Source: Alphaproteobacteria bacterium | GTDB lineage: Bacteria > Pseudomonadota > Alphaproteobacteria > ATCC43930 > CGMCC-115725 | Reading direction: 5' to 3' | Assembly (NCBI GenBank): GCA_021325525.1 | Contig: JAJPHB010000060.1 | Coordinates: forward strand, 1-61,268 | DNA length: 61,268 bases | Position numbers and translations under genes: made by a program | Shown here: positions 1-61,268 of the stretch, in pieces | How the letters are laid out: the number at the start of each line of letters is the position of its first letter | Position numbering within the stretch: position 1 is the stretch's first letter | Notes under the pieces: model-generated | The model's database searches: none | What the model saw: only the letters and a program-made list of their open reading frames with translations | Told to the model about the DNA's origin: nothing

Positions 1-17
1 CCGCGCCCCCTCCCTAA

Positions 18-41
18 CCCTCCCCCGCCTGCGGGGGAGGG
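18..41. repeat. GC-rich palindromic element
   Basis: Two 11-base arms (CCCTCCCCCGC and its complement) flank a 2-base centre, followed by a further G-rich tail. Short palindromes of this CCCTCCCC...GGGGAGGG type are common dispersed intergenic elements in high-GC alphaproteobacteria; that is general knowledge, not a database match. A related but weaker copy lies at about 11960-11984. The element falls in frame with the open reading frame that follows. Confidence 0.45.
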
Positions 42-81
42 CAGGGCGGGGGCTGCGGCAGCCGCGGCCGCGCCGCGCGAG

Positions 82-369
82 GTGGGACCGCTCTCCGGCC
101 GCTGGTCGGCGCGCGGCGAGGGGGCCTGCGCCGCGCGCAGCGAGCTGACGATCGAGGGCGGCCATGTCGCCGGCTATCTCGACGACCATCCGAGCAGTGT
201 CCGCATCGACACGGCACTCGATGCCGAGGGTCGGCTGCGCTTCGTCACCGGCGCCGGCGACCGCCTCCACCCCTATCTCCTCCGCCTCGAAGGCAAGTTT
301 CCGGATCTGGTGCTGAACGGCTCCGAGCTGTGCCGGGGCGAGCGTTTCACCTATCGGCGCGTCCAGTGA
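82..369 (+). CDS. Hypothetical protein, 5' end uncertain
   Basis: I do not recognise this protein. The frame is open from the first base of the window. The first usable start is a GTG at 82, but no ribosome binding site precedes it, so the true start may lie outside the window and this may be only the C-terminal part. The readable product (95 residues) has an Ala/Arg-rich beginning with one Cys, then a compact stretch with alternating polar and hydrophobic residues (for example VRIDTALDAEGRLRFVTG), which suggests beta strands, and ends YRRVQ. It converges on the minus-strand amidohydrolase 34 bases downstream. A small secreted or periplasmic protein is possible, but no clear signal peptide can be seen. 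Confidence 0.4.
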   Translation: MGPLSGRWSARGEGACAARSELTIEGGHVAGYLDDHPSSVRIDTALDAEGRLRFVTGAGDRLHPYLLRLEGKFPDLVLNGSELCRGERFTYRRVQ

Positions 370-403
370 TCGGCAATTCCGCGCCCTCGCGCGCGGCGGA
401 GCC

Positions 404-1588
404 TCAGGCCGCGCCGCCCTCGCCGCGGGCGAGATAGCGCTCGGCGAGACGGGCGAGGAAGCTGACGCCGGTCGGGATGGCGCTGTCGTTGAAATCGTAG
501 CGCGCGTTGTGGAGGAAGCAGCCGCCCTCGCCGGGACCGTTGCCGACCCACAGCATGGCGCCCGGCCGCTGCTCGAGGAAATAGGAGAAATCCTCCGATC
601 CCATCGACGGCGGGTAGTTGCGGCGGACGCCCGCCTCACCGCAGATCTCGGCGGCGACGGCGGCTGCGAATTCGGCCTCGTCCGCATGGTTGATCGTCGG
701 CGGATAGCCGCGGCGATAGGCGATCTCGGCGCTGCCCCCGAAGGTGGAGGCGATGCCCTGCGCGATCTCGGCGAGGCGCTTCTCGATGAGGTCGCGCACC
801 TCCGGCCGGAAGGCGCGCGCGGTGCCGCCGATGACGAGCTCGTCCGGGATGACGTTGAAGGCGCTGCCGCCCTTCATGAAGCCGACGCTGACGACCGAGG
901 TCTCGACCGGATCCTTGTTGCGGCTGGTGATGGTCTGCAGCGCGAGCACGATCTGCGCGCCGATGACGAAGGGATCGACGCCGGTATGCGGGTGCGCGGC
1001 ATGCGTGCCGCGGCCCTTGACGCGGATCTCGAAGCGGTCGGAGGAGGCGAGGAGCGGCCCCGACCGCACCGCCATCTCGCCGACCGGAATGCCCGGCCGG
1101 TTGTGCAGGGCGAAGACGGCATCGCAGGGGAATTTCTCGAAGAAGCCTTCCTCGATCATCCGCTTGCCGCCGCCCCCGCCTTCCTCGGCCGGCTGGAAGA
1201 TGAAATGGACGGCGCCTTCGAATTGCCGCGTCTCGGCAAGGTAGCGCGCGGCGCCGAGCAGCATCGTCGTGTGCCCGTCATGGCCGCAGCCATGCATCTT
1301 GCCGGGGTGGGTCGAGGCATGGGCGAAGCCGTTCTGCTCCTGCATCGGCAGGCAATCCATATCGGCGCGCAGCCCGACCGCGCGCAGCGAATTGCCGCGC
1401 CGCAGCGTGCCGACGACACCCGTCTGGGCGAGGCCGCGATGGACTTCAAGCCCCCACTCCCGGAGCTTCGCCGCGACGATGTCCGAGGTCCGCCGCTCTT
1501 CGAAGCCCAGCTCCGGATGGGCGTGGATGTCGCGGCGGATCGCCGTCAGCTCGTCCTGGAAATCGAGAATGCGGGGAATGATCGGCAT
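404..1588 (-). CDS. M20-family amidohydrolase (hippurate hydrolase / aminoacylase type)
   Basis: The product is a 394-residue metal-dependent amidohydrolase of peptidase family M20, which removes acyl groups from N-acyl amino acids or cleaves small amide substrates. Family motifs in order are DMDCLPMQE, MHGCGHDGHTT (the Cys and His residues that bind the metal pair), QPAEEGGGG (catalytic and ligand Glu), LHNRPG and a late SEDFSYF. The N-terminus looks cytoplasmic, with no signal peptide. The ATG follows a GCAGGACC element. It is the last gene of the dpp operon, 24 bases after dppF, so it probably processes imported dipeptides or N-acyl amino acids. The exact substrate cannot be read from the sequence. 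Confidence 0.88.
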   Translation of the reverse strand: MPIIPRILDFQDELTAIRRDIHAHPELGFEERRTSDIVAAKLREWGLEVHRGLAQTGVVGTLRRGNSLRAVGLRADMDCLPMQEQNGFAHASTHPGKMHGCGHDGHTTMLLGAARYLAETRQFEGAVHFIFQPAEEGGGGGKRMIEEGFFEKFPCDAVFALHNRPGIPVGEMAVRSGPLLASSDRFEIRVKGRGTHAAHPHTGVDPFVIGAQIVLALQTITSRNKDPVETSVVSVGFMKGGSAFNVIPDELVIGGTARAFRPEVRDLIEKRLAEIAQGIASTFGGSAEIAYRRGYPPTINHADEAEFAAAVAAEICGEAGVRRNYPPSMGSEDFSYFLEQRPGAMLWVGNGPGEGGCFLHNARYDFNDSAIPTGVSFLARLAERYLARGEGGAA

Positions 1589-1612
1589 CGACAGGGGTCC
1601 TGCGGCTGGTCC

Positions 1613-2616
<1,004 letters not shown>

Positions 2617-2620
<4 letters not shown>

Positions 2621-3633
2621 CGCGCCGCCTGCCGCTCGGGCGGCGCCGCGCGCGCCGCGTCGCGGTCGGCTTGGCCGAGCGGGTAATGGCAGCGCACCCG
2701 CCCGCCCCGCCAGGAGCGCAGCTCGGGCTGCAGGGCGCGGCAATGCTCGTTGGCGAAGGCGCAGCGCGGGTTGAAGAGGCAGCCCCGCGGCCGGTCGTGG
2801 AGGCCGGGAACGACGCCGGGGATCGTCGCGAGGCGGGTCTCGCCGGTGCTGCGCTCGGGCAGGGCGGCGAGGAGCGCCGCGGTGTAGGGGTGCTGCGGCG
2901 CCGCGAAGAGCTCCGCCGCGCTCCGCTCCTCGACGATCTGCCCCGCATACATGACGGCGACGCGCTGCGCCGTCTCGGCGACGACGCCCATATTGTGGGT
3001 GATGAGAATGAGCGCCATGCCGCGCTCGCGCTGCAGCGTCAGCAGCAGATCGAGGATCTGCGCCTGGATCGTGACGTCGAGGGCGGTCGTCGGCTCGTCG
3101 GCGATGAGGAGGCGCGGGTTGCAGGCGATCGCCATGGCGATCATGACGCGCTGGTTCATGCCGCCCGAGAGCTGGTGCGGGAAGGCTCGCAGCCGGCTCT
3201 CCGGCGCCGGAATCCCGACCTGCTCCAGAAGCTCGATCGCGCGCCGGCGCCGCGCCGCGCCGCCGAGGCTCTTCTCGTGCAGCCGGAGCGCCTCCTGGAG
3301 CTGGAAGCCGATGGTGAAGCACGGGTTGAGGCTCGTCGCCGGCTCCTGGAAGATCATCGCCATGTCCTTGCCGGTGAGCCGCCGGCGCTCGCGCGCCGAG
3401 AGCGCCAGCAGGTCCTGTCCGGCGAAGGCGAGGCGCCGGGCGCGCACCTGCCCCGGAAAGCCGACGAGGCCCATCAGCGCCAGCATGGTGACGCTCTTTC
3501 CCGAACCCGATTCGCCGACGATGCCGAGGACTTCGCCTTCCTCGATCCGCAGATCGACCGCATCGACCGCGTGCATGACGCCGCCGACGGTCGGGAAGTC
3601 GACGGACAGCGCCTCGATTTCGACGAGCGCCAT
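2617..3633 (-). CDS. dppD: Dipeptide/oligopeptide ABC transporter ATP-binding protein DppD
   Basis: This is the first ATPase of the importer, 338 residues. It shows Walker A GESGSGKS, signature [15 protein letters not shown], Walker [13 protein letters not shown], switch His in ITHNMG, and the family's C-terminal Cys-containing motif ([14 protein letters not shown]). The start is the ATG that opens [13 protein letters not shown], 2 bases after the dppC stop; upstream in-frame residues have no family match. It acts with DppF on the cytoplasmic side of the DppB/DppC permease pair. Confidence 0.93.
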
Positions 3634-3635
3634 CG

Positions 3636-4550
3636 CTATCGCTTCAGCTTGGGATCGAAGGCATCGCGCAGCCCGTCGCCCAAGAGGTTGAAGGCGAGCA
3701 CGGTGACGAGGATCATGAGGCCAGGAAAGGTCACGGCCCACCAGGCGCGCAGCATCAATTCGCGGGAATCGGCGAGCATGGTGCCCCATTCGGGCTGCGG
3801 CGGCTGCGCGCCGAGGCCGAGGAAGCCGAGGGCCGCCGCATCGAGGATGGCCGAGGAGAAGCCGAGCGAGGCCTGGACGATGAGAGGCGCCAGGCAATTC
3901 GGCAGCACCGTTGCGAACATGAGGCGCAGCGTGCCGGCGCCGCTCACCTTCGAGGCGGTGACGTAATCCTTGGCCAGCTCGGAGATGACGGCGGCGCGCG
4001 TCAGGCGGACATAATTGGGGAGCTGCACGATGGCGACCGCGATCATCGCATTGGCAAGGCCGGGTCCCAGAATGGCGACGATGACGATGGCGAGGAGCAG
4101 GCTCGGCAAGGTCAGGAACACATCCATGAGGCGCATGATGGCGATGCCGACGACGCCCTCGAAGAAGCCGGCGACGAGGCCGAGAATGATGCCGGCGACA
4201 AGCGCGAGGATGACGACGACGACGCCGATCAAGAGCGAAAGCCGCGCGCCGTAAATGAGGCGCGAGAGCATGTCGCGGCCGATCGAATCCGTGCCGAGCG
4301 GGTAGGTGAGCGAGCCGCCTTCCTCCCAGAAGGGCGGCCGCAGGAAGGCGTCGTCATGCGTCACGATGGGCGAGTGCGGCGCCACGATGCCGGCGCAAAG
4401 CGCCAGGAGAATGAGGGCGAGGATAAGGGCGAGGCCGGCGACGGCGCCGGGATTGGCGCTGAAGTAGCTCCAGAACTCGCGTAGCGGGTGCGGCGGCGCG
4501 CCGGCGGCCTCGCTCGCCGGATGGCCGAGGATGGTGGTGTCCGCCGTCAT
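3636..4550 (-). CDS. dppC: Dipeptide ABC transporter permease DppC
   Basis: A 304-residue inner-membrane permease. After a hydrophilic N-terminus come one transmembrane helix ([19 protein letters not shown]), a periplasmic loop with the typical [19 protein letters not shown] segment, and four to five more helices. The EAA-like coupling loop ([14 protein letters not shown]) contacts the ATPases. Its C-terminus matches the DppC/OppC family ([15 protein letters not shown], then [17 protein letters not shown]). It lies between dppB and dppD in a tightly packed operon, and its stop is 2 bases before the dppD start. Confidence 0.94.
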
Positions 4551-4574
4551 TGCGGCTCGCCCTCTCCCCGACCC

Positions 4575-5585
4575 TCACCGCGCATGGCGGATGCGCGGGT
4601 TGATGACGCCATAGAGAAGGTCGACGGTGAGGTTGACCGTCATCACCATGATGCCGAGGAGAAGGACGCCGCCCTGCAGCACCGGATAGTCGCGCCGAAA
4701 GATGCCTTCGACCAGCCATTTGCCGACGCCGGGCCAGGAGAAGATGGTCTCGGTGAGGATGGCGCCGGTAAAGATGCTGCCGACCTGAAGGCCGATGACG
4801 GTGACGACCGGGATGAGCGCGTTGCGCAGCGCATGGAGGCCGACGACCCGGCGCGGCGGCACGCCCTTGGCCCGCGCCGTGCGGATGTAGTCCTCGCCCA
4901 GCACTTCGAGCATCGCCGAGCGCGTCATCCGCGCGATCGTGGCGAGCGGCTGGGTCCCGAGCACGATCATCGGCAGGACGAGATGCGAGAGCGCCGACCA
5001 GAAGGCGCCGGGATCGTCGGAATTCCAGGAATCGATGAGGAGGAAGCCGGTCGTCGGCTCGATGTAGTATTGGACGTCGATCCGGCCCGAAACCGGCGTC
5101 CAGCCGAGAAGGCTCGAGAAGAGGAGGATGGCGAGGAGCCCCCACCAGAAGATCGGCATCGAATAGCCGCCGAGCGACAGCGCCATGACGCCGTGGTCGA
5201 AGATGGAATTGCGCTTGACCGCGGCGATGATGCCGGCCGGCATGCCGACCAGGATCGCGAACAGCATGGCGCAGGTCGACAGCTCGATCGTCGCCGGCCA
5301 CAGCGTCGAGAACTCCTGGATCACGGGCGCGTGCGTCACCGCCGAGATGCCGAGGTCCCCGTGGAGGACGCGCTCGATGTAGAAGGCGTATTGCACGAGG
5401 ACCGGCCGGTCCATGCCGTATTCATGGAGAAGCTGGGCGTGGCGCGCCGGGTCGAGCCCGTGCTCGCCGGCCATCGCCTCGATGGGATCGCCCGGGATGA
5501 GGCGGACGAGGATGAAGGTCAGAAGCGTCAGCCCGATGAAGGTCGGGATGATGAGGCTGACGCGGGTCAGAACGAAACGCAGCAT
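4575..5585 (-). CDS. dppB: Dipeptide ABC transporter permease DppB
   Basis: A 336-residue inner-membrane permease of the DppB/OppB family. It starts with MLRFVLTRVSLIIPTFIGLT, a transmembrane helix followed by the family motif RLIPGDPIEAMAGEHG. Further helices and the coupling loop GEDYIRTARAKGVPPRR precede a C-terminal NPRIRHAR. It forms the translocation pore with DppC. A 99-base gap with a strong hairpin separates it from dppA, so its expression is probably lower than that of the binding protein. Confidence 0.94.
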   Translation of the reverse strand: MLRFVLTRVSLIIPTFIGLTLLTFILVRLIPGDPIEAMAGEHGLDPARHAQLLHEYGMDRPVLVQYAFYIERVLHGDLGISAVTHAPVIQEFSTLWPATIELSTCAMLFAILVGMPAGIIAAVKRNSIFDHGVMALSLGGYSMPIFWWGLLAILLFSSLLGWTPVSGRIDVQYYIEPTTGFLLIDSWNSDDPGAFWSALSHLVLPMIVLGTQPLATIARMTRSAMLEVLGEDYIRTARAKGVPPRRVVGLHALRNALIPVVTVIGLQVGSIFTGAILTETIFSWPGVGKWLVEGIFRRDYPVLQGGVLLLGIMVMTVNLTVDLLYGVINPRIRHAR

Positions 5586-5635
5586 GGCTTAAAGCCGGAA
5601 CCGTCGGCGCCATCGCTCCGGCAGAGCGCGGAGCG

Positions 5636-5671
5636 CCCGCGGCCGGCCGAGTGCTCCGGGCCGGCCGCGGG
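5636..5671 (-). promoter_or_regulatory. Intercistronic hairpin between dppA and dppB
   Basis: A perfect 13-base-pair, all-GC stem (5636-5648 with 5659-5671) closes a 10-base loop in the 99-base gap after dppA. There is no U-tract, so it is more probably an mRNA-stabilising or partially terminating structure than a full terminator. Such hairpins after the binding-protein gene are a known way to make more binding protein than permease in ABC import operons. Confidence 0.65.
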
Positions 5672-5684
5672 TCACGCCCTTACG

Positions 5685-7286
5685 CTATTTGGTCTTGATG
5701 TCGACGTTGTCGAATTGGTGGTAGCCGAGCGGGCTCAAGGTGAAGCCTACGACTTCCTTGCGCACCGGCTTGTACTGGACCGAATGCGCGATCGTGAACC
5801 AAGGCGCCTCTTCCTTGAAGATGACCTGCGCCTTCTCGTAGAGCTCGGCCCGCTTCTTCATGTCGGTGATGTGCTCGGCCTCGACGACGAGATCGTCGAA
5901 GGGCTTGTAGCACCACTTCGCGGCATTGCCGCCGCCGATCTTGGCGCCATCGCAGCCGAGCAGGGTGTGGAGGAAATTGTCCGGATCCCCATTGTCGCCG
6001 GTCCAGCCGAACTCGGCCATCTGGTGCTCGCCATTCTGCAGGCGCTTGCGGTACTCGCCCCATTCATAGCTGACGATCTTCGCCTTGATGCCGACCTTGG
6101 CGAGGTCGGCCTGCATCAGCTCGGCGATGCGCCGCGCATTGGGGTTGTAGGGCCGCTGCACCGGCATCGCCCAGAGATCGGTCTCGAAACCGTTGGCAAG
6201 GCCGGCCTCGGCGAGGAGCTTCTTCGCCTTCTCCGGATCGTAGGGGTAGTCCTTCACATTCTTGTTGTAGCCCCACATGATCGGCGGGATCGGGTTGATG
6301 GCCGCGACGCCGGTGCCGAGATAGACGGCGTCGATGATCGCCTTCTTGTTGATCGCCATGTTGATCGCCTGGCGCACGCGCTTGTCGTCGAAGGGCTTCT
6401 TCGTCGTGTTGAAGGCGAGATAGCCGATATTGAGGCCAGGCTGCGACAGAAGATTGATGTGCGGATCCTTGCGGATCGTCGGCAGGTCGGCCGGGTTCGG
6501 ATAGGGCATGATCTGGCATTCGCCGGCCTTCGTCTTCTGCCAGCGCACCTCGGCGTCCGGAGTGATGGCGAAGACGAGGTCGTCGATCTTGGGCTTGCCC
6601 TTCCAGTAGCCCGGATGCGCCTTGTAGCGGATGACCGCGTCCTTCTGGTACTGGACGAGGTAGAAGGGACCCGTGCCGACCGGCTCCTGGTCGAACTGCT
6701 CGGGCTTGCCCTCCTTCATCAGCTTGTCGGCATATTCCTTGGAGATGATCGAGGCAAAATCCATGCCCATATCGGCGAGGAAGGGCGCCTCCGGCTGGCT
6801 CAGATGAAAGCGCACCGTGTGGTCGTCGATCTTCTCGACCGATTTGATGAGGTGGTCGAGCCCCATATCGCCGTAATAGGTATGGTTGTCGCTCGTCACC
6901 TTGAACCACGGATTCTTCGGATCCGACTGGCGCTCGAAGCTGAAGACGACGTCATCGGCGTTGAGGTCGCGCGTCGGCTTGAACCATTTGGTCGTCTGCC
7001 ACTTGACGCCCTTGCGCAAGGTGAAGGTCACCGACAGCCCGTCCTCCGAGACGGCGTAGCTCTGGGCAAGGCCGGGCTCGATCTCGGTCGTGCCGGGCTT
7101 GAATTCGAGGAGCCGGCTGAAGATCTGCCGGGAGGAGGCATCGAAGGAGGTGCCCGTCGTGTTGATGGCGGGGTAGAAATTCTCGGGCGAGCCTTCCGAG
7201 CAATAGACCAAGGTCTTGGCGGACGCGCCCGCAACCCCAAGCAGTAACGCGGCGGCGCTCGCCGCGACCAGCAATCGCGATTTCAT
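5685..7286 (-). CDS. dppA: Periplasmic dipeptide-binding protein DppA
   Basis: A solute-binding protein of the family 5 (DppA/OppA) group, 533 residues, which captures dipeptides in the periplasm and delivers them to DppBC. An N-terminal signal peptide (MKSRLLVAASAAALLLGVAG, cleavage near ASA-KT) is followed by KTLVYCSEGSPENFYPA, very close to mature E. coli DppA. Other shared segments are VPTRDLNADDVVFSF-like, EAPFLADMGMDFASI, MPYPNPADLP and DLWAMPVQRPYNPNARR. I chose the ATG at 7286 because GGGAGGAG lies 6-7 bases upstream; a TTG two codons earlier would leave no room for it. It is the first gene of the operon. Confidence 0.95.
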   Translation of the reverse strand: MKSRLLVAASAAALLLGVAGASAKTLVYCSEGSPENFYPAINTTGTSFDASSRQIFSRLLEFKPGTTEIEPGLAQSYAVSEDGLSVTFTLRKGVKWQTTKWFKPTRDLNADDVVFSFERQSDPKNPWFKVTSDNHTYYGDMGLDHLIKSVEKIDDHTVRFHLSQPEAPFLADMGMDFASIISKEYADKLMKEGKPEQFDQEPVGTGPFYLVQYQKDAVIRYKAHPGYWKGKPKIDDLVFAITPDAEVRWQKTKAGECQIMPYPNPADLPTIRKDPHINLLSQPGLNIGYLAFNTTKKPFDDKRVRQAINMAINKKAIIDAVYLGTGVAAINPIPPIMWGYNKNVKDYPYDPEKAKKLLAEAGLANGFETDLWAMPVQRPYNPNARRIAELMQADLAKVGIKAKIVSYEWGEYRKRLQNGEHQMAEFGWTGDNGDPDNFLHTLLGCDGAKIGGGNAAKWCYKPFDDLVVEAEHITDMKKRAELYEKAQVIFKEEAPWFTIAHSVQYKPVRKEVVGFTLSPLGYHQFDNVDIKTK

Positions 7287-7344
7287 CGGCAACTCCTCCC
7301 GTCAGCGGACCGGGCCGCGGCGCGGCCGTCGCGATCCGATTCTT

Positions 7345-7379
7345 GCGCGCAAAAATACATACCTCATGCGCCCTGTCAA
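7345..7379 (-). promoter_or_regulatory. Putative sigma-70-type promoter of dppA with overlapping palindrome
   Basis: On the minus strand TTGACA (7379-7374) and TATTTT (7357-7352) are separated by 16 bases, giving a start near 7345 and a leader of about 58 bases. A perfect palindrome TTGCGCGCAA (7343-7352) overlaps the -10 and start region and could be a repressor operator. The -35 overlaps the stop codon of the upstream transporter gene. Confidence 0.5.
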
Positions 7380-8320
7380 CGCGCCCTGCCGTCGAGCTTC
7401 GCGCCCATTCGCAGGTAAAGCGGCCGCAGCAGCATCGGCAGGATGTAGATCGGGAGTTGCAGCGCGACGAGGAACAGCGTCAGCTCCGGCGGCGCCAGCG
7501 CGCCGAGGCTTGCCCATACCGATGCCATGTTGCGATTGCCGCAGATCATGCCGACCGTGAGCGCCGGAACGCGGCCGCTCCACAGGAAGGCGGCGGTGCC
7601 GAGGAGCTGCTGCCCCAGGGCCGCGGCGAAGGCGGAAGCGACGTAGAGGGCGAGCTCGTGCGGGCGCGTCGCCCAGATCCGCGGCACGCCGTCCATGATG
7701 CCGATCGCGAAGAGAACGAGCAGCAGGACGTTGACGCCGTTGATCTCGTCCGCGACACGCGCGAGCCGGCCGCGCAATAGGCGCCGGCACAAGGCGGCCA
7801 GCAGCACGGCGCCGCCGATGAAGAGAACGAGGCGCCCCATCAGCGCGGCGATGCCGATGTCGAGCCTGACCCCGAGCAGCCCCAGCACCAGCGGCGGCAG
7901 GCTGAACGGCATGAGGAAGGATCCCGCGACCATCGCGATGAGGGCGAGCGAGCCGTCGAGGCCGAGAAGAAAGGCGAGGGCGGGTGCCGAGATGAGGGCC
8001 GGCGAGGCCGACCAGATGACGATGGCATGGGCGAGCCCCGGCGGCAGCGGCAGCGACGCCGTGAGCAGGGCCGCCGCGGCGGGCGAGACGATGAGGCCCC
8101 AGGCGAGGACGAGGACGACGCGAACCGGCTGCCGGACATGCGCCGCCACCTGCGGCCAGTCGATGCGAATCATGGTGGCGGTGGCGAGCAGGAAGACGAG
8201 CGGCGCCAGCGACGGGCGGAGCAGCGCCGCGAGGCGCGGCAGCGCGAGACCGATGAGGATGCCGGCCGCGAGAAACGAAGTGCCGCGGCGACCCAGGAAA
8301 CCGAGCAAGGGCCCGATCAT
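7376..8320 (-). CDS. BASS-family (bile acid:Na+ symporter-like) membrane transporter
   Basis: A 314-residue polytopic inner-membrane protein with about nine to ten hydrophobic helices and almost no soluble domain. The segment CGNRNMASVWASLG resembles the conserved Asn-rich crossover motif of the BASS/SBF fold (GNxN followed by small residues), and the duplicated helix pattern fits. The real substrate is unknown: members move bile acids, pantoate, pyruvate or other organic anions with sodium. It lies 51 bases downstream of the thioesterase gene on the same strand, so the two may form an operon. Confidence is good for membrane transporter and moderate for the family. Confidence 0.7.
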   Translation of the reverse strand: MIGPLLGFLGRRGTSFLAAGILIGLALPRLAALLRPSLAPLVFLLATATMIRIDWPQVAAHVRQPVRVVLVLAWGLIVSPAAAALLTASLPLPPGLAHAIVIWSASPALISAPALAFLLGLDGSLALIAMVAGSFLMPFSLPPLVLGLLGVRLDIGIAALMGRLVLFIGGAVLLAALCRRLLRGRLARVADEINGVNVLLLVLFAIGIMDGVPRIWATRPHELALYVASAFAAALGQQLLGTAAFLWSGRVPALTVGMICGNRNMASVWASLGALAPPELTLFLVALQLPIYILPMLLRPLYLRMGAKLDGRAR

Positions 8321-8371
8321 GACGGGGATACGCCGCCCTGTGCCGGTGCGGAGGCGAGCGCGTTCCGCCGG

Positions 8372-8872
8372 TTACTTCCTCCGAATGCCGATGACATGGC
8401 CGAGCTGCGCAGGCCGCGGCAGGTCGCGGTGATCCGCCAGCAGGGCCGCGATCGCGGCTTGTCCCTCGGGCGGGAAGGGGACTGCGCGCGGTGCCGCGAG
8501 CGCCACATGCAGCGAGAGGAGCTCGTTGGTCGCGACCTGGTCGCCCGACCCGGCATCGTACATCCTGTGGAAGAAATGCAGGCGCTTTTCGTCGGCATCG
8601 ATGAGCTGCGTCGTGACGCGCAGGCCGGCGCCTTCCTTGACCTCGCGCTCGTAGGTGAGATGCGCCTCGAGGACGAAGGTGCTGTGATCGCTGGCTCGCC
8701 GGTAGGCCTCGCCGAGGCCGAGCCGGTCGAGAAGGGCGTCCGTCGCCTTGTCGAAGACGAGGACGTAATAGGCGAGGTTCATGTGGCCGTTGTAGTCGAT
8801 CCATTGCGGCTCGACTCGCGTTCGGTATAGGTCGAGAGGTCCGGCCGGCATTGTCTCCGCCTCAGATGTCAT
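8372..8872 (-). CDS. Hot-dog fold acyl-CoA thioesterase (4HBT type)
   Basis: A cytoplasmic 166-residue protein with the 4-hydroxybenzoyl-CoA thioesterase pattern WIDYNGHMNLAYYVLVFD, where the Asp/Asn-Gly-His-Met segment forms the active-site region on the long hot-dog helix. It continues with FVLEAHLTYEREVKEGAGLRV and a C-terminal strand region. It resembles the thioesterase domain that is fused to carnitine dehydrogenase in some bacteria, so a betainyl-CoA-type substrate is possible but unproven. The start chosen is MTSEAETMPAG; the frame is open for 41 more codons upstream, but those residues are atypical. The binding site upstream is weak. It diverges from the diguanylate cyclase gene across 122 bases. 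Confidence 0.72.
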   Translation of the reverse strand: MTSEAETMPAGPLDLYRTRVEPQWIDYNGHMNLAYYVLVFDKATDALLDRLGLGEAYRRASDHSTFVLEAHLTYEREVKEGAGLRVTTQLIDADEKRLHFFHRMYDAGSGDQVATNELLSLHVALAAPRAVPFPPEGQAAIAALLADHRDLPRPAQLGHVIGIRRK

Positions 8873-8994
8873 CGGAAGTTCACGCGATTCCCAGAAAACC
8901 CGGAAAATGCGCAGCGATCCTATCGGCTCTGCCGCCTCGGCATGAGAGTTTTTTAACATCTCGCCACTAGGGTGAGCCGCCATATCCAAGGGCA

Positions 8995-10065
8995 ATGAGC
9001 CGCCGTCGCATGGACAGCGCCGAGGAATTTGCGAGGGCCAAGCCGATCGCCGAGGCCACTTTGGCGGCGATGATGCGTCACCACGTCCCGCCCACCCCCA
9101 GCAACTACATGCTCTGGTACACGCATCTGGCAGGAACCCTGCCGGAGCTGTCGCGCACCATCGAGATCCTGCTCTCGAACCGGCAAGAGTTCACGGCCGA
9201 GCGCAACGACGAGCTGTTCCAGCGCTTCTTCGGCTCCGACGGGCCGCTCACCTCGGTTCAGCACACCGGGGACCGTCTGCAGCAGGTCATGTCCAAGGTC
9301 CTCCAGCAGATCGAGGTCGCGGGCGGCGAGGCGCGCGCCTATGGCAAGACGCTCGACAGCTATACGAGCGAGATCGGCAAGGCGGAGAGCGTCGAACGGC
9401 TGCGCGGCATCGTCAGCGGCCTCGTCAAGGAGACCCAGCGCGTGGCGGCGCGTAACGCGGCTCTCGAGACGCAGCTGACGCAGTCATCGGGCGAGATCTT
9501 CGAGCTTCGGCAGAATCTCGAAGCCGTTCGCCATGAGGCGATGACCGATGCCCTGACGGGGATCGCCAACCGGAAATCCTTCGACGAACGCCTGCGCGGC
9601 GCCGCGCGCGAGGCCATGGAGAGCGGCGAGCCGCTCTCGCTGCTTTTCCTCGATATCGACCATTTCAAGACTTTCAATGACAGCTACGGCCATCAGCTCG
9701 GCGACCAGGTCCTGCGCCTTGTCGCGCGAACCCTGACGGATTGCGTCAAAGGCCGCGACACGACGGCCCGCTATGGCGGCGAGGAATTCGCGATCATCCT
9801 GCCCAATACGCGCCTCGTCGATGCAAAGCGCGTCGCCGAGCAGATCCGCGGCACGATGATGCGCCGCCGCATCGTCGGCAAGAGCACGGGCGAGGATTAC
9901 GGCACGGTCACGCTGTCGATCGGCGTCGGCGCCTTCCGCCCGGGCGAGCCCTTGAGCGAACTGCTGGGGCGGGCCGATGCCGCGCTCTACCTCGCCAAGA
10001 AGACCGGCCGCAACCGCGTCGCCTCGGAGGAGGAGGCCGCGGGCACGGTGAAGGTGCCCGCCTGA
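8995..10065 (+). CDS. Diguanylate cyclase (GGDEF domain)
   Basis: A 356-residue soluble protein that should make cyclic di-GMP from two GTP. Residues 1-130 are an uncharacterised helical region, about 131-180 look like a coiled coil, and the GGDEF domain covers about 181-345. It opens with DALTGIANR and holds the active-site motif GGEEF at 261-265, metal-site FLDIDHFKTFND, and the terminal GRADAALYLAKKTGRN. The inhibitory I-site position (RxxD in most cyclases) reads KGRD, with Lys252 in place of Arg, so product inhibition may be weakened. No transmembrane helix or named sensor domain is visible. The chosen ATG and an ATG 15 bases later are both possible. Confidence 0.9.
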   Translation: MSRRRMDSAEEFARAKPIAEATLAAMMRHHVPPTPSNYMLWYTHLAGTLPELSRTIEILLSNRQEFTAERNDELFQRFFGSDGPLTSVQHTGDRLQQVMSKVLQQIEVAGGEARAYGKTLDSYTSEIGKAESVERLRGIVSGLVKETQRVAARNAALETQLTQSSGEIFELRQNLEAVRHEAMTDALTGIANRKSFDERLRGAAREAMESGEPLSLLFLDIDHFKTFNDSYGHQLGDQVLRLVARTLTDCVKGRDTTARYGGEEFAIILPNTRLVDAKRVAEQIRGTMMRRRIVGKSTGEDYGTVTLSIGVGAFRPGEPLSELLGRADAALYLAKKTGRNRVASEEEAAGTVKVPA

Positions 10066-10068
10066 GGC

Positions 10069-10554
10069 TCAATCATGCTCGGCCGCGAGGCGGCGGAGCG
10101 CCGCCCGGTCGAGGCGGTAAGGCAGCCACTCTTGGCGGTAGGCGAAGCCGAGCCGTTCGTAGAAGCCGCGCGCCGGATTCCAATCGAGCACCGAGAGATC
10201 GAGCCGCGTCCAGCCGCGCCGCACGGCGATTGCCGCGAGGCAGGCGATGAGGCGGCGGCCGACGCCGTACCGCCGCGCCCATTCGGCGACGAAGAGATCT
10301 TCGAGATAGAGGCCGGCGCGACCCTCCCAGGTCGAATAGTTGGGAAAGAAGAGGGCAAACCCCGCGGCGCGGCCATCGACCGCCGCCAGCACCGCCTCGA
10401 AGCGCCGCTCGGTCCCGAAGCCGTCGCGCAGCAAATCCGCCTCGGTCGCGGCCACCGCGTCGGGTTGGCGTTCATAGGCGGCAAGGTCCTTGATGAGGCC
10501 GAGCAGCGCTCCGGCATCGCTCGGCACGGCTTCGCGAATCTCGATTTTGGGCAT
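10069..10554 (-). CDS. GNAT-family N-acetyltransferase (diamine acetyltransferase-like)
   Basis: A 161-residue single GNAT domain that transfers acetyl from acetyl-CoA. It reads IREAVPSDAGALLGLIKDLAAYE at the N-terminus, then FPNYSTWEGRAGLYLEDLFV and the acetyl-CoA loop RRYGVGRRLIACLAAIAV. The closing segment is LSVLDWNPARGFYERLGF. The AYERQPD, NYSTWEGRAGLYLEDLFV and NPARGFYERLG patterns are those of the spermidine/spermine acetyltransferase group, so a small polyamine or amino-acid substrate is likely. The ATG follows GAGG by 6 bases. It lies 45 bases after the permease gene on the same strand and ends 3 bases from the diguanylate cyclase stop. Confidence 0.82.
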   Translation of the reverse strand: MPKIEIREAVPSDAGALLGLIKDLAAYERQPDAVAATEADLLRDGFGTERRFEAVLAAVDGRAAGFALFFPNYSTWEGRAGLYLEDLFVAEWARRYGVGRRLIACLAAIAVRRGWTRLDLSVLDWNPARGFYERLGFAYRQEWLPYRLDRAALRRLAAEHD

Positions 10555-10599
10555 GGGATGCCTCGGATGGAGTTGCCTCGAAGAAAAAAGGGGGGCTGT

Positions 10600-11859
10600 T
10601 TACCAGCTTTCGGGCAGCCAGGGCAGCCAGTCCATGAAAGCGAGCCAGCACACGGCGAAGGCCATGGAGAGCAGGGTCACGGGAATGCCGATCTTGGCGT
10701 GCTCGCGGGCGCTGATGCGGATGCCGAGACTCGCCGCGCGCTCGACGACCATGAGGTTGGTGAGGCTGCCGAAGAGGAGGAGGTTGCCGGCGAGCGTCGA
10801 GAGGAGCGCGAGCCCATAGAGGGCGCCCTTCGGCGGGTTCGGCCAGATCTGCATCAGAAGGATGACCGAGGGCACGTTGCCGATGGTGTTGCTCATGAGA
10901 AGCGTGAGCGGCGTCAGCACCAGCAGCGAATCGGGCAGCAGTCCCCAATCCTGCAAGCTCGAAATGCCGGCCCAGGGTATGCCGGTATCGGCGAGCCCGC
11001 CGGTCACGCCGAAAAGGCAGGCAAAGAGCAGGAGCAGGGGCCAATCAACCGCCGCGATCATCGTGCGGCTGGTGAATTTGCGGTTGGCGAGGAGGAAGCC
11101 GGCGATGACGAGCGCGCCGATTTCGTGCTGCTGCGAGACCATGAAGATGACGAGAAGCGCCACGATCGCGACCAGCCCTTTGATGGTCTGGTTGCGGTCA
11201 TGCGGATGCTTCGGGATCTGCGGAGCCTCGATCGCGGCAAGCGGCGCCGCCACGGTGAGGCGCCGCCGCCAGAAGAGCCAGATGACGAGGAAGACGATGC
11301 CGAGCGTGACCACCGCCGGCACGCCGCAGGCGACGAGGAAGGTCCAGAAGCCGAGATTGCCGATCTCGCCGATGAGGATGTTCTGCGGATTGCCGATGAT
11401 GGTCGCCGCCGAGCCGGCGTTGGTGGCGGCGGCGGCGGCGATGACGAAGGGGCGGGGGTCGAGCCCGCGCTCCTGCACGCCGGCGATGACGAGGGGGATG
11501 AGGGCGAAGACGAGGATATCGTTCGCCAGCACCGCGGCGAGCCCGCCGCACACGATGACGGTGAGGGCCAGCAGCAGGACCGGCGGTCCGCGCCGCTCGG
11601 TGATCCAGCGCGCGCAGAGATCATAGAAACCGGCCGCCGCGAATTGCGCCGAGATGATCATCAGGGCGAAGAGCAGCACCAGGGTCGGCATGTCGATATT
11701 GGCCGCGAGGTCGTCGAGCGTCAGCGCGCCGAGGCCGAGCAGCATCACGATGCCGATGAGCGCGATGCCGGTGCGGTCGACCTGCAGCCACGGCAAGCGA
11801 CCGGCGGCCATGCCGATATAGGTCAGGACGAAGACCAGGATGATGATGGCGGCTTGCAT
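10600..11859 (-). CDS. ArsB/NhaD-type (ion transporter superfamily) permease
   Basis: A 419-residue inner-membrane protein with about eleven to twelve transmembrane helices. It fits the ArsB/CitM/NhaD group of the ion transporter superfamily: the first repeat holds ANDILVFALIPL followed by AAAAATNAGSAATIIGNPQNI, and the second repeat holds LLMSNTIGNVPSVILL and AGNLLLFGSLTNLMVVERA. These paired SNT/GNP-type hairpins form the substrate site. Anion or sodium/proton exchange is possible; arsenite export is not supported, since no ars genes are nearby. The start is the ATG of MQAAIIILVFV. It probably forms an operon with the GNAT gene. Confidence 0.8.
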   Translation of the reverse strand: MQAAIIILVFVLTYIGMAAGRLPWLQVDRTGIALIGIVMLLGLGALTLDDLAANIDMPTLVLLFALMIISAQFAAAGFYDLCARWITERRGPPVLLLALTVIVCGGLAAVLANDILVFALIPLVIAGVQERGLDPRPFVIAAAAATNAGSAATIIGNPQNILIGEIGNLGFWTFLVACGVPAVVTLGIVFLVIWLFWRRRLTVAAPLAAIEAPQIPKHPHDRNQTIKGLVAIVALLVIFMVSQQHEIGALVIAGFLLANRKFTSRTMIAAVDWPLLLLFACLFGVTGGLADTGIPWAGISSLQDWGLLPDSLLVLTPLTLLMSNTIGNVPSVILLMQIWPNPPKGALYGLALLSTLAGNLLLFGSLTNLMVVERAASLGIRISAREHAKIGIPVTLLSMAFAVCWLAFMDWLPWLPESW

Positions 11860-11959
11860 GCGGGAACGAGCGGCGGGACACATCCATAATAAAACGCTTC
11901 GATGAAAGATTCGCCTGCGATTTCAATCGGCCGCCGATGCAGCGAAACGCGCGGTCTCT

Positions 11960-11984
11960 TTCCGCTCCCCGCGGGGGAGAGGAA
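11960..11984. repeat. GC-rich palindromic element (second copy)
   Basis: TTCC-x-CTCCCC and GGGGAG-x-GGAA pair across a 3-base centre with one mismatched position. The base pattern resembles the palindrome at 18-41. It sits in the 202-base gap between the divergent permease and uvrD genes and may act as a bidirectional transcript structure. Confidence 0.35.
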
Positions 11985-12061
11985 TTCTCCGATACGAGGA
12001 AGCCTGCTGCGGCTGGCTGCATGGATGCGCCTGCCGCTCTGCCTTGCTATATAGACCAAAG

Positions 12062-14353
12062 ATGTCCCAGCCCGATCTCTTCCAGGCCGCACCGCCGGCG
12101 CCGCGACCGGACCTGCTCGCATGCCTCAACGAGGCGCAGCGCCGCGCCGTCGAGGCGGTCGACGGCCCCGTGCTCGTCCTTGCCGGCGCCGGCACCGGAA
12201 AGACGCGGGTGCTGACGACGCGCCTTGCCCACATCCTCACGCTCCGCCGCGCCTTTCCGAGCCAGATTCTCGCCGTCACCTTCACCAACAAGGCGGCGCG
12301 CGAGATGCGGGAGCGCCTCGAGGCGATGCTGGGCGGCGCCGCCGACGGACTCTGGCTCGGCACCTTCCACGCGATCGCCGCCCGGATCCTGCGCCGCCAC
12401 GCCGAGCTGCTCGGCCTCAAGCCGAACTTCACCATCCTCGACACCGACGACCAGCTTCGCCTGTTGAAGCAGCTCCTCGATGCTGCCGGCATCGACGAGC
12501 GGCGCTGGCCGGCGCGCGCCGCCGCGGCGATCATCCAGCGCTGGAAGGACCGCGGCTTTGGCCCCGAGAAGGTGCCGCCGTCAGAGGCGCGGGACTTCGC
12601 GAACGGCCGCCTCCTGCCGCTCTACGCCGCCTATCAGGAGCGCCTCCGGACCCTGAACGCCGTCGATTTTGGCGATCTCCTGCTGCACAACCTGACGCTT
12701 TTCTCCGCGGATCACGCCGTGCTCGGCGAGTATCAGCGGCGCTTCCGCTATATCCTCGTCGACGAGTACCAGGACACCAACGTCGCGCAGTATCTGTGGC
12801 TTCGGCTCCTGGCGCAGCTCCACCGCAACCTCTGCTGCGTCGGCGACGACGACCAGTCGATCTATTCCTGGCGCGGCGCCGAGATCGGCAACATCCTGCG
12901 TTTCGAGAAGGACTTCCCCGGCGCCACCATCATCCGCCTGGAGCAGAATTACCGCTCGACGCCCCACATCCTCGCCGCCGCCGGCGCGCTCATCGCCCAC
13001 AACGCCGGGCGCCTCGGCAAGACATTGTGGACGGCCGCCAATGAGGGGGAGAAGGTGCGTCTGCGCGGCGTCTGGGACGCCGATGCCGAGGCCCGCTGGG
13101 TGGGGGACGAGATCGAAGCGCTGCAGCGCCGCGGCGAGGCCCTGGCGGAGATCGCGATTTTGGTGCGCGCCGGCTTCCAGACGCGGGAATTCGAGGAGCG
13201 CTTCATCACCTTGGGCCTGCCCTATCGCGTCCTCGGTGGGCCGCGCTTCTACGAGCGCCAGGAGATCCGCGATGCCCTCGCCTATCTCCGCCTCATCCAC
13301 CAACCGGCCGACGATCTCGCCTTCGAGCGCATCGTCAACACGCCCCGTCGCGGGATCGGCAGCACGACGCTGCAGATGCTGCATGCGCGGGCGCGCGAGG
13401 AAAAAGTCCCGCTCACCGCCGCCGCCGAGCGCCTCGCCTCGGGCGATGCGCTGAAGCCGGCGGCGCGACACGCGCTGGCGCGCTTCCTCGCCGATCTCGA
13501 TCGCTGGCGCCGGCTCGACCTGCCGCATCCGCAATTGGCGCAGCTCGTGCTCGATGAATCGGGCTACACGGCGATGTGGCAGGAGGACAAATCGGCCGAT
13601 GCCCCGGGCCGCCTCGAAAACCTCAAGGAGCTCGTCGCGGCGATGGCCGAGTTCGAGACTCTCGCAGGCTTTCTCGAACATGTCAGCCTCGTCATGGAGG
13701 CGACGGCCGAGTCCGGCGGCGACATGGTCGTGCTGATGACTCTGCACGGCGCCAAGGGGCTCGAATTCGATACCGTTTTCCTTCCGGGCTGGGAGGAAGG
13801 ATTGTTTCCGAGCCAGCGCTCGATGGAGGAAAACGGGCAGGCCGGGCTCGAGGAGGAGCGGCGCCTTGCTTACGTCGGACTGACCCGCGCCCGTCGCCGC
13901 GCGCTCGTCTCCTACGCCGCCAATCGCCGCATCCACGGCAACTGGCAATCGGCGATCCCCTCGCGCTTCATCGGCGAGCTGCCGCCCGAGCATGTCGAGC
14001 TCGTCGCGGAGCCGGGGCTGCAGCCGCGCGTGCACGACCGCATCGGCGGCGACGCGTGGTCGATCGCGCCCGGCCCCGGGCGCGCCGGCTTTCGTACATC
14101 CTTCGGCGAAAGGGCGGTGCCGCGTCCCTATGCCGAGCGCCGCCCGGCGCCGACCGCCGAGGGCCAGGTCCGCGGCGTCCCGGTGCGCGGCGCCGAGCTG
14201 AGGCGTATCGGCGGCTTCAGCCCCGGCGACCGCGTTTTCCACCAGAAATTCGGTTACGGCATCATCGGATTGGTCGAGGACAACAAGCTCACCGTCACCT
14301 TCGAGCATGCGGGCGAGAAGAAGGTGATGGACAGCTTCGTCGAAAAGGCGTGA
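12062..14353 (+). CDS. uvrD: UvrD/PcrA-type DNA helicase
   Basis: A 763-residue superfamily 1A 3'-5' helicase for nucleotide excision and mismatch repair, also able to clear stalled RNA polymerase or RecA. Motifs include the Q motif (LNEAQRRAV), Walker A AGAGTGKT at 41-48, TFTNKAAREM, motif II DEYQDTN, motif III DDQSIYSWRGA, QNYRS, and the late LMTLHGAKGLEFDTVF and EERRLAYVGLTRA. The C-terminus carries the small Tudor-like domain of UvrD/PcrA proteins (KFGYGIIGLVEDNKLTVTFEHAG). I start at ATG 12062; a TTG six codons earlier is less probable. It diverges from the permease gene. Confidence 0.94.
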   Translation: MSQPDLFQAAPPAPRPDLLACLNEAQRRAVEAVDGPVLVLAGAGTGKTRVLTTRLAHILTLRRAFPSQILAVTFTNKAAREMRERLEAMLGGAADGLWLGTFHAIAARILRRHAELLGLKPNFTILDTDDQLRLLKQLLDAAGIDERRWPARAAAAIIQRWKDRGFGPEKVPPSEARDFANGRLLPLYAAYQERLRTLNAVDFGDLLLHNLTLFSADHAVLGEYQRRFRYILVDEYQDTNVAQYLWLRLLAQLHRNLCCVGDDDQSIYSWRGAEIGNILRFEKDFPGATIIRLEQNYRSTPHILAAAGALIAHNAGRLGKTLWTAANEGEKVRLRGVWDADAEARWVGDEIEALQRRGEALAEIAILVRAGFQTREFEERFITLGLPYRVLGGPRFYERQEIRDALAYLRLIHQPADDLAFERIVNTPRRGIGSTTLQMLHARAREEKVPLTAAAERLASGDALKPAARHALARFLADLDRWRRLDLPHPQLAQLVLDESGYTAMWQEDKSADAPGRLENLKELVAAMAEFETLAGFLEHVSLVMEATAESGGDMVVLMTLHGAKGLEFDTVFLPGWEEGLFPSQRSMEENGQAGLEEERRLAYVGLTRARRRALVSYAANRRIHGNWQSAIPSRFIGELPPEHVELVAEPGLQPRVHDRIGGDAWSIAPGPGRAGFRTSFGERAVPRPYAERRPAPTAEGQVRGVPVRGAELRRIGGFSPGDRVFHQKFGYGIIGLVEDNKLTVTFEHAGEKKVMDSFVEKA

Positions 14354-14399
14354 GGCTCGCGCGGGCCGGCAAGCCGGCACCAGAAGAGGAGCAGCAGCG

Positions 14400-15485
14400 A
14401 TGCCGGTAGCGCAGCATTTTTCCACCAGCTATGCCGAGGCGCGGCGCAAGTTTGGCGACGCAGCCGCCGCGGCCGGGGCGAAGCTCGCGGAATACCGCAG
14501 CCCGAGCAAAGGCCCCGGCGGCGAGGCGCTGGCGACCGATGTGGCGCGACTGGGCCCCGAGGGGGCCGAGCGCGTCCTGATCACCCTCTCGGCGACGCAT
14601 GGCGCCGAGGGTTTTTGCGGATCCGGCATTCAGATCGCGAGCCTCGCCGCCGGCTTCGGCCGGCAACTCCCGGCAGGCACCGCGGTTCTGATCGTACACG
14701 CGATCAACCCCTACGGCTTCGCCTGGATCCGGCGAGTCACCGAGGAGAACGTCGATCTCAACCGGAATTTCGTCGACCACACAAAGCCGTTGCCGCGCAA
14801 TGATGCCTATGACGAGCTCGCGGACGCCATTTGTCCCGCCGAATGGACCGACGCCGCCCTCGCTGCCTCGCGGGCACGCTTTGCCGCCTTCACGGCGGCG
14901 CACGGCGCGGCCGCGCTGCAAAAAGCCATCAGCGGCGGCCAATACAGTCACCCGGACGGCGTCTTCTACGGGGGCGCCCGGCCGGTCTGGGCGCGGCAGA
15001 CGCTGGAGCGCATCGTGGGCGAGCAGCTGACGGGGGCGCGGCGCGTCGGCCTCATCGACTACCACACCGGCCTCGGCCCCTATGGGCATGGCGAGCAGAT
15101 CGTCCTCCATCCCGGCGGTTCGGCGGCCTATCGCCGCGCCGAGCAATGGTTCGGCACGATCACCAATCCTGCCCTCGGCACCTCGACATCGGCCGAGCTC
15201 CAAGGGGACAACCTCCAGGGCCTCGCGGCGATTTTCGCCCGGCGCGGCATCGAATTCACCGGCATGGCGCTGGAATACGGCACGCTCAGCCTCAATGAGG
15301 TGCTGGATGCGGTGCGTGCCGACAATTGGCTGCACCATCACGGCGACCTCGCCAGCGCCAAGGGCAAGCGCCTCAAGGCGCAGATCCGCGATGCCTTCTA
15401 CTGCGACAAGGACGACTGGAAGGAGATGCTGGTCGAGCAAGGAATGCGGGCGCAGCAGGGCGCGCTCGCGGGCCTCGCGGGTTAG
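14400..15485 (+). CDS. DUF2817 / M14-like zinc peptidase-like protein
   Basis: A 361-residue protein of the DUF2817 family, which is distantly related to M14 carboxypeptidases. It shows a candidate metal motif THGAEGFCGS near 75, followed by NPYGFAWIRRVTEENVDLNRNF (an Arg and Asn-Arg pair typical of M14-type substrate pockets), then DYHTGLGPYGHGE with a candidate third ligand, and ALEYGTLS near the C-terminus with a candidate catalytic Glu. No signal peptide is seen. The substrate is unknown. It follows uvrD by 46 bases; GAGGAG lies about 9 bases before the ATG. Confidence 0.78.
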   Translation: MPVAQHFSTSYAEARRKFGDAAAAAGAKLAEYRSPSKGPGGEALATDVARLGPEGAERVLITLSATHGAEGFCGSGIQIASLAAGFGRQLPAGTAVLIVHAINPYGFAWIRRVTEENVDLNRNFVDHTKPLPRNDAYDELADAICPAEWTDAALAASRARFAAFTAAHGAAALQKAISGGQYSHPDGVFYGGARPVWARQTLERIVGEQLTGARRVGLIDYHTGLGPYGHGEQIVLHPGGSAAYRRAEQWFGTITNPALGTSTSAELQGDNLQGLAAIFARRGIEFTGMALEYGTLSLNEVLDAVRADNWLHHHGDLASAKGKRLKAQIRDAFYCDKDDWKEMLVEQGMRAQQGALAGLAG

Positions 15486-15489
15486 GGCC

Positions 15490-16542
15490 TCACCCGGCCG
15501 ATTGCCGCGCCAGAAGCTCGACGCCGCGGAGGTCGGGGCTCTTCGCCGTCATGCCCGCCGGTTTCCAGCGCAGGGCCAGCTTCTCGACGCCGTGCCATGA
15601 AAGGAAAGCGAGAACGAAAGAGAGGGCGAGGCCAAGGGTGAAGACGCTCCACCAGGTGGCGGCCGGGCCGAGCGCGTAGGCGACGCATTGCTCGGCGGGC
15701 CAGCCGTAGATATAGAGCCCATAAGAGAGGTCGCCGAAGCGTGCGGCGTCGGGGAGGCGCAGCCGCGGATGCGTGCCGAGATAGATCGTGAGGTAGCCGC
15801 CCAAGACCGGGAACGCCTGGAGGAAGCCGCCGAAGCGGACGGTGGCGGCAAGGCCGAGGAACGCCGCCAGCGCGAGGGCGCCGGATAGGCGGTGGCGTCC
15901 CGTCACATAATGAAGGACCATTCCGGCCGCGAAGACGGGAAGCAGCCAGCCGAAGCCGCCGAGGAGGTCGAGCGTGCTGGTCAAAAGACCGCCGAGGAAC
16001 AGCAGCATCGCGATCCGGCCGTTCAGCAGCCGCGCGAGGCCGAGCGCCAGCACCATCAGATAGCACTGGAACTCAATCGGCAGGGTCCAGAGCGTCCCGT
16101 TCACGACAGTGCCCGCGGGCGTCATCGAGAAGAGGACGCCGGGCAGCGCCTCGTCATTGCTCTTCAGCAGCAGGTTGTCGGCAAGAAAATGCCAGGTCTT
16201 GGGCGCGGCGAAATAGTCGCGGAGCGGCAGGGTCGTCATCGCCGGTCCGAGCAGAAAGGTGCAGATGAGGATGCAGATGATGAGGCCCGGGAAGATGCGC
16301 AGCGATCGTGCGGCGAGATAGCGTCCGGGCGAGGGCCGCGTCTCGAAGCTCCGCGTCACGAGGAAGCCCGAGACGATGAAGAAGATGAAGACGCCGGCAA
16401 GGCCGATGATCGTCTGGTTACCGGTCAGGATGACGAAGGGTTCGCGCGCCTGCGTCCCTTCGGCGATGAGGTAGGAATGCGAGAAGATGACCGAGACGGC
16501 GGCGGCAAGGCGCAGGAAATCGAAATTGGGATACCGCCCCAC
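15490..16542 (-). CDS. Acyltransferase 3 family membrane protein
   Basis: A 350-residue inner-membrane acyltransferase of the type that O-acetylates surface polysaccharide or lipid-linked sugars. It opens NFDFLRLAAAVSVIFSHSYLI with the catalytic His of the family in the first helix, followed by FIFFIVSGFLVTRSFE, the RSLRIFPGL segment and about ten transmembrane helices. The best start is a GTG; the frame is open further upstream, but that stretch has no methionine and no family similarity. The C-terminus is Arg-rich and soluble. No polysaccharide cluster is adjacent, so its acceptor is unknown. It converges on the DUF2817 gene with a 4-base gap. Confidence 0.85.
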   Translation of the reverse strand: MGRYPNFDFLRLAAAVSVIFSHSYLIAEGTQAREPFVILTGNQTIIGLAGVFIFFIVSGFLVTRSFETRPSPGRYLAARSLRIFPGLIICILICTFLLGPAMTTLPLRDYFAAPKTWHFLADNLLLKSNDEALPGVLFSMTPAGTVVNGTLWTLPIEFQCYLMVLALGLARLLNGRIAMLLFLGGLLTSTLDLLGGFGWLLPVFAAGMVLHYVTGRHRLSGALALAAFLGLAATVRFGGFLQAFPVLGGYLTIYLGTHPRLRLPDAARFGDLSYGLYIYGWPAEQCVAYALGPAATWWSVFTLGLALSFVLAFLSWHGVEKLALRWKPAGMTAKSPDLRGVELLARQSAG

Positions 16543-16668
16543 CGTCGCTCTCCGCCGCGCTGACCTCGCCCGTTGCGGTCTCCGACCCAGGGCCTTTATC
16601 GTGCGGCCAACGCGGCGGGAGCCTGCACGTTCCGCCGCAGCTTTTGCGAGAGCGAGGACGCATCGCCC

Positions 16669-17595
16669 TTGAGCCGAAAGCCGAGCATCGAAGCCGCCGT
16701 GCCGGCGCTCTGGCGGCTGTGCGCCACCCTCAGGGACGAGCGCGGGGCGGCGGCCGTCACCGCCGCCTTCGAGACCTGCGCCAATGCGGTGAGCGCCTTC
16801 GAGACGGCGCCGGGCGGCGCCTGGCGAGTCGAAGCCTTCGCCGAGGCGGAGCCCGATCGCGCGAACCTTGCCGGGGCGGCCGCGGTCGCGGCTGTCGCCT
16901 TCGGCGCGACGGACGATGATCTCCTGGCTGGGCTTACCGTCGAGAGCCTTCCTCCCCGAGACTGGCTCGGCGAGAACCGCCTCAGCTTTCCGCCGCTCCG
17001 CATCGGCCGCTTTTTCGTCTACGGCTCGCATATCGGCGCGGTGCCGCCGGCCGGCAGCCTGGCGCTCCGCATCGATGCGGCGACGGCCTTCGGCACCGGC
17101 GAGCATGCGACGACGCGCGGCTGCCTTCTCGCGCTGATCGAGCTGGCGCGGCGCCGGCCTATCGGCCGCACGCTCGATATGGGGACGGGGACCGGCATCC
17201 TCGCCATGGCCGCGGCGCGGCTGTGGCACCGCCCGGTGCTGGCTTGCGATATCGATGCCGGCGCCGTCGCGGTCGCGGGCGCCAATCTGCGCGCCAACGG
17301 CCTCGCGCGGCAGGTCAGGCTATACCGCAGCCACGGCTATCGGCATCCGGCTGTGCGGCAAGGGCGGCCCTTCGATCTCGTCCTCGCCAACATCCTCGCC
17401 CGCCCCCTCGCGCGCATGGCAGCAGCGCTGGCGCGCCATCTCGCCGAGGACGGCGTCGCGGTCCTCTCGGGATTGCTCGACCGCCAGGTGCCGTTCGTGC
17501 TGGCGGCGCACCGGGCGCACGGGCTCGTCCTGCGCCGGCGGATCGCCGTCGAGGGCTGGACGACGCTGGTGCTGGGTCGGGGAAGATGCCGCTAA
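16669..17595 (+). CDS. prmA: Ribosomal protein L11 methyltransferase PrmA
   Basis: This enzyme trimethylates ribosomal protein L11 using S-adenosylmethionine. The N-terminal half is the substrate-recognition domain. The C-terminal Rossmann methyltransferase domain has AFGTGEHATTRGCL, then motif I LDMGTGTGILAMAA, DIDAGAVAVAGANLRANG, and the active-site-like motif FDLVLANILARPL. I start at a TTG (16669), with AGGAC 9 bases before it, which gives 308 residues, close to the family size. Another TTG at 16573 is possible. The stop codon overlaps that of the convergent DUF1127 gene. Confidence 0.88.
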   Translation: MSRKPSIEAAVPALWRLCATLRDERGAAAVTAAFETCANAVSAFETAPGGAWRVEAFAEAEPDRANLAGAAAVAAVAFGATDDDLLAGLTVESLPPRDWLGENRLSFPPLRIGRFFVYGSHIGAVPPAGSLALRIDAATAFGTGEHATTRGCLLALIELARRRPIGRTLDMGTGTGILAMAAARLWHRPVLACDIDAGAVAVAGANLRANGLARQVRLYRSHGYRHPAVRQGRPFDLVLANILARPLARMAAALARHLAEDGVAVLSGLLDRQVPFVLAAHRAHGLVLRRRIAVEGWTTLVLGRGRCR

Positions 17596-17906
17596 GCGGC
17601 GCGGCGTGGCCGGTCGTTGCTGTTGACGGGCTCGGCGGAGCGCGGGCCAGTGCTCGCCGGTTCAAGCCGAAGCTGCGGCGCCGCCAGCGCCTGTTCGATC
17701 TCGCTGCGGCGCAGCCCGATATCCGCGAGCTGCCGGTCATCGAGCGCCATCAGCTCGATATAGGCGCGCCGCGTTTCACGGGCATCGCGGAGCGGCTTCA
17801 GGACGAAGCGGTCCAGAAGATCGAGGACGGCGCCAAGGCCGGGAACGAGGCTGGCTGGGCTCTCCGGGAGCCGTGCCGCCGAGCGTTGGGCGAAATCGGG
17901 CGACAT
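17592..17906 (-). CDS. DUF1127 small protein, copy 1
   Basis: A 104-residue protein carrying the Arg-rich DUF1127 helix near residues 40-75 (RRAYIELMALDDRQLADIGLRRSEIEQAL). Short DUF1127 proteins are widespread in alphaproteobacteria, where some affect RNA turnover, phosphate or stress physiology. The C-terminus NSNDRPRRAA resembles the end of the second copy (NSNDARRAA), so the two are paralogues. AAAGGA precedes the ATG. A palindrome centred at 18001 lies 95 bases upstream of the start codon and resembles those upstream of two other genes in the window. Confidence 0.82.
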   Translation of the reverse strand: MSPDFAQRSAARLPESPASLVPGLGAVLDLLDRFVLKPLRDARETRRAYIELMALDDRQLADIGLRRSEIEQALAAPQLRLEPASTGPRSAEPVNSNDRPRRAA

Positions 17907-17991
17907 GTGCTGATCCTTTCTCGTCGCTGCATTCCCGCGCTGAACCGCGCGCCGCAGGAGATAAGAGGTTCCGTTGCGCCTTCGAGGAGAA

Positions 17992-18010
17992 ATTGTTGCA
18001 GTGCAGCAAT
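17992..18010. promoter_or_regulatory. Palindromic operator-like site A
   Basis: ATTGTTGCAGTGCAGCAAT is a 19-base palindrome with one mismatch, extendable by one base on each side. Its core TGC-AGT-GCA is centred at 18001, 95 bases upstream of the DUF1127 copy 1 start. It matches the site at 20967-20985 in 15 of 19 positions. The 315-base gap 17907-18221 shows nothing else I can name. Confidence 0.6.
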
Positions 18011-18221
18011 TCCTCCGGCGCATGGAATAGGCGAGGAGAGGAGCACTGCGGCTCGATGGGGCCGAGCCGTCGAACGAACCGGCCCGGGCTAACGCGGGAG
18101 TGGTCCGAACGGGCGGAGCAGGCGCCCCCCGGCCGGAGCTCCGGTCGAGATTACGCCGCCCTGCGCCGTCCGGTCCGAACGCCGGCGCGCGGTCGCTTCA
18201 CGAAGAGTTTAGGGCCGGCGA

Positions 18222-18452
18222 TCAGGCCGCGCGCCGGGCGTCGTTGCTGTTGGCCGCAATCCGCAGCGCCGGCTCGCCCGCCTCCTGGCGCGCCTTGCAG
18301 AAGACGACGAAGGGGATGTCGGCGCGGCTGAGGCCGAGATCGGCGAGGGCATGATCGTCGAGCGCGCTCAGCTCGGCATAGGCGCGGTGCTGCTCGCGCC
18401 AGGTCCGCAAACGCTCGGCAACGGTCCGGAAGGTGGTTTTGAGAGCCATCAT
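18222..18452 (-). CDS. DUF1127 small protein, copy 2
   Basis: A 76-residue DUF1127 protein. The domain reads HRAYAELSALDDHALADLGLSRADIPFVV at about residues 21-50, after an amphipathic start (TTFRTVAERLRTWREQ). It ends NSNDARRAA like copy 1. It starts with two consecutive methionine-encoding codons (18452 or 18449); GAGATGTG lies just upstream. It is transcribed from its own promoter region, because 315 bases with an operator-like site separate it from copy 1. Two sites with a TGC-N3-GCA core lie about 43 and 93 bases upstream of the second ATG. Confidence 0.82.
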   Translation of the reverse strand: MMALKTTFRTVAERLRTWREQHRAYAELSALDDHALADLGLSRADIPFVVFCKARQEAGEPALRIAANSNDARRAA

Positions 18453-18483
18453 GGCACATCTCCAATGAAAGGTTCGCGCATCG

Positions 18484-18500
18484 ATTGTGCGTTGCACAAC
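18484..18500. promoter_or_regulatory. Palindromic operator-like site B2
   Basis: TTGTGC-GTT-GCACAA is a perfect palindrome centred at 18492, 43 bases upstream of the second ATG of DUF1127 copy 2. It shares the TGC-N3-GCA core with the three longer sites but has shorter, slightly different flanks. Its centre is 50 bases from the upstream site, a spacing compatible with two half-tetramer contacts of a LysR-type regulator. Confidence 0.4.
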
Positions 18501-18533
18501 AGGTAAGCGCGGCCCGACGAGACTCCAGGGCGC

Positions 18534-18551
18534 ATTTTGCATCGCAGCATT
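18534..18551. promoter_or_regulatory. Palindromic operator-like site B1
   Basis: ATTTTGCATCGCAGCATT has the core TGC-ATC-GCA centred at 18542, about 90-93 bases upstream of DUF1127 copy 2. Its right half GCAGCA matches site A, and its left half ATTTTGC matches with one base shift. The position relative to the gene is nearly the same as in sites A and C. The same 200-base region also precedes aminopeptidase P on the other strand. Confidence 0.45.
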
Positions 18552-18652
18552 TCACCTCATGCATGGCATCGTGGGGCCGGCGCGGCGCGCCCTATTGTGT
18601 CGGGCGGCGGTCGCGCCTAGCTTTCGCCGGGCGACGCAGAGGGACATCGATC

Positions 18653-20707
18653 ATGAGCGAGGCGAAGGCGGTGGCCGGGGCGGACTATCAGGGCGATGCG
18701 GCGCTGGCGCGCCTCCTGGCCCAATCCGGCTCGCCCTACGATATCGGCGGCCTCGAGGCGCTGGTGGAAGGGGTGCTGGCGGCACCGGCAAACAGGGAAT
18801 GGACGCGTCTTGCGGCGCCGCAGGTGTCGCCCGAGCTGGAGGTGCAGCTCGAGGCTTTCGCCCGGCGCCTCGCGGAACGGCAGCGCCGGGCCGCGCCGCC
18901 GCGCCCGAAGCCCGCCGAACGCCTCGCGCGTCTGCGCACCGAGTTGGCGAAGCGGGGTCTTGCCGGCTTTATCGTGCCGCGCGCCGACGAGCATCAGGGC
19001 GAATACGTGCCGCTCTGCGCCCAGCGCCTTTCTTGGCTGACGGGCTTCACCGGCTCGGCGGGGCTCGCCATCGTCCTCGCCGACCGCGCCGCCATCTTCG
19101 TCGACGGCCGCTACACGCTCCAGGTGCGTGCCGAGGTCGAAGGCCAGCTTTATGAATACCGGCATGTGACGGAGGAGCCGGCGACCGCGTGGCTGGCGCA
19201 GCATCTCAAAGCGGGCGAGACGCTCGGCTACGATCCGTGGCTGCATGTGCCGGGTGAAATCGAGCGCTACGCCGCGGCCGTGGCGAAAGCGGGCGCGCGG
19301 CTCGCTGCGGTCGATGGCAACCCGGTCGACGCGGTCTGGCAGGACCAGCCGCCGCCGCCCCTCGCGCCGGTCGTCGCTCACGATCTGCGCTTTGCCGGCA
19401 AGCCGGCGGAGGAGAAGCGCCGGGAGATTGCCGAGCGGCTCGCCGCCGAGGGCGTCGACGCGGCCATCCTGACCGCGCCCGACTCGATCGCCTGGCTGCT
19501 CAATATCCGCGGCGGCGACGTGGCGCGGACGCCGCTGCCGCTTTCCTTCGCGATTGTCGCGCGTGACGGCGCGGTCGAGCTCTTCATCGACCGTCGCAAG
19601 CTCGTTCCCGGCCTCGAGGCGCATCTCGGCAACGCCGTTGCCGTGCAGCCGCCCGCCGCCTTCGGCGCCGCCTTGGAGCGCCTCGGCCAGGAGAAGAAGC
19701 GCGTCCAGGCCGATCCCGCTTCCGCCGCTTCCTGGGTCTTCGATCGGCTGGCGAGCGCCGGCGCCGTGATCCACCGCGCCGCCGATCCCTGCCAATTGCC
19801 GAAGGCGCGGAAGAACGAAGTCGAGCTCGCCGGAACGCGCGCTGCCCACCGCCGCGACGGCGCGGCGTTGACGCGGTTCCTCGCCTGGCTCGCCAAGGAG
19901 GCGCCCTCGGGGCGGCTCCGCGAGATCGCGGCCTCCGACCGGCTCGAAGCGATCCGGCGCGAGGGCGAGCATTTCCGCGACCTCAGCTTCTCGACCATTT
20001 CGGGTGCGGGCTCGAACGGCGCCATCGTCCATTACCGCGCGACACCGGCCACGGAGCGCACCCTCGCGCCGGGCGAGCTCTACCTTCTCGATTCGGGCGC
20101 GCAATATCTCGACGGCACGACCGATGTGACGCGGACGATCGCGATCGGCGCTCCCTCGGCCGAGATGAAGGATCGCTTCACCCGCGTCCTCAAGGGCCAC
20201 ATCGCCCTCGCGACGACGCGCTTTCCCGCCGGCACCACCGGCTCGCAGCTCGACGTGCTGGCGCGCCACGCGCTCTGGCAGGCCGGGCTCGATTTCGACC
20301 ACGGCACCGGCCATGGCGTCGGCAGCTACCTCGCCGTCCATGAGGGACCGCAACGCATCTCGAAGGTGCCCAATACGCAAGCGCTGCTGCCCGGCATGAT
20401 CGTCTCGAACGAGCCCGGCTACTACAAGACCGGGGCCTATGGCATCCGCATCGAGAACCTCGTCGTCGTTGTGCCCTGCACCGACCTGCCGCAGGCCGAG
20501 CGCGAGATGCTTGCCTTCGAGACGCTGACCCTGGCCCCCATCGACCTCGCCCTCGTCGAGCCGGCGCTGATGACGACGTCCGAAATCGCCTGGCTCGACG
20601 CCTATCATGCCCGCGTCCGCGAGATCGTGGCGCCACAGCTCGACGCCGCCACGGCCGCCTGGCTGGCCGAGGCGACGCGGCCGGTCGCGGCTTACGCCTC
20701 TCCTTAG
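18653..20707 (+). CDS. pepP: Xaa-Pro aminopeptidase (aminopeptidase P, M24B)
   Basis: A cytoplasmic metallopeptidase that removes the N-terminal residue from Xaa-Pro peptides. It has 684 residues and three domains: two creatinase-like N-terminal domains (first motif PRADEHQGEYVP, then WLTGFTGSAGLAIV) and a pita-bread catalytic domain. Metal ligands lie in LDSGAQYLDGTTDVTRT (two Asp), GHGVGSYLAVHEGP (His), SNEPGYY (Glu) and RIENLVVV (Glu). An unusual stretch of about 85 residues precedes the conserved start PKPAERLARLRTEL. The ATG at 18653 is the best start, but no in-frame ATG lies near residue 85, so the extension seems real. Confidence 0.92.
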   Translation: MSEAKAVAGADYQGDAALARLLAQSGSPYDIGGLEALVEGVLAAPANREWTRLAAPQVSPELEVQLEAFARRLAERQRRAAPPRPKPAERLARLRTELAKRGLAGFIVPRADEHQGEYVPLCAQRLSWLTGFTGSAGLAIVLADRAAIFVDGRYTLQVRAEVEGQLYEYRHVTEEPATAWLAQHLKAGETLGYDPWLHVPGEIERYAAAVAKAGARLAAVDGNPVDAVWQDQPPPPLAPVVAHDLRFAGKPAEEKRREIAERLAAEGVDAAILTAPDSIAWLLNIRGGDVARTPLPLSFAIVARDGAVELFIDRRKLVPGLEAHLGNAVAVQPPAAFGAALERLGQEKKRVQADPASAASWVFDRLASAGAVIHRAADPCQLPKARKNEVELAGTRAAHRRDGAALTRFLAWLAKEAPSGRLREIAASDRLEAIRREGEHFRDLSFSTISGAGSNGAIVHYRATPATERTLAPGELYLLDSGAQYLDGTTDVTRTIAIGAPSAEMKDRFTRVLKGHIALATTRFPAGTTGSQLDVLARHALWQAGLDFDHGTGHGVGSYLAVHEGPQRISKVPNTQALLPGMIVSNEPGYYKTGAYGIRIENLVVVVPCTDLPQAEREMLAFETLTLAPIDLALVEPALMTTSEIAWLDAYHARVREIVAPQLDAATAAWLAEATRPVAAYASP

Positions 20708-20736
20708 CGGGCTTCCGCCATGAACCCTCCTATCTC

Positions 20737-20904
20737 ATGACCGACGAGGCGCCGCAGTATCGCAAGACGGGCAAGGAGTTCTCAGGCCACGACACTGTCA
20801 ACCATAGCGCCGAAGAGTACGTCCGCGCCCACTTCTGGCACACCAACACGGTTGAGGGTTATTTCTCGATCCTCAAGCGCGGCATCACGGGCGTCTATCA
20901 CGCA
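20737..20904 (+). pseudogene. IS1595-family (ISXO2-like) transposase remnant
   Basis: About 55 codons translate to a segment that aligns with residues 206-260 of the intact transposase at 60153-61097: TDEA, then VNHSAEEY, then TNTVEGYFS and KRG are shared. The N-terminal two thirds, the rest of the C-terminus and both ends of the element are missing. It differs at many positions, so it comes from an older, different IS1595 member. It lies directly before the 2OG-Fe(II) oxygenase promoter region. The 362-base gap 20708-21069 holds only this remnant and the palindrome at 20967. Confidence 0.8.
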
Positions 20905-20966
20905 ATATCATATACTTGGAGGGGGAAATCGCGCTGTGGCTGGTGGATTTGGCTCAGCACCGATGT

Positions 20967-20985
20967 ATTGTTGCTCAGCAACAAT
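20967..20985. promoter_or_regulatory. Palindromic operator-like site C
   Basis: ATTGTTGCTCAGCAACAAT is a perfect 19-base palindrome (apart from its central base) centred at 20976, 94 bases upstream of the 2OG-Fe(II) oxygenase ATG. It lies about 60 bases beyond the transposase remnant. It matches site A (17992-18010) in 15 of 19 positions. Confidence 0.65.
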
Positions 20986-21069
20986 CTTTCGCGTCGATAT
21001 GCCCCGCCAAGACCGCATTAACCATGCCGACGCAGCATCGCGCCGCCATTGCCAGCGAAAGGATCGACG

Positions 21070-21951
21070 ATGAGCGAGGCGGTCTCCGAGATCAACGTCA
21101 CCCTCCTGCTTCAAGGCGGGCACAGCCGCAATCTGCGCCTCGACAAGGACGATCCGCTGCTGCGCTCGCTTCTTGCCTCGATCGAGGACAAGGCCGATGG
21201 CGGAGCGCGGGTGCCGCGTCCCTATCATCTGCGCGTCAATGAAGGGCAGGGGCAGCGCTCGCTCATCTTCTCCGGACGCGATCTCGTCGGCATCGTCGTC
21301 GACCCGCCGCTCGCCTTCCGCGACCGCTCCGGCGCTGCGGAGGCGGCGCAGGGCCAGCAAGCGTCACCTTATGTCCTGATCGAGAATTTCCTCGATCCCG
21401 AGCGCCATGCCGAGCTTGTGCGCTTTGCCATCGACGCCGAAGCGCGCTTCACCACCTCGTCGGTCACGACGGGCGATGATGATTACCGCCGCTCGCGCGT
21501 CCTCTTCGAGTTTCCGGCCTTCTCCGCCCTCTTCCGCGAGAAAGTGGCGGCGCTTGCGCCGCAATTGATGCAGCGCTTCGCCCTTCCGGCATTTCCGATT
21601 GCCGAGATCGAGTGCCAGATGACGGCGCATAATGACGGGCACTATTTCAAGCTGCATAACGACAATGGCTCGCCGGAGACGCTGACGCGCGCCCTCTCCT
21701 ACGTCTATTACTTCTTCGCCGAGCCGCAGGGCTTCTCGGGGGGCGAGTTCCGCCTCTACCACAGCCGCATCAAGGACGGCGCCTATCATTGCGGCGAGCA
21801 CGCCGCCGACATCGCGCCGCGCAACAACAGCATCCTCTTCTTCCCGAGCCATTGCCATCACGAGGTGCTGCCGGTGCGCTGCGCCTCCGGACGCTTCGCG
21901 GACAGCCGGTTCACGGTGAATGGCTGGATCCGCCGGCGGGCGGCGGCCTGA
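21070..21951 (+). CDS. 2-oxoglutarate/Fe(II)-dependent oxygenase (prolyl hydroxylase-like)
   Basis: A 293-residue oxygenase with a C-terminal double-stranded beta-helix of the prolyl 4-hydroxylase type (about 105-290). The iron ligands are visible as H196-N-D198 in YFKLHNDNGS and a distal His in PSHCHHEVLPV (263 or 264); Arg280 in DSRFTVNGW should bind the 2-oxoglutarate carboxylate. The N-terminal 100 residues are variable and without a named domain. AAAGGA lies 6 bases before the ATG. The substrate is unknown: related enzymes hydroxylate protein prolyl residues or small molecules. The operator-like palindrome upstream links it to the DUF1127 genes by inference. Confidence 0.85.
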   Translation: MSEAVSEINVTLLLQGGHSRNLRLDKDDPLLRSLLASIEDKADGGARVPRPYHLRVNEGQGQRSLIFSGRDLVGIVVDPPLAFRDRSGAAEAAQGQQASPYVLIENFLDPERHAELVRFAIDAEARFTTSSVTTGDDDYRRSRVLFEFPAFSALFREKVAALAPQLMQRFALPAFPIAEIECQMTAHNDGHYFKLHNDNGSPETLTRALSYVYYFFAEPQGFSGGEFRLYHSRIKDGAYHCGEHAADIAPRNNSILFFPSHCHHEVLPVRCASGRFADSRFTVNGWIRRRAAA

Positions 21952-22051
21952 GCGCGCGCCGAGCCCGGTTTTCATCGTCGCTTAAGCACCCCTTCCTAGA
22001 CTGGCCCGGGCGACCGCGGTCGCCGGGGGGGTGCCGCAGGGGGGTGAGGAG

Positions 22052-24250
22052 ATGGCTCTGGGGCGGATTCGCCGTGTCGCCGCCGGCTTCGATTGGCGCG
22101 ACGGCGTGCGCTGGCTGAGCAGGCTGAGGCTCCGCCGCGGCGGCATCCGCGCGCGCCTCTTCCTCGCTTTCGGAGCGGTGGCCGGCACCACGGTCGTCGC
22201 TGGTATCGCCGCCTCGCTTCTCCTCGCCCAGATCGGCGAATTGCTGCGCGGCGTCGCCGAGCGCAACATTCCCGAAGTCATCGCCACCCTCGATCTCGCC
22301 TCGAACAGCCGCGCCCTGACGGCAATCGCGCCCGGCCTCCTCGCGGCGCAGACGCCGGAGGAGCGCGCGCAACAGCTCAAGACCCTGGCGACGGCCCAGG
22401 CGAGCCTCACCAAGCGCCTCGACGAGCTCGCCGCCTTCGGCGGCGATCAGGACAATCTCGCCCAGATCGGCTCGCAAGTCGGCTTGCTGAAGGCGAAGCT
22501 GACGGCGCTCGATTCGACGGTGGATCAGCGCCACCAGCTCCATGCCGCTCTCCTCCAATTCACCGCCGCCGCCGCGCAGGCGCACAAGGCCCTTCTCGAG
22601 AAGCTCCGCCCGGGTTTGCAGGCGGTGCAGCACGAGATCGCGGCGGCTGGCGCCGCCGGTGCCGACCCGGCCGCGGCGCCCCAATCCCTGACGAAGTTGA
22701 CGGCGCAACTCATTCCGCAGGAGCAGGGCTTGGCCGATCTCATCGCGGCGATCAACCTCGCGGCGGGCGTGATGGAGCGGGGCGGCGGCGCGCCCGACGA
22801 GCCGGCGATCGCCGCCCTCGAAAAGGAGTTCGCCGCCATCGCCGCGCGCATCACCGACAAGCTGAAGGTGGTGACCGCATCCGATCCCGACCTCCAGCTC
22901 GGCGATGCCGTCGACGACTTCATGGAGCATGGCAATGGCGGGCAGACCATCTTCGAGATCCACCGCCAGGAATTGGCCGCGCAGGAATCGGGCCGCAAGA
23001 TCCTTGCCGCCGCCGACGGCATCGCCGCCGAGCTGACGAAGGAGGTGGGCCGACGCGTCGAAGCGGTGGCGGCGAAGACGCTGGCGGCGACGGACCGCTC
23101 GGACGCCGCGGTCGCGACCGGCCGCCTCGTCATGCTTGCCATCGCCATCGTCAGCGTGCTCGGCGCCATCCTCTTCGTCTGGCTCTATATCGGCCGCAAC
23201 CTCGTCGCGCGGATTGTCGGGCTGTCGGATGTGATGACACGGCTCGCCGCGGGCGACCTCGCGGCCGAAGTCTCCGCCACGGCGCGGCGCAAGGACGAGA
23301 TCGGCCGGATGGCGGCGTCGCTTGCCGTCTTCCGCGACGGCATCATCCGCGCCAACGCGCTGGCGGCGCAGCAGGCGGCCGAGCAGGAGGCGAAGCAGCA
23401 TCGCGCCGCTGCGATCGAGGCGCTGACGCAGGCCTTCGATGCGAGCGCCGCCGAGGCGCTCGCTGCCGTGTCGGCCGGCACCGCCGAGATGCAGGGCACG
23501 GCCGAGCGGATGTCGGAAGCGGCGCAGCAGGCGACGGCGCAGACGAGAGCCGTCGCGACCGCATCAGGCCAGGCGGCGAGCAACGTGCAGACCGTCGCGG
23601 CGGCGACGACGGAATTGTCGCAATCGATTGCCGAGATCGGCAACCAGGTCGCGGAATCGGCGCGGATCGCCCGGGAGGCTGTCGAGCAGGTGTCTCGCAG
23701 CCACGCCACCGTCGGCGAGCTGGCGCAGGCGGCACAGCGCATCGGCGAAGTCGTCGGCCTCATCAACTCGATTGCCGGCCAGACGAACCTCCTCGCCCTC
23801 AACGCGACGATCGAGGCGGCCCGCGCCGGCGAAGCCGGCAAGGGCTTCGCGGTCGTCGCCTCGGAGGTGAAGAGCCTCGCGAACCAGACGGCGAAGGCGA
23901 CCGAAGGGATCACGCGGCAAGTCGCCGCCATTCAAGGTTCGACGCAGCAGGCGGTCGGGACGATCACGGGCATCGGGCAGATCATCGACCGCATGGCCGA
24001 GATCGCCACCGCGATTGCCGGCGCCGTCGAGCAGCAGGGGGCGACGACCGAGGAGATCGCCCGCAACATTCACGAGGCGGCGAACGGCACACGCGAGGTT
24101 TCGGGCCATGCGGCCGACCTCTCCACCGTCGCCGGCGCCGCCGGCAAGGCGGCCGAGGACGTCCTCGCCGCGACCGCGCGGCTGACGCGCGATTCCGAGG
24201 CGCTGCGCGTCGAGGTCGATCGCTTCCTCGCAGAAATAAAGGCGGCCTGA
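22052..24250 (+). CDS. Methyl-accepting chemotaxis protein
   Basis: A 732-residue transmembrane chemoreceptor. TM1 lies near residues 35-55 ([20 protein letters not shown]), an unusually long periplasmic helical sensor follows to about 355, and TM2 near 365-385 ([20 protein letters not shown]). A HAMP domain ([19 protein letters not shown]) leads to the signalling helices with the hairpin tip [20 protein letters not shown]. There is no C-terminal CheR/CheB pentapeptide and no che or flagellar gene in the window. I start at ATG 22052; a GTG at 22031 is possible. The sensor is rich in Ala, Gln and Leu, and its ligand is unknown. A GC palindrome (22009-22024) precedes the gene. Confidence 0.92.
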
Positions 24251-24344
24251 GCCGAGAAGTTGTAATTTTTCCGACACCGCATTCCCTTTGACGCGGCGGC
24301 GCGGTTAGACTGGGGGCGCGACATCGTCCCTGGAGTCTCCGCGC

Positions 24345-25997
24345 ATGAACGTTGCAAGCTCATTGCAGAAGACCTGCGCCGAGCAGGTGGTCGAGGCGCT
24401 GGTCGCGCATGGCACGCGCACGATCTTCTGCCTGCCCGGGGTGCAGAACGACGGGTTCTTCAACGCGCTCTTCGATGCCGGCGACGCGATCAGGGCGGTC
24501 CATGTGCGACACGAGCAGGCGGCCGGCTACATGGCCCTCGGCGCCGCCTTGGCGACGGGCAAGCCAGCCGTCTACAGCGTCGTGCCCGGCCCCGGCTTTC
24601 TCAACACCGCCACGGCCCTCGCCACCGCTTTCAGCACCAACGCGCCGGTCTTCTGCCTCACCGGACAGATCGCGTCACGGCTCATCGACCGCGGCATCGG
24701 CATGCTGCACGAGATTCCGAAGCAGCTCGAGATTCTGCGGACCTTGACGAAATGGGCGGATCGCGTCAGTGCCCCGGAGGAGGGGGCGCAGAAGGTGAAC
24801 GAAGCCTTCGAGCGCCTCGCCTCCGGCCGCCCGCGCCCGGTCGGCCTCGAAATTCCGCCCGATATTCTCACCGCCCCCGTTGGCCCGGAGAAGCCGGCGC
24901 CTCGCCTTTATCTCGATGATCCGGCGCTCGACGAGGATGCGCTGGGACGCGCCGCGCGCCTTCTCGCCGAGGCGCGCAATCCGCTCATCCTGGTCGGCGG
25001 CGGCGCGCAGGATGCCGCGGCCGAGGTGAAGCTGCTGGCCGAGCGGCTCGAAGCGCCGGTCTTCGCCTACCGCATGGGCCGCGGCGTCCTCGACAGCCGC
25101 CACCACCTCAGCCTGACGCTGCCCGCTGCGCATCACTTCTGGAAGAAATGCGACGTGCTGCTGTCGGTCGGCGCAAGGGCGCAGGCGCGCCAGCTCAATT
25201 GGGGCGTCGATGACGATCTCAAGGTGATCCAGATCGACATCGATGCGGAGGAGATGGAGCGCACTCCGACACCGGCCATCCCGATCGTCGGCCGCGCCAA
25301 GACCGTTCTCCAGCGCCTCATCGATGCGCTGGAGCGGGTGGGTTCCCGGCCGCAATCGCGCGCGGACGAGATGGGGGCGCTGAAGGCGAAGGTCGCGGAC
25401 GAACTCGCGGCCTTGCAGCCGCAGATCCAGTATCTGGAGGCGATCCGCGCGGCGCTACCCGAGGAGGGGATCTTCCTCGATGAGCTGACGCAGGTCGGAT
25501 ACGTCAGCCGCATCGCCATGCCGGTCTATGGGCCCCGCACTTTCATCTCGAGCGGCTACCAGGGGACGCTGGGCTGGGGCCTCGCGACGGCGCTGGGCGT
25601 GAAGGTGGCGCGTCCCGAGGTCCCGGTCGTCTCGGTCAATGGCGATGGCGGCTTCGGCTATACGCTGCAGGAGCTGTCGACGGCGGTGCGCCACAAGATT
25701 GGCGTCATCGCCGTGGTCTTCAGCGACGGTGCCTATGGCAACGTCCGGCGGATGCAGCAGGAGCTCTACGGCAACCGCGTCATCGCCACCGACCTCGTCA
25801 ATCCCGACTGGCTGAAGCTCGCCGACTCCTTCGGTGTCGCAGGACAGCGCGCGCGCAGCCCGGCGGAGCTCGAAGCCGCGCTGCGCCGGGCCATCGCCGC
25901 CGATGCGCCGGCGCTCATCGAGGTGCCGTGTGGTCCCATGGCCGATCCCTGGCCGCATATCGAGCGCGGCAAGGTCCGCAGCCGCAAGGCGGCGTGA
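24345..25997 (+). CDS. Thiamine-diphosphate-dependent enzyme, acetolactate synthase large-subunit-like
   Basis: A 550-residue protein with the three-domain plan of acetolactate synthase, oxalyl-CoA decarboxylase and benzoylformate decarboxylase: Pyr domain (catalytic Glu57 in HEQAAGYMA), central domain and PP domain with the cofactor motif GDGGFGYTLQELSTA...NV. It lacks a paired small regulatory subunit gene next door, and several side chains differ from IlvB, so a role other than branched-chain amino-acid synthesis is likely. The gene is not in an obvious operon: the chemoreceptor lies 94 bases upstream and ligA converges 8 bases downstream. The reaction it catalyses cannot be named. Confidence 0.85.
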   Translation: MNVASSLQKTCAEQVVEALVAHGTRTIFCLPGVQNDGFFNALFDAGDAIRAVHVRHEQAAGYMALGAALATGKPAVYSVVPGPGFLNTATALATAFSTNAPVFCLTGQIASRLIDRGIGMLHEIPKQLEILRTLTKWADRVSAPEEGAQKVNEAFERLASGRPRPVGLEIPPDILTAPVGPEKPAPRLYLDDPALDEDALGRAARLLAEARNPLILVGGGAQDAAAEVKLLAERLEAPVFAYRMGRGVLDSRHHLSLTLPAAHHFWKKCDVLLSVGARAQARQLNWGVDDDLKVIQIDIDAEEMERTPTPAIPIVGRAKTVLQRLIDALERVGSRPQSRADEMGALKAKVADELAALQPQIQYLEAIRAALPEEGIFLDELTQVGYVSRIAMPVYGPRTFISSGYQGTLGWGLATALGVKVARPEVPVVSVNGDGGFGYTLQELSTAVRHKIGVIAVVFSDGAYGNVRRMQQELYGNRVIATDLVNPDWLKLADSFGVAGQRARSPAELEAALRRAIAADAPALIEVPCGPMADPWPHIERGKVRSRKAA

Positions 25998-26005
25998 GGC
26001 CGCTG

Positions 26006-29847
<3,842 letters not shown>

Positions 29848-29890
29848 GGGATGCGCGGCGAGCCGGCCGTCGGCATGGGGCGGCGAAGCG

Positions 29891-30715
29891 TCAGAACAAG
29901 GATCCGATGATCCGCGCCACCCAGCCCTTCCGCGGCTGCTGGTCCGGGCCCGAATTGGCGGGGACGCCGGTCAGCAGCGCGTAGCTGTCCTGGTACCACT
30001 CGCTGCCGGGATAGTTATGACCGAGCACGGCGGCGGTGCTGCGCGCCTCGTCGACGATGCCGAGCGCGAGATAGCACTCGGTCAGGCGGTGCAATGCTTC
30101 CGGGACATGGGTGGTCGTCTGATATTTGTCGACGACGCGGCGAAAGCGGTTGATAGCCGCGAGGTACTGGCCCCGCTTCTCGTACCAGCGCCCGATCTCC
30201 ATCTCTTTCCCGGCGAGGTGGTCGCGGGTGAGGTCGAGCTTCAGCCGCGCATCGCGCGCGTAGCGGCTCTCGGGGAAGCGCCGGATGACCTCGTCGAGCG
30301 CCTTGAGCGCCTGATCGGTCGTCTTCTGGTCGCGGCCGACATCGACGATCTGGACATAGTAGCAGAGCGCCTTGAGGTAATAGGCATAGGCGGTGTCGCG
30401 GTTGCCGGGATGGAGCTGGATGAAGCGGTCGAGCGCGACGACCGCCTCATCGTATTTCTGCGCTTCGTAAAGCGAATAGGCGCCCATGATCTGCGCCTTG
30501 GTGGCCCAGACCGAATAGGGGTGCTGGCGGTCGACCTCGTCGAAGGCGGTGGCGGCCCCGCGATAGTCGCCATCGGTGAATTTGTCCATCGCGGTGTTGT
30601 AGAGCTGCTCGACCGGCTTGTCGGCGGCGTCCTTGGAGGCGCTGCTGCACGCGCAGGCGAGCAGCGCGAGCCCGACGACCACGACGATCCGCGGCAAAGA
30701 GAAGGTCTTCAGCAT
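29891..30715 (-). CDS. bamD: Outer-membrane assembly lipoprotein BamD
   Basis: A 274-residue lipoprotein of the BAM complex, which inserts beta-barrel proteins into the outer membrane. The N-terminus MLKTFSLPRIVVVVGLALLA leads to the lipobox LACACSS. TPR repeats follow from about 40 to 245, with YNTAMDKFTDGDYRGAATAFDEV as the first. I start at ATG 30715 because it directly opens the signal peptide; the frame extends seven codons further. It is downstream of lpxC across 126 bases and upstream of recN by 43 bases, the usual alphaproteobacterial order. Confidence 0.94.
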   Translation of the reverse strand: MLKTFSLPRIVVVVGLALLACACSSASKDAADKPVEQLYNTAMDKFTDGDYRGAATAFDEVDRQHPYSVWATKAQIMGAYSLYEAQKYDEAVVALDRFIQLHPGNRDTAYAYYLKALCYYVQIVDVGRDQKTTDQALKALDEVIRRFPESRYARDARLKLDLTRDHLAGKEMEIGRWYEKRGQYLAAINRFRRVVDKYQTTTHVPEALHRLTECYLALGIVDEARSTAAVLGHNYPGSEWYQDSYALLTGVPANSGPDQQPRKGWVARIIGSLF

Positions 30716-30841
30716 GATCCCCTGCGCGTGACGCAACCTCGCCGCCCGCAGCCCGCCCGGCGGCGCGCAATGGTACCACGTCGGAGACGTCTCCAGCGAG
30801 GAAAAGCCGCGGAACTGGCCCGCGAGCTGCGGGCGAAGCGG

Positions 30842-31765
30842 CTATGCCCGCACTCGCACCGGCTCCCGCCAAGCCTCTTCGGTGATCGCGGCGCCGCGCA
30901 TCAGCGTCGTGAAACACCAGGCGGTGGGGTCGGCGAAGAGCGCCTCGAGCAGCTTGCGGTTCAGGCTGTGGCCCGATCGCATCCCGTAGAAATGGCCGAT
31001 GATCGGGCAACCAGCGAGATAGAGATCGCCGAGCGCGTCGAGCAGCTTGTGCCGAACGAATTCATCGGCGTAGCGCAGCCCGCCTTCGTTGAGAATAGCA
31101 TCGCCGCTGATGACGACAGCGTTGTCGAGCGAGCCGCCGCGCGCCAGCCCCGCCGCCCGCATGCGGTCCAGGTCTTGCAGGAAGCCGAAGGTCCGCGCCC
31201 GCGCCAGCTCCGCCTTGAAGCTCTCGCTGTCGAGGGCGAGGCTGATGTCCTGCCGGCTTACGGCCTTGCTGGGAAAATCGATCTCGAAGCTCATCGAAAA
31301 GCCGTGATCGGGCAGCAATCCCGCCGAGCGCGTGCCGTCTCCGACGGTGACGGGCTTCAGCAGCTTGATGGCGCGGCGCGCCGCATCCTGCTCGGCCAGT
31401 CCCGCGCATTCGATGAGGAAGAGGAAGGGCGCGGCACTCCCGTCCATGATCGGAATCTCGGGCCCGTCGATCTCGACGACGATGTTGTCGATCTCGGCGC
31501 CGGCGAGGGCGGCCATCAGATGCTCGACGGTGCCGACCGAAATTCCCTCGCCGTTGCCGAGTGTCGTGCACAAGGAGGACTCGACGACGTTCCGCCAATC
31601 CGCCGCGATCAAGGCGCCGCCGCCGGCAGGGTCGATGCGCTGGAAGACGATGCCGGTGTCCGGTGCCGCCGGTCGAAGGGTCAACGAGGTCTTGATTCCG
31701 GAATGAAGGCCGACGCCGCGGCAGTGGATCGCATTCTTGATGGTGCGCTGCTGCACGATACCCAT
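30842..31765 (-). CDS. lpxC: UDP-3-O-acyl-N-acetylglucosamine deacetylase LpxC
   Basis: The committed zinc enzyme of lipid A synthesis, 307 residues. It carries the zinc ligand His82 in VEHLMAAL, the later pair in [11 protein letters not shown] (His and Asp), and the catalytic His in MRSGHSLN. The N-terminus [22 protein letters not shown] matches the family. It is separated from ftsZ by 260 bases with an AT-rich segment, so it probably has its own promoter. Confidence 0.96.
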
Positions 31766-32025
31766 TCTCGAACCTCGATCCGAATGACGGACGTTAAGGT
31801 TAAGGCCGTTCTCGGCGGCAGAGGGATAGCAACAACCTGAACGCGGAACAAATCACTCTTTATTACAGTTTGTTACAAGGTCTGCGCGCGAAAAGCAGTG
31901 TGTTTATAACAGGTTAATAACGACCGCCTCGGTTGCGCGCGCGTGTCGCGCCTTTGCGGGAGCGCCATTGGCGGGAGAACCGGGATCGCCGATTCTCCCG
32001 CCGTCCGTGCGGTATGCGCGCTCTT
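31766..32025 (-). promoter_or_regulatory. AT-rich ftsZ-lpxC intergenic region with putative lpxC promoter
   Basis: This 260-base gap is far more AT-rich than its surroundings between about 31850 and 31920. On the minus strand TTGTTC (31851-31846) and TATCCC (31828-31823) with a 17-base spacer could form a sigma-70-type promoter for lpxC. Two direct copies of TGTAA(C/T) lie just upstream (about 31862-31877), and two TTAACC half-sites on the same strand (31803-31798, 31917-31912) resemble CtrA half-sites but do not form a full site. Confidence 0.35.
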
Positions 32026-33513
32026 TCAGTTTGCCTGGCGGCGCAGGAAGGCCGGGATGTCGAGGAGATCCTCCTCGTTGCGCGCGGCGACGAGCCGCTC
32101 GCTCGGATCGAGGGCCGTCAGGCGCGGTTGCGGCGCCGATGGCGCGGTCGCGGGGCGCGGCGGCTCGGCATGGGCGCGCGAACGCCCGACGCCCGTGACG
32201 CGCTCGAAGAGGCTGGGGCCGCGCACCTTCTTCGCCGGGGCAGCGGGGCGCCCCCCATTCTCCATGGCGGCGACGGCGTAAGGATCCGGGGCAACTGCGG
32301 GCGCCGGTACGGCGGGCCGGGCAAGCGTCGGCTCGACGGCGCGCGGCGCGACGAAGGCGCCCTCGCGGACCGCCGCGCTCTCCGCCGCCTGAGCTGCCGC
32401 CGGGATGGGCTCGGGCGCCGGTTCAGCGGCCGGCGATGCTGCCGGCACGGGGGCGGCCGGCGCCGCGCCGGCAAGCGCAAGCGAGGCGGGCTCGCGGTCG
32501 CGGTCGCTCACCAGGCTGACGATCGGCCGCGGCTGCGCCGCGCTCGCTGCATCGATCCCGGTCGCGACCACGGAAATGCGCATCCGCCCGGCGAGCTTTT
32601 CGTCGAAGGTCGAGCCGAAGATGATGTTGGCCTCGGGATCGACCTCCTCGCGGATGCGGTTGGCCGCCTCGTCGACCTCGAAGAGCGTCATGTCGGCGCC
32701 GCCCGTGATGTTGATGAGGACGCCGCGTGCCCCTTTCATCGAAACGTCTTCGAGGAGCGGATTGGAAATTGCCGCCTCGGCGGCGTCGATGGCGCGGCGA
32801 TCGCCCTCGGCTTCGCCCGTGCCCATCATCGCCTTGCCCATCTCGCCCATGACGGCGCGGATATCGGCGAAGTCGAGATTGATGAGGCCGGGCATCACCA
32901 TGAGGTCGGTGACGCCACGGACGCCCGAATGCAGCACGTCGTCCGCCATCTTGAAGGCGTCGGCGAAAGTGGTCCGCTCATTGGCGACGCGGAAGAGGTT
33001 CTGGTTCGGGATGATGATGAGCGTGTCGACGAATTTCTGCAGCTCGGCAATGCCCGCTTCGGCGAGGCGCATGCGGTGCGAGCCTTCGAAATGGAAGGGC
33101 TTTGTCACGACCCCGACGGTGAGGATCCCGGCTTCGCGTGCCGCGCGTGCGATGACCGGTGCGGCGCCCGTCCCGGTGCCACCGCCCATGCCGGCGGTGA
33201 TGAACACCATGTTGGAGCCGGCCAGCGCCTGCATGATCTCGTCGAGCGCCTCTTCGGCGGCCGAGCGTCCGACATCGGGGCGCGAGCCGGCGCCGAGGCC
33301 GCGCGTCACGCTGACGCCGAGCTGAATGCGCCGCTCGGCGAGGTTCTGGGCCATCGCCTGCGCATCGGTATTGCAGATGAGGAACTCGCAGCCGACGAGG
33401 TTCGAGCGGATCATGTTGTTGACGGCGTTGCCGCCGGCGCCGCCGACGCCGACGACGCTGATGCGCGGCTTCAATTCGTGGTCGTCTCTCGGGATGCTCA
33501 GATTGATCGACAT
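32026..33513 (-). CDS. ftsZ: Cell division GTPase FtsZ
   Basis: The tubulin homologue that forms the Z ring, 495 residues. The GTPase core (about 15-325) has [11 protein letters not shown], the nucleotide signature GGGTGTG at 110-116 and the T7 catalytic loop with N212-L-D-F-A-D217. A long Ala/Pro-rich linker (about 335-480) precedes the conserved tail [11 protein letters not shown], which binds FtsA and other partners. GGAGGG lies 7 bases before the ATG at 33513. It follows ftsA by 127 bases and may have a promoter of its own. Confidence 0.97.
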
Positions 33514-33640
33514 GCTAAGTCCCTCCAACGGTACTCGGCCCGGAGACGGGCCCATCGATGCGGGTTGCGGGCGGTGATCGAGAAAGAGGTCGCGCTGAGC
33601 GTCCGCCGCATCGGAAGGCGCGCGGCGCTCGGTCGCCATT

Positions 33641-34948
33641 TCAGAAATTCTCCTTGAGCCAATGGCCGACGCGGCCGAAGAAGCCGGCTGGCGCCTCGCC
33701 GTAGCCGCGCGTCTGGCGCGCCGTCTCGGCGCGTTCGGAAAGGGCGAAGTGCAAGAGACCGACGCAGGTTGAAAAGGCAGGACCCCCGGTCGCCTCGGCA
33801 AGGCCGGCGACGCGCAACGGTCGACCGATTCGGATTTGTTTGTCCAGGATCAATCCGGCCAATTCGCGCACGCCGGGAAGCTGGCAGGCGCCGCCTGTGA
33901 GGACGACACGGCGGCCGGCGACCTTGTCGTAGCCGCTCGCCTCGAGGCGGTTGCGGACGAGCTCGAAGGTCTCCTCGAGGCGGGGCGAGATGATGCCGAC
34001 GAGGAGCGATTTCGGCACATGGTTCGCCTGACCGTCCTCCTCTTCGCCGATCTGCGGCACGGCGATGGTCTCGCGCTCATCGGCGGGCGAGGCGATGGCG
34101 CTGCCGTAAAGCGTCTTCATGCGCTCGGCATGGGCGAGCGGGGTCGAAAGGCCGCGCGCGATGTCGTTGGTGACATGGCTGCCGCCGACGGGAATGCTGT
34201 CGGCGAAGATGAGGTTGTGATCGAAAAAGACGCCGATCGTCGTCGTGCCGGCACCCATATCGATGATGGTGACGCCGAGATCGGTTTCGTCCTCGACCAG
34301 CGCCGAGAGCCCCGAGGCGTAGGGGCTGGCGACGATGCCGGCGATTTCGAGGCGGCAGCGGCCGACGGCGGCCGTGACGTTGCGCAGCGCCGCCGGCTTC
34401 GCCGAGACGATATGCATGTTGACGCCGAGCTTCTTGCCGAACATTCCGCGCGGGTCGCGGATGCCGCGGCTGCCGTCGATCGAGAAGCCGACGGGGATCG
34501 AGTGGATGACCTCGCGCTCGTTCCCGTCCTTGAGGTTGTAGCCTTGGGCGAGAACGCGGCGCATGTCGGCGTCGCCGATTTCGCGGCCGGCGACCGAGAC
34601 CTCGACATTGATGATGCGCGAGGGCGGGAAGCTGCCGGAAATGTTGACGACGACCTCGGAGATGGTCGTTTCCGCCATCTGCTCGGCGGCGTGGATCGCG
34701 GTCAGGATCGCGGCGCTCGCCGCGTCGAGAGCGACGATGACGCCGTTGCGCACGCCTTTCGAGAGCTGATGGCCGATGCCGATGATCTTCGGGCCGTCCT
34801 CGGTGGCGCGGGCGATGAAGCAGCAGACCTTGCCGGTGCCGATATCGAGAGCGGCAAGGATGCTTCCGCGCGGCCGCGACGGTGCCTTCATGCGCGGGTT
34901 CCGCCGCGGCGCGGCGGACGAGGCGGTATCGATATGCTGCATGCTCAT
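33641..34948 (-). CDS. ftsA: Cell division protein FtsA
   Basis: An actin-like ATPase that tethers FtsZ to the membrane, 435 residues. It has [17 protein letters not shown] (phosphate 1), [17 protein letters not shown] and the 1C-domain region; the C-terminus ends [11 protein letters not shown], which is the amphipathic membrane-targeting helix. The N-terminal 30 residues before the ATPase core are Arg- and Pro-rich and longer than usual. The ATG overlaps the ftsQ stop as ATGA. Confidence 0.95.
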
Positions 34949-35817
34949 GTGCTCTTGGACCCCTGGCGGCCTTTCTTGGCTGGCGTCTTCGGCGGTTCGG
35001 GCACGACGCGCAGGACGAGGCGGTCGGGAAGGCGCATGTCGATCGCCTGCACGTCGCGCGCGAGCACGCGGCTCGTCCGCTCGAGCCGGGCGAGCTGGGC
35101 CCATGCGGCTTCCGGGCTGTTTTCCGGCAGCTCGACATCGATGCCGTTGTCGAGGCGAAGGTTCCAGCGCCGTCCGCCCATGCGTACCGCCGCGACGACG
35201 CGTCCGGAGAGGTCGGGCTCGCTCTTCACCATGTCGACCAGGGCGGCGGCATAGCGCGGCGCGTCATCGCCGACGATGACGATGAGATTGGGAAAGCGCT
35301 CCAGATGCTCGTCGGTGATGACGGTTCCGTCGCGATCGATGAGGAAGAGCTTCCCTCGGCGCTGCCAGAAGGCGAGAGGCTCACGCTCGACGAGGCGGAT
35401 GTGCAGCGCGTCCGGCAGGCGCCGTTCGACGGCGGCCGAGCGGATCCAGGGCAGCTCCTGCAGCCGCGCTTGTACTTCGGACGGCGAGACGGCGAGGATC
35501 GGTGTGCCGCGTTCGGCGCCGATGGCGCGGAGGATCGCCTCGCGCGTCGTCATGCGACGGCCTTCGACCTCGATGTCGGCGACGGCGAGACCAAACCGTG
35601 CACTCGCCGCCAGCGCGGCGTCGCCGAGTCGAGCCGAGAATTCGGCGGCATGTCCGCTCCGCTCGGCGTACCAGCCGCCGAGGCCAAGGCCGCCAAGCAA
35701 GACGATCCCGGCCCCGGCGAGGGCGAGACCGCTCCAGCCGAAAAGCTGGCCGCGGCGCGCGCGGCGAGCCGGACGCTTCGGCGCATCCGTGGCGCGGCGC
35801 GCTTTCAGGAATCGCAT
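34945..35817 (-). CDS. ftsQ: Cell division protein FtsQ
   Basis: A bitopic divisome protein of 290 residues. A Lys/Arg-rich cytoplasmic tail is followed by one transmembrane helix near 28-50 (GLALAGAGIVLLGGLGLGG), then the POTRA domain (ADIEVEGRRMTTREAILRAI, then LPWIRSAAVERRLPDALHIRLVER) and the beta domain. I start at ATG 35817, with GGAGAAC 5 bases upstream; it overlaps the ddl end by 13 bases. A TTG start seven codons earlier is possible. FtsQ forms a complex with FtsL, and usually with FtsB, which is not in this cluster. Confidence 0.93.
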   Translation of the reverse strand: MRFLKARRATDAPKRPARRARRGQLFGWSGLALAGAGIVLLGGLGLGGWYAERSGHAAEFSARLGDAALAASARFGLAVADIEVEGRRMTTREAILRAIGAERGTPILAVSPSEVQARLQELPWIRSAAVERRLPDALHIRLVEREPLAFWQRRGKLFLIDRDGTVITDEHLERFPNLIVIVGDDAPRYAAALVDMVKSEPDLSGRVVAAVRMGGRRWNLRLDNGIDVELPENSPEAAWAQLARLERTSRVLARDVQAIDMRLPDRLVLRVVPEPPKTPAKKGRQGSKST

Positions 35818-36725
35818 GCCGCGTTCTCCACGATCCAATCGACGAGCGCGCCGAAATCGATGCCGACATGCCGCGCGACATCGGGGACGAGCGAGGTCGG
35901 CGTCATTCCCGGCTGGGTGTTGATTTCGAGCAGATAAAGCCGGCCCGGCTCGCCCGCCGTGTCGTCGTAGCGCAGATCCGCGCGGCTGACGCCGCGGCAG
36001 CCGAGCGCGCGATGCGCGCGCAGGCCGATCTCGAGCGCCTCCTCATAGGCGCGCTTGTGGATCGGCGCCGGGATGATGTGGTCGGAGCCGCCGACGGCGT
36101 ATTTCGAGGTGTAGTCGTAGAAAGTGCCGCGCGGGCGGATCTCGCAGACGCCGAGGGCGCGGTCGCCCATTACGGCGACGGTGATCTCGCGGCCGGGGAT
36201 GAAGCGCTCGACGAGCGCTTCGTCATAGGCCCAGCCGCGCGCCTCTTCATGCCAGGAATTGTCGTTGGGGCGGACGATGCGGACGCCGACGCTCGACCCT
36301 TCATTCGTCGGCTTGACGACGAAGGGCGCCGGCAGCGGATCGGCGACGCCGAGCTTCTCGCGCGGCACCACGGCGCCTTCGACGAGCGGCAGCCCGGCCT
36401 TGGCGAAGACGGCCTTCGCCATCGGCTTGTCCATGGCGACGGCCGAGGCGAGGACGCCCGAATGCGTGTAGGGGATGCGCAGGAATTCGAGAATACCCTG
36501 CACCGTGCCGTCCTCGCCGCCGCGCCCGTGCAGGGCGTTGAACACGACGTCCGGCCGCGGTTTCAGCGCTTTGGTCAGCGCGCCGAGATCGCGCGTCACG
36601 TCGATGGTCCTCACGTCGTGGCCGCGGGCCGACAGGGCGGCCGCACATTCCTTGCCGCTCGACAGCGAGACTTCGCGCTCGGAGGACCAACCGCCCATCA
36701 GCACGGCGATCTTGCGCTTCTTCAT
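35805..36725 (-). CDS. ddl: D-alanine:D-alanine ligase Ddl
   Basis: An ATP-grasp enzyme of 306 residues that makes the D-Ala-D-Ala dipeptide for MurF. Motifs include [36 protein letters not shown], the ATP-grasp segment [15 protein letters not shown], and the catalytic [19 protein letters not shown] start at ATG 36725, which overlaps the murB stop as ATGA; the frame opens further upstream without similarity. The division-cluster copy is usually called ddlB. Confidence 0.95.
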
Positions 36726-37663
36726 GCGACACCACCCCAGGCTGGCAGCGCGCTGCCGACGCGCTTGATTTCCCATTCGAGCGTGACGCCCGTGCTCTCG
36801 AAGACGCGGCGCCGCACTTCTTCACCCAAGCCTTCGAGGTCCGCAGCCGTGGCGGCGCCGGTATTGATGAGGAAGTTCGCGTGCTTCTCCGAGACTTGTG
36901 CGCCGCCGCGGGTGAGACCGCGGCAGCCAGCGCGATCGATGAGCTCCCACGCCTTGTGCCCGGGCGGATTGGCGAAGGTCGAGCCGCCGGTGCGCGCGCG
37001 GATGGGCTGGCTCGCCTCGCGCGCCGCCTGGATGTCGGCCATGCGCCGCCCGATTACCGCAGCGTCGTCGCTGGTGCCGGCGAGCTCGGCGGAGACGAAG
37101 ATCCAGTCGGCGGGCGCCGCCGATCGGCGATAGTCGAGTCCGAGCGCCGCCGCCTCGACCTCGTTCCGCCGGCCCGTGCCGTCGAGCGCGACCGCGCGGC
37201 GCAGCACGTCTTTCAGCTCCCGGCCATAGGCGCCGGCATTCATGCGCAGCCCGCCGCCGATCGTTCCCGGAATGCCCGAGAGGAATTCGAGTCCGCCGAT
37301 ACCGGCGTCGCGCGCCGCGAGCGCCACGTTGAGATCGAGCGCGCCCGCCCCGGCGCGAACGCTCGTCCCGCTGCATGCGACCTCGACAAAGCCGCGGCCG
37401 AGGCGGATGACGACGCCGGGAATACCGCCATCGCGAACGAGGAGGTTCGAGGCGACGCCGAGCACCGTCACCGGGACATCCGCGGGCTTGGCGGCAAGAA
37501 ACTCGGCCAGATCCTCCTCGTCGGCAGGTCGGAACATCACCTCGGCCGGGCCGCCGACGCGGAACCAGGTCACCTGCGCGAGCGGCGCGTTCTCGGTGAG
37601 GCGGCCGCGCACGCGCGGCAGGCGCTCGATGAGGCGCGGCGCCGATTGCCGGGCCGCCATCAT
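36722..37663 (-). CDS. murB: UDP-N-acetylenolpyruvoylglucosamine reductase MurB
   Basis: A 313-residue FAD enzyme that reduces the enolpyruvyl group to make UDP-MurNAc. It shows [28 protein letters not shown] (FAD contacts), [26 protein letters not shown] (the Ser that donates a proton) and the terminal [12 protein letters not shown] and EWEIKRVG segments of the type I short form. The start is the first of two adjacent ATGs and overlaps the murC stop as ATGA. Confidence 0.96.
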
Positions 37664-39084
37664 GCCGGCCGCTCCGAAGCGCCGAGACGGTCCAGCTCGC
37701 CCGGCAAGCTCTGCGCCCAATAGGTGATGGAGCCGGCGCCGAGGCAGACGACGAAATCCCCCGGCTTCGCCAGCTCGCGCACGAGCGGCGCCAGCTCCTT
37801 CGGATCGGAGAGAGGCTGCGCGTTGCGGTGCCCGCGCGCCCGCAAGCCGGCGACAAGCGCATCGCGGCTCGCTCCCTCGATCGGCTGCTCGCCCGCGGCA
37901 TAGACCTCGGCGACGACGACGATATCGGCGTCGTTGAAGCAGGTGCAGAACTCGTCGAAGAGGTTGGAGAGCCGCGTGTAGCGATGCGGCTGCACGATGG
38001 CGATGACGTTGCCGGAAGCGGCGCTCCGCGCCGCGCGCAGCACCGCCGCGATCTCGACGGGGTGGTGGCCGTAATCGTCGATGACGGTGACGCCGTTCCA
38101 TTCGCCGGTCTTGGTGAAGCGGCGCTTCACGCCCTTGAAGCGGCCGAGGGCGCTGCGGATCACCTCCTCGCCGAGGCCCATCTCCTCGGCGACCGCAATC
38201 GCCGCCAGCGAATTCTGCACGTTGTGCTGGCCGAACATCGGCAATTCGAGGTGCCGCAAGGTGCGGCTCGTGCCATTGAAGCGGTCGGCGATGACGACGT
38301 CGTAGCGGGCGCCTTTGGGACCAATCTCGATATCGACGCCGCGAATATCCGCCTGCGGGCTCATGCCGTAGGTGACGATGCGGCGATCGGCGACGCGCGG
38401 GATCATGCTCTGGACGACGGGATGATCGATGCAGAGCGCGGCGAAACCATAAAAGGGGATGTTCGTGATGAAGCTCTCGAAGGCCTGCTGCACCGCATCG
38501 AAATTGCCGTAGAAATCGAGATGCTCGGGGTCGATGTTGGTGACGATGCCGATCGTCGCCGGCAGCTTGACGAAGGTCCCGTCGCTCTCGTCGGCCTCGA
38601 CCACCATCCAATCGCCGGCGCCGAGCCGCGCATTGGTGCCGTAGGCGTTGATGATGCCGCCGTTGATGACCGTCGGGTCGAGCTGCGCCGCATCGAGCAG
38701 CGCGCCCACCATCGAGGTCGTCGTCGTTTTGCCGTGCGTGCCGGCGATCGCGATCGACCATTTGAGGCGCATGAGCTCGCCCAGCATCTCGGCGCGCCGG
38801 ACCACCGGCACGAGGCGGGCGCGGGCGGCGACCACCTCGGGATTGTCGCGCTTCACCGCCGAAGAGATGACGACGACTTGCGCGTTGCCGAGATTCTCGG
38901 CGCGGTGGCCGATCGCGATGGGAATGCCGAGCTCCGCGAGGCGGCGGACATTGGCGCTTTCGGCGATGTCGCTGCCCTGCACCTCGTAGCCGAGATTGTG
39001 CAGGATCTCGGCAATGCCGCTCATGCCGATGCCGCCGATCCCGACGAAATGGATCGTGCCGATGGTGAGGGGGAGGGCCCTCAT
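37660..39084 (-). CDS. murC: UDP-N-acetylmuramate:L-alanine ligase MurC
   Basis: A Mur ligase of 474 residues that adds L-Ala to UDP-MurNAc. It has [17 protein letters not shown], the ATP loop [38 protein letters not shown], the central [13 protein letters not shown] and the C-terminal [14 protein letters not shown]. All residues expected of an active Mur ligase are present in the motifs seen. It starts with ATGA overlap on the murG stop and ends overlapping murB. Confidence 0.97.
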
Positions 39085-40223
39085 GCGGCTTTCCCCTCTA
39101 TTCCGCGGCTGTTGCCGCTGCCCTCGATCAGCGCGAGAACGAGATCGGCGAGCCGGCTCGCCGCATCGGGGCGCCCGAGCGCATGCGCCGCCGCCGCCGC
39201 CCGCGCTAGCCGTTCGGGCGCATCGAGCAGCTCGGTGAGGAGGCCGGCGAGGCGTTCGGCGGTGAATTGTGGCTGCCCCATCGCCCAGCCGGCGCCGGCG
39301 GCGGCGAAGGCGGCGGCATTCGCCGTCTGATGGTCGTCGGCGGCATGCGGGTAAGGGACGAGGATCGCGGGCCGGCCAATGACCCCGAGCTCGGCCACGG
39401 TCGAGGCGCCGGCCCTGGCGATGACGAGCTGAGCGCGTGCAAGGCGCTGCGGCACATCATCGAAGAAGCTGGCGAGCTCGGCGGTGATGCCGTCCTGCGC
39501 GTAGCGCGTGCGCACGCTCTCCAAATCCTCCGGCCGCGTCTGCTGGTTGAGGCGGACGCGGCCGCGCAAGGCAGGAGGCAAGAGCGAGAGGGCGTCGGGC
39601 ACGACCATGCTGAAGACGCGCGCCCCCTGGCTGCCGCCGAGGATCAGAATCTCGATGCCGCCGCTTTGCACGGGAACGGTATAGGCTTGGGCGCGGAACC
39701 CGGCGATCGCCGGACGCACCGGATTGCCGGTCACGACGGCGCGACGGCGTTCGGCCGGCTTCAGCCGTCCCGTCTCGGCGAAGCTGAGGGCGAGGCGGCG
39801 GGCTCTGCCGGCGAGGAGGCGGTTCGCGCGGCCGAGCAGCGCGTTCTGCTCATGGATGACCGTCGGCAGCCCCAGCCTTGCCGCCGCGGCGACCGTCGGG
39901 ACCGAGGGGTAGCCGCCGAAGCCGATGACGGCAGCCGGCGCGAGCTTGCGCAGGGTGGCCCGCGCTTCGACCACGCCGAGCAAGAGCTCGACGGTCCCGC
40001 GCATCTTGCCGATGAGGCCGCCGTCGAAGCGGCCGGCGCGGATGCGCATGGTCTCGACGCCCGGCACGCGGTCGCCGAAGCTCTGGCCCCGCCGGTCGGT
40101 CATGAGGGCGACGCGTCGTCCGCGCGCGGTGAGCTCGCGCGCCAGCGCCTCGGCGGGAAACATGTGTCCGCCCGTGCCGCCGGCGGCGAGCACGATGGGG
40201 CCCATGGCGGCGGCGCGCGCCAT
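39081..40223 (-). CDS. murG: Lipid II synthase MurG
   Basis: A membrane-associated GT-B glycosyltransferase of 380 residues that adds GlcNAc to lipid I. Two conserved G-loops appear: [17 protein letters not shown] near the N-terminus and [10 protein letters not shown]; the donor site region reads [12 protein letters not shown], with [17 protein letters not shown] following. The start is the ATG whose A is shared with the ftsW stop (TGATG). An ATG six codons later is also possible. Confidence 0.96.
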
Positions 40224-41341
40224 CAGCCGTCCACTCCGCCATATCGGCGTCGCGTCAGGGCGAGAGCCATGCCCATGCCGAGACCAAGAGCGAGGAGCGA
40301 CGAGCCGCCATAAGAGATGAACGGGAGGGTCATGCCCTTGGTCGGCATCAGATGCAGGCTCGACGCCATGTTGATGATCGCCTGCAGCCCGAACTGGACG
40401 AAGAGCCCGGTAGCCGACAGCACGATGAAAAGATTGTTCTCCTGGAAGACGCGCGAGAAGCCGCGCAAGACGATGAAGGCGAAGATGAGGACGATGAAGA
40501 GGCACGCGACGAGCCCGAGCTCTTCGCCGGCGACGGCAAAGACGAAATCGGCATGCGCGTCCGGAAGCCATTCCTTGACCGTACCCTCGCCCGGCCCCTT
40601 GCCCCAGAGGCCGCCATTCATGAAGGCTTCGATCGAGCGGTCGACTTGATAGCTGTCGCCCGCGGCGGGATCGAGGAAACGGTCGATGCGGCTCGTCACA
40701 TGCGGCAAGAGAAAATAGGCGCCGACGAGCCCGGCGACGCCGCAGCCCACCCCCACTGCTACCCAGTAGAGGCGCAGCCCGATGAGGAAGAATTGCGCGA
40801 ACCAGACCACCGAAATGACAACGGCCATGCCGAGATCGGGCTGCTTGATGAGGAGGGTGACCACGATGAAGAAGAGGACGCTGGCGATGGCGGGCCCCGG
40901 GAAATCCGGTCGCAGCTTGCTTTCGGCAAGGAGCCAAGCCGTCACGACCGCAAAGCACGGCTTGACGAATTCCGACGGCTGCAAGGACAGCCCGGGAAGG
41001 TTGATCCAGCGCCGCGCGCCCTTGATTTCGACTCCCGCGACGAAGGTCATGGCGACGAGGGCGATGCCGATGAGGAAACCGATCACGGCGAGGCGGCGGA
41101 TCGTCATCGGCGTCTGCAGCGAGACGACGAACATGATGAGCACGGCAATCGGCAGCAAGGCCAATTGGCGCCGCACGAAATGCATGCTGTCGTAGCCGAT
41201 GCGCTCGGCCACGGCCGGGCTCGCCGCCATGGTGAGGAGCGCGCCGAACCCGATCAGCACGGCAAGAGCGACGAGGCTCCAGCGATCGACCGTCCACCAC
41301 CAGCGCGCGACGGCGCTCTGATCGGTGCGCGCGAAGGTCAT
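40223..41341 (-). CDS. ftsW: Septal peptidoglycan glycosyltransferase FtsW
   Basis: A SEDS-family polymerase of 372 residues with about ten transmembrane helices. It pairs with FtsI to make septal glycan. It carries the typical ARRWINLPGLSLQPSEFVKPC with catalytic-site neighbours, KQPDLGMAVVISV, GKGPGEGTVKEWLPDAHADFVFAV, and the terminal SYGGSSLLALGLGMGMAL. The ATG overlaps the murD stop as ATGA. Confidence 0.95.
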   Translation of the reverse strand: MTFARTDQSAVARWWWTVDRWSLVALAVLIGFGALLTMAASPAVAERIGYDSMHFVRRQLALLPIAVLIMFVVSLQTPMTIRRLAVIGFLIGIALVAMTFVAGVEIKGARRWINLPGLSLQPSEFVKPCFAVVTAWLLAESKLRPDFPGPAIASVLFFIVVTLLIKQPDLGMAVVISVVWFAQFFLIGLRLYWVAVGVGCGVAGLVGAYFLLPHVTSRIDRFLDPAAGDSYQVDRSIEAFMNGGLWGKGPGEGTVKEWLPDAHADFVFAVAGEELGLVACLFIVLIFAFIVLRGFSRVFQENNLFIVLSATGLFVQFGLQAIINMASSLHLMPTKGMTLPFISYGGSSLLALGLGMGMALALTRRRYGGVDG

Positions 41342-42720
41342 GCGCGCTCTCCTGGCAGCGCCGTCACGAGCGCGCGGAATGCCTCGCCCCGCGCCTCGAA
41401 ATTCACGAACTGGTCGAAGGACGCGCAGGCGGGCGATAGCAAGACGACGGCACCCGTCCGCCGCTCGCGCGTCGCGGCGGCCCGTGCTGCGCTCACTGCC
41501 GCCGCGAGCTCGCCGCAGCGGCTATGAGGTACCGCGCTTCCGAGGGTATCGGCGAAGTCGGCCGCCGCCGCACCGATGAGGTAAGCGTGGCGGATTCTCG
41601 GGAAATACGGACGAAGGCTGGCGATGCCGCCCGCTTTGGCCATCCCGCCGGCGATCCAGTAAACAGCTTCGTAGCAGGCCAGCGCTTTGGCGGCCGCATC
41701 GGCATTCGTGGCTTTTGAATCGTTGACATAGCGGACACCATCGATGGTCGCGACGAGTTCCTGGCGATGCGCCAGGCCGGGAAAGGAGGCGATTGCCGCC
41801 GCGGCGAGCGAGGCCGGAACGCCGAGCTGGCGGACGGCGGCGTAGGCGGCGGCGATATTCTGCGCGTTGTGGATGCCGGGAAGGCGGCCGAGCCCGGCCA
41901 TTTCGAGGACGGGCCGCGCCGCCCCGTCGGTCTCATCGACGAGCCGCCCGCCCGCCACATAGACGCCGCCGGCGACGCGCCCCTGCGCCGAGATCGGCAC
42001 GATGGTCCGCGCCGCGCCGCGTTCGAGTTCGCCCTGCGCGCGCCGGCACGTCGCATCGTCGCTGCCGACGATCGCCGCCTGCGGCGCGCTCTGCCCGCGG
42101 AAGATCCGCATTTTGGCCGCGATATACCCGTCCATCCCGCCATGCCGGTCGAGATGGTCGGGCGTGATGTTGAGGAGGACGGCGACATCGAAGGCGAGGC
42201 TCGAAGTGAGCTCGAGCTGATAGGAGCTCAACTCGAGCACATAGGTGCCGCCAGCGCCCAGCGCCTCGAGGGCGAGGGCCGGCGTGCCGAGATTGCCGCC
42301 GACCGCCGCCTTGCGCCCGGCTTCGGCGAGGATGTGGCCGATGAGTGCGGTCGTCGTCGATTTGCCGTTCGTGCCGGTAATGCCGACATAGCCGGCGGCG
42401 CGCTGCGTCCTCGCCAAGAGCTCGACATCGCCCAGGACATCGACGCCGGCCGCGCGGGCCTTGGCGACGATCGGGTGCGGCGCCGGATGGGTGTGCGGAA
42501 TGCCGGGCGAGAGGATGAGGGCGGCGATGCGATCGGCCGCGCCGGCCAGATCGGCGATGGGCACGCCCGCCGCCGCGGCCCTGGCGCGCGCCGCCGGATC
42601 GTCGTCCCAGGCCATGACCTCCGCCCCGCCCGCGGCCAGCGCCCTCGCCGCGGCGAAGCCCGATTTGCCGAGCCCGAGCACGCCGACCCTGGCGCCGTTG
42701 AAGGAGGGGACGGGGATCAT
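41338..42720 (-). CDS. murD: UDP-MurNAc-L-Ala:D-glutamate ligase MurD
   Basis: A Mur ligase of 460 residues that adds D-glutamate. It has VGVLGLGKSGFAAARAL, the ATP loop ITGTNGKSTTTALIG, LELSSYQLELTS, NITPDHLDRHGG, the C-terminal NDSKATNADAAAKAL and LLSPACASFDQF, which carry the residues that hold D-Glu and the carbamylated Lys region. It lies 7 bases after mraY and overlaps ftsW by ATGA. Confidence 0.96.
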   Translation of the reverse strand: MIPVPSFNGARVGVLGLGKSGFAAARALAAGGAEVMAWDDDPAARARAAAAGVPIADLAGAADRIAALILSPGIPHTHPAPHPIVAKARAAGVDVLGDVELLARTQRAAGYVGITGTNGKSTTTALIGHILAEAGRKAAVGGNLGTPALALEALGAGGTYVLELSSYQLELTSSLAFDVAVLLNITPDHLDRHGGMDGYIAAKMRIFRGQSAPQAAIVGSDDATCRRAQGELERGAARTIVPISAQGRVAGGVYVAGGRLVDETDGAARPVLEMAGLGRLPGIHNAQNIAAAYAAVRQLGVPASLAAAAIASFPGLAHRQELVATIDGVRYVNDSKATNADAAAKALACYEAVYWIAGGMAKAGGIASLRPYFPRIRHAYLIGAAAADFADTLGSAVPHSRCGELAAAVSAARAAATRERRTGAVVLLSPACASFDQFVNFEARGEAFRALVTALPGERA

Positions 42721-42727
42721 CGCGCGC

Positions 42728-43816
42728 TCACCGCAGCTTCAGCGTCGACAGCCCGGCCAGGGCCAGGATCGAGGCGATGATCCAGAAGCGGATGACGATG
42801 GTGGGCTCCTGCCACCCTTTCTTCTCGAAATGATGATGCAGCGGCGCCATGCGGAAGACGCGCCGGCCGGTCAGCTTGAAGCTGGCGACCTGGACGATCA
42901 CCGAGACCGTCTCCAGCACGAAGAGGCCGCCGATGATGGCGAGCACGATCTCGTGCTTGGTGATGACGCTGATCGTGCCGATGGCGCCGCCGATCGAGAG
43001 CGATCCCGTGTCGCCCATGAAGACCATGGCGGGCGGTGCGTTGAACCAGAGGAAGCCCAGCCCGGCGCCGACCATGGCGCCGCAGAAGACCGTCAGCTCG
43101 CCCGCGCCGGGGACGTGGTTGATCTGGAGGTAATTGGCGAAAATGGCGTTGCCGGCGAGATAGGCGATGAGGGCGAAGCTGCCGGCGGCGAACATCGAGG
43201 GGACGATGGCGAGCCCGTCGAGCCCGTCCGTCAGGTTGACGGCGTTGGAGCAGCCGACGACGACGAAGATGCTGATCAGCAGGAAGAACCAGCCGAAGGG
43301 AATGAGCAGGTTCTTGAAGAACGGCACGGCCAGCGTCGTCGCCAGTGGACCGCGCGTCAGATGCATGATGAGCGCGCCGGCGATGGCGGCGACGATGATC
43401 TCGGCGACAAGCTTCTTCTTTCCCGAGAGCCCGCTCGAGGAGCGTTTCGTCAGCTTCTTGTAGTCATCGAAGAAGCCGATGCCGCCGAAGCTGGCCGTGA
43501 CGAGGATGACGACCCAGACATAGCCATTGGTGAGGTCGGCCCAGAGCAGGGTCGAGATGGTGAGGGCGAGCAGGATGAGGAAGCCGCCCATTGTCGGCGT
43601 CCCCTTCTTGCGGATGAGGTGGCTCTCCGGCCCGTCGAGCCGGATCGGCTGCCCCTCGGCCTGCTTCGATTTGAGCCAGGCGATGATCCGCGGCCCCATG
43701 AGGAAGGTGATGAGCAGCGCCGTTACGATCGCGCCGCCCGAGCGGAAGGTCAGATAGCGGAAGAGGTTGAAGGGCGTGAACTGGTCCGCCAGCGGCGCGA
43801 GGAGGTGGAAGAGCAT
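42728..43816 (-). CDS. mraY: Phospho-MurNAc-pentapeptide transferase MraY
   Basis: An inner-membrane enzyme of 362 residues with ten transmembrane helices that makes lipid I from UDP-MurNAc-pentapeptide and undecaprenyl phosphate. It shows the paired Asp motif [29 protein letters not shown] with the catalytic Asp, [12 protein letters not shown] and the cytoplasmic triplet [12 protein letters not shown]. The start at [13 protein letters not shown] is the only good family match; the frame is open upstream by chance. Confidence 0.97.
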
Positions 43817-43820
43817 CGCT

Positions 43821-45215
43821 TCAGCCCTCCGCCGCCGCGAGGAGGTGCTTGACGACGACCGCCATGCCGATGCTGAGCGAGCCCTTGACGCTGATGACAT
43901 CGCCGGGGCGGAGCACAGCGTCGATGAGCGCCGGCATCTCGCTGGAACGTGCGACATGCCCGCCGCGCATCGCCGGCGGCAGCGCCGCCTGCAGATGCGC
44001 CATCTCCTCGCCGACGGTGAAGACGAGATCGATGCCGGAAGCGGCGAGCGGCGCGGCGAGCTCGGCGTGCAGACGGCTCGCCTCGCTGCCGAGCTCGCGC
44101 ATTTCGCCGAGCACGGCGATGCGCCGCCCGCCCGGCCCCGGCGACGTGGCGCCGAGCACGGCGATGGCGGCCCGCATCGAGGCCGGATTGGCGTTGTAGC
44201 TCTCGTCGATGAGCTCGATGCTGCCGCCTTTCCAGGCGAGCGAACGGCGAAGGCCGCGGCCGGGGAGGCCCGGCATGCGCGCGAGCGCCGCTGCGGCGGT
44301 CTCAAGATCGGCGCCGAGCGCCTTCACCGCGGCGAGCACGGCGAGGCTGTTCATGACCCAATGCCGGCCGGCGACGGGCAGGCTGTAGCCCACGGTTTCG
44401 CCCAGGATCGAAGCCTGGACGGCGCTTCCGCTTGCCTCGATCCGGCAGTCGAGGAGGCGCGCTTCGGCCGCCTCGGCTGCACCGAAGCCGATGATGCGTT
44501 CGATGCTTCGGGCGTGCGCGGCCCGTTCGAGGCGGGCGAAATGCGGGTTGTCGCGGTTGAGAATGGCGCTGCCGCCCGGTTCGACTCCGGCGAAGATCTC
44601 CGCTTTTGCGTCGGCGATCGCCTCGACCGAGGCGAAATAGCCCAAATGCGCCGCCTCGACAGTGGTGATGATGGCGATATGCGGCCGCACGAGGCGGCCC
44701 AGGACATCGAGCTCGCCCGGGTGGTTCATGCCGAGCTCGAACACGGCGAAGACGGCGTCGCGCGGCATGCGCGCCAGCGACAAGGGCACGCCCCAATGAT
44801 TGTTGAAGCTGCTCGCCGAGGCATGCGTCACGCCTTGATCCGCAAGGGCGAGGCGCAGAGCCTCTTTCGTCCCCGTCTTGCCGACGCTGCCGGTGACGCC
44901 GATGATGCGGGCGCGGCTCCGCCGGCGCGCGGCATCGCCGATTGCGGTCAGCGCTTCGAGCGTGTCGCCGACCTTGAGCAGCGGCGCACCGGGCGAGAGG
45001 CCGTCCGGGGCGTGGTCCACCAGCGCCGCGGCCGCGCCCTTGGCGAGAGCATCGGGAACAAAGCGATGGGCGTCGTGGTTGGGGCCGCGCAGCGCGACAA
45101 AGAGGTCGCCCGGCGCGACGGTCCGGCTGTCGATCGCGACGCCGGTGGCGGCGAAATCGCGATTGGCCTGCCCGCCCGTCGCGGCGGCGAGCTCGTCGGC
45201 GGTCCAGAGGCTCAT
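43821..45215 (-). CDS. murF: UDP-MurNAc-tripeptide:D-alanyl-D-alanine ligase MurF
   Basis: A Mur ligase of 464 residues that adds the D-Ala-D-Ala made by Ddl. It has [19 protein letters not shown], the ATP loop [15 protein letters not shown] (with Gly-Thr in place of the commoner Thr-Ser), [41 protein letters not shown] and [10 protein letters not shown]. The start overlaps the murE stop as ATGA, and 4 bases separate it from mraY. Confidence 0.95.
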
Positions 45216-46681
45216 GCCGCCCCTCCCGACAGCTCGTCGGCGACAGCGCGGGCGACGGCCGCGTCATCGAAGGGAAGCGTTGTTCCGGCGATGATCTGGC
45301 CTGTTTCGTGGCCCTTTCCGGCAATGACGAGAATATCGCCTGCTTCGAGTCCGGCCATTGCCGTACGGATGGCGGCCGCGCGGTCGCCGATCTCGCGCGC
45401 GCCAGGGCAGCCCGCCAAAACGGCGGCACGGATCGCGGCCGGTGGCTCGCCGCGTGGGTTGTCATCGGTGACGATCGCCGCGTCGGCATGTCGCGCCACG
45501 GCTTCTCCCATCAGCGGCCGCTTTGCCGCATCCCGGTCGCCGCCCGCCCCGAAGACCGCAATGAGGCGGCGCCGGACATGCGGGCGGAGGGCGGCGAGCA
45601 CGGTCGCGAGCGCGTCGGGCGTGTGCGCGTAGTCAACATAGACCGCGGCGCCGTTCGCCAAGCTGGCGACAAGCTGGAGCCGGCCCGGCACGCCTTCGAG
45701 GTTCGGCAGCGCGTCGAGCGCGCCTTGCACCGGCGCCCCGCCGGCAAGTGCGAGACCGAGCGCTGCGAGAACGTTGCTGGCCTGGAAGGCGCCGACGAGC
45801 GGCAGGACGAGGCGGCGGCGGGTCCCGAGGATGTCGAGGTCGAGCTCCTGGCCGTGGGCGAGCGGCCGGCGAGCGATGAGGCCCAGATCGGCACCAGGAG
45901 ATGCGCCGAAGGCGAGAATGCGGTGGTTGCGCGCGCGGCTCACCGCGGCGAAGCGCTCGAAGGCGTCGCTCTCGGCATTGAGGACGGCGGTGCCGCCAGC
46001 GGGCAGCAGCTCGCGAAAGAGGCGCAGCTTCGCCGCGCCATAGGCCGCCATGGTGCCATGGTAGTCGAGATGATCCTGGGTCAAGTTGGTGAAAGCGGCG
46101 GCCGTGATGTGGAGCCCGTCGAGGCGGAACTGGTCGAGGCCATGGCTCGACGCCTCGATTGCGACATGCGCGACGCCGCGCCGCGCCAGCTCGGCGAGTT
46201 CGCGATGGAGGCTGACCGGATCGGGCGTCGTCAGCGCGCCCGGAATGGCGCGGCCGGGGGCGATGATGCCGAGCGTGCCGAGGCTTGCCGCCGGCGTTCC
46301 CGTCTGCTGCCAGATCTGGCGCGTGAAAGCCGCGACGGAGGTCTTGCCGTTGGTGCCGGTCACGGCGGCGATCGTCGCGGGCTGCGGGGCGTGGAAGCGC
46401 GCCGCCATCAGCGCGAGGCGCCGCCGCGGATTGGGATCGGCGATGAGCGCCACCGACGGCGCCGCCTCGGACGCCGCAGCCTCGGCGCGGCCGCGCTCGT
46501 CGGTGAGCACGGCGACCGCGCCGCGCCTCACCGCATCGGCGATGAATCGCCGGCCGTCGAGCCGGGCTCCGGGCAGCGCGGCGAAGAGCCAGCCAGGCCG
46601 CACCTCGCGCGAATCGGCGGTGAGGCCGCGGATGTCGGGTGCCGCGGAAGCGGGAAGGGACGCTGCAAGATCACCGTTCAT
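45212..46681 (-). CDS. murE: UDP-MurNAc-dipeptide:meso-diaminopimelate ligase MurE
   Basis: A Mur ligase of 489 residues that adds the third stem-peptide residue. The ATP loop is VTGTNGKTSVAAFTRQIW, followed by IEASSHGLDQFRLDG, FTNLTQDHLDYHGTM and DYAHTPDALATVLAAL. The motif DNPR (TDDNPRGEPP) is the meso-diaminopimelate specificity motif, which fits a Gram-negative wall. ATG 46681 is the best start; the ftsI stop lies 4 bases before it, and it ends overlapping murF. Confidence 0.96.
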   Translation of the reverse strand: MNGDLAASLPASAAPDIRGLTADSREVRPGWLFAALPGARLDGRRFIADAVRRGAVAVLTDERGRAEAAASEAAPSVALIADPNPRRRLALMAARFHAPQPATIAAVTGTNGKTSVAAFTRQIWQQTGTPAASLGTLGIIAPGRAIPGALTTPDPVSLHRELAELARRGVAHVAIEASSHGLDQFRLDGLHITAAAFTNLTQDHLDYHGTMAAYGAAKLRLFRELLPAGGTAVLNAESDAFERFAAVSRARNHRILAFGASPGADLGLIARRPLAHGQELDLDILGTRRRLVLPLVGAFQASNVLAALGLALAGGAPVQGALDALPNLEGVPGRLQLVASLANGAAVYVDYAHTPDALATVLAALRPHVRRRLIAVFGAGGDRDAAKRPLMGEAVARHADAAIVTDDNPRGEPPAAIRAAVLAGCPGAREIGDRAAAIRTAMAGLEAGDILVIAGKGHETGQIIAGTTLPFDDAAVARAVADELSGGAA

Positions 46682-46685
46682 CAGC

Positions 46686-48428
46686 TCAGTTAGACGCAAG
46701 CTTTTTGACCTGTACGCCGTCGATGGCGAGCGCGCTGCGAATCTCGGGCGCGTTCTCGTCGACAGGGGGGATTCCGAGGAGGGGCGCCATGCGCTGGATC
46801 GCATGGCCGACGACCGGCGCCGCGGTCCAGCCGCCTGTCGCGAAGCCGTGGGTTTTCGGCGTGCCGTGCGGCTCGTCGACGATGGCGAGGACGAGGTAGC
46901 GCGGATCGTTGATCGGGAAGGCGCCGAGGAAGGAGGACAGCAGCGCCTTATGAGCGTAGCTGTGCCCCGAAACCTTCTCTGCCGTTCCGGTCTTGCCGCC
47001 GACGACATAGCCCGGCGCCGCCGCGAATTCGCCGGTGCCCTGCTCGACGACGAGGCGCATGAGACGCCGCATGTCGTCGGAGGTGCGGGTCGACATCACC
47101 TGCTGTCCCGCCGGGATGAAGCCGGGCGGCGGCTTGATGATCGTCGCCGGATGGAGGATGCCGCCATTGACGACGGCGCTGGCGGCGATCGCGAGCTGAA
47201 GCGGGCTGACCGAGATGCCGTGGCCGAAGGCGACCGTCATCGTGTTGACGTCATGCCAAGGCGAGGGGACGAGCGGAGCGCCGATCTCGGGGATCTCGAA
47301 AACCGGCGGCTTCAAGAGCCCGAGCCGTCCGAGGAAGTCCTTCAGCCGGTCGGTACCGGCGTCCATCGCCATGCGCGCCGCGCCGATATTCGAGGAATAC
47401 TCGAAGATCTCCGGCACGCTGAGGGCGCGATGGAGGTCATGGTAGTCGTGGATGGTGAAGCGCCCGATATGAATGGGGTGGCTCGCGTCATAGGAGCTGG
47501 CGAGCGTCGCCGTGTGGGAGTCGAGCGCCATCGCCGTCGTGAAGATCTTGAAGGTCGACCCCATCTCGTAGGTGCCGAGCGTCGCCCGGTTGAAGATCGT
47601 GTCGGGCGTCGCCGTTCCCGGCTTGTTGGGATCGAAATCGGGAAGGGAGACGAGAGCGAGGACCTCGCCAGTGTGGACGTCCATCACCAGACCCACACCG
47701 CCCTTGGCCGAGAAATCCTGGACCGCGCGGCTGAGCTCGTCGTGCAGAATCTCCTGCAAACGGATATCGATCGACAGCTGCAGCGGCTGCTTGCGTTCCT
47801 TCAGAATGTCGTCGAACCCGCGCTCGATGCCGGCGAGGCCCTTGTTGTCGAGTCCCGTATATCCGACGACATGGGCGATGAGGTTGCCCTCGGGGTAGAC
47901 GCGGCGCTCCTCGCGCTGGAACTGGAAACCGGGGATGCCGAGCTGGTTGACCTCGAATTCCTGGCGCGGCGTCAGGAGCCGCTTCAGCCACACGAAGCTG
48001 CGGTCCGAGGTGAGCTTCGCATAGACCTCGGACTGGCTCAGATCGGGAAGGACCTCGACGAGCTTCTGCGTCGCTTCGCGCGCATCGAGAATCTGCTTCG
48101 GATTGGCAAAGAGCGAGGGGCTCGACAGCGTCGTCGCGAGCAGGACGCCATTGCGATCGACGATATCGGCGCGGCTGACCGCCGCCTTGCCGGCCGTGGT
48201 ATGCGCGATCCGCGCCTCGCCCGCCGGCTTCACCAGCGTGACATCGACGAGGCGCAGCGCGATGACAGCGAAGGCGACGACGAAGAGACCGGCGGTGACG
48301 AGGAGCCGCGTCCGCCCGATATCGAGCGTCTGCTGCGCCGCTTCATCGAGCGCAACCGGAGCGCAAGGCGGCGGCTTGAAGTGCCGCGGCTTGCACGGAT
48401 TGTCGTCGTAGCGGTGCGGCGCCTTCAT
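46686..48428 (-). CDS. ftsI: Septal peptidoglycan transpeptidase FtsI (PBP3)
   Basis: A class B penicillin-binding protein of 580 residues, anchored by one helix near 41-62. The pedestal domain precedes the transpeptidase domain with nucleophile Ser291 in STFK (291-294), SSN at 345-347 and KTGTAEK from 479. Its long Arg-rich cytoplasmic start (about 40 residues) is typical of alphaproteobacteria. It cross-links glycan made by FtsW at the septum. The ATG overlaps the ftsL stop as ATGA. Confidence 0.96.
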   Translation of the reverse strand: MKAPHRYDDNPCKPRHFKPPPCAPVALDEAAQQTLDIGRTRLLVTAGLFVVAFAVIALRLVDVTLVKPAGEARIAHTTAGKAAVSRADIVDRNGVLLATTLSSPSLFANPKQILDAREATQKLVEVLPDLSQSEVYAKLTSDRSFVWLKRLLTPRQEFEVNQLGIPGFQFQREERRVYPEGNLIAHVVGYTGLDNKGLAGIERGFDDILKERKQPLQLSIDIRLQEILHDELSRAVQDFSAKGGVGLVMDVHTGEVLALVSLPDFDPNKPGTATPDTIFNRATLGTYEMGSTFKIFTTAMALDSHTATLASSYDASHPIHIGRFTIHDYHDLHRALSVPEIFEYSSNIGAARMAMDAGTDRLKDFLGRLGLLKPPVFEIPEIGAPLVPSPWHDVNTMTVAFGHGISVSPLQLAIAASAVVNGGILHPATIIKPPPGFIPAGQQVMSTRTSDDMRRLMRLVVEQGTGEFAAAPGYVVGGKTGTAEKVSGHSYAHKALLSSFLGAFPINDPRYLVLAIVDEPHGTPKTHGFATGGWTAAPVVGHAIQRMAPLLGIPPVDENAPEIRSALAIDGVQVKKLASN

Positions 48429-48811
48429 TGCACGGTCCTCAATCGGGCGGTGGCGAGCTTGGTGCCGTTCGGAGCGGGGGGCGAGGCTGTCCGCAGCGGC
48501 GCCGGGGCCGCGGCGAGAGCCGCCGGATTGGCTTCGTTGCGCAGCGGCACGGACTCGACCGTGCCGAGCTGCTTCGTTGCGACCGGAGCAAGGTCGAGAA
48601 AGCGCCGGCTCAGCTCGGCAAGGCGCGCCGGCTGGCTGAGAAAGCTCCACTCGGCCTTGAGGACGTGGATCTGGTCTTGGTCGGCGACAATCGCGCGGTT
48701 GACGCGCGCGAGCTCGTCCTCGATGCCCATCACCTCGTACTTCATCTTGAACATGGCGAAGCCGAGGAGCGCGACGAGGGCGAGCCACAGGGCGGTGCTG
48801 GGACGGATCAT
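48425..48811 (-). CDS. ftsL: Cell division protein FtsL
   Basis: A small bitopic divisome protein of 128 residues. A short N-terminus and helix ([21 protein letters not shown], about 7-27) are followed by a coiled-coil leucine-zipper-like region (about 30-68) and an Ala/Pro-rich tail. Sequence identity in this family is low, so the assignment rests on size, topology and position between rsmH and ftsI. It forms a complex with FtsQ and an FtsB protein encoded elsewhere. Confidence 0.88.
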
Positions 48812-49815
48812 GCGATCCTCCTTGCGGCGGGCAAGTCGGCGCCTGGAGCGTCACTGGAAAGCCAGGGTGGGGCCGCCGTGCGCTCGGCAGCTCGCAGCCG
48901 CGCCGACCGCGCGCGCGGGTTGCGGCGGAGCTCGCCCTCGCCGGGCCGGATGGGCTTGCGCGTCAGGAGGCGGAAGCTCGGCGCCGGTCCGAAGGGCGCG
49001 GCGGGGCGGTGGCGAGAGCCTTGCGGAGTCGCGGTGCCGCGGCGGCGCAGGAACTCCTTCACGCGCCGATCCTCGAGCGAGTGAAAGGAGACGACAGCGA
49101 GGCGGCCGCCGGGTTCGAGGAGGCGCTCGGCGGCGGCAAGCCCGCGCTCGAGCTCGCCCAGCTCGTCGTTGACCGAGATGCGGAGCGCCTGGAAGGTCCG
49201 CGTCGCGGCATCGATGCCGCCGGCGCGCGGAACGACGCCGCGCACGATCGCTGCCAGCTCTGCCGTGCGCACGATCGGCTGTTCGGCGCGCGCCGCGAGG
49301 ATCGCGCGCGCGATGCGCCGGGCGAAGCGCTCTTCGCCATAGAGGAAGATGATGTCCGCGAGCGCCGCCTCCGAGAGAGTATTGACGAGATCGGCGGCGG
49401 TCGCGCCCTGCCGCTCCATGCGCATGTCGAGCGGGCCGTCGGCGCGGAAGGAAAAGCCGCGTGCGGCCTCGTCGAGCTGCGGCGAGGAGGGGCCGAGATC
49501 GAGGGCGATTCCGGCGACCGCGGCGATCCCGCGCTCGCCCAAAAGGCGCACCATATCGCCGAACCGGCCCTCGATGAGGGTGAGGCGGTCGGCAGCATCG
49601 CGGGCGAGGGCCGTGCCGGCTTCGATTGCCGCGGGGTCGCGGTCGATGGCGAAGACGCGGCAGCGTGCAGCGGCGAGGAGCGCGCGCGTGTAACCGCCGC
49701 GACCGAAGGTGCCGTCGACATAGACGGCGCCGTCACGCGGCGCCAGGGCGGCGATCGTCTCGGCCAGGAGAACGGGTTGATGCGCCGACACGACGGCGCT
49801 CGCCTGCGCGCTCAT
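48808..49815 (-). CDS. rsmH: 16S rRNA (cytosine-1402-N4)-methyltransferase RsmH
   Basis: A 335-residue methyltransferase that modifies C1402 of 16S rRNA using S-adenosylmethionine. It begins with [13 protein letters not shown], then [16 protein letters not shown] (SAM motif I), [29 protein letters not shown] and a C-terminal [15 protein letters not shown]. It is the second gene of the dcw cluster and was formerly called mraW. The start overlaps the mraZ stop as ATGA. Confidence 0.96.
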
Positions 49816-50297
49816 CGCGCCTCCGCTTGCGGTGCGGGCGCCGGAGCGGGCATGCGCGGCGGCAAGGTCATGCCCTGGCGCTTCGCGCTTTCGCGCATCT
49901 CGGCCTGATGCTGCGCATGGGCCGCCGGCTCCCAGATCTGAAAGGTGCGGCCGAGCCCGACGAAGGCGGCGCTGTCGGTGATCCCCGCGTGAGCGGCGAG
50001 CTCTTCCGGCAGCATGATGCGCCCCTCGCCGTCGAAGGGGAGCTGCTGCGCGTCGGCGAAGATCGAGGCGAGGGCGTCATATTCCTTCGAGAATTGCTGG
50101 AGCGTGTCGAGGCGGGCGGCCATCTCCTCGATGCGGTCGATGCCGCCGGCATCGAGCGCTGCATCCTTGAACGAGCGGAAAGCGATGATGCCGTTGAAGC
50201 TCTGTCCCGCGAGGGCGGCGCGGAACGTCGCCGGGACCGAGACGCGGCCCTTGCGGTCGACCTTGTTGACGAACTTCGACAGGAACAACGCCGCCAC
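49812..50297 (-). CDS. mraZ: Transcriptional regulator MraZ
   Basis: A 161-residue regulator with two AbrB-like swapped-hairpin domains: [24 protein letters not shown] (about 6-30) and [23 protein letters not shown] (about 84-107). The tail is rich in Pro, Ala and Gln and longer than in E. coli. The start is a GTG with GAGGGG 8 bases upstream. In E. coli, MraZ forms octamers or dodecamers and represses its own operon by binding TGGGN repeats, and such repeats lie upstream of this gene. Confidence 0.93.
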
Positions 50298-50385
50298 GAC
50301 CCGCCCCTCGCCGCATCTCCGTCGCCGCTTCGCCCCGCAGGTGCCGGAGGGATCCTGATCCGGCCCAACCGCGGGGCATAGGCGA

Positions 50386-50430
50386 TGGGAGGATATGGGA
50401 TATCATGGGATAGAATGGGCGTCAATGGAT
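50386..50430 (+). promoter_or_regulatory. MraZ operator: five TGGGN-type boxes at 10-base period
   Basis: Four exact TGGGN boxes start at 50386, 50396, 50406 and 50416 (TGGGA, TGGGA, TGGGA, TGGGC), and a degenerate fifth, TGGAT, starts at 50426. Each start is exactly 10 bases from the next, so all face the same side of the helix. Read on the coding strand they are TCCCA repeats. MraZ of E. coli recognises TGGGN boxes with 5-base spacers. The 318-base gap 50298-50615 also holds the mraZ promoter and leader. Confidence 0.85.
50397..50425 (-). promoter_or_regulatory. Putative promoter of the dcw operon
   Basis: On the minus strand TTGACG (50425-50420) and TATCCC (50402-50397) are separated by 17 bases. 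The MraZ boxes cover the -35, spacer and -10, so bound MraZ should block RNA polymerase. The inferred leader to the mraZ GTG is about 90 bases. Another promoter may lie further upstream. Confidence 0.5.
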
Positions 50431-50615
50431 TTCACAGTAAAAATCTGGGTCGTTTCGTGTTGGCGACTGTCTATTTCTCTGCCAAACCCTAGTTTCCGCG
50501 CCGCATTTCCAATCCTGCGCTCTTCGGGACGAAGAGACCGCGAGTTAAGACAAAGGAAAGACATTGTTCCATTTTTGTTCTGAAACGATCGGGAAATACC
50601 CGCTCCGGATGATGC

Positions 50616-51024
50616 GCCAGACGGCCTGTAAGCCGGGTTCTGTCCCCGCCCTCGGGCGGGGGATGGCCATTCCTCTGGGACGCCCGTCGCCGAGCGCCTC
50701 GCGCGACCGACCCGGATGGCGGCGTGGAAACTCGCCTGGCCCTGCCCGTCGCCGGACGGGGCCTGCCATCCCTACTTGGTCTTGCTCCCGGTGGGGTTTA
50801 CCGTGCCGCCGCCGTTACCGGCGGCGCGGTGCGCTCTTGCCGCACCCTTTCACCCTTGCCGCCGCGGCGAGCCGAGGCTCGCCGCGGGTTGGCGGTTTGC
50901 TTTCTGTGGCACTGTCCCTGGGGTCACCCCCGCCGGGCATTACCCGGCACCGTGTTTCCATGGAGCCCGGACTTTCCTCTCCCGCACCCAAGACGGGCGG
51001 AGAGCGGCCATCCGGCCGTCTGGC
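50616..51024 (-). ncRNA. rnpB: RNase P RNA (type A)
   Basis: The RNA component of RNase P, which cuts the 5' leader from pre-tRNA. Read on the minus strand it shows the conserved blocks GAGGAAAGTCCGGGCTCC near the 5' end, CAGGGACAGTGCCACAGAAA, GGTGAAAGGGTGCGGCAAGA, GGTAAACCCCACCGGGAGCA, AGAGGAATGGCC and the 3' segment ACAGAACCCGGCTTA. The ends pair perfectly as an 11-base helix P1 (51014-51024 with 50616-50626). The size, about 409 bases, fits type A. No clear factor-independent terminator follows. Confidence 0.95.
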
Positions 51025-51031
51025 ACGACCA

Positions 51032-51061
51032 TATATCTGGGCTAACACCGCATCGTGTCAA
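51032..51061 (-). promoter_or_regulatory. Putative rnpB promoter
   Basis: On the minus strand TTGACA (51061-51056) and GATATA (51037-51032) with an 18-base spacer lie directly upstream of the P1 helix, giving a start close to 51025. The -35 begins 2 bases after the ampD stop codon. Confidence 0.6.
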
Positions 51062-51063
51062 AT

Positions 51064-51780
51064 CTATGGAGAAAGGGCGGCGATCTGGGCAAGGACGGCG
51101 ATGCGGTCGGCCGTCTCGGCATCGAGCTCGCCGTCGCACCGCGCCGGGCGCCAATGGCGCTGGAAGGCGAGGAGGACGGCGCGCGTCTCGGCGTCGAGCA
51201 CACCGCTCGTCGGCACGCCGTAGCCGATCTGCTGCAGGCCGCGCTGCGCGGCGCGGGTGTCGGGGTTGGGCGACGCTGCGGACGCCGGGAAGTCGGGCCA
51301 GAAGCCGATTCCGGCGCGCGCTAGGCGCCGCCAGGGAAAGAGCTCGCCTGGATCGGCCTTGCGCTGCGGCGCCACATCCGAATGGCCGAGCACCCGTTGG
51401 GGCGGAATGGGATGGCGCGCGAGAATGCGGCGGCAAAGCTCCTCCAGGGCCGCGATCTGCGCCTCCGGGAAGGGCCGGTAGCCGTGCTCGTGGCCGGGAT
51501 TGGCGAGCTCGATCCCGATCGAGCGGTCGTTGAGGTTGTGCGCGCCGGCCCAGAATGAGCGTCCGGCATGCCAAGCCCGCCGGTCCTCGTCGACGAGCCG
51601 CCAAGCGGTGCCGTCCTCCTCGATGAGATAATGGGCGCTCACCTCAGCCGCCGGATCGCAAAGCCGATCGAGCGCGGCCTCGGCGCTCGTCATTCCGGTG
51701 TAGTGGATGAGGAGAATGTCGATTCCGCCCGAAACCGGGCGCGGCCCGTGATTGGGCGAGGCGCGGCGACGGAGCTTCAC
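51064..51780 (-). CDS. ampD: N-acetylmuramoyl-L-alanine amidase AmpD-like, with peptidoglycan-binding domain
   Basis: A 238-residue zinc amidase that recycles anhydro-muropeptides. The Amidase_2 domain carries the ligand motifs LLIHYTGM, LGHSDVAPQRKADPG and GIELANPGHEHG. A C-terminal peptidoglycan-binding type 1 domain follows (RGLQQIGYGVPTSGVLDAETRAVLLAFQRH). No signal peptide is visible, which fits a cytoplasmic AmpD-type role, though the binding domain also fits a periplasmic one. The start is a GTG with only a weak ribosome binding site. It lies upstream of rnpB on the same strand. Confidence 0.86.
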   Translation of the reverse strand: MKLRRRASPNHGPRPVSGGIDILLIHYTGMTSAEAALDRLCDPAAEVSAHYLIEEDGTAWRLVDEDRRAWHAGRSFWAGAHNLNDRSIGIELANPGHEHGYRPFPEAQIAALEELCRRILARHPIPPQRVLGHSDVAPQRKADPGELFPWRRLARAGIGFWPDFPASAASPNPDTRAAQRGLQQIGYGVPTSGVLDAETRAVLLAFQRHWRPARCDGELDAETADRIAVLAQIAALSP

Positions 51781-52019
51781 CGGTCGGTCGCCCGTTTCTG
51801 GCGGATCCGGCGGCAGAATGGGGAATAGAGGCTTCGAGATTGCGGCGGCATCGGGTCGGCATCAGGTTCAACCGGCACAATCTATCATAAGGATTCGTTT
51901 CGCTCGCGGGTTCTCGACCCGATCTTTACCCGGCGTCGCTGTCGCACCATTTGTCGCTGGGATGACCGCTACCGCCGCTGCTATCAAGAGGTTCGGCGGA
52001 GACGAGGCGGAGGAGGCGG

Positions 52020-53039
52020 ATGGCTGCATCGGGCGGGACCCAGCATGTCCATGCCACCGAGCGCTGGCGGCACGGGCACATCTTTCTCGGCGCGCGGCAC
52101 GAGGAGAACGAGCGGCGGACGCGGCTCGTCATCGCGCTCTGCGCCGTCATGATGATCGGCGAGATCGTGGCCGGCTGGTTCTTCGGCTCGATGGCGCTCA
52201 TCGCCGATGGCTGGCACATGTCGACGCATGCCGGCGCCCTCGGGATCTCCGGCCTCGCCTATTGGTACGCGCGGCGCCACGCGCGCGACCCGCGCTTCGC
52301 CTTCGGCACGGGCAAGCTCGGCGACCTCGCCGGCTTCACCAGCGCCGTCATCCTGGGGCTGGTCGCGATCTTGATCGCCGGCGAATCGGCGACGCGGCTC
52401 TTCGCGCCCATCGCCATCGCCTACCGGGAGGCGATCCCCATCGCCGTGCTCGGCCTCGCCGTCAATCTGGCGAGCGCCTGGCTGCTCGGGGCGGGCGATT
52501 CAGGACGACATACCCGTGAAGCCGCGATAGCCCATCATCACGGACACGGCCATACCTCTTCCGCGCATCACCACGACAACAATTTTCGCTCCGCCTATAC
52601 CCATGTGCTGGCCGATGCCGGAACCTCGCTCCTCGCCATCATCGGCCTCAGCTGCGGCCTTGTCTTCGGCTGGGCCTGGCTCGACCCGACGATGGGCATC
52701 ATCGGCGCCCTCGTCATCGCCAATTGGTCCTATACCCTCATCCGCGACACCGCCGGCATCCTTCTCGACGTGAAGCCCGACCACGCCATGGAGGAGGCGA
52801 TCCGCGGCCGGCTCGAAATCGATGGCGACCGAGTTACCGACCTCCATCTCTGGCGCGTCGGCCCCGGCCATTGCGGCGCCATCGTCGCCATCGTCAGCGA
52901 GCGCCCGCAGCCGCCCGCCCACTACAAGGCGCGCCTCGCCGCCCTCGAAGGCTTGTCGCACGTCACCATCGAAGTCCATCCTTGCGATGCGCTCTGCGTC
53001 AGCGCCGCGCTCCCTTCAAACGCGCCGCCGCGCCGGTAA
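52020..53039 (+). CDS. dmeF: Cation diffusion facilitator (DmeF-like metal exporter)
   Basis: A 339-residue CDF transporter with six helices, probably exporting Co2+ or Ni2+ across the inner membrane. It has ALIADGWHMSTHAGALG (metal site in helix 2) and THVLADAGTSLLAI (helix 5), and a His-rich loop of about 25 residues (HHHGHGH, then HHHD) between helices 4 and 5, as in DmeF proteins. The C-terminal domain (about 245-325) carries the CDF ferredoxin-like fold. GGAGG precedes the ATG closely. No DmeR/RcnR-type regulator gene is next door. Its 3' end overlaps the DUF1289 gene by 24 bases. Confidence 0.85.
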   Translation: MAASGGTQHVHATERWRHGHIFLGARHEENERRTRLVIALCAVMMIGEIVAGWFFGSMALIADGWHMSTHAGALGISGLAYWYARRHARDPRFAFGTGKLGDLAGFTSAVILGLVAILIAGESATRLFAPIAIAYREAIPIAVLGLAVNLASAWLLGAGDSGRHTREAAIAHHHGHGHTSSAHHHDNNFRSAYTHVLADAGTSLLAIIGLSCGLVFGWAWLDPTMGIIGALVIANWSYTLIRDTAGILLDVKPDHAMEEAIRGRLEIDGDRVTDLHLWRVGPGHCGAIVAIVSERPQPPAHYKARLAALEGLSHVTIEVHPCDALCVSAALPSNAPPRR

Positions 53040-53186
53040 AGCCGCCAGCACGCGCTGCTTCTCCTCGTCCGAGAAGGCGAGCCAGCCGGCGATCTCGGCG
53101 AGGGTGCGGGCGCAGCCGCGGCAGAAGCCGGTCGCGGGGTCGATGACGCAGACCGCGATGCAGGGGGAGAGCGGCGGCGTCGTCAT
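53016..53186 (-). CDS. DUF1289 small Cys-rich protein
   Basis: A 56-residue protein with Cys residues at about 9 and 13 (SPCIAVCVID) and 22 and 25 (FCRGC), followed by the conserved DUF1289 helices (IAGWLAFSDEEKQRVLAAL). Cys-x3-Cys and Cys-x2-Cys pairs could bind a metal or an iron-sulphur cluster. The ATG and the stop of the DUF4340 gene share an A (TGATG), so the two genes are coupled. Its role is unknown. Confidence 0.78.
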   Translation of the reverse strand: MTTPPLSPCIAVCVIDPATGFCRGCARTLAEIAGWLAFSDEEKQRVLAALPARRRV

Positions 53187-54226
53187 CACGAGCCCTTCGG
53201 CGCCTCGACGAGGTCGGCGAGCTTCGTCTTCATGGCGTTCGCCTTGTACTCGTAGACCGAATAGACCCAGGGCGCCCATCTGGCATTGAGCGCTGCGGCT
53301 TCCTCGGCCGCCTTGCCCTCGCCCGAGGCTTTGAGGCGGACCCAGTTCGAATCGTCCTTCTTGAAGGTCTCGCCGGTGATGGTGAGCCCGTCGAAGGTCA
53401 CCCATTCGGCGCGGGCGACGCCTTTTTCGGGAGCCGGGAGGTCGGCCGCCTTGCGCACGTCGTTGAGTTCGACGCCATCGAGGACGCCGGCGGGCTCGGC
53501 GAGCGCCGCATCGCTCTTGAACTTGGCGTCGGCCGGCGCGCCTTCGGCGGTGAATTTCGCATCTTCCTTGTCGCGCTTCAGGACGAGCGTCGAACCGTCC
53601 TCATGCGTCAGCGTCACCTGCCGGATGCGCTTCGCGGCGATCTGCGCCACGTTCTTGTCGAGCCAGTCCTTGATGTCGGTCGGCAGGTCGACGCTGCCTT
53701 GGGCGAGCCAGGACTGCGCATCGCCGGGCTTGCGGATATAGAGGCCGTCGGCGCCGGTGCCGAGGCGGTCGGGCCGGCGCTTGCCGACGATGATCTCGCC
53801 GAGCTTGCCGCCCTTGGCGTCGTCGATCTCGACGAGGCGCGAATGGCCGTCCTTCGTCCCCGGATCCTCGACGTCGAGGCGCTTATAGAGCTTCGCCTTG
53901 TCCGTCTTCGGCTCGACCAGCTTGAGCTCGGCGAAGCCGAGCAAGGTCTGGCGAATCTTCTGAGGATCGGCCGGATAGCCGCCCTTTTCGGCGACGAGCC
54001 AGTCGGTCGTCTTGCCGGCGCTGTGGCGCTCGAGCGTCACCGGCCCGCCGGCTCCGGTGATCTTCACCATCGCGGCATCGCCGAGGCGCTCGCCGAGCCC
54101 GGCGAAAACCATCTCGCCGCTCCGCGCATCGGCGGCGCTTTGCCCGCCGGCGAGCGAGAGCGCGATGGCGGCGATGACGACGGCGATCGTCGCCGCGATG
54201 AGTGCTGTCAGTCCCTTGGCCTGCAT
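53186..54226 (-). CDS. DUF4340 domain protein of the Gld-type ABC cluster
   Basis: A 346-residue protein with an N-terminal signal anchor (GLTALIAATIAVVIAAIALSL) and a large periplasmic region with repeated beta-rich segments (DGLYIRKPG, then WLDKNVAQIAAKRIRQVTLTHEDG), typical of DUF4340. It lies downstream of the GldG-like gene and probably works with it. GGAGG lies 6 bases before the ATG. Confidence 0.8.
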   Translation of the reverse strand: MQAKGLTALIAATIAVVIAAIALSLAGGQSAADARSGEMVFAGLGERLGDAAMVKITGAGGPVTLERHSAGKTTDWLVAEKGGYPADPQKIRQTLLGFAELKLVEPKTDKAKLYKRLDVEDPGTKDGHSRLVEIDDAKGGKLGEIIVGKRRPDRLGTGADGLYIRKPGDAQSWLAQGSVDLPTDIKDWLDKNVAQIAAKRIRQVTLTHEDGSTLVLKRDKEDAKFTAEGAPADAKFKSDAALAEPAGVLDGVELNDVRKAADLPAPEKGVARAEWVTFDGLTITGETFKKDDSNWVRLKASGEGKAAEEAAALNARWAPWVYSVYEYKANAMKTKLADLVEAPKGS

Positions 54227-54239
54227 CTCTCGCCTCCGC

Positions 54240-56237
54240 TCAGCTCAGCACCGTGACGCGCCGCTTGCGGCGCTGGAGGCGGACGATGCCGAGCACGATG
54301 GCGACGATCCCGACGAGGATCGGCACGAGCGCGATGTCGATGAATTGCAGCCGCGCCTTCAGCCGGTCGATGTCCTGGTTGAGCTTAAGCTGCACCTCGC
54401 GGAGTTGCTGGCGCGTCCGCAGCATCTCCGCCTTGAAATTGTCGATCGCCTTGGTCTGATCGGCGGTGAGCACGATATTGCCGTTCTTGTCGTCGCGCAG
54501 ATCCTTGATCTTCGCCTCCGTCGCCTTCAGCTTTTCCTGGAGTTCGTGCTCCTGCGTGCTGTAGCGGTTGTCGGCGGCGCGCTGGATGTTCTGCACGACT
54601 TCGAAGGGCCGCGCCGAGCTGCCGCGGCTCCGCAGGCTGATGAGGTCGTTGCCGCCGGCCAGAACCTCGACGGCGTTGGCGACGAAATCGCCGTTGTTGG
54701 CCGCCGGAACAATGACGCGCTGGCCGAAGAAATCCTGGGCCTGGACCCAGAAGCGGTCGTCGAGAATGTCGGTATCGGCGACGACGACGACATTGATGGG
54801 CTGCTTCGAGGCTTTGAGCCATTGCGGCGCCGGGTCGGATTTCGCGGCCGTCTTGTCGTCCGCCTTCGCCGCAGCGTCCGGCTTCGCGGCCGCGGTCTCC
54901 GCCTTGCCGGCGTCCTTGCCTTTGTCCTTCTCCTTGCTCTTGTCCTCGGGCGGCTTCGGCGGCCCCTCGGGGAAGGCAGTTACGGCATCGCCGGTTACCC
55001 GCGCAGCCAGGACGAGGCGCTTGTTGTCGCGCTTGAAGTCGTTGAGGAGACCGGCGACATCGGGCATGCCGAGAAACTTCTCCGCCGGGATCTCCTCCGA
55101 GGCGAGCGAGGTCTGGATGAGCGGCTCGAACTTGGTCTTGGCGCCGGGGAGAGGCTCCAGAATGCCGGCCGTCGCCATGTTGATCTGCGACAGATCGGCG
55201 GTGATGGGATCGTCCGGGTTGAGCGCGTCCTTGCGGAGGCTGAGCCAGGCGACGTAGTCGACGGGCTGAATCCGGCCATAGCCGCCGGCATTCACCTTGC
55301 GCGCCGCCGAGCGGTCGCCGGCGACCATGCCGGGCACCATTTTGAGGCCCCAGGCGGCGAACAGCTTCTCGAGATCGCTGCCGGTCGGCGAGCCCGGCGG
55401 GTTCATGCGGCTCGGCCGCGACTGCTGGATCTCCGAATTGGGATCGACGAAGACAAGCGCCTTGCCGCCGTTCAGTACGAACTGGTCGATGGCGAATTGC
55501 GTCTTTTCCGGCAGCTTCTGCGGATGGATGAGGAGGACGACATCGACATCGGGCTCGATCTTGTCGAGATCGGTGCCGACGGTGCGCACCTCATAGAGCT
55601 GGCGGAGCTGCTCGATGAAGGCGAAGGGCTGCATCGGGCGGCCCTGCATCGCCGCCATGATGTCGCCTTCGACCGGCAGCGAGGTCACGAGGTCGACCAC
55701 CGTCTTCTTCGGGAAGGCGAGCGAATGGATGAGCTTCGTCAGATCGTATTCGAGGAAGCGCTCGCGCTCGGGCTGGAAGAAGGGAATGACCTGCTGGTCG
55801 TCGGTCGAGTTGGTGGCGGCGAGGCCGAAATAGACCTGGTCACCCGCCTGGTCGATCGGCACGCCCTGGAGGCCGAAGGCGACGGCGCGGTCCTCGGTCG
55901 CGGAATAGGGCACGGGGTCCAGCACTTCGAGCTTGAGCTTGCCCTTGGCGAGGGTCGCGTATTCGTCCAGCATCTCGCGGACGCGCTGCGCATAGAGCGC
56001 GTATGACGGAATCTCGTCGCCGAGGCGCTTCGAATAATAAAAGCGCAGCGTGATCGGCTCGTCGATCTTGGCGAGCGTGTCGCGCGAGCCCTTCGACAGC
56101 GTGAACAGCTTCTCCTGGGTGAGGTCGATGCGCGCCGAGCGCAGGGTCTTGCCGGCGATGATGTTGATGCCGACGAAGAGGATGGCGGCGCAGCAGAGGG
56201 CGAGGAAGGCGGCGCCTTTGCGGGAGATGCTCGTCAT
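54240..56237 (-). CDS. GldG-like ABC transporter auxiliary membrane protein
   Basis: A 665-residue protein with one helix near the N-terminus (AFLALCCAAILFVGINIIAG), a periplasmic region that includes the GldG/DUF4350-like part with KGSRDTLAKIDEPITLRFYYSK and FFQPERERFLEYDLTKLIHSL, and a second helix near 630-650 followed by an Arg/Lys-rich tail. A Lys/Ala/Asp-rich insertion lies near 420-465, and a coiled coil precedes the last helix. GldG is known from gliding bacteria, but alphaproteobacteria use this cluster for something not yet named. GAGGAG precedes the ATG. Confidence 0.82.
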   Translation of the reverse strand: MTSISRKGAAFLALCCAAILFVGINIIAGKTLRSARIDLTQEKLFTLSKGSRDTLAKIDEPITLRFYYSKRLGDEIPSYALYAQRVREMLDEYATLAKGKLKLEVLDPVPYSATEDRAVAFGLQGVPIDQAGDQVYFGLAATNSTDDQQVIPFFQPERERFLEYDLTKLIHSLAFPKKTVVDLVTSLPVEGDIMAAMQGRPMQPFAFIEQLRQLYEVRTVGTDLDKIEPDVDVVLLIHPQKLPEKTQFAIDQFVLNGGKALVFVDPNSEIQQSRPSRMNPPGSPTGSDLEKLFAAWGLKMVPGMVAGDRSAARKVNAGGYGRIQPVDYVAWLSLRKDALNPDDPITADLSQINMATAGILEPLPGAKTKFEPLIQTSLASEEIPAEKFLGMPDVAGLLNDFKRDNKRLVLAARVTGDAVTAFPEGPPKPPEDKSKEKDKGKDAGKAETAAAKPDAAAKADDKTAAKSDPAPQWLKASKQPINVVVVADTDILDDRFWVQAQDFFGQRVIVPAANNGDFVANAVEVLAGGNDLISLRSRGSSARPFEVVQNIQRAADNRYSTQEHELQEKLKATEAKIKDLRDDKNGNIVLTADQTKAIDNFKAEMLRTRQQLREVQLKLNQDIDRLKARLQFIDIALVPILVGIVAIVLGIVRLQRRKRRVTVLS

Positions 56238-56247
56238 GGCTCGCTCC

Positions 56248-56982
56248 TCACGCCGCTTTCTTCAGATCGACGAGCACGGCATTCGCCAGCAGGAAGGCGC
56301 CGATGACCGAGAGGAAGAAGACGGCATCGCGCGCATCGATGACGCCGCGGGTGATCGCGGTGAAATGCGTGAGGAAGCTGAAGGACGATACGGTCGCGAG
56401 GAGCGGCTCGGGCGCCCAGCTCTGGAGGAGGCCGAGGACGACGGGCGAGCCGCTGACGGTGAAGAGGAAGCAGACGGCGGCCGTGATGACGAAGGCGATG
56501 ACCTGGTTCTTGGTCAGCGCCGAAAGGCAGGCGCCGATCGCGAGAAAGGCGCCGGCCATGAGGAAGCTGCCGAGATAGCTTGCGAGAATGACGCCGTTGT
56601 CGGGCGAGCCGAGATAGTTGACGGTCAGCCAGAACGGGAAGGTGAGGGCGAGGGCGATGCCGGCGAAGACCCAGGCGGCAAGGAACTTGCCGATGACCGC
56701 CGCCCCCATCGAGATCGGCAAGGTCAGGAACAGCTCGATCGTGCCGCTCTTGCGCTCCTCGGCCCAGAGCCGCATCGAGAGGGCGGGGATGAGCACGAGG
56801 TAGAGCCAGGGATGGAAGGTGAAGAAGGGCTGGAGGTCGGCCTGGCCGCGCTCGAAGAAATTGCCGACGAAGAAGGCGAGGATTCCCGCCATGACGAGGA
56901 AGATGACGATGAAGATGTAGGCGAGCGGCGTCGCGAAATAGCTCGCAAGCTCGCGGCGGAAGATGGTGCCGATGCTGCGCAT
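56248..56982 (-). CDS. GldF/NosY-like ABC-2 permease
   Basis: A 244-residue ABC-2 type membrane protein with six helices. It starts MRSIGTIFRRELASYFATPLAYIFIVIFL and contains the SMRLWAEERKSGTIELFLTLPIS segment, typical of GldF and NosY permeases. The frame extends upstream of the ATG without similarity. It lies between the ATPase and GldG genes, so with the ATPase it should form a half-transporter complex. Confidence 0.88.
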   Translation of the reverse strand: MRSIGTIFRRELASYFATPLAYIFIVIFLVMAGILAFFVGNFFERGQADLQPFFTFHPWLYLVLIPALSMRLWAEERKSGTIELFLTLPISMGAAVIGKFLAAWVFAGIALALTFPFWLTVNYLGSPDNGVILASYLGSFLMAGAFLAIGACLSALTKNQVIAFVITAAVCFLFTVSGSPVVLGLLQSWAPEPLLATVSSFSFLTHFTAITRGVIDARDAVFFLSVIGAFLLANAVLVDLKKAA

Positions 56983-57002
56983 GTCTTGGGTCGTCCGGAT
57001 GG

Positions 57003-57947
57003 TCAGTGCGCCGTCATGGTGATCTGGCGGAAGACGTCGTCGAGGCGGCCGCGCTCGACGCGCAGCGCGGCGGGCTGCCAGCCGCGGGCGCGGAGCAGAT
57101 CGGCGACAGCCGCCGCGATCGACTGCCCGCCATGGGGGAAGACCATGAGGGCGCGGCCCTCGCCATCCTCGACCGGCTCGACCGCCTCCACTTCGAGCAT
57201 CTTGCGCAGCGCCTCGGCGGCGGCGGCTTCGATTTCCGGGGCGAGGGCGAGGCGCACCGCGTTGAAGTGCCGCGAGCGCGCCTCGAGCGCGCCGGGCGCC
57301 CCGTCGGCGAGCAGCTTGCCATGGGCGATGATCATCGCCCGGCTGCACACCGCGTCGACCTCCTCCAGAATATGCGTCGAGATGATGATCGCCTTGCCGG
57401 GCGCCATCTCGGTGATCAGGCTCCGCACCTCGTGCTTCTGGTTGGGGTCGAGGCCGTCGGTCGGCTCGTCGAGGATCAGCACCTCGGGGTCGTGGAGGAG
57501 CGCCTGCGCGAGGCCGACGCGGCGCTTGAAGCCTTTGGAGAGCGTGTCGATCGGCTGGTAGAGCACTTCGGCGAGAGCGAGGCGCTCGACCGCCTTGGCG
57601 ACGCGCTTTCTCGCCTCGGCGCCGGCGAAGCCGCGGATGCGGGCGATGAAATCGAGGAAGGCGATGGGCGTCATGTCGGGATATGCCGGCGCCCCTTCCG
57701 GCAGGTAGCCGATCTTGCGCTTGACCGCGATCGGATCCGCCGTGACATCGGCGCCGCAGACGATCGCCGTCCCGCTCGACGGGGCGAGAAAGCCGGTGAT
57801 CATCTTCATCGTCGTCGATTTGCCGGCGCCGTTGGGCCCGAGGAATCCCAGCACCTCGCCGCGCTGCATGTGAAAGCTCACATCATCGACCGCGACGATC
57901 GGGCCGAAGCGCTTGGCGAGGTTGCGCACCTCGATCATGTCCTGCAA
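57003..57947 (-). CDS. GldA-like ABC transporter ATP-binding protein
   Basis: A 314-residue ABC ATPase with Walker A GPNGAGKST, Q-loop in GYLPEGAPAYPDM, signature LSKGFKRRVGLAQALLHDP, Walker B VLILDEPTDGLDP and the switch His (STHILEEVDAVC). The ABC domain is followed by about 80 extra residues typical of the GldA/NodI/CcmA class. The TTG at 57947 has GGGAG 8 bases upstream; an ATG three codons later has no room for a good binding site. It is the first gene of the cluster. Confidence 0.9.
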   Translation of the reverse strand: MQDMIEVRNLAKRFGPIVAVDDVSFHMQRGEVLGFLGPNGAGKSTTMKMITGFLAPSSGTAIVCGADVTADPIAVKRKIGYLPEGAPAYPDMTPIAFLDFIARIRGFAGAEARKRVAKAVERLALAEVLYQPIDTLSKGFKRRVGLAQALLHDPEVLILDEPTDGLDPNQKHEVRSLITEMAPGKAIIISTHILEEVDAVCSRAMIIAHGKLLADGAPGALEARSRHFNAVRLALAPEIEAAAAEALRKMLEVEAVEPVEDGEGRALMVFPHGGQSIAAAVADLLRARGWQPAALRVERGRLDDVFRQITMTAH

Positions 57948-58186
57948 TGCGTATTCTCCCCGTATCTCCCGCGACGCGGCCTTCGTATATCAGGAATAGG
58001 CGGCGCTGTGGGCCGGTCTTTTGCCCGAAGGCGCCCTCCGCCGCCGCGTCAGCGCGGATTTAGGGAAAAGAGCAGGATTTGCAAGTTAAATTGCATTCAT
58101 GATCGCGCCGCCCAGCGAGACATGCGATACCTGCGCGAAATTGCCGCGCTGAGGCGGCGGCAGATCAAGTCGAGCGGGAGCAAAGA

Positions 58187-59887
58187 GTGGTCAGGCGCAT
58201 CCGGTTGATCTCCGGTCTGGTGCTCTTCACCTATCTGGTGACGCATTTCACCAATCACAGCCTCGGCCTCGTCTCGCTCGAGGCGATGGACGACACGCTC
58301 TATTGGCTCTTCCGCTTCTGGACGAGCTGGCCAGCCAGCATCGCGCTCTACGGCGCCTTCGCCGTCCATTTCGGCCTCGCCCTCTATGCCCTCTGGCAGC
58401 GTCAGACCCTGCGCATGCGCTTTGCCGAGGTGGCGCAATATGTGCTCGGCTTCCTCGTCCCGGTGCTGCTCGCCGAGCATGTCATGGTGACGCGCGCTTC
58501 CGACAGCTTCTACGGTTCGGATTTCGGCTATTACCGCTCGCTCCTTACGGTCTATTTCCACGACTCGCCCGTGCGCGGCATCCTTCAGGGGACCGTCCTC
58601 GTCGTCGCCTGGGTGCATGCGACGATCGGGCTCCGCTTCTGGCTCCGCCTCAAGCCCTGGTATCCGGCGGCGCAGCCCTATCTCTTCGCCTTCGCCCTGC
58701 TGATGCCGGTGCTGGCGATGCTGGGCTTCCTCGTCGCCGGCGCCCATGTCGCGGCCTTGGCGCAGGATCCGGCCTGGGTGCGCGAGACCTTCCAGCTGCG
58801 CTACCGGCCGCCGCCCGCCGCGCAGCATCAGATCATCGCCATCGCCTGGGCGCTCCGCGCCTTCTTCCTCGCTTCGGTCGTCGCCGTCCTCCTCGCCCGC
58901 ATCGCGCGGCGGCAGTGGCAGAAGCGCCACGGCGTCTCGCGCGTGAGCTACCCCGACGGCCGCTTCATCGACGTGCCGCGCGGCGTCAGCATTCTCGAAG
59001 CGAGCCGCATGCTGGGCGTGCCGCACGCCTCGGTCTGCGGCGGCCGCGGCCGGTGCTCGACCTGCCGAGTGCGCGTCCAGGCGGCGCCGACGGCGCTGCC
59101 GCCCGCCTCCGCCGAGGAGACGAAGGTGCTGCGCCGCGTCCAGGCGGGGCCGGGCGTGCGCCTCGCCTGCCAGCTCCGGCCCAGGGGCGACGTTCGCGTG
59201 ACGCCGCTCCTGCCGCCGCTGGCGCAGGCGAGCGACGGCTTCGCCCGGCCCGGCTACCTCCAGGGCGGCGAGCGCGAGATCGCCATTCTCTTCGCCGATC
59301 TCCGCGCCTTCACCAAGCTCGCCGAATCGCGCCTGCCCTACGACGTCGTCTTCGTCCTCAACCGCTATTTCGCCGCCATGGGCGAAGCCGTCGAGGCGGC
59401 GGGCGGGCATATCGACAAATTCATCGGCGACGGCGTCATGGCCCTTTTCGGCATCAGGAGCGGGGCCGAAGCCGGCTGCCGCCAGGCGCTGGCCGCGGCG
59501 CGCCTCATGTCGGAGCGCCTCGTCGAGCTCAACCGGGCGCTTGCCGACGATCTGGAAACGCCGCTCAAGATCGGCATCGGCCTCCATTGCGGCCCGACCA
59601 TCGTCGGCGAGATCGGCTACGGCAAGGCGATCTCGCTCACCGCCGTGGGCGATGCGGTCAACACGGCGAGCCGCCTCGAAACCGCCGCCAAGGAATATGA
59701 TTGCGAGCTCGTCGTCTCCGAGGATCTGATCCAGCGCGCCGGAACCGATCTCGGCCAGTTCCCGCGCCACGAGATCGCCATCCGCGGCCGGACGCAAATG
59801 ATGGCCGTCCGCACGCTGCAGAGCGCCCGCGACTTGCCGGGCGCGCCCGCCGCGCCGGCGGCGAAGGTGGCAGAGCCGGCGGCGTGA
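58187..59887 (+). CDS. Membrane haem/2Fe-2S class III adenylate cyclase (redox sensing)
   Basis: A 566-residue protein that combines three parts. Residues 1-240 form six helices of an SdhC-like cytochrome b anchor with His20, His24, His61, His98, His144 and His187 in or near the helices, enough for two haem b. Residues 250-345 are a plant-type ferredoxin domain with Cys284, Cys290, Cys293 and Cys328 as cluster ligands (C-x5-C-x2-C...C). Residues 360-545 are a class III cyclase domain with metal Asp371 and Asp415, Lys411 and Thr485 at the base-recognition positions typical of adenylate cyclases, and Asn492 and Arg496 for the transition state. The GTG follows GGGAG by 6 bases. A redox-regulated cyclase with a diheme anchor (CyaC) is known in Sinorhizobium. 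Confidence 0.9.
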   Translation: MVRRIRLISGLVLFTYLVTHFTNHSLGLVSLEAMDDTLYWLFRFWTSWPASIALYGAFAVHFGLALYALWQRQTLRMRFAEVAQYVLGFLVPVLLAEHVMVTRASDSFYGSDFGYYRSLLTVYFHDSPVRGILQGTVLVVAWVHATIGLRFWLRLKPWYPAAQPYLFAFALLMPVLAMLGFLVAGAHVAALAQDPAWVRETFQLRYRPPPAAQHQIIAIAWALRAFFLASVVAVLLARIARRQWQKRHGVSRVSYPDGRFIDVPRGVSILEASRMLGVPHASVCGGRGRCSTCRVRVQAAPTALPPASAEETKVLRRVQAGPGVRLACQLRPRGDVRVTPLLPPLAQASDGFARPGYLQGGEREIAILFADLRAFTKLAESRLPYDVVFVLNRYFAAMGEAVEAAGGHIDKFIGDGVMALFGIRSGAEAGCRQALAAARLMSERLVELNRALADDLETPLKIGIGLHCGPTIVGEIGYGKAISLTAVGDAVNTASRLETAAKEYDCELVVSEDLIQRAGTDLGQFPRHEIAIRGRTQMMAVRTLQSARDLPGAPAAPAAKVAEPAA

Positions 59888-59939
59888 GGCCGGCACGCGC
59901 TGCGGGCCGCCCGGTCGGAGATACCAGATATTGATCACG

Positions 59940-59963
59940 CTCCTGTAAGGTACATTACAGGAG
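59940..59963. promoter_or_regulatory. Orphan operator-like palindrome
   Basis: CTCCTGTAA-GGTACA-TTACAGGAG has 9-base arms; the inner part TGTAAGGTACATTACA looks like a TetR-type operator. It lies 52 bases after the cyclase stop with no adjacent regulator gene. A start-like stretch at 59991-60068 (25 codons; GRPAVPTRPAIADE resembles the N-terminus of a TetR-family regulator) follows and then breaks off, so it may be what is left of one. The rest of the 265-base gap 59888-60152 shows nothing else except the transposase promoter. Confidence 0.45.
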
Positions 59964-60103
59964 ACGGGACGAGATGTGGTGTTCTCGGGGATGGCGCCGA
60001 AGGAGGGACGTCCGGCGGTTCCGACGCGCCCCGCCATCGCGGACGAGCGCTCGTTACCGACAATTTGAAAGAGCCGTCTCGAACAAAAAGAGCACTTATA
60101 TAC

Positions 60104-60132
60104 TTGACTGAACGACCCAGATAGGGGACTAT
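60104..60132 (+). promoter_or_regulatory. Putative transposase promoter
   Basis: TTGACT (60104-60109) and GACTAT (60127-60132) with a 17-base spacer lie just before the transposase ribosome binding site. The surrounding bases are AT-rich compared with the chromosome around them. The left end of the IS should lie in this area, but I could not define its terminal repeat. Confidence 0.4.
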
Positions 60133-60152
60133 CCGGGGACAGGAGGAGTGCC

Positions 60153-61097
60153 ATGACCCCTATCGAACTCAGCCACCCCGCCTTTCACGACGAAGAGGCT
60201 GCCCGTCAGTATCTCGAAAGCGTGCGCTGGCCCGATGGCCCGTTCTGCCCCTTCTGCGGCCTTTTCGATCACGTCAGGGCCCTGGGCGGCAAAAGCATGG
60301 GGCCGGGCTGGTACCACTGCACGGAATGCCGGAAGAAGTTCACGGTAAGGGTCGGCTCGCTCTTCGAGCGCAGCCATATTCCGCTTCACAAGTGGCTCAT
60401 GGGCTTTCGCCTCATGGCATCGAGCAAGAAAGGCGTCTCCGCGCACCAGCTCCACCGCACCCTCAACATCACTTACAAGTCGGCTTGGTTCCTCGCGCAC
60501 AGGATTAGGGAAGCCATGCGTGAGAGCGGCCCCGGCCCGCTTGGTGGCGAAGGGAAGGTGGTCGAGGCTGACGAAACCTTCTTCGGCGCGCCTGACTACG
60601 TGTTTGTGAACGGCAAGGGCTGGCAGACGCGCGGCACCGGCACGAAGTACAAAATCCTCTCGCTGGTCGAGCGCGGCGGTCGTGCCCGCTCGGTCAAGGT
60701 CGAGAACTTGACTAGCGCCGAAATCCGCCACGCCCTCGTCACCAACTTGTCGCGCAAGAGCCGACTGCATACTGACGAGGCTCAGCACTACAAGGCGCCG
60801 GGCCGCGAGTTCGCCAAGCATGAGGCAGTCAATCACTCAGCCGAGGAATACGCACGCGGCGATGTGACGACCAACACCGTCGAAGGCTACTTCTCCATCT
60901 TCAAGCGCGGCATGAAGGGCATCTACCAGCATTGTTCCGAGAAGCATTTGCAGCGGTATCTGCACGAGTTCGATTTCCGCTACAGCAATCGTTCCGCTCT
61001 CGGTGTCGAGGATACTGAGCGCACCGCGCTCGCGATCCGCGGTGCGGACTGCAAGCGGTTGACGTACCGGCAACCTCGTAAGCGGGCGAACGGCTAA
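60153..61097 (+). CDS. IS1595-family (ISXO2-like) transposase
   Basis: A 314-residue complete transposase. The N-terminal zinc ribbon has Cys32, Cys35 (CPFC) and Cys56, Cys59 (CTEC), with a helix-turn-helix-like region to about 120. The catalytic domain shows VVEADETFFGAP (Asp140), HTDEAQHYK (Asp208) and NTVEGYFSIFKRG (Glu244 and neighbouring Asn), as in the ISXO2 group. AGGAGG lies 6 bases before the ATG. Terminal inverted repeats could not be identified by eye. It is intact, so it may be active. Confidence 0.9.
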   Translation: MTPIELSHPAFHDEEAARQYLESVRWPDGPFCPFCGLFDHVRALGGKSMGPGWYHCTECRKKFTVRVGSLFERSHIPLHKWLMGFRLMASSKKGVSAHQLHRTLNITYKSAWFLAHRIREAMRESGPGPLGGEGKVVEADETFFGAPDYVFVNGKGWQTRGTGTKYKILSLVERGGRARSVKVENLTSAEIRHALVTNLSRKSRLHTDEAQHYKAPGREFAKHEAVNHSAEEYARGDVTTNTVEGYFSIFKRGMKGIYQHCSEKHLQRYLHEFDFRYSNRSALGVEDTERTALAIRGADCKRLTYRQPRKRANG

Positions 61098-61238
61098 GCC
61101 GCGCCTAACACGCAAACAGTTCCGGGCATTGCTGGCGCGGATTCGACGCGACGCGGAATCTTAGGCCATGAACTCATAAAGGGGATTCCCTCGAGGGCGG
61201 CGATGTGATTCAAGCTTCCAAACTGCAGGAGTTTGATC

Positions 61239-61268
61239 ATGCGCCGGTACGAGCTGACGGAATTCGAA
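61239..61268 (+). CDS. IS5-family transposase, N-terminal start only (runs off the window)
   Basis: The ten codons visible read MRRYELTEFE, the usual beginning of IS5-family (IS427-like) transposases. AGGAG lies 7 bases before the ATG. The region 61150-61230 contains a non-coding lead-in with a partial inverted repeat (GGAATC ... GATTCC), which may be part of the element's left end. The rest of the gene is outside the window. Confidence 0.55.
   Translation, partial: MRRYELTEFE

Follow-up and report, generated by a model that had tools for sequence, protein, structure and literature searches.

Palindromes before two DUF1127 genes resemble operators of the polyhydroxybutyrate-titrated repressor PhaR (AniA) rather than VtlR/LsrB sites

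PhaR (AniA) is a repressor that is titrated by granules of polyhydroxybutyrate (PHB), and the palindromes found upstream of two genes for small DUF1127 proteins in the 61,268-nucleotide alphaproteobacterial contig analysed here (hereafter the window) are, as judged from their sequence, a better match to its operator than to the motif of the LysR-type regulators VtlR/LsrB. The palindromes are real, and three of them (sites 1, 2 and 4) are very probably PhaR operators from which the two DUF1127 genes would be released by PHB, while the remaining one, site 3, lies in front of a 2OG-Fe(II) oxygenase gene and is a weak relative at best. We base the PhaR reading on the match to the PhaR box, the presence of the same box at PHB genes, the phaR gene of the genome and the recurrence of the box before one type of DUF1127 gene. 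DUF1127 proteins are widespread and poorly understood, and it is only recently that publications have connected them with phosphate and carbon metabolism; the present data suggest that this small-protein family is switched by the cell’s carbon store, and VtlR may provide an extra input beside PhaR. The features of the window discussed below are the following:

17592 to 17906, minus strand: DUF1127 gene 1, 104 aa (Pfam PF06568, 41.8 bits)
17991 to 18011, no strand assigned: site 1, PhaR-type box AATTGTTGCAGTGCAGCAATT; 28.4 bits, rank 1 in the window, centred 95 nt before the start codon of DUF1127 gene 1
18222 to 18452, minus strand: DUF1127 gene 2, 76 aa (Pfam PF06568, 51.9 bits)
18482 to 18502, no strand assigned: site 4, proximal PhaR-type box CGATTGTGCGTTGCACAACAG; 17.0 bits, rank 3, centred 40-43 nt before the start codon of DUF1127 gene 2
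18532 to 18552, no strand assigned: site 2, distal PhaR-type box GCATTTTGCATCGCAGCATTT; 19.9 bits, rank 2, centred 90-93 nt before the start codon of DUF1127 gene 2
20737 to 20910, plus strand: remnant of an IS1595-type (ISXO2-like) transposase, immediately upstream of site 3 (PF12762, 48.8 bits, residues 1-58 of the open reading frame at 20737)
20966 to 20986, no strand assigned: site 3, a perfect palindrome centred on TCA and, as a PhaR box, weak and doubtful; 14.3 bits, rank 4
21070 to 21951, plus strand: 2OG-Fe(II) oxygenase gene, 293 aa (Pfam 2OG-FeII_Oxy_3, 64.7 bits), a possible regulon member

The three sites singled out in the earlier note lie exactly where it had placed them (17992-18010, ATTGTTGCAGTGCAGCAAT; 18534-18551, ATTTTGCATCGCAGCATT; 20967-20985, ATTGTTGCTCAGCAACAAT), sites 1 and 3 are identical at 15 of 19 positions as it had counted, and its centre-to-ATG distances are reproduced, namely 95 for site 1, 90 for site 2 (93 from a second ATG) and 94 for site 3, with start codons at 17906, 18452/18449 and 21070, respectively. 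As for the flanks that all three were said to share, sites 1 and 3 do agree well, but those of site 2 match less closely than claimed. The fourth TGC-N3-GCA site, left unnamed at the time, is most likely that at 18482-18502 (TTGTGCGTTGCACAA), our site 4, with site 2 about 50 bp upstream of it; a further TGC-N3-GCA core is found near it at 18560-18568. Conserved sequence, symmetry and distance had together been taken to indicate a genuine operator. What stands is an operator family common to the two DUF1127 genes, but the equal spacing of about 94 bp is not diagnostic: in 35 promoters with a significant box, drawn from relatives and from the genome itself and scanned over the 250 bases that precede the nearest ATG, the best box lies anywhere from 26 to 234 bases from the ATG, and a fixed 90-95-bp spacing was therefore dropped as a signature. 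At the level of the individual boxes, site 1 agrees exactly with the PhaR consensus published for S. meliloti, the sole full match among sites 1, 2 and 4, and the centres of the three (AGT, ATC and GTT, respectively) obey R-N-Y, with the core YGC-RNY-GCR satisfied. The two-box layout before DUF1127 gene 2 resembles that of the phasin promoters of the same genome.

Sites were scored with a matrix built from 16 S. meliloti PhaR sites, taken from promoters graded ‘Efficient’ in electrophoretic mobility shift assays (PMC12542648, its Table 3) and free of any sequence from the present genome; of the 20 sequences given there for such promoters, four exoH sites were omitted as ambiguous, and the 16 used include those of phaP1, phaP2 and mmgR and themselves score between 19.3 and 31.2 bits. 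Across the window, this matrix places sites 1, 2, 4 and 3 at ranks 1 to 4, with site 4 (17.0 bits) falling below the range of the training sites. Markov simulation of the window yields 0.03 expected sites of at least 17 bits against the three observed, and 0.18 expected sites of at least 14.2 bits, so that site 3, taken by itself, does not reach significance at the level of the window. The bare TGC-N3-GCA core is barely enriched (26 in the window versus about 21 expected). The pattern ATTGTTGC-N3-GCAACAAT, with up to three mismatches, occurs twice in the window versus 0.06 times expected, a count reached in 1 of 100 shuffles, and site 2 is not recovered by that search at the same tolerance. 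A consensus promoter scan of positions 17850-21080 returned no sigma-70-like match.

The genome encodes PhaR itself, recognized by the TIGR01848 equivalog model at 155.8 bits (cut-off 109.45) as well as by PF07879 and PF05233, and the box recurs before its PHB-related genes: at 31.7 and 25.4 bits before phaP, at 24.6 and 17.2 bits before a second phasin gene, at 24.2 bits before mmgR, at 16.0, 14.9 and 14.4 bits before a second mmgR, and also before a divergent ccr/ecm-like pair (phaR, phasin and ccr genes were identified by NCBIfam/Pfam, and the two mmgR sRNA genes by Rfam at 49.3 and 54.0 bits). In seven other stretches of the genome (44,196 bases), five picked for their box matches and two for phaR and trxB-lysR, all sites of at least 12 bits precede phaP, the second phasin, ccr/ecm-like or mmgR genes; no such box is present in the 9,000 bases around phaR or in the trxB-lysR stretch. 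Genome-wide consensus scans were only mildly enriched, with 13 places against 8 in the control and, in a second scan, 18 against 12. The 13 places comprise two in the window, two at phasins, two at ccr/ecm-like genes, one at the second mmgR and six others (C3, C26:7533, C56, C96, C134 and C158), whereas matrix scores for 12 of the 18 consensus places (both C75 places, C131, C134, C150 and C164 being left out) extend from 0.9 to 31.7 bits. A genome scan with model R1, in which 150 of 766 candidates were scored, gave E-values of 0.05-2.4 and put site 1 (E 0.3) among four distinct places at E ≤ 10, with site 2 and the mmgR site unlisted among those scored. A looser asymmetric pattern produced 16 forward and 18 reverse matches versus 5 and 9 in the control.

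Recurrence of the box was surveyed in 183 DUF1127 promoters from 83 alphaproteobacterial genomes, among the matches listed (46 plus 150, minus 9 counted twice and 4 sharing a reading frame, a few rows such as two for G041 being two domains of one reading frame), by scanning a set length of 350 bases ahead of the DUF1127 domain. Among these listed matches, a box of at least 17 bits is found in 56 of 183 promoters versus 0 of 183 when read backwards, the boxed promoters belonging to 53 of the 83 genomes and 25 of 51 families; with a local background and a threshold of 14 bits, the counts are 59 of 183 and 0 of 183 reversed. The earlier note had looked to conservation of the sites in related genomes, and the box is indeed often kept alongside one kind of DUF1127 gene, with boxes of at least 17 bits in 49 of 77 listed promoters of that type versus 3 of 80 of the other type (unclassified, 4 of 26), a contrast whose Fisher p of 7e-17 is optimistic because the type was defined after the survey list had been seen; the other 28 of the 77 listed promoters carry no box at 17 bits. 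De novo, TGC-N3-GCA came first of 832 gapped palindromes in the listed promoters of this type (55 of 77 versus 4 of 77 reversed). Within the genome itself, two of the four DUF1127 genes lack a box (best 3.2 and 7.1 bits), although both are of the favoured sequence type. Plasmid records queried with DUF1127 gene 2 gave no match, and the one same-genus genome searched gave no DUF1127 match at E ≤ 1e-5. PhaR presence was determined in 142 genomes of the class, which include 46 positive and 5 negative among the 83 promoter genomes, the remaining 32 (37 promoters) lying outside this test. In the five PhaR-lacking genomes the box is found in 0 of 9 promoters, a contrast with almost no power, as only one of the nine is of the favoured type.

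VtlR/LsrB had been put forward as the likely regulator, and there is precedent: VtlR is the regulator named for DUF1127 genes in Brucella, where it activates three of them (PMC12595884), and in Agrobacterium VtlR/LsrB is described as controlling the small-protein gene atu1667, orthologous to the Brucella DUF1127 genes (PMC7486931, PMC11975290). The VtlR motif, here a single quoted 15-mer (CAATGCAGCCATGCA), agrees with site 2 at 12 of 15 positions and, at 11 of 15, with a stretch that overlaps site 1; the window holds 16 places with 11 or more of the 15 positions, the majority of them outside the DUF1127 and oxygenase promoters. The T-N11-A signature of LysR-type sites (positions -6/+6) reads G/C at sites 1 and 3 and T/C at site 2, with T/A only at site 4, though this does not decide between PhaR and LysR because T-N11-A is likewise found in 2 of the 16 PhaR sites from the literature. 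The genome does carry a LysR gene directly downstream of trxB, known by this gene order, which is that described for lsrB, and its protein reaches the cut-off of none of the 25 NCBIfam families listed (56 matching). Because the PhaR core is present in sites 1, 2 and 4 and the same box recurs at phasin, mmgR and ccr/ecm-like promoters, we set VtlR/LsrB aside as the reader of the palindromes, a role that we consider very unlikely.

A VtlR-type factor could nonetheless act alongside PhaR. In relatives, the VtlR-like element is a sequence of its own: with a cut-off of 11 of 15 positions, 10 of the 27 promoters examined have one 48-60 bp upstream of the PhaR-like box, compared with 1 match in the twelve other 13-base offset windows together; given this element and the trxB-linked LysR gene, VtlR-type control may be an additional input. 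It is thus conceivable, and we propose it tentatively, that a LysR/VtlR-type activator occupies a distal element while PhaR represses the core promoter, the distal place of DUF1127 gene 2 being taken by the site 2 palindrome, whose offset from site 4 is near the position of the distal element. Such dual control has to accommodate that the in-register match in the window is only 10 of 15 at gene 2 and, at gene 1, is an 11 of 15 match overlapping site 1, that 17 of the 27 promoters lack the element at 11 of 15, that the motif derives from one quoted sequence and that the trxB-linked gene is only a putative lsrB orthologue.

Site 3 stands apart from the PhaR-type boxes of the DUF1127 genes. Its arms share 15 of 16 positions with the flanks of site 1, its centre is 94 nt upstream of the oxygenase ATG (21070) and boxes of 14-16 bits also precede the second mmgR copy, all of which keep the oxygenase a possible PhaR regulon member and site 3, at best, a weak relative of the PhaR box. 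Both outer positions of its TCA centre, however, break R-N-Y, its 14.3 bits are below all 16 training sites (at least 19.3) with 0.18 such sites expected per window, the IS1595 remnant lies just upstream, and the homologue in genome G015 (50% identity, conserved start), the sole informative relative, has no box before the gene. We therefore lean slightly toward site 3 being unrelated, either a chance occurrence or a different palindrome, with the oxygenase outside the regulon. With the genome itself included, 4 of 61 genomes hold an oxygenase homologue at E ≤ 1e-20, as do 3 of 385 genomes of the class at E ≤ 1e-30; without it, the counts are 3 of 60 among the relatives and 2 of 384 in the class, with G056 in both. 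Homologues are thus too rare to inform on promoter conservation; in G056 and G285 the aligned part begins only at residues 96 and 92, and the stretches scanned there hold no box (best 8.6 and 2.9 bits). In the same genus, the copy begins at a contig end, a search of genome contigs with the oxygenase gave one locus, truncated, and the PDB holds one weak match, a prolyl 4-hydroxylase (E 0.004).

For sites 1, 2 and 4, the PhaR reading implies a simple switch. While PHB is absent, PhaR would occupy the boxes and repress the DUF1127 genes; as granules form, it would be sequestered on them, and the DUF1127 genes would be released together with the phasins and mmgR. E. coli relatives of these DUF1127 proteins bind the phosphate sensor kinase PhoR. 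DUF1127 proteins of Agrobacterium do so too (PMC12501420), and carbon storage could therefore be coupled to phosphate uptake. A PhaR-type box before one DUF1127 type would thus provide a concrete second input, PHB status, beside VtlR and would link a PhoR-binding small-protein family to the cell’s carbon store. More speculatively still than dual control at these two genes, one DUF1127 type might be a core member of the PhaR regulon throughout the class, often under both an LsrB/VtlR-type activator and PHB-titrated PhaR, such that, if PhoR is bound, carbon storage would directly tune phosphate acquisition by way of a small-protein relay.

Our literature search found no report of a link between DUF1127 and PhaR. 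The S. meliloti PhaR/AniA regulon (PMC12542648) shares with the present sites the YGC-RNY-GCR core and AT-rich arms, as well as boxes at phasin genes and mmgR with two per phasin promoter, but differs in that two DUF1127 genes are boxed here and the main text of that study makes no mention of DUF1127; close to phaR, where no box of at least 12 bits is seen here, the S. meliloti phaR/phbAB region is reported to have bound PhaR only weakly (PMC12542648). The Bradyrhizobium diazoefficiens PhaR regulon (consensus TGCRNYGCASMA) likewise includes phasin targets, and a number of small, uncharacterized genes are upregulated in the phaR mutant, whereas DUF1127 is absent from the main texts of the two reports (PMC6201568, PMC10888616). 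Finally, the VtlR/LsrB system, in which LsrB is described as redox-responsive (PMC12595884, PMC7486931, PMC11975290), has in common with the present case the control of DUF1127 genes, matched here by the motif-like element of the relatives and the trxB-linked LysR gene, but it relies on an asymmetric motif and on a LysR activator rather than on a PHB-titrated repressor.

Palindromes with a TGC-N3-GCA core precede two DUF1127 genes of the window (PF06568, 41.8 bits for gene 1 and 51.9 bits for gene 2) and its 2OG-Fe(II) oxygenase gene (PF13640, 64.7 bits):

17992-18010: site 1, centre 95 bases upstream of start codon 17906 of DUF1127 gene 1
18534-18551: site 2, centre 90 (93) bases upstream of start codon 18452 (or 18449) of DUF1127 gene 2
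most likely 18482-18502: site 4, the fourth TGC-N3-GCA site, closer than site 2 to DUF1127 gene 2
20967-20985: site 3, centre 94 bases upstream of start codon 21070 of the oxygenase gene

The coordinates reported in the earlier note are confirmed in the sequence, as is the identity of sites 1 and 3 at 15/19 positions, and the distances it claimed (95, 90-93 and 94 bases) agree with those computed here; the flanks it considered common to three sites are shared by sites 1 and 3, with site 2 less alike. The bare core is barely enriched in the window (26 occurrences vs ~21 expected), and the extended palindrome is enriched (2 matches with at most 3 mismatches vs 0.06 expected). The window also carries a class A RNase P RNA (50613-51023, minus strand; RF00010, 270.5 bits).

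The palindromes have the same form as published sites of PhaR/AniA, a repressor titrated by polyhydroxybutyrate (PHB) granules, as given in PMC12542648 (S. meliloti consensus WNWD2NYGCRNYGCRNH2WNW; Rhodobacter sphaeroides form CTGCNNNGCAG) and PMC6201568 (Bradyrhizobium diazoefficiens form TGCRNYGCASMA). We scored the window with a symmetric matrix of 16 S. meliloti sites from promoters with efficient PhaR binding, taken from PMC12542648; it contains none of the genome's own sequence, and its training sites score 19.3-31.2 bits. Sites 1, 2, 4 and 3 rank first to fourth in the window at 28.4, 19.9, 17.0 and 14.3 bits, followed by a fifth place at 12.7 bits. Because simulation of the window with a third-order Markov model yields 0.5 sites/Mb at ≥17 bits and 3.0/Mb at ≥14.2 bits, sites 1, 2 and 4, all at ≥17 bits and lying within 562 bases of one another, are far from chance, and site 3 by itself does not reach significance for the window.

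The box recurs in relatives, a comparison that the earlier note had proposed. DUF1127 gene 2 as query finds matches in 37/61 genomes (own counted); their promoters number 46, and in 35 of them the best box beats dinucleotide shuffles (p≤0.05). We enlarged the survey with a class-wide sample of 142 genomes to reach, among the matches listed, 183 DUF1127 promoters from 83 genomes and 51 families, of which 56 carry a box scoring ≥17 bits (53 genomes, 25 families), against none of the 183 read backwards; at ≥14 bits with local background the counts are 59/183 and 0/183. Among these listed matches the boxes concentrate before a favoured DUF1127 type, in which E precedes the first L of an xELxxL..D..L.DIG stretch (favoured 49/77, other 3/80, unclassified 4/26 at ≥17 bits), with a Fisher p of 7e-17 for favoured vs other that is optimistic since the split was defined after the promoter list had been seen. 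With the window's family and the next family left out, the listed matches give 18/37, 3/78 and 4/25, respectively. A de novo search that starts from no motif puts TGC-N3-GCA first in enrichment among 832 gapped trinucleotide palindromes for the listed favoured-type promoters (55/77, vs 4/77 reversed and 9/80 for the other type). Five listed genomes with no detected PhaR have a box in 0/9 promoters, a contrast that says little because just one of the nine is of the favoured type.

The genome itself encodes PhaR (TIGR01848, 155.8 bits vs a cut-off of 109.45). The earlier note had suggested a genome-wide scan with a matrix of its four sites; a scan with the pattern TTGTTGC-N3-GCAACAA and ≤2 mismatches is weakly enriched in count (13 places vs 8 in the reversed control) and the gene context is informative: in addition to those in the window, matches lie before two phasin genes and between divergent ccr (crotonyl-CoA carboxylase/reductase, TIGR01751 above cut-off) and a methylmalonyl-CoA-mutase-family gene, which we take to be ecm, a gene of the ethylmalonyl-CoA pathway. 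Phasins are known PhaR/AniA targets. Exact matches to the published consensus number 18 vs 12 in the reversed control, site 1 and phaP included. A whole-genome scan with a model of the same 16 sites gives four distinct places at E≤10 (both boxes of phaP, site 1 and the box at the second phasin), with E-values of only 0.05-2.4 and 150/766 candidates scored; site 2 and the mmgR box are not listed among them. Further boxes accompany the following features:

L074 1409-1481 (contig 63): mmgR sRNA copy 1 (Rfam RF00519, 49.3 bits), consensus-matching box of 24.2 bits directly upstream
L007 1387-1458 (contig 26): mmgR sRNA copy 2 (RF00519, 54.0 bits), three boxes of 14.4-16.0 bits directly upstream, where the TTGTTGC-N3-GCAACAA scan also has a match
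L226 2946-2966 and 3070-3090 (contig 167): boxes of 16.7 and 17.4 bits between ccr and the ecm-like gene

According to PMC12542648, mmgR is a direct PhaR target in S. meliloti. The ccr/ecm-like boxes suggest PHB-linked control of the ethylmalonyl-CoA pathway. Across 44,196 bases (phaP, second phasin, ccr/ecm-like, two mmgR, phaR and trxB-lysR), all sites of at least 12 bits fall in promoters of PHB-related genes, the first five of these stretches having been selected for their matches; the phaR and trxB-lysR stretches hold no site ≥12 bits under the PhaR matrix. At DUF1127 gene 2, as at phaP and at the second phasin, the boxes come as a pair, spaced 50-57 bp from centre to centre, and the genome's other two DUF1127 genes have no PhaR-type box (best 3.2 and 7.1 bits).

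Of the four sites, that of the oxygenase gene is the weakest. Site 3 has perfect arms and a TCA centre that violates R-N-Y on both sides. Site 3 is separated from the M24 peptidase gene by an IS1595-type transposase remnant (20737-20910), and the oxygenase promoter may have been rearranged recently. The gene is rare (4/61 genomes and 3/385 class genomes, own genome counted in both), and the G015 homologue, the sole one with a conserved start and usable upstream region, has no box. On balance the oxygenase is slightly more likely to lie outside the regulon than within it.

The earlier note's candidate regulator, the LysR-type VtlR/LsrB, does control DUF1127 genes in Brucella according to PMC12595884, which quotes its motif as CAATGCAGCCATGCA; at the window's palindromes, T-N11-A is present at site 4 and absent at sites 1, 2 and 3. 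Of 27 promoters whose proximal box scores ≥8 bits, 10 match the motif's reverse complement TGCATGGCTGCATTG at ≥11/15 positions 48-60 bp upstream of that box; the twelve remaining offset windows, taken together, yield one promoter. By sequence, a sizeable share of the relatives therefore combines a distal VtlR-like element with a proximal PhaR box. In the DUF1127 promoters of comparison genomes G005, G011, G020, G025, G029, G030, G034, G035 and G036, the VtlR-motif-like element TGCATGGCTGNNTTG precedes the PhaR box by a near-fixed 52-56 bp. The distal place of the window's DUF1127 gene 2, near site 2, holds a good PhaR box with just 10/15 matches to VtlR in register. A candidate VtlR/LsrB homologue, by LysR family and gene order, is the following:

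L223 4071-4961 (contig 27): LysR gene directly downstream of trxB

In the PDB it matches 9hh1 best (E 2.7e-99), an entry titled LysR family only. The arrangement is that of trxB-lsrB in Rhizobiales, to which PMC11975290 calls LsrB unique; since a search with the oxygenase found just one named record (65% identity), a MAG that bears the label Rhodospirillales, either that label or the uniqueness statement may need a second look.

A link of DUF1127 to PhaR/AniA, phasin, mmgR or PHB was not found in the literature searched, and DUF1127 is not named in the available main text of the PhaR papers PMC12542648, PMC6201568 and PMC10888616; because supplementary tables and most subscription journals lay outside the search, the link may be present in already published data. 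Both words, DUF1127 and PhaR, occur in PMC9230146.

Beyond the sequence, position, genomic company and conservation of the boxes, which are observed here, the PhaR literature suggests a course of events in which PhaR would repress the boxed genes when PHB is absent and leave the DNA when bound by PHB granules, so that the DUF1127 genes would be induced together with phasins during PHB storage. According to PMC12501420, Agrobacterium DUF1127 proteins bind PhoR, as E. coli YjiS does, and a triple mutant shows raised phosphate uptake and uptake gene expression. Were such a relay true, which for the present proteins is speculation, PHB storage would dampen PhoR via DUF1127.
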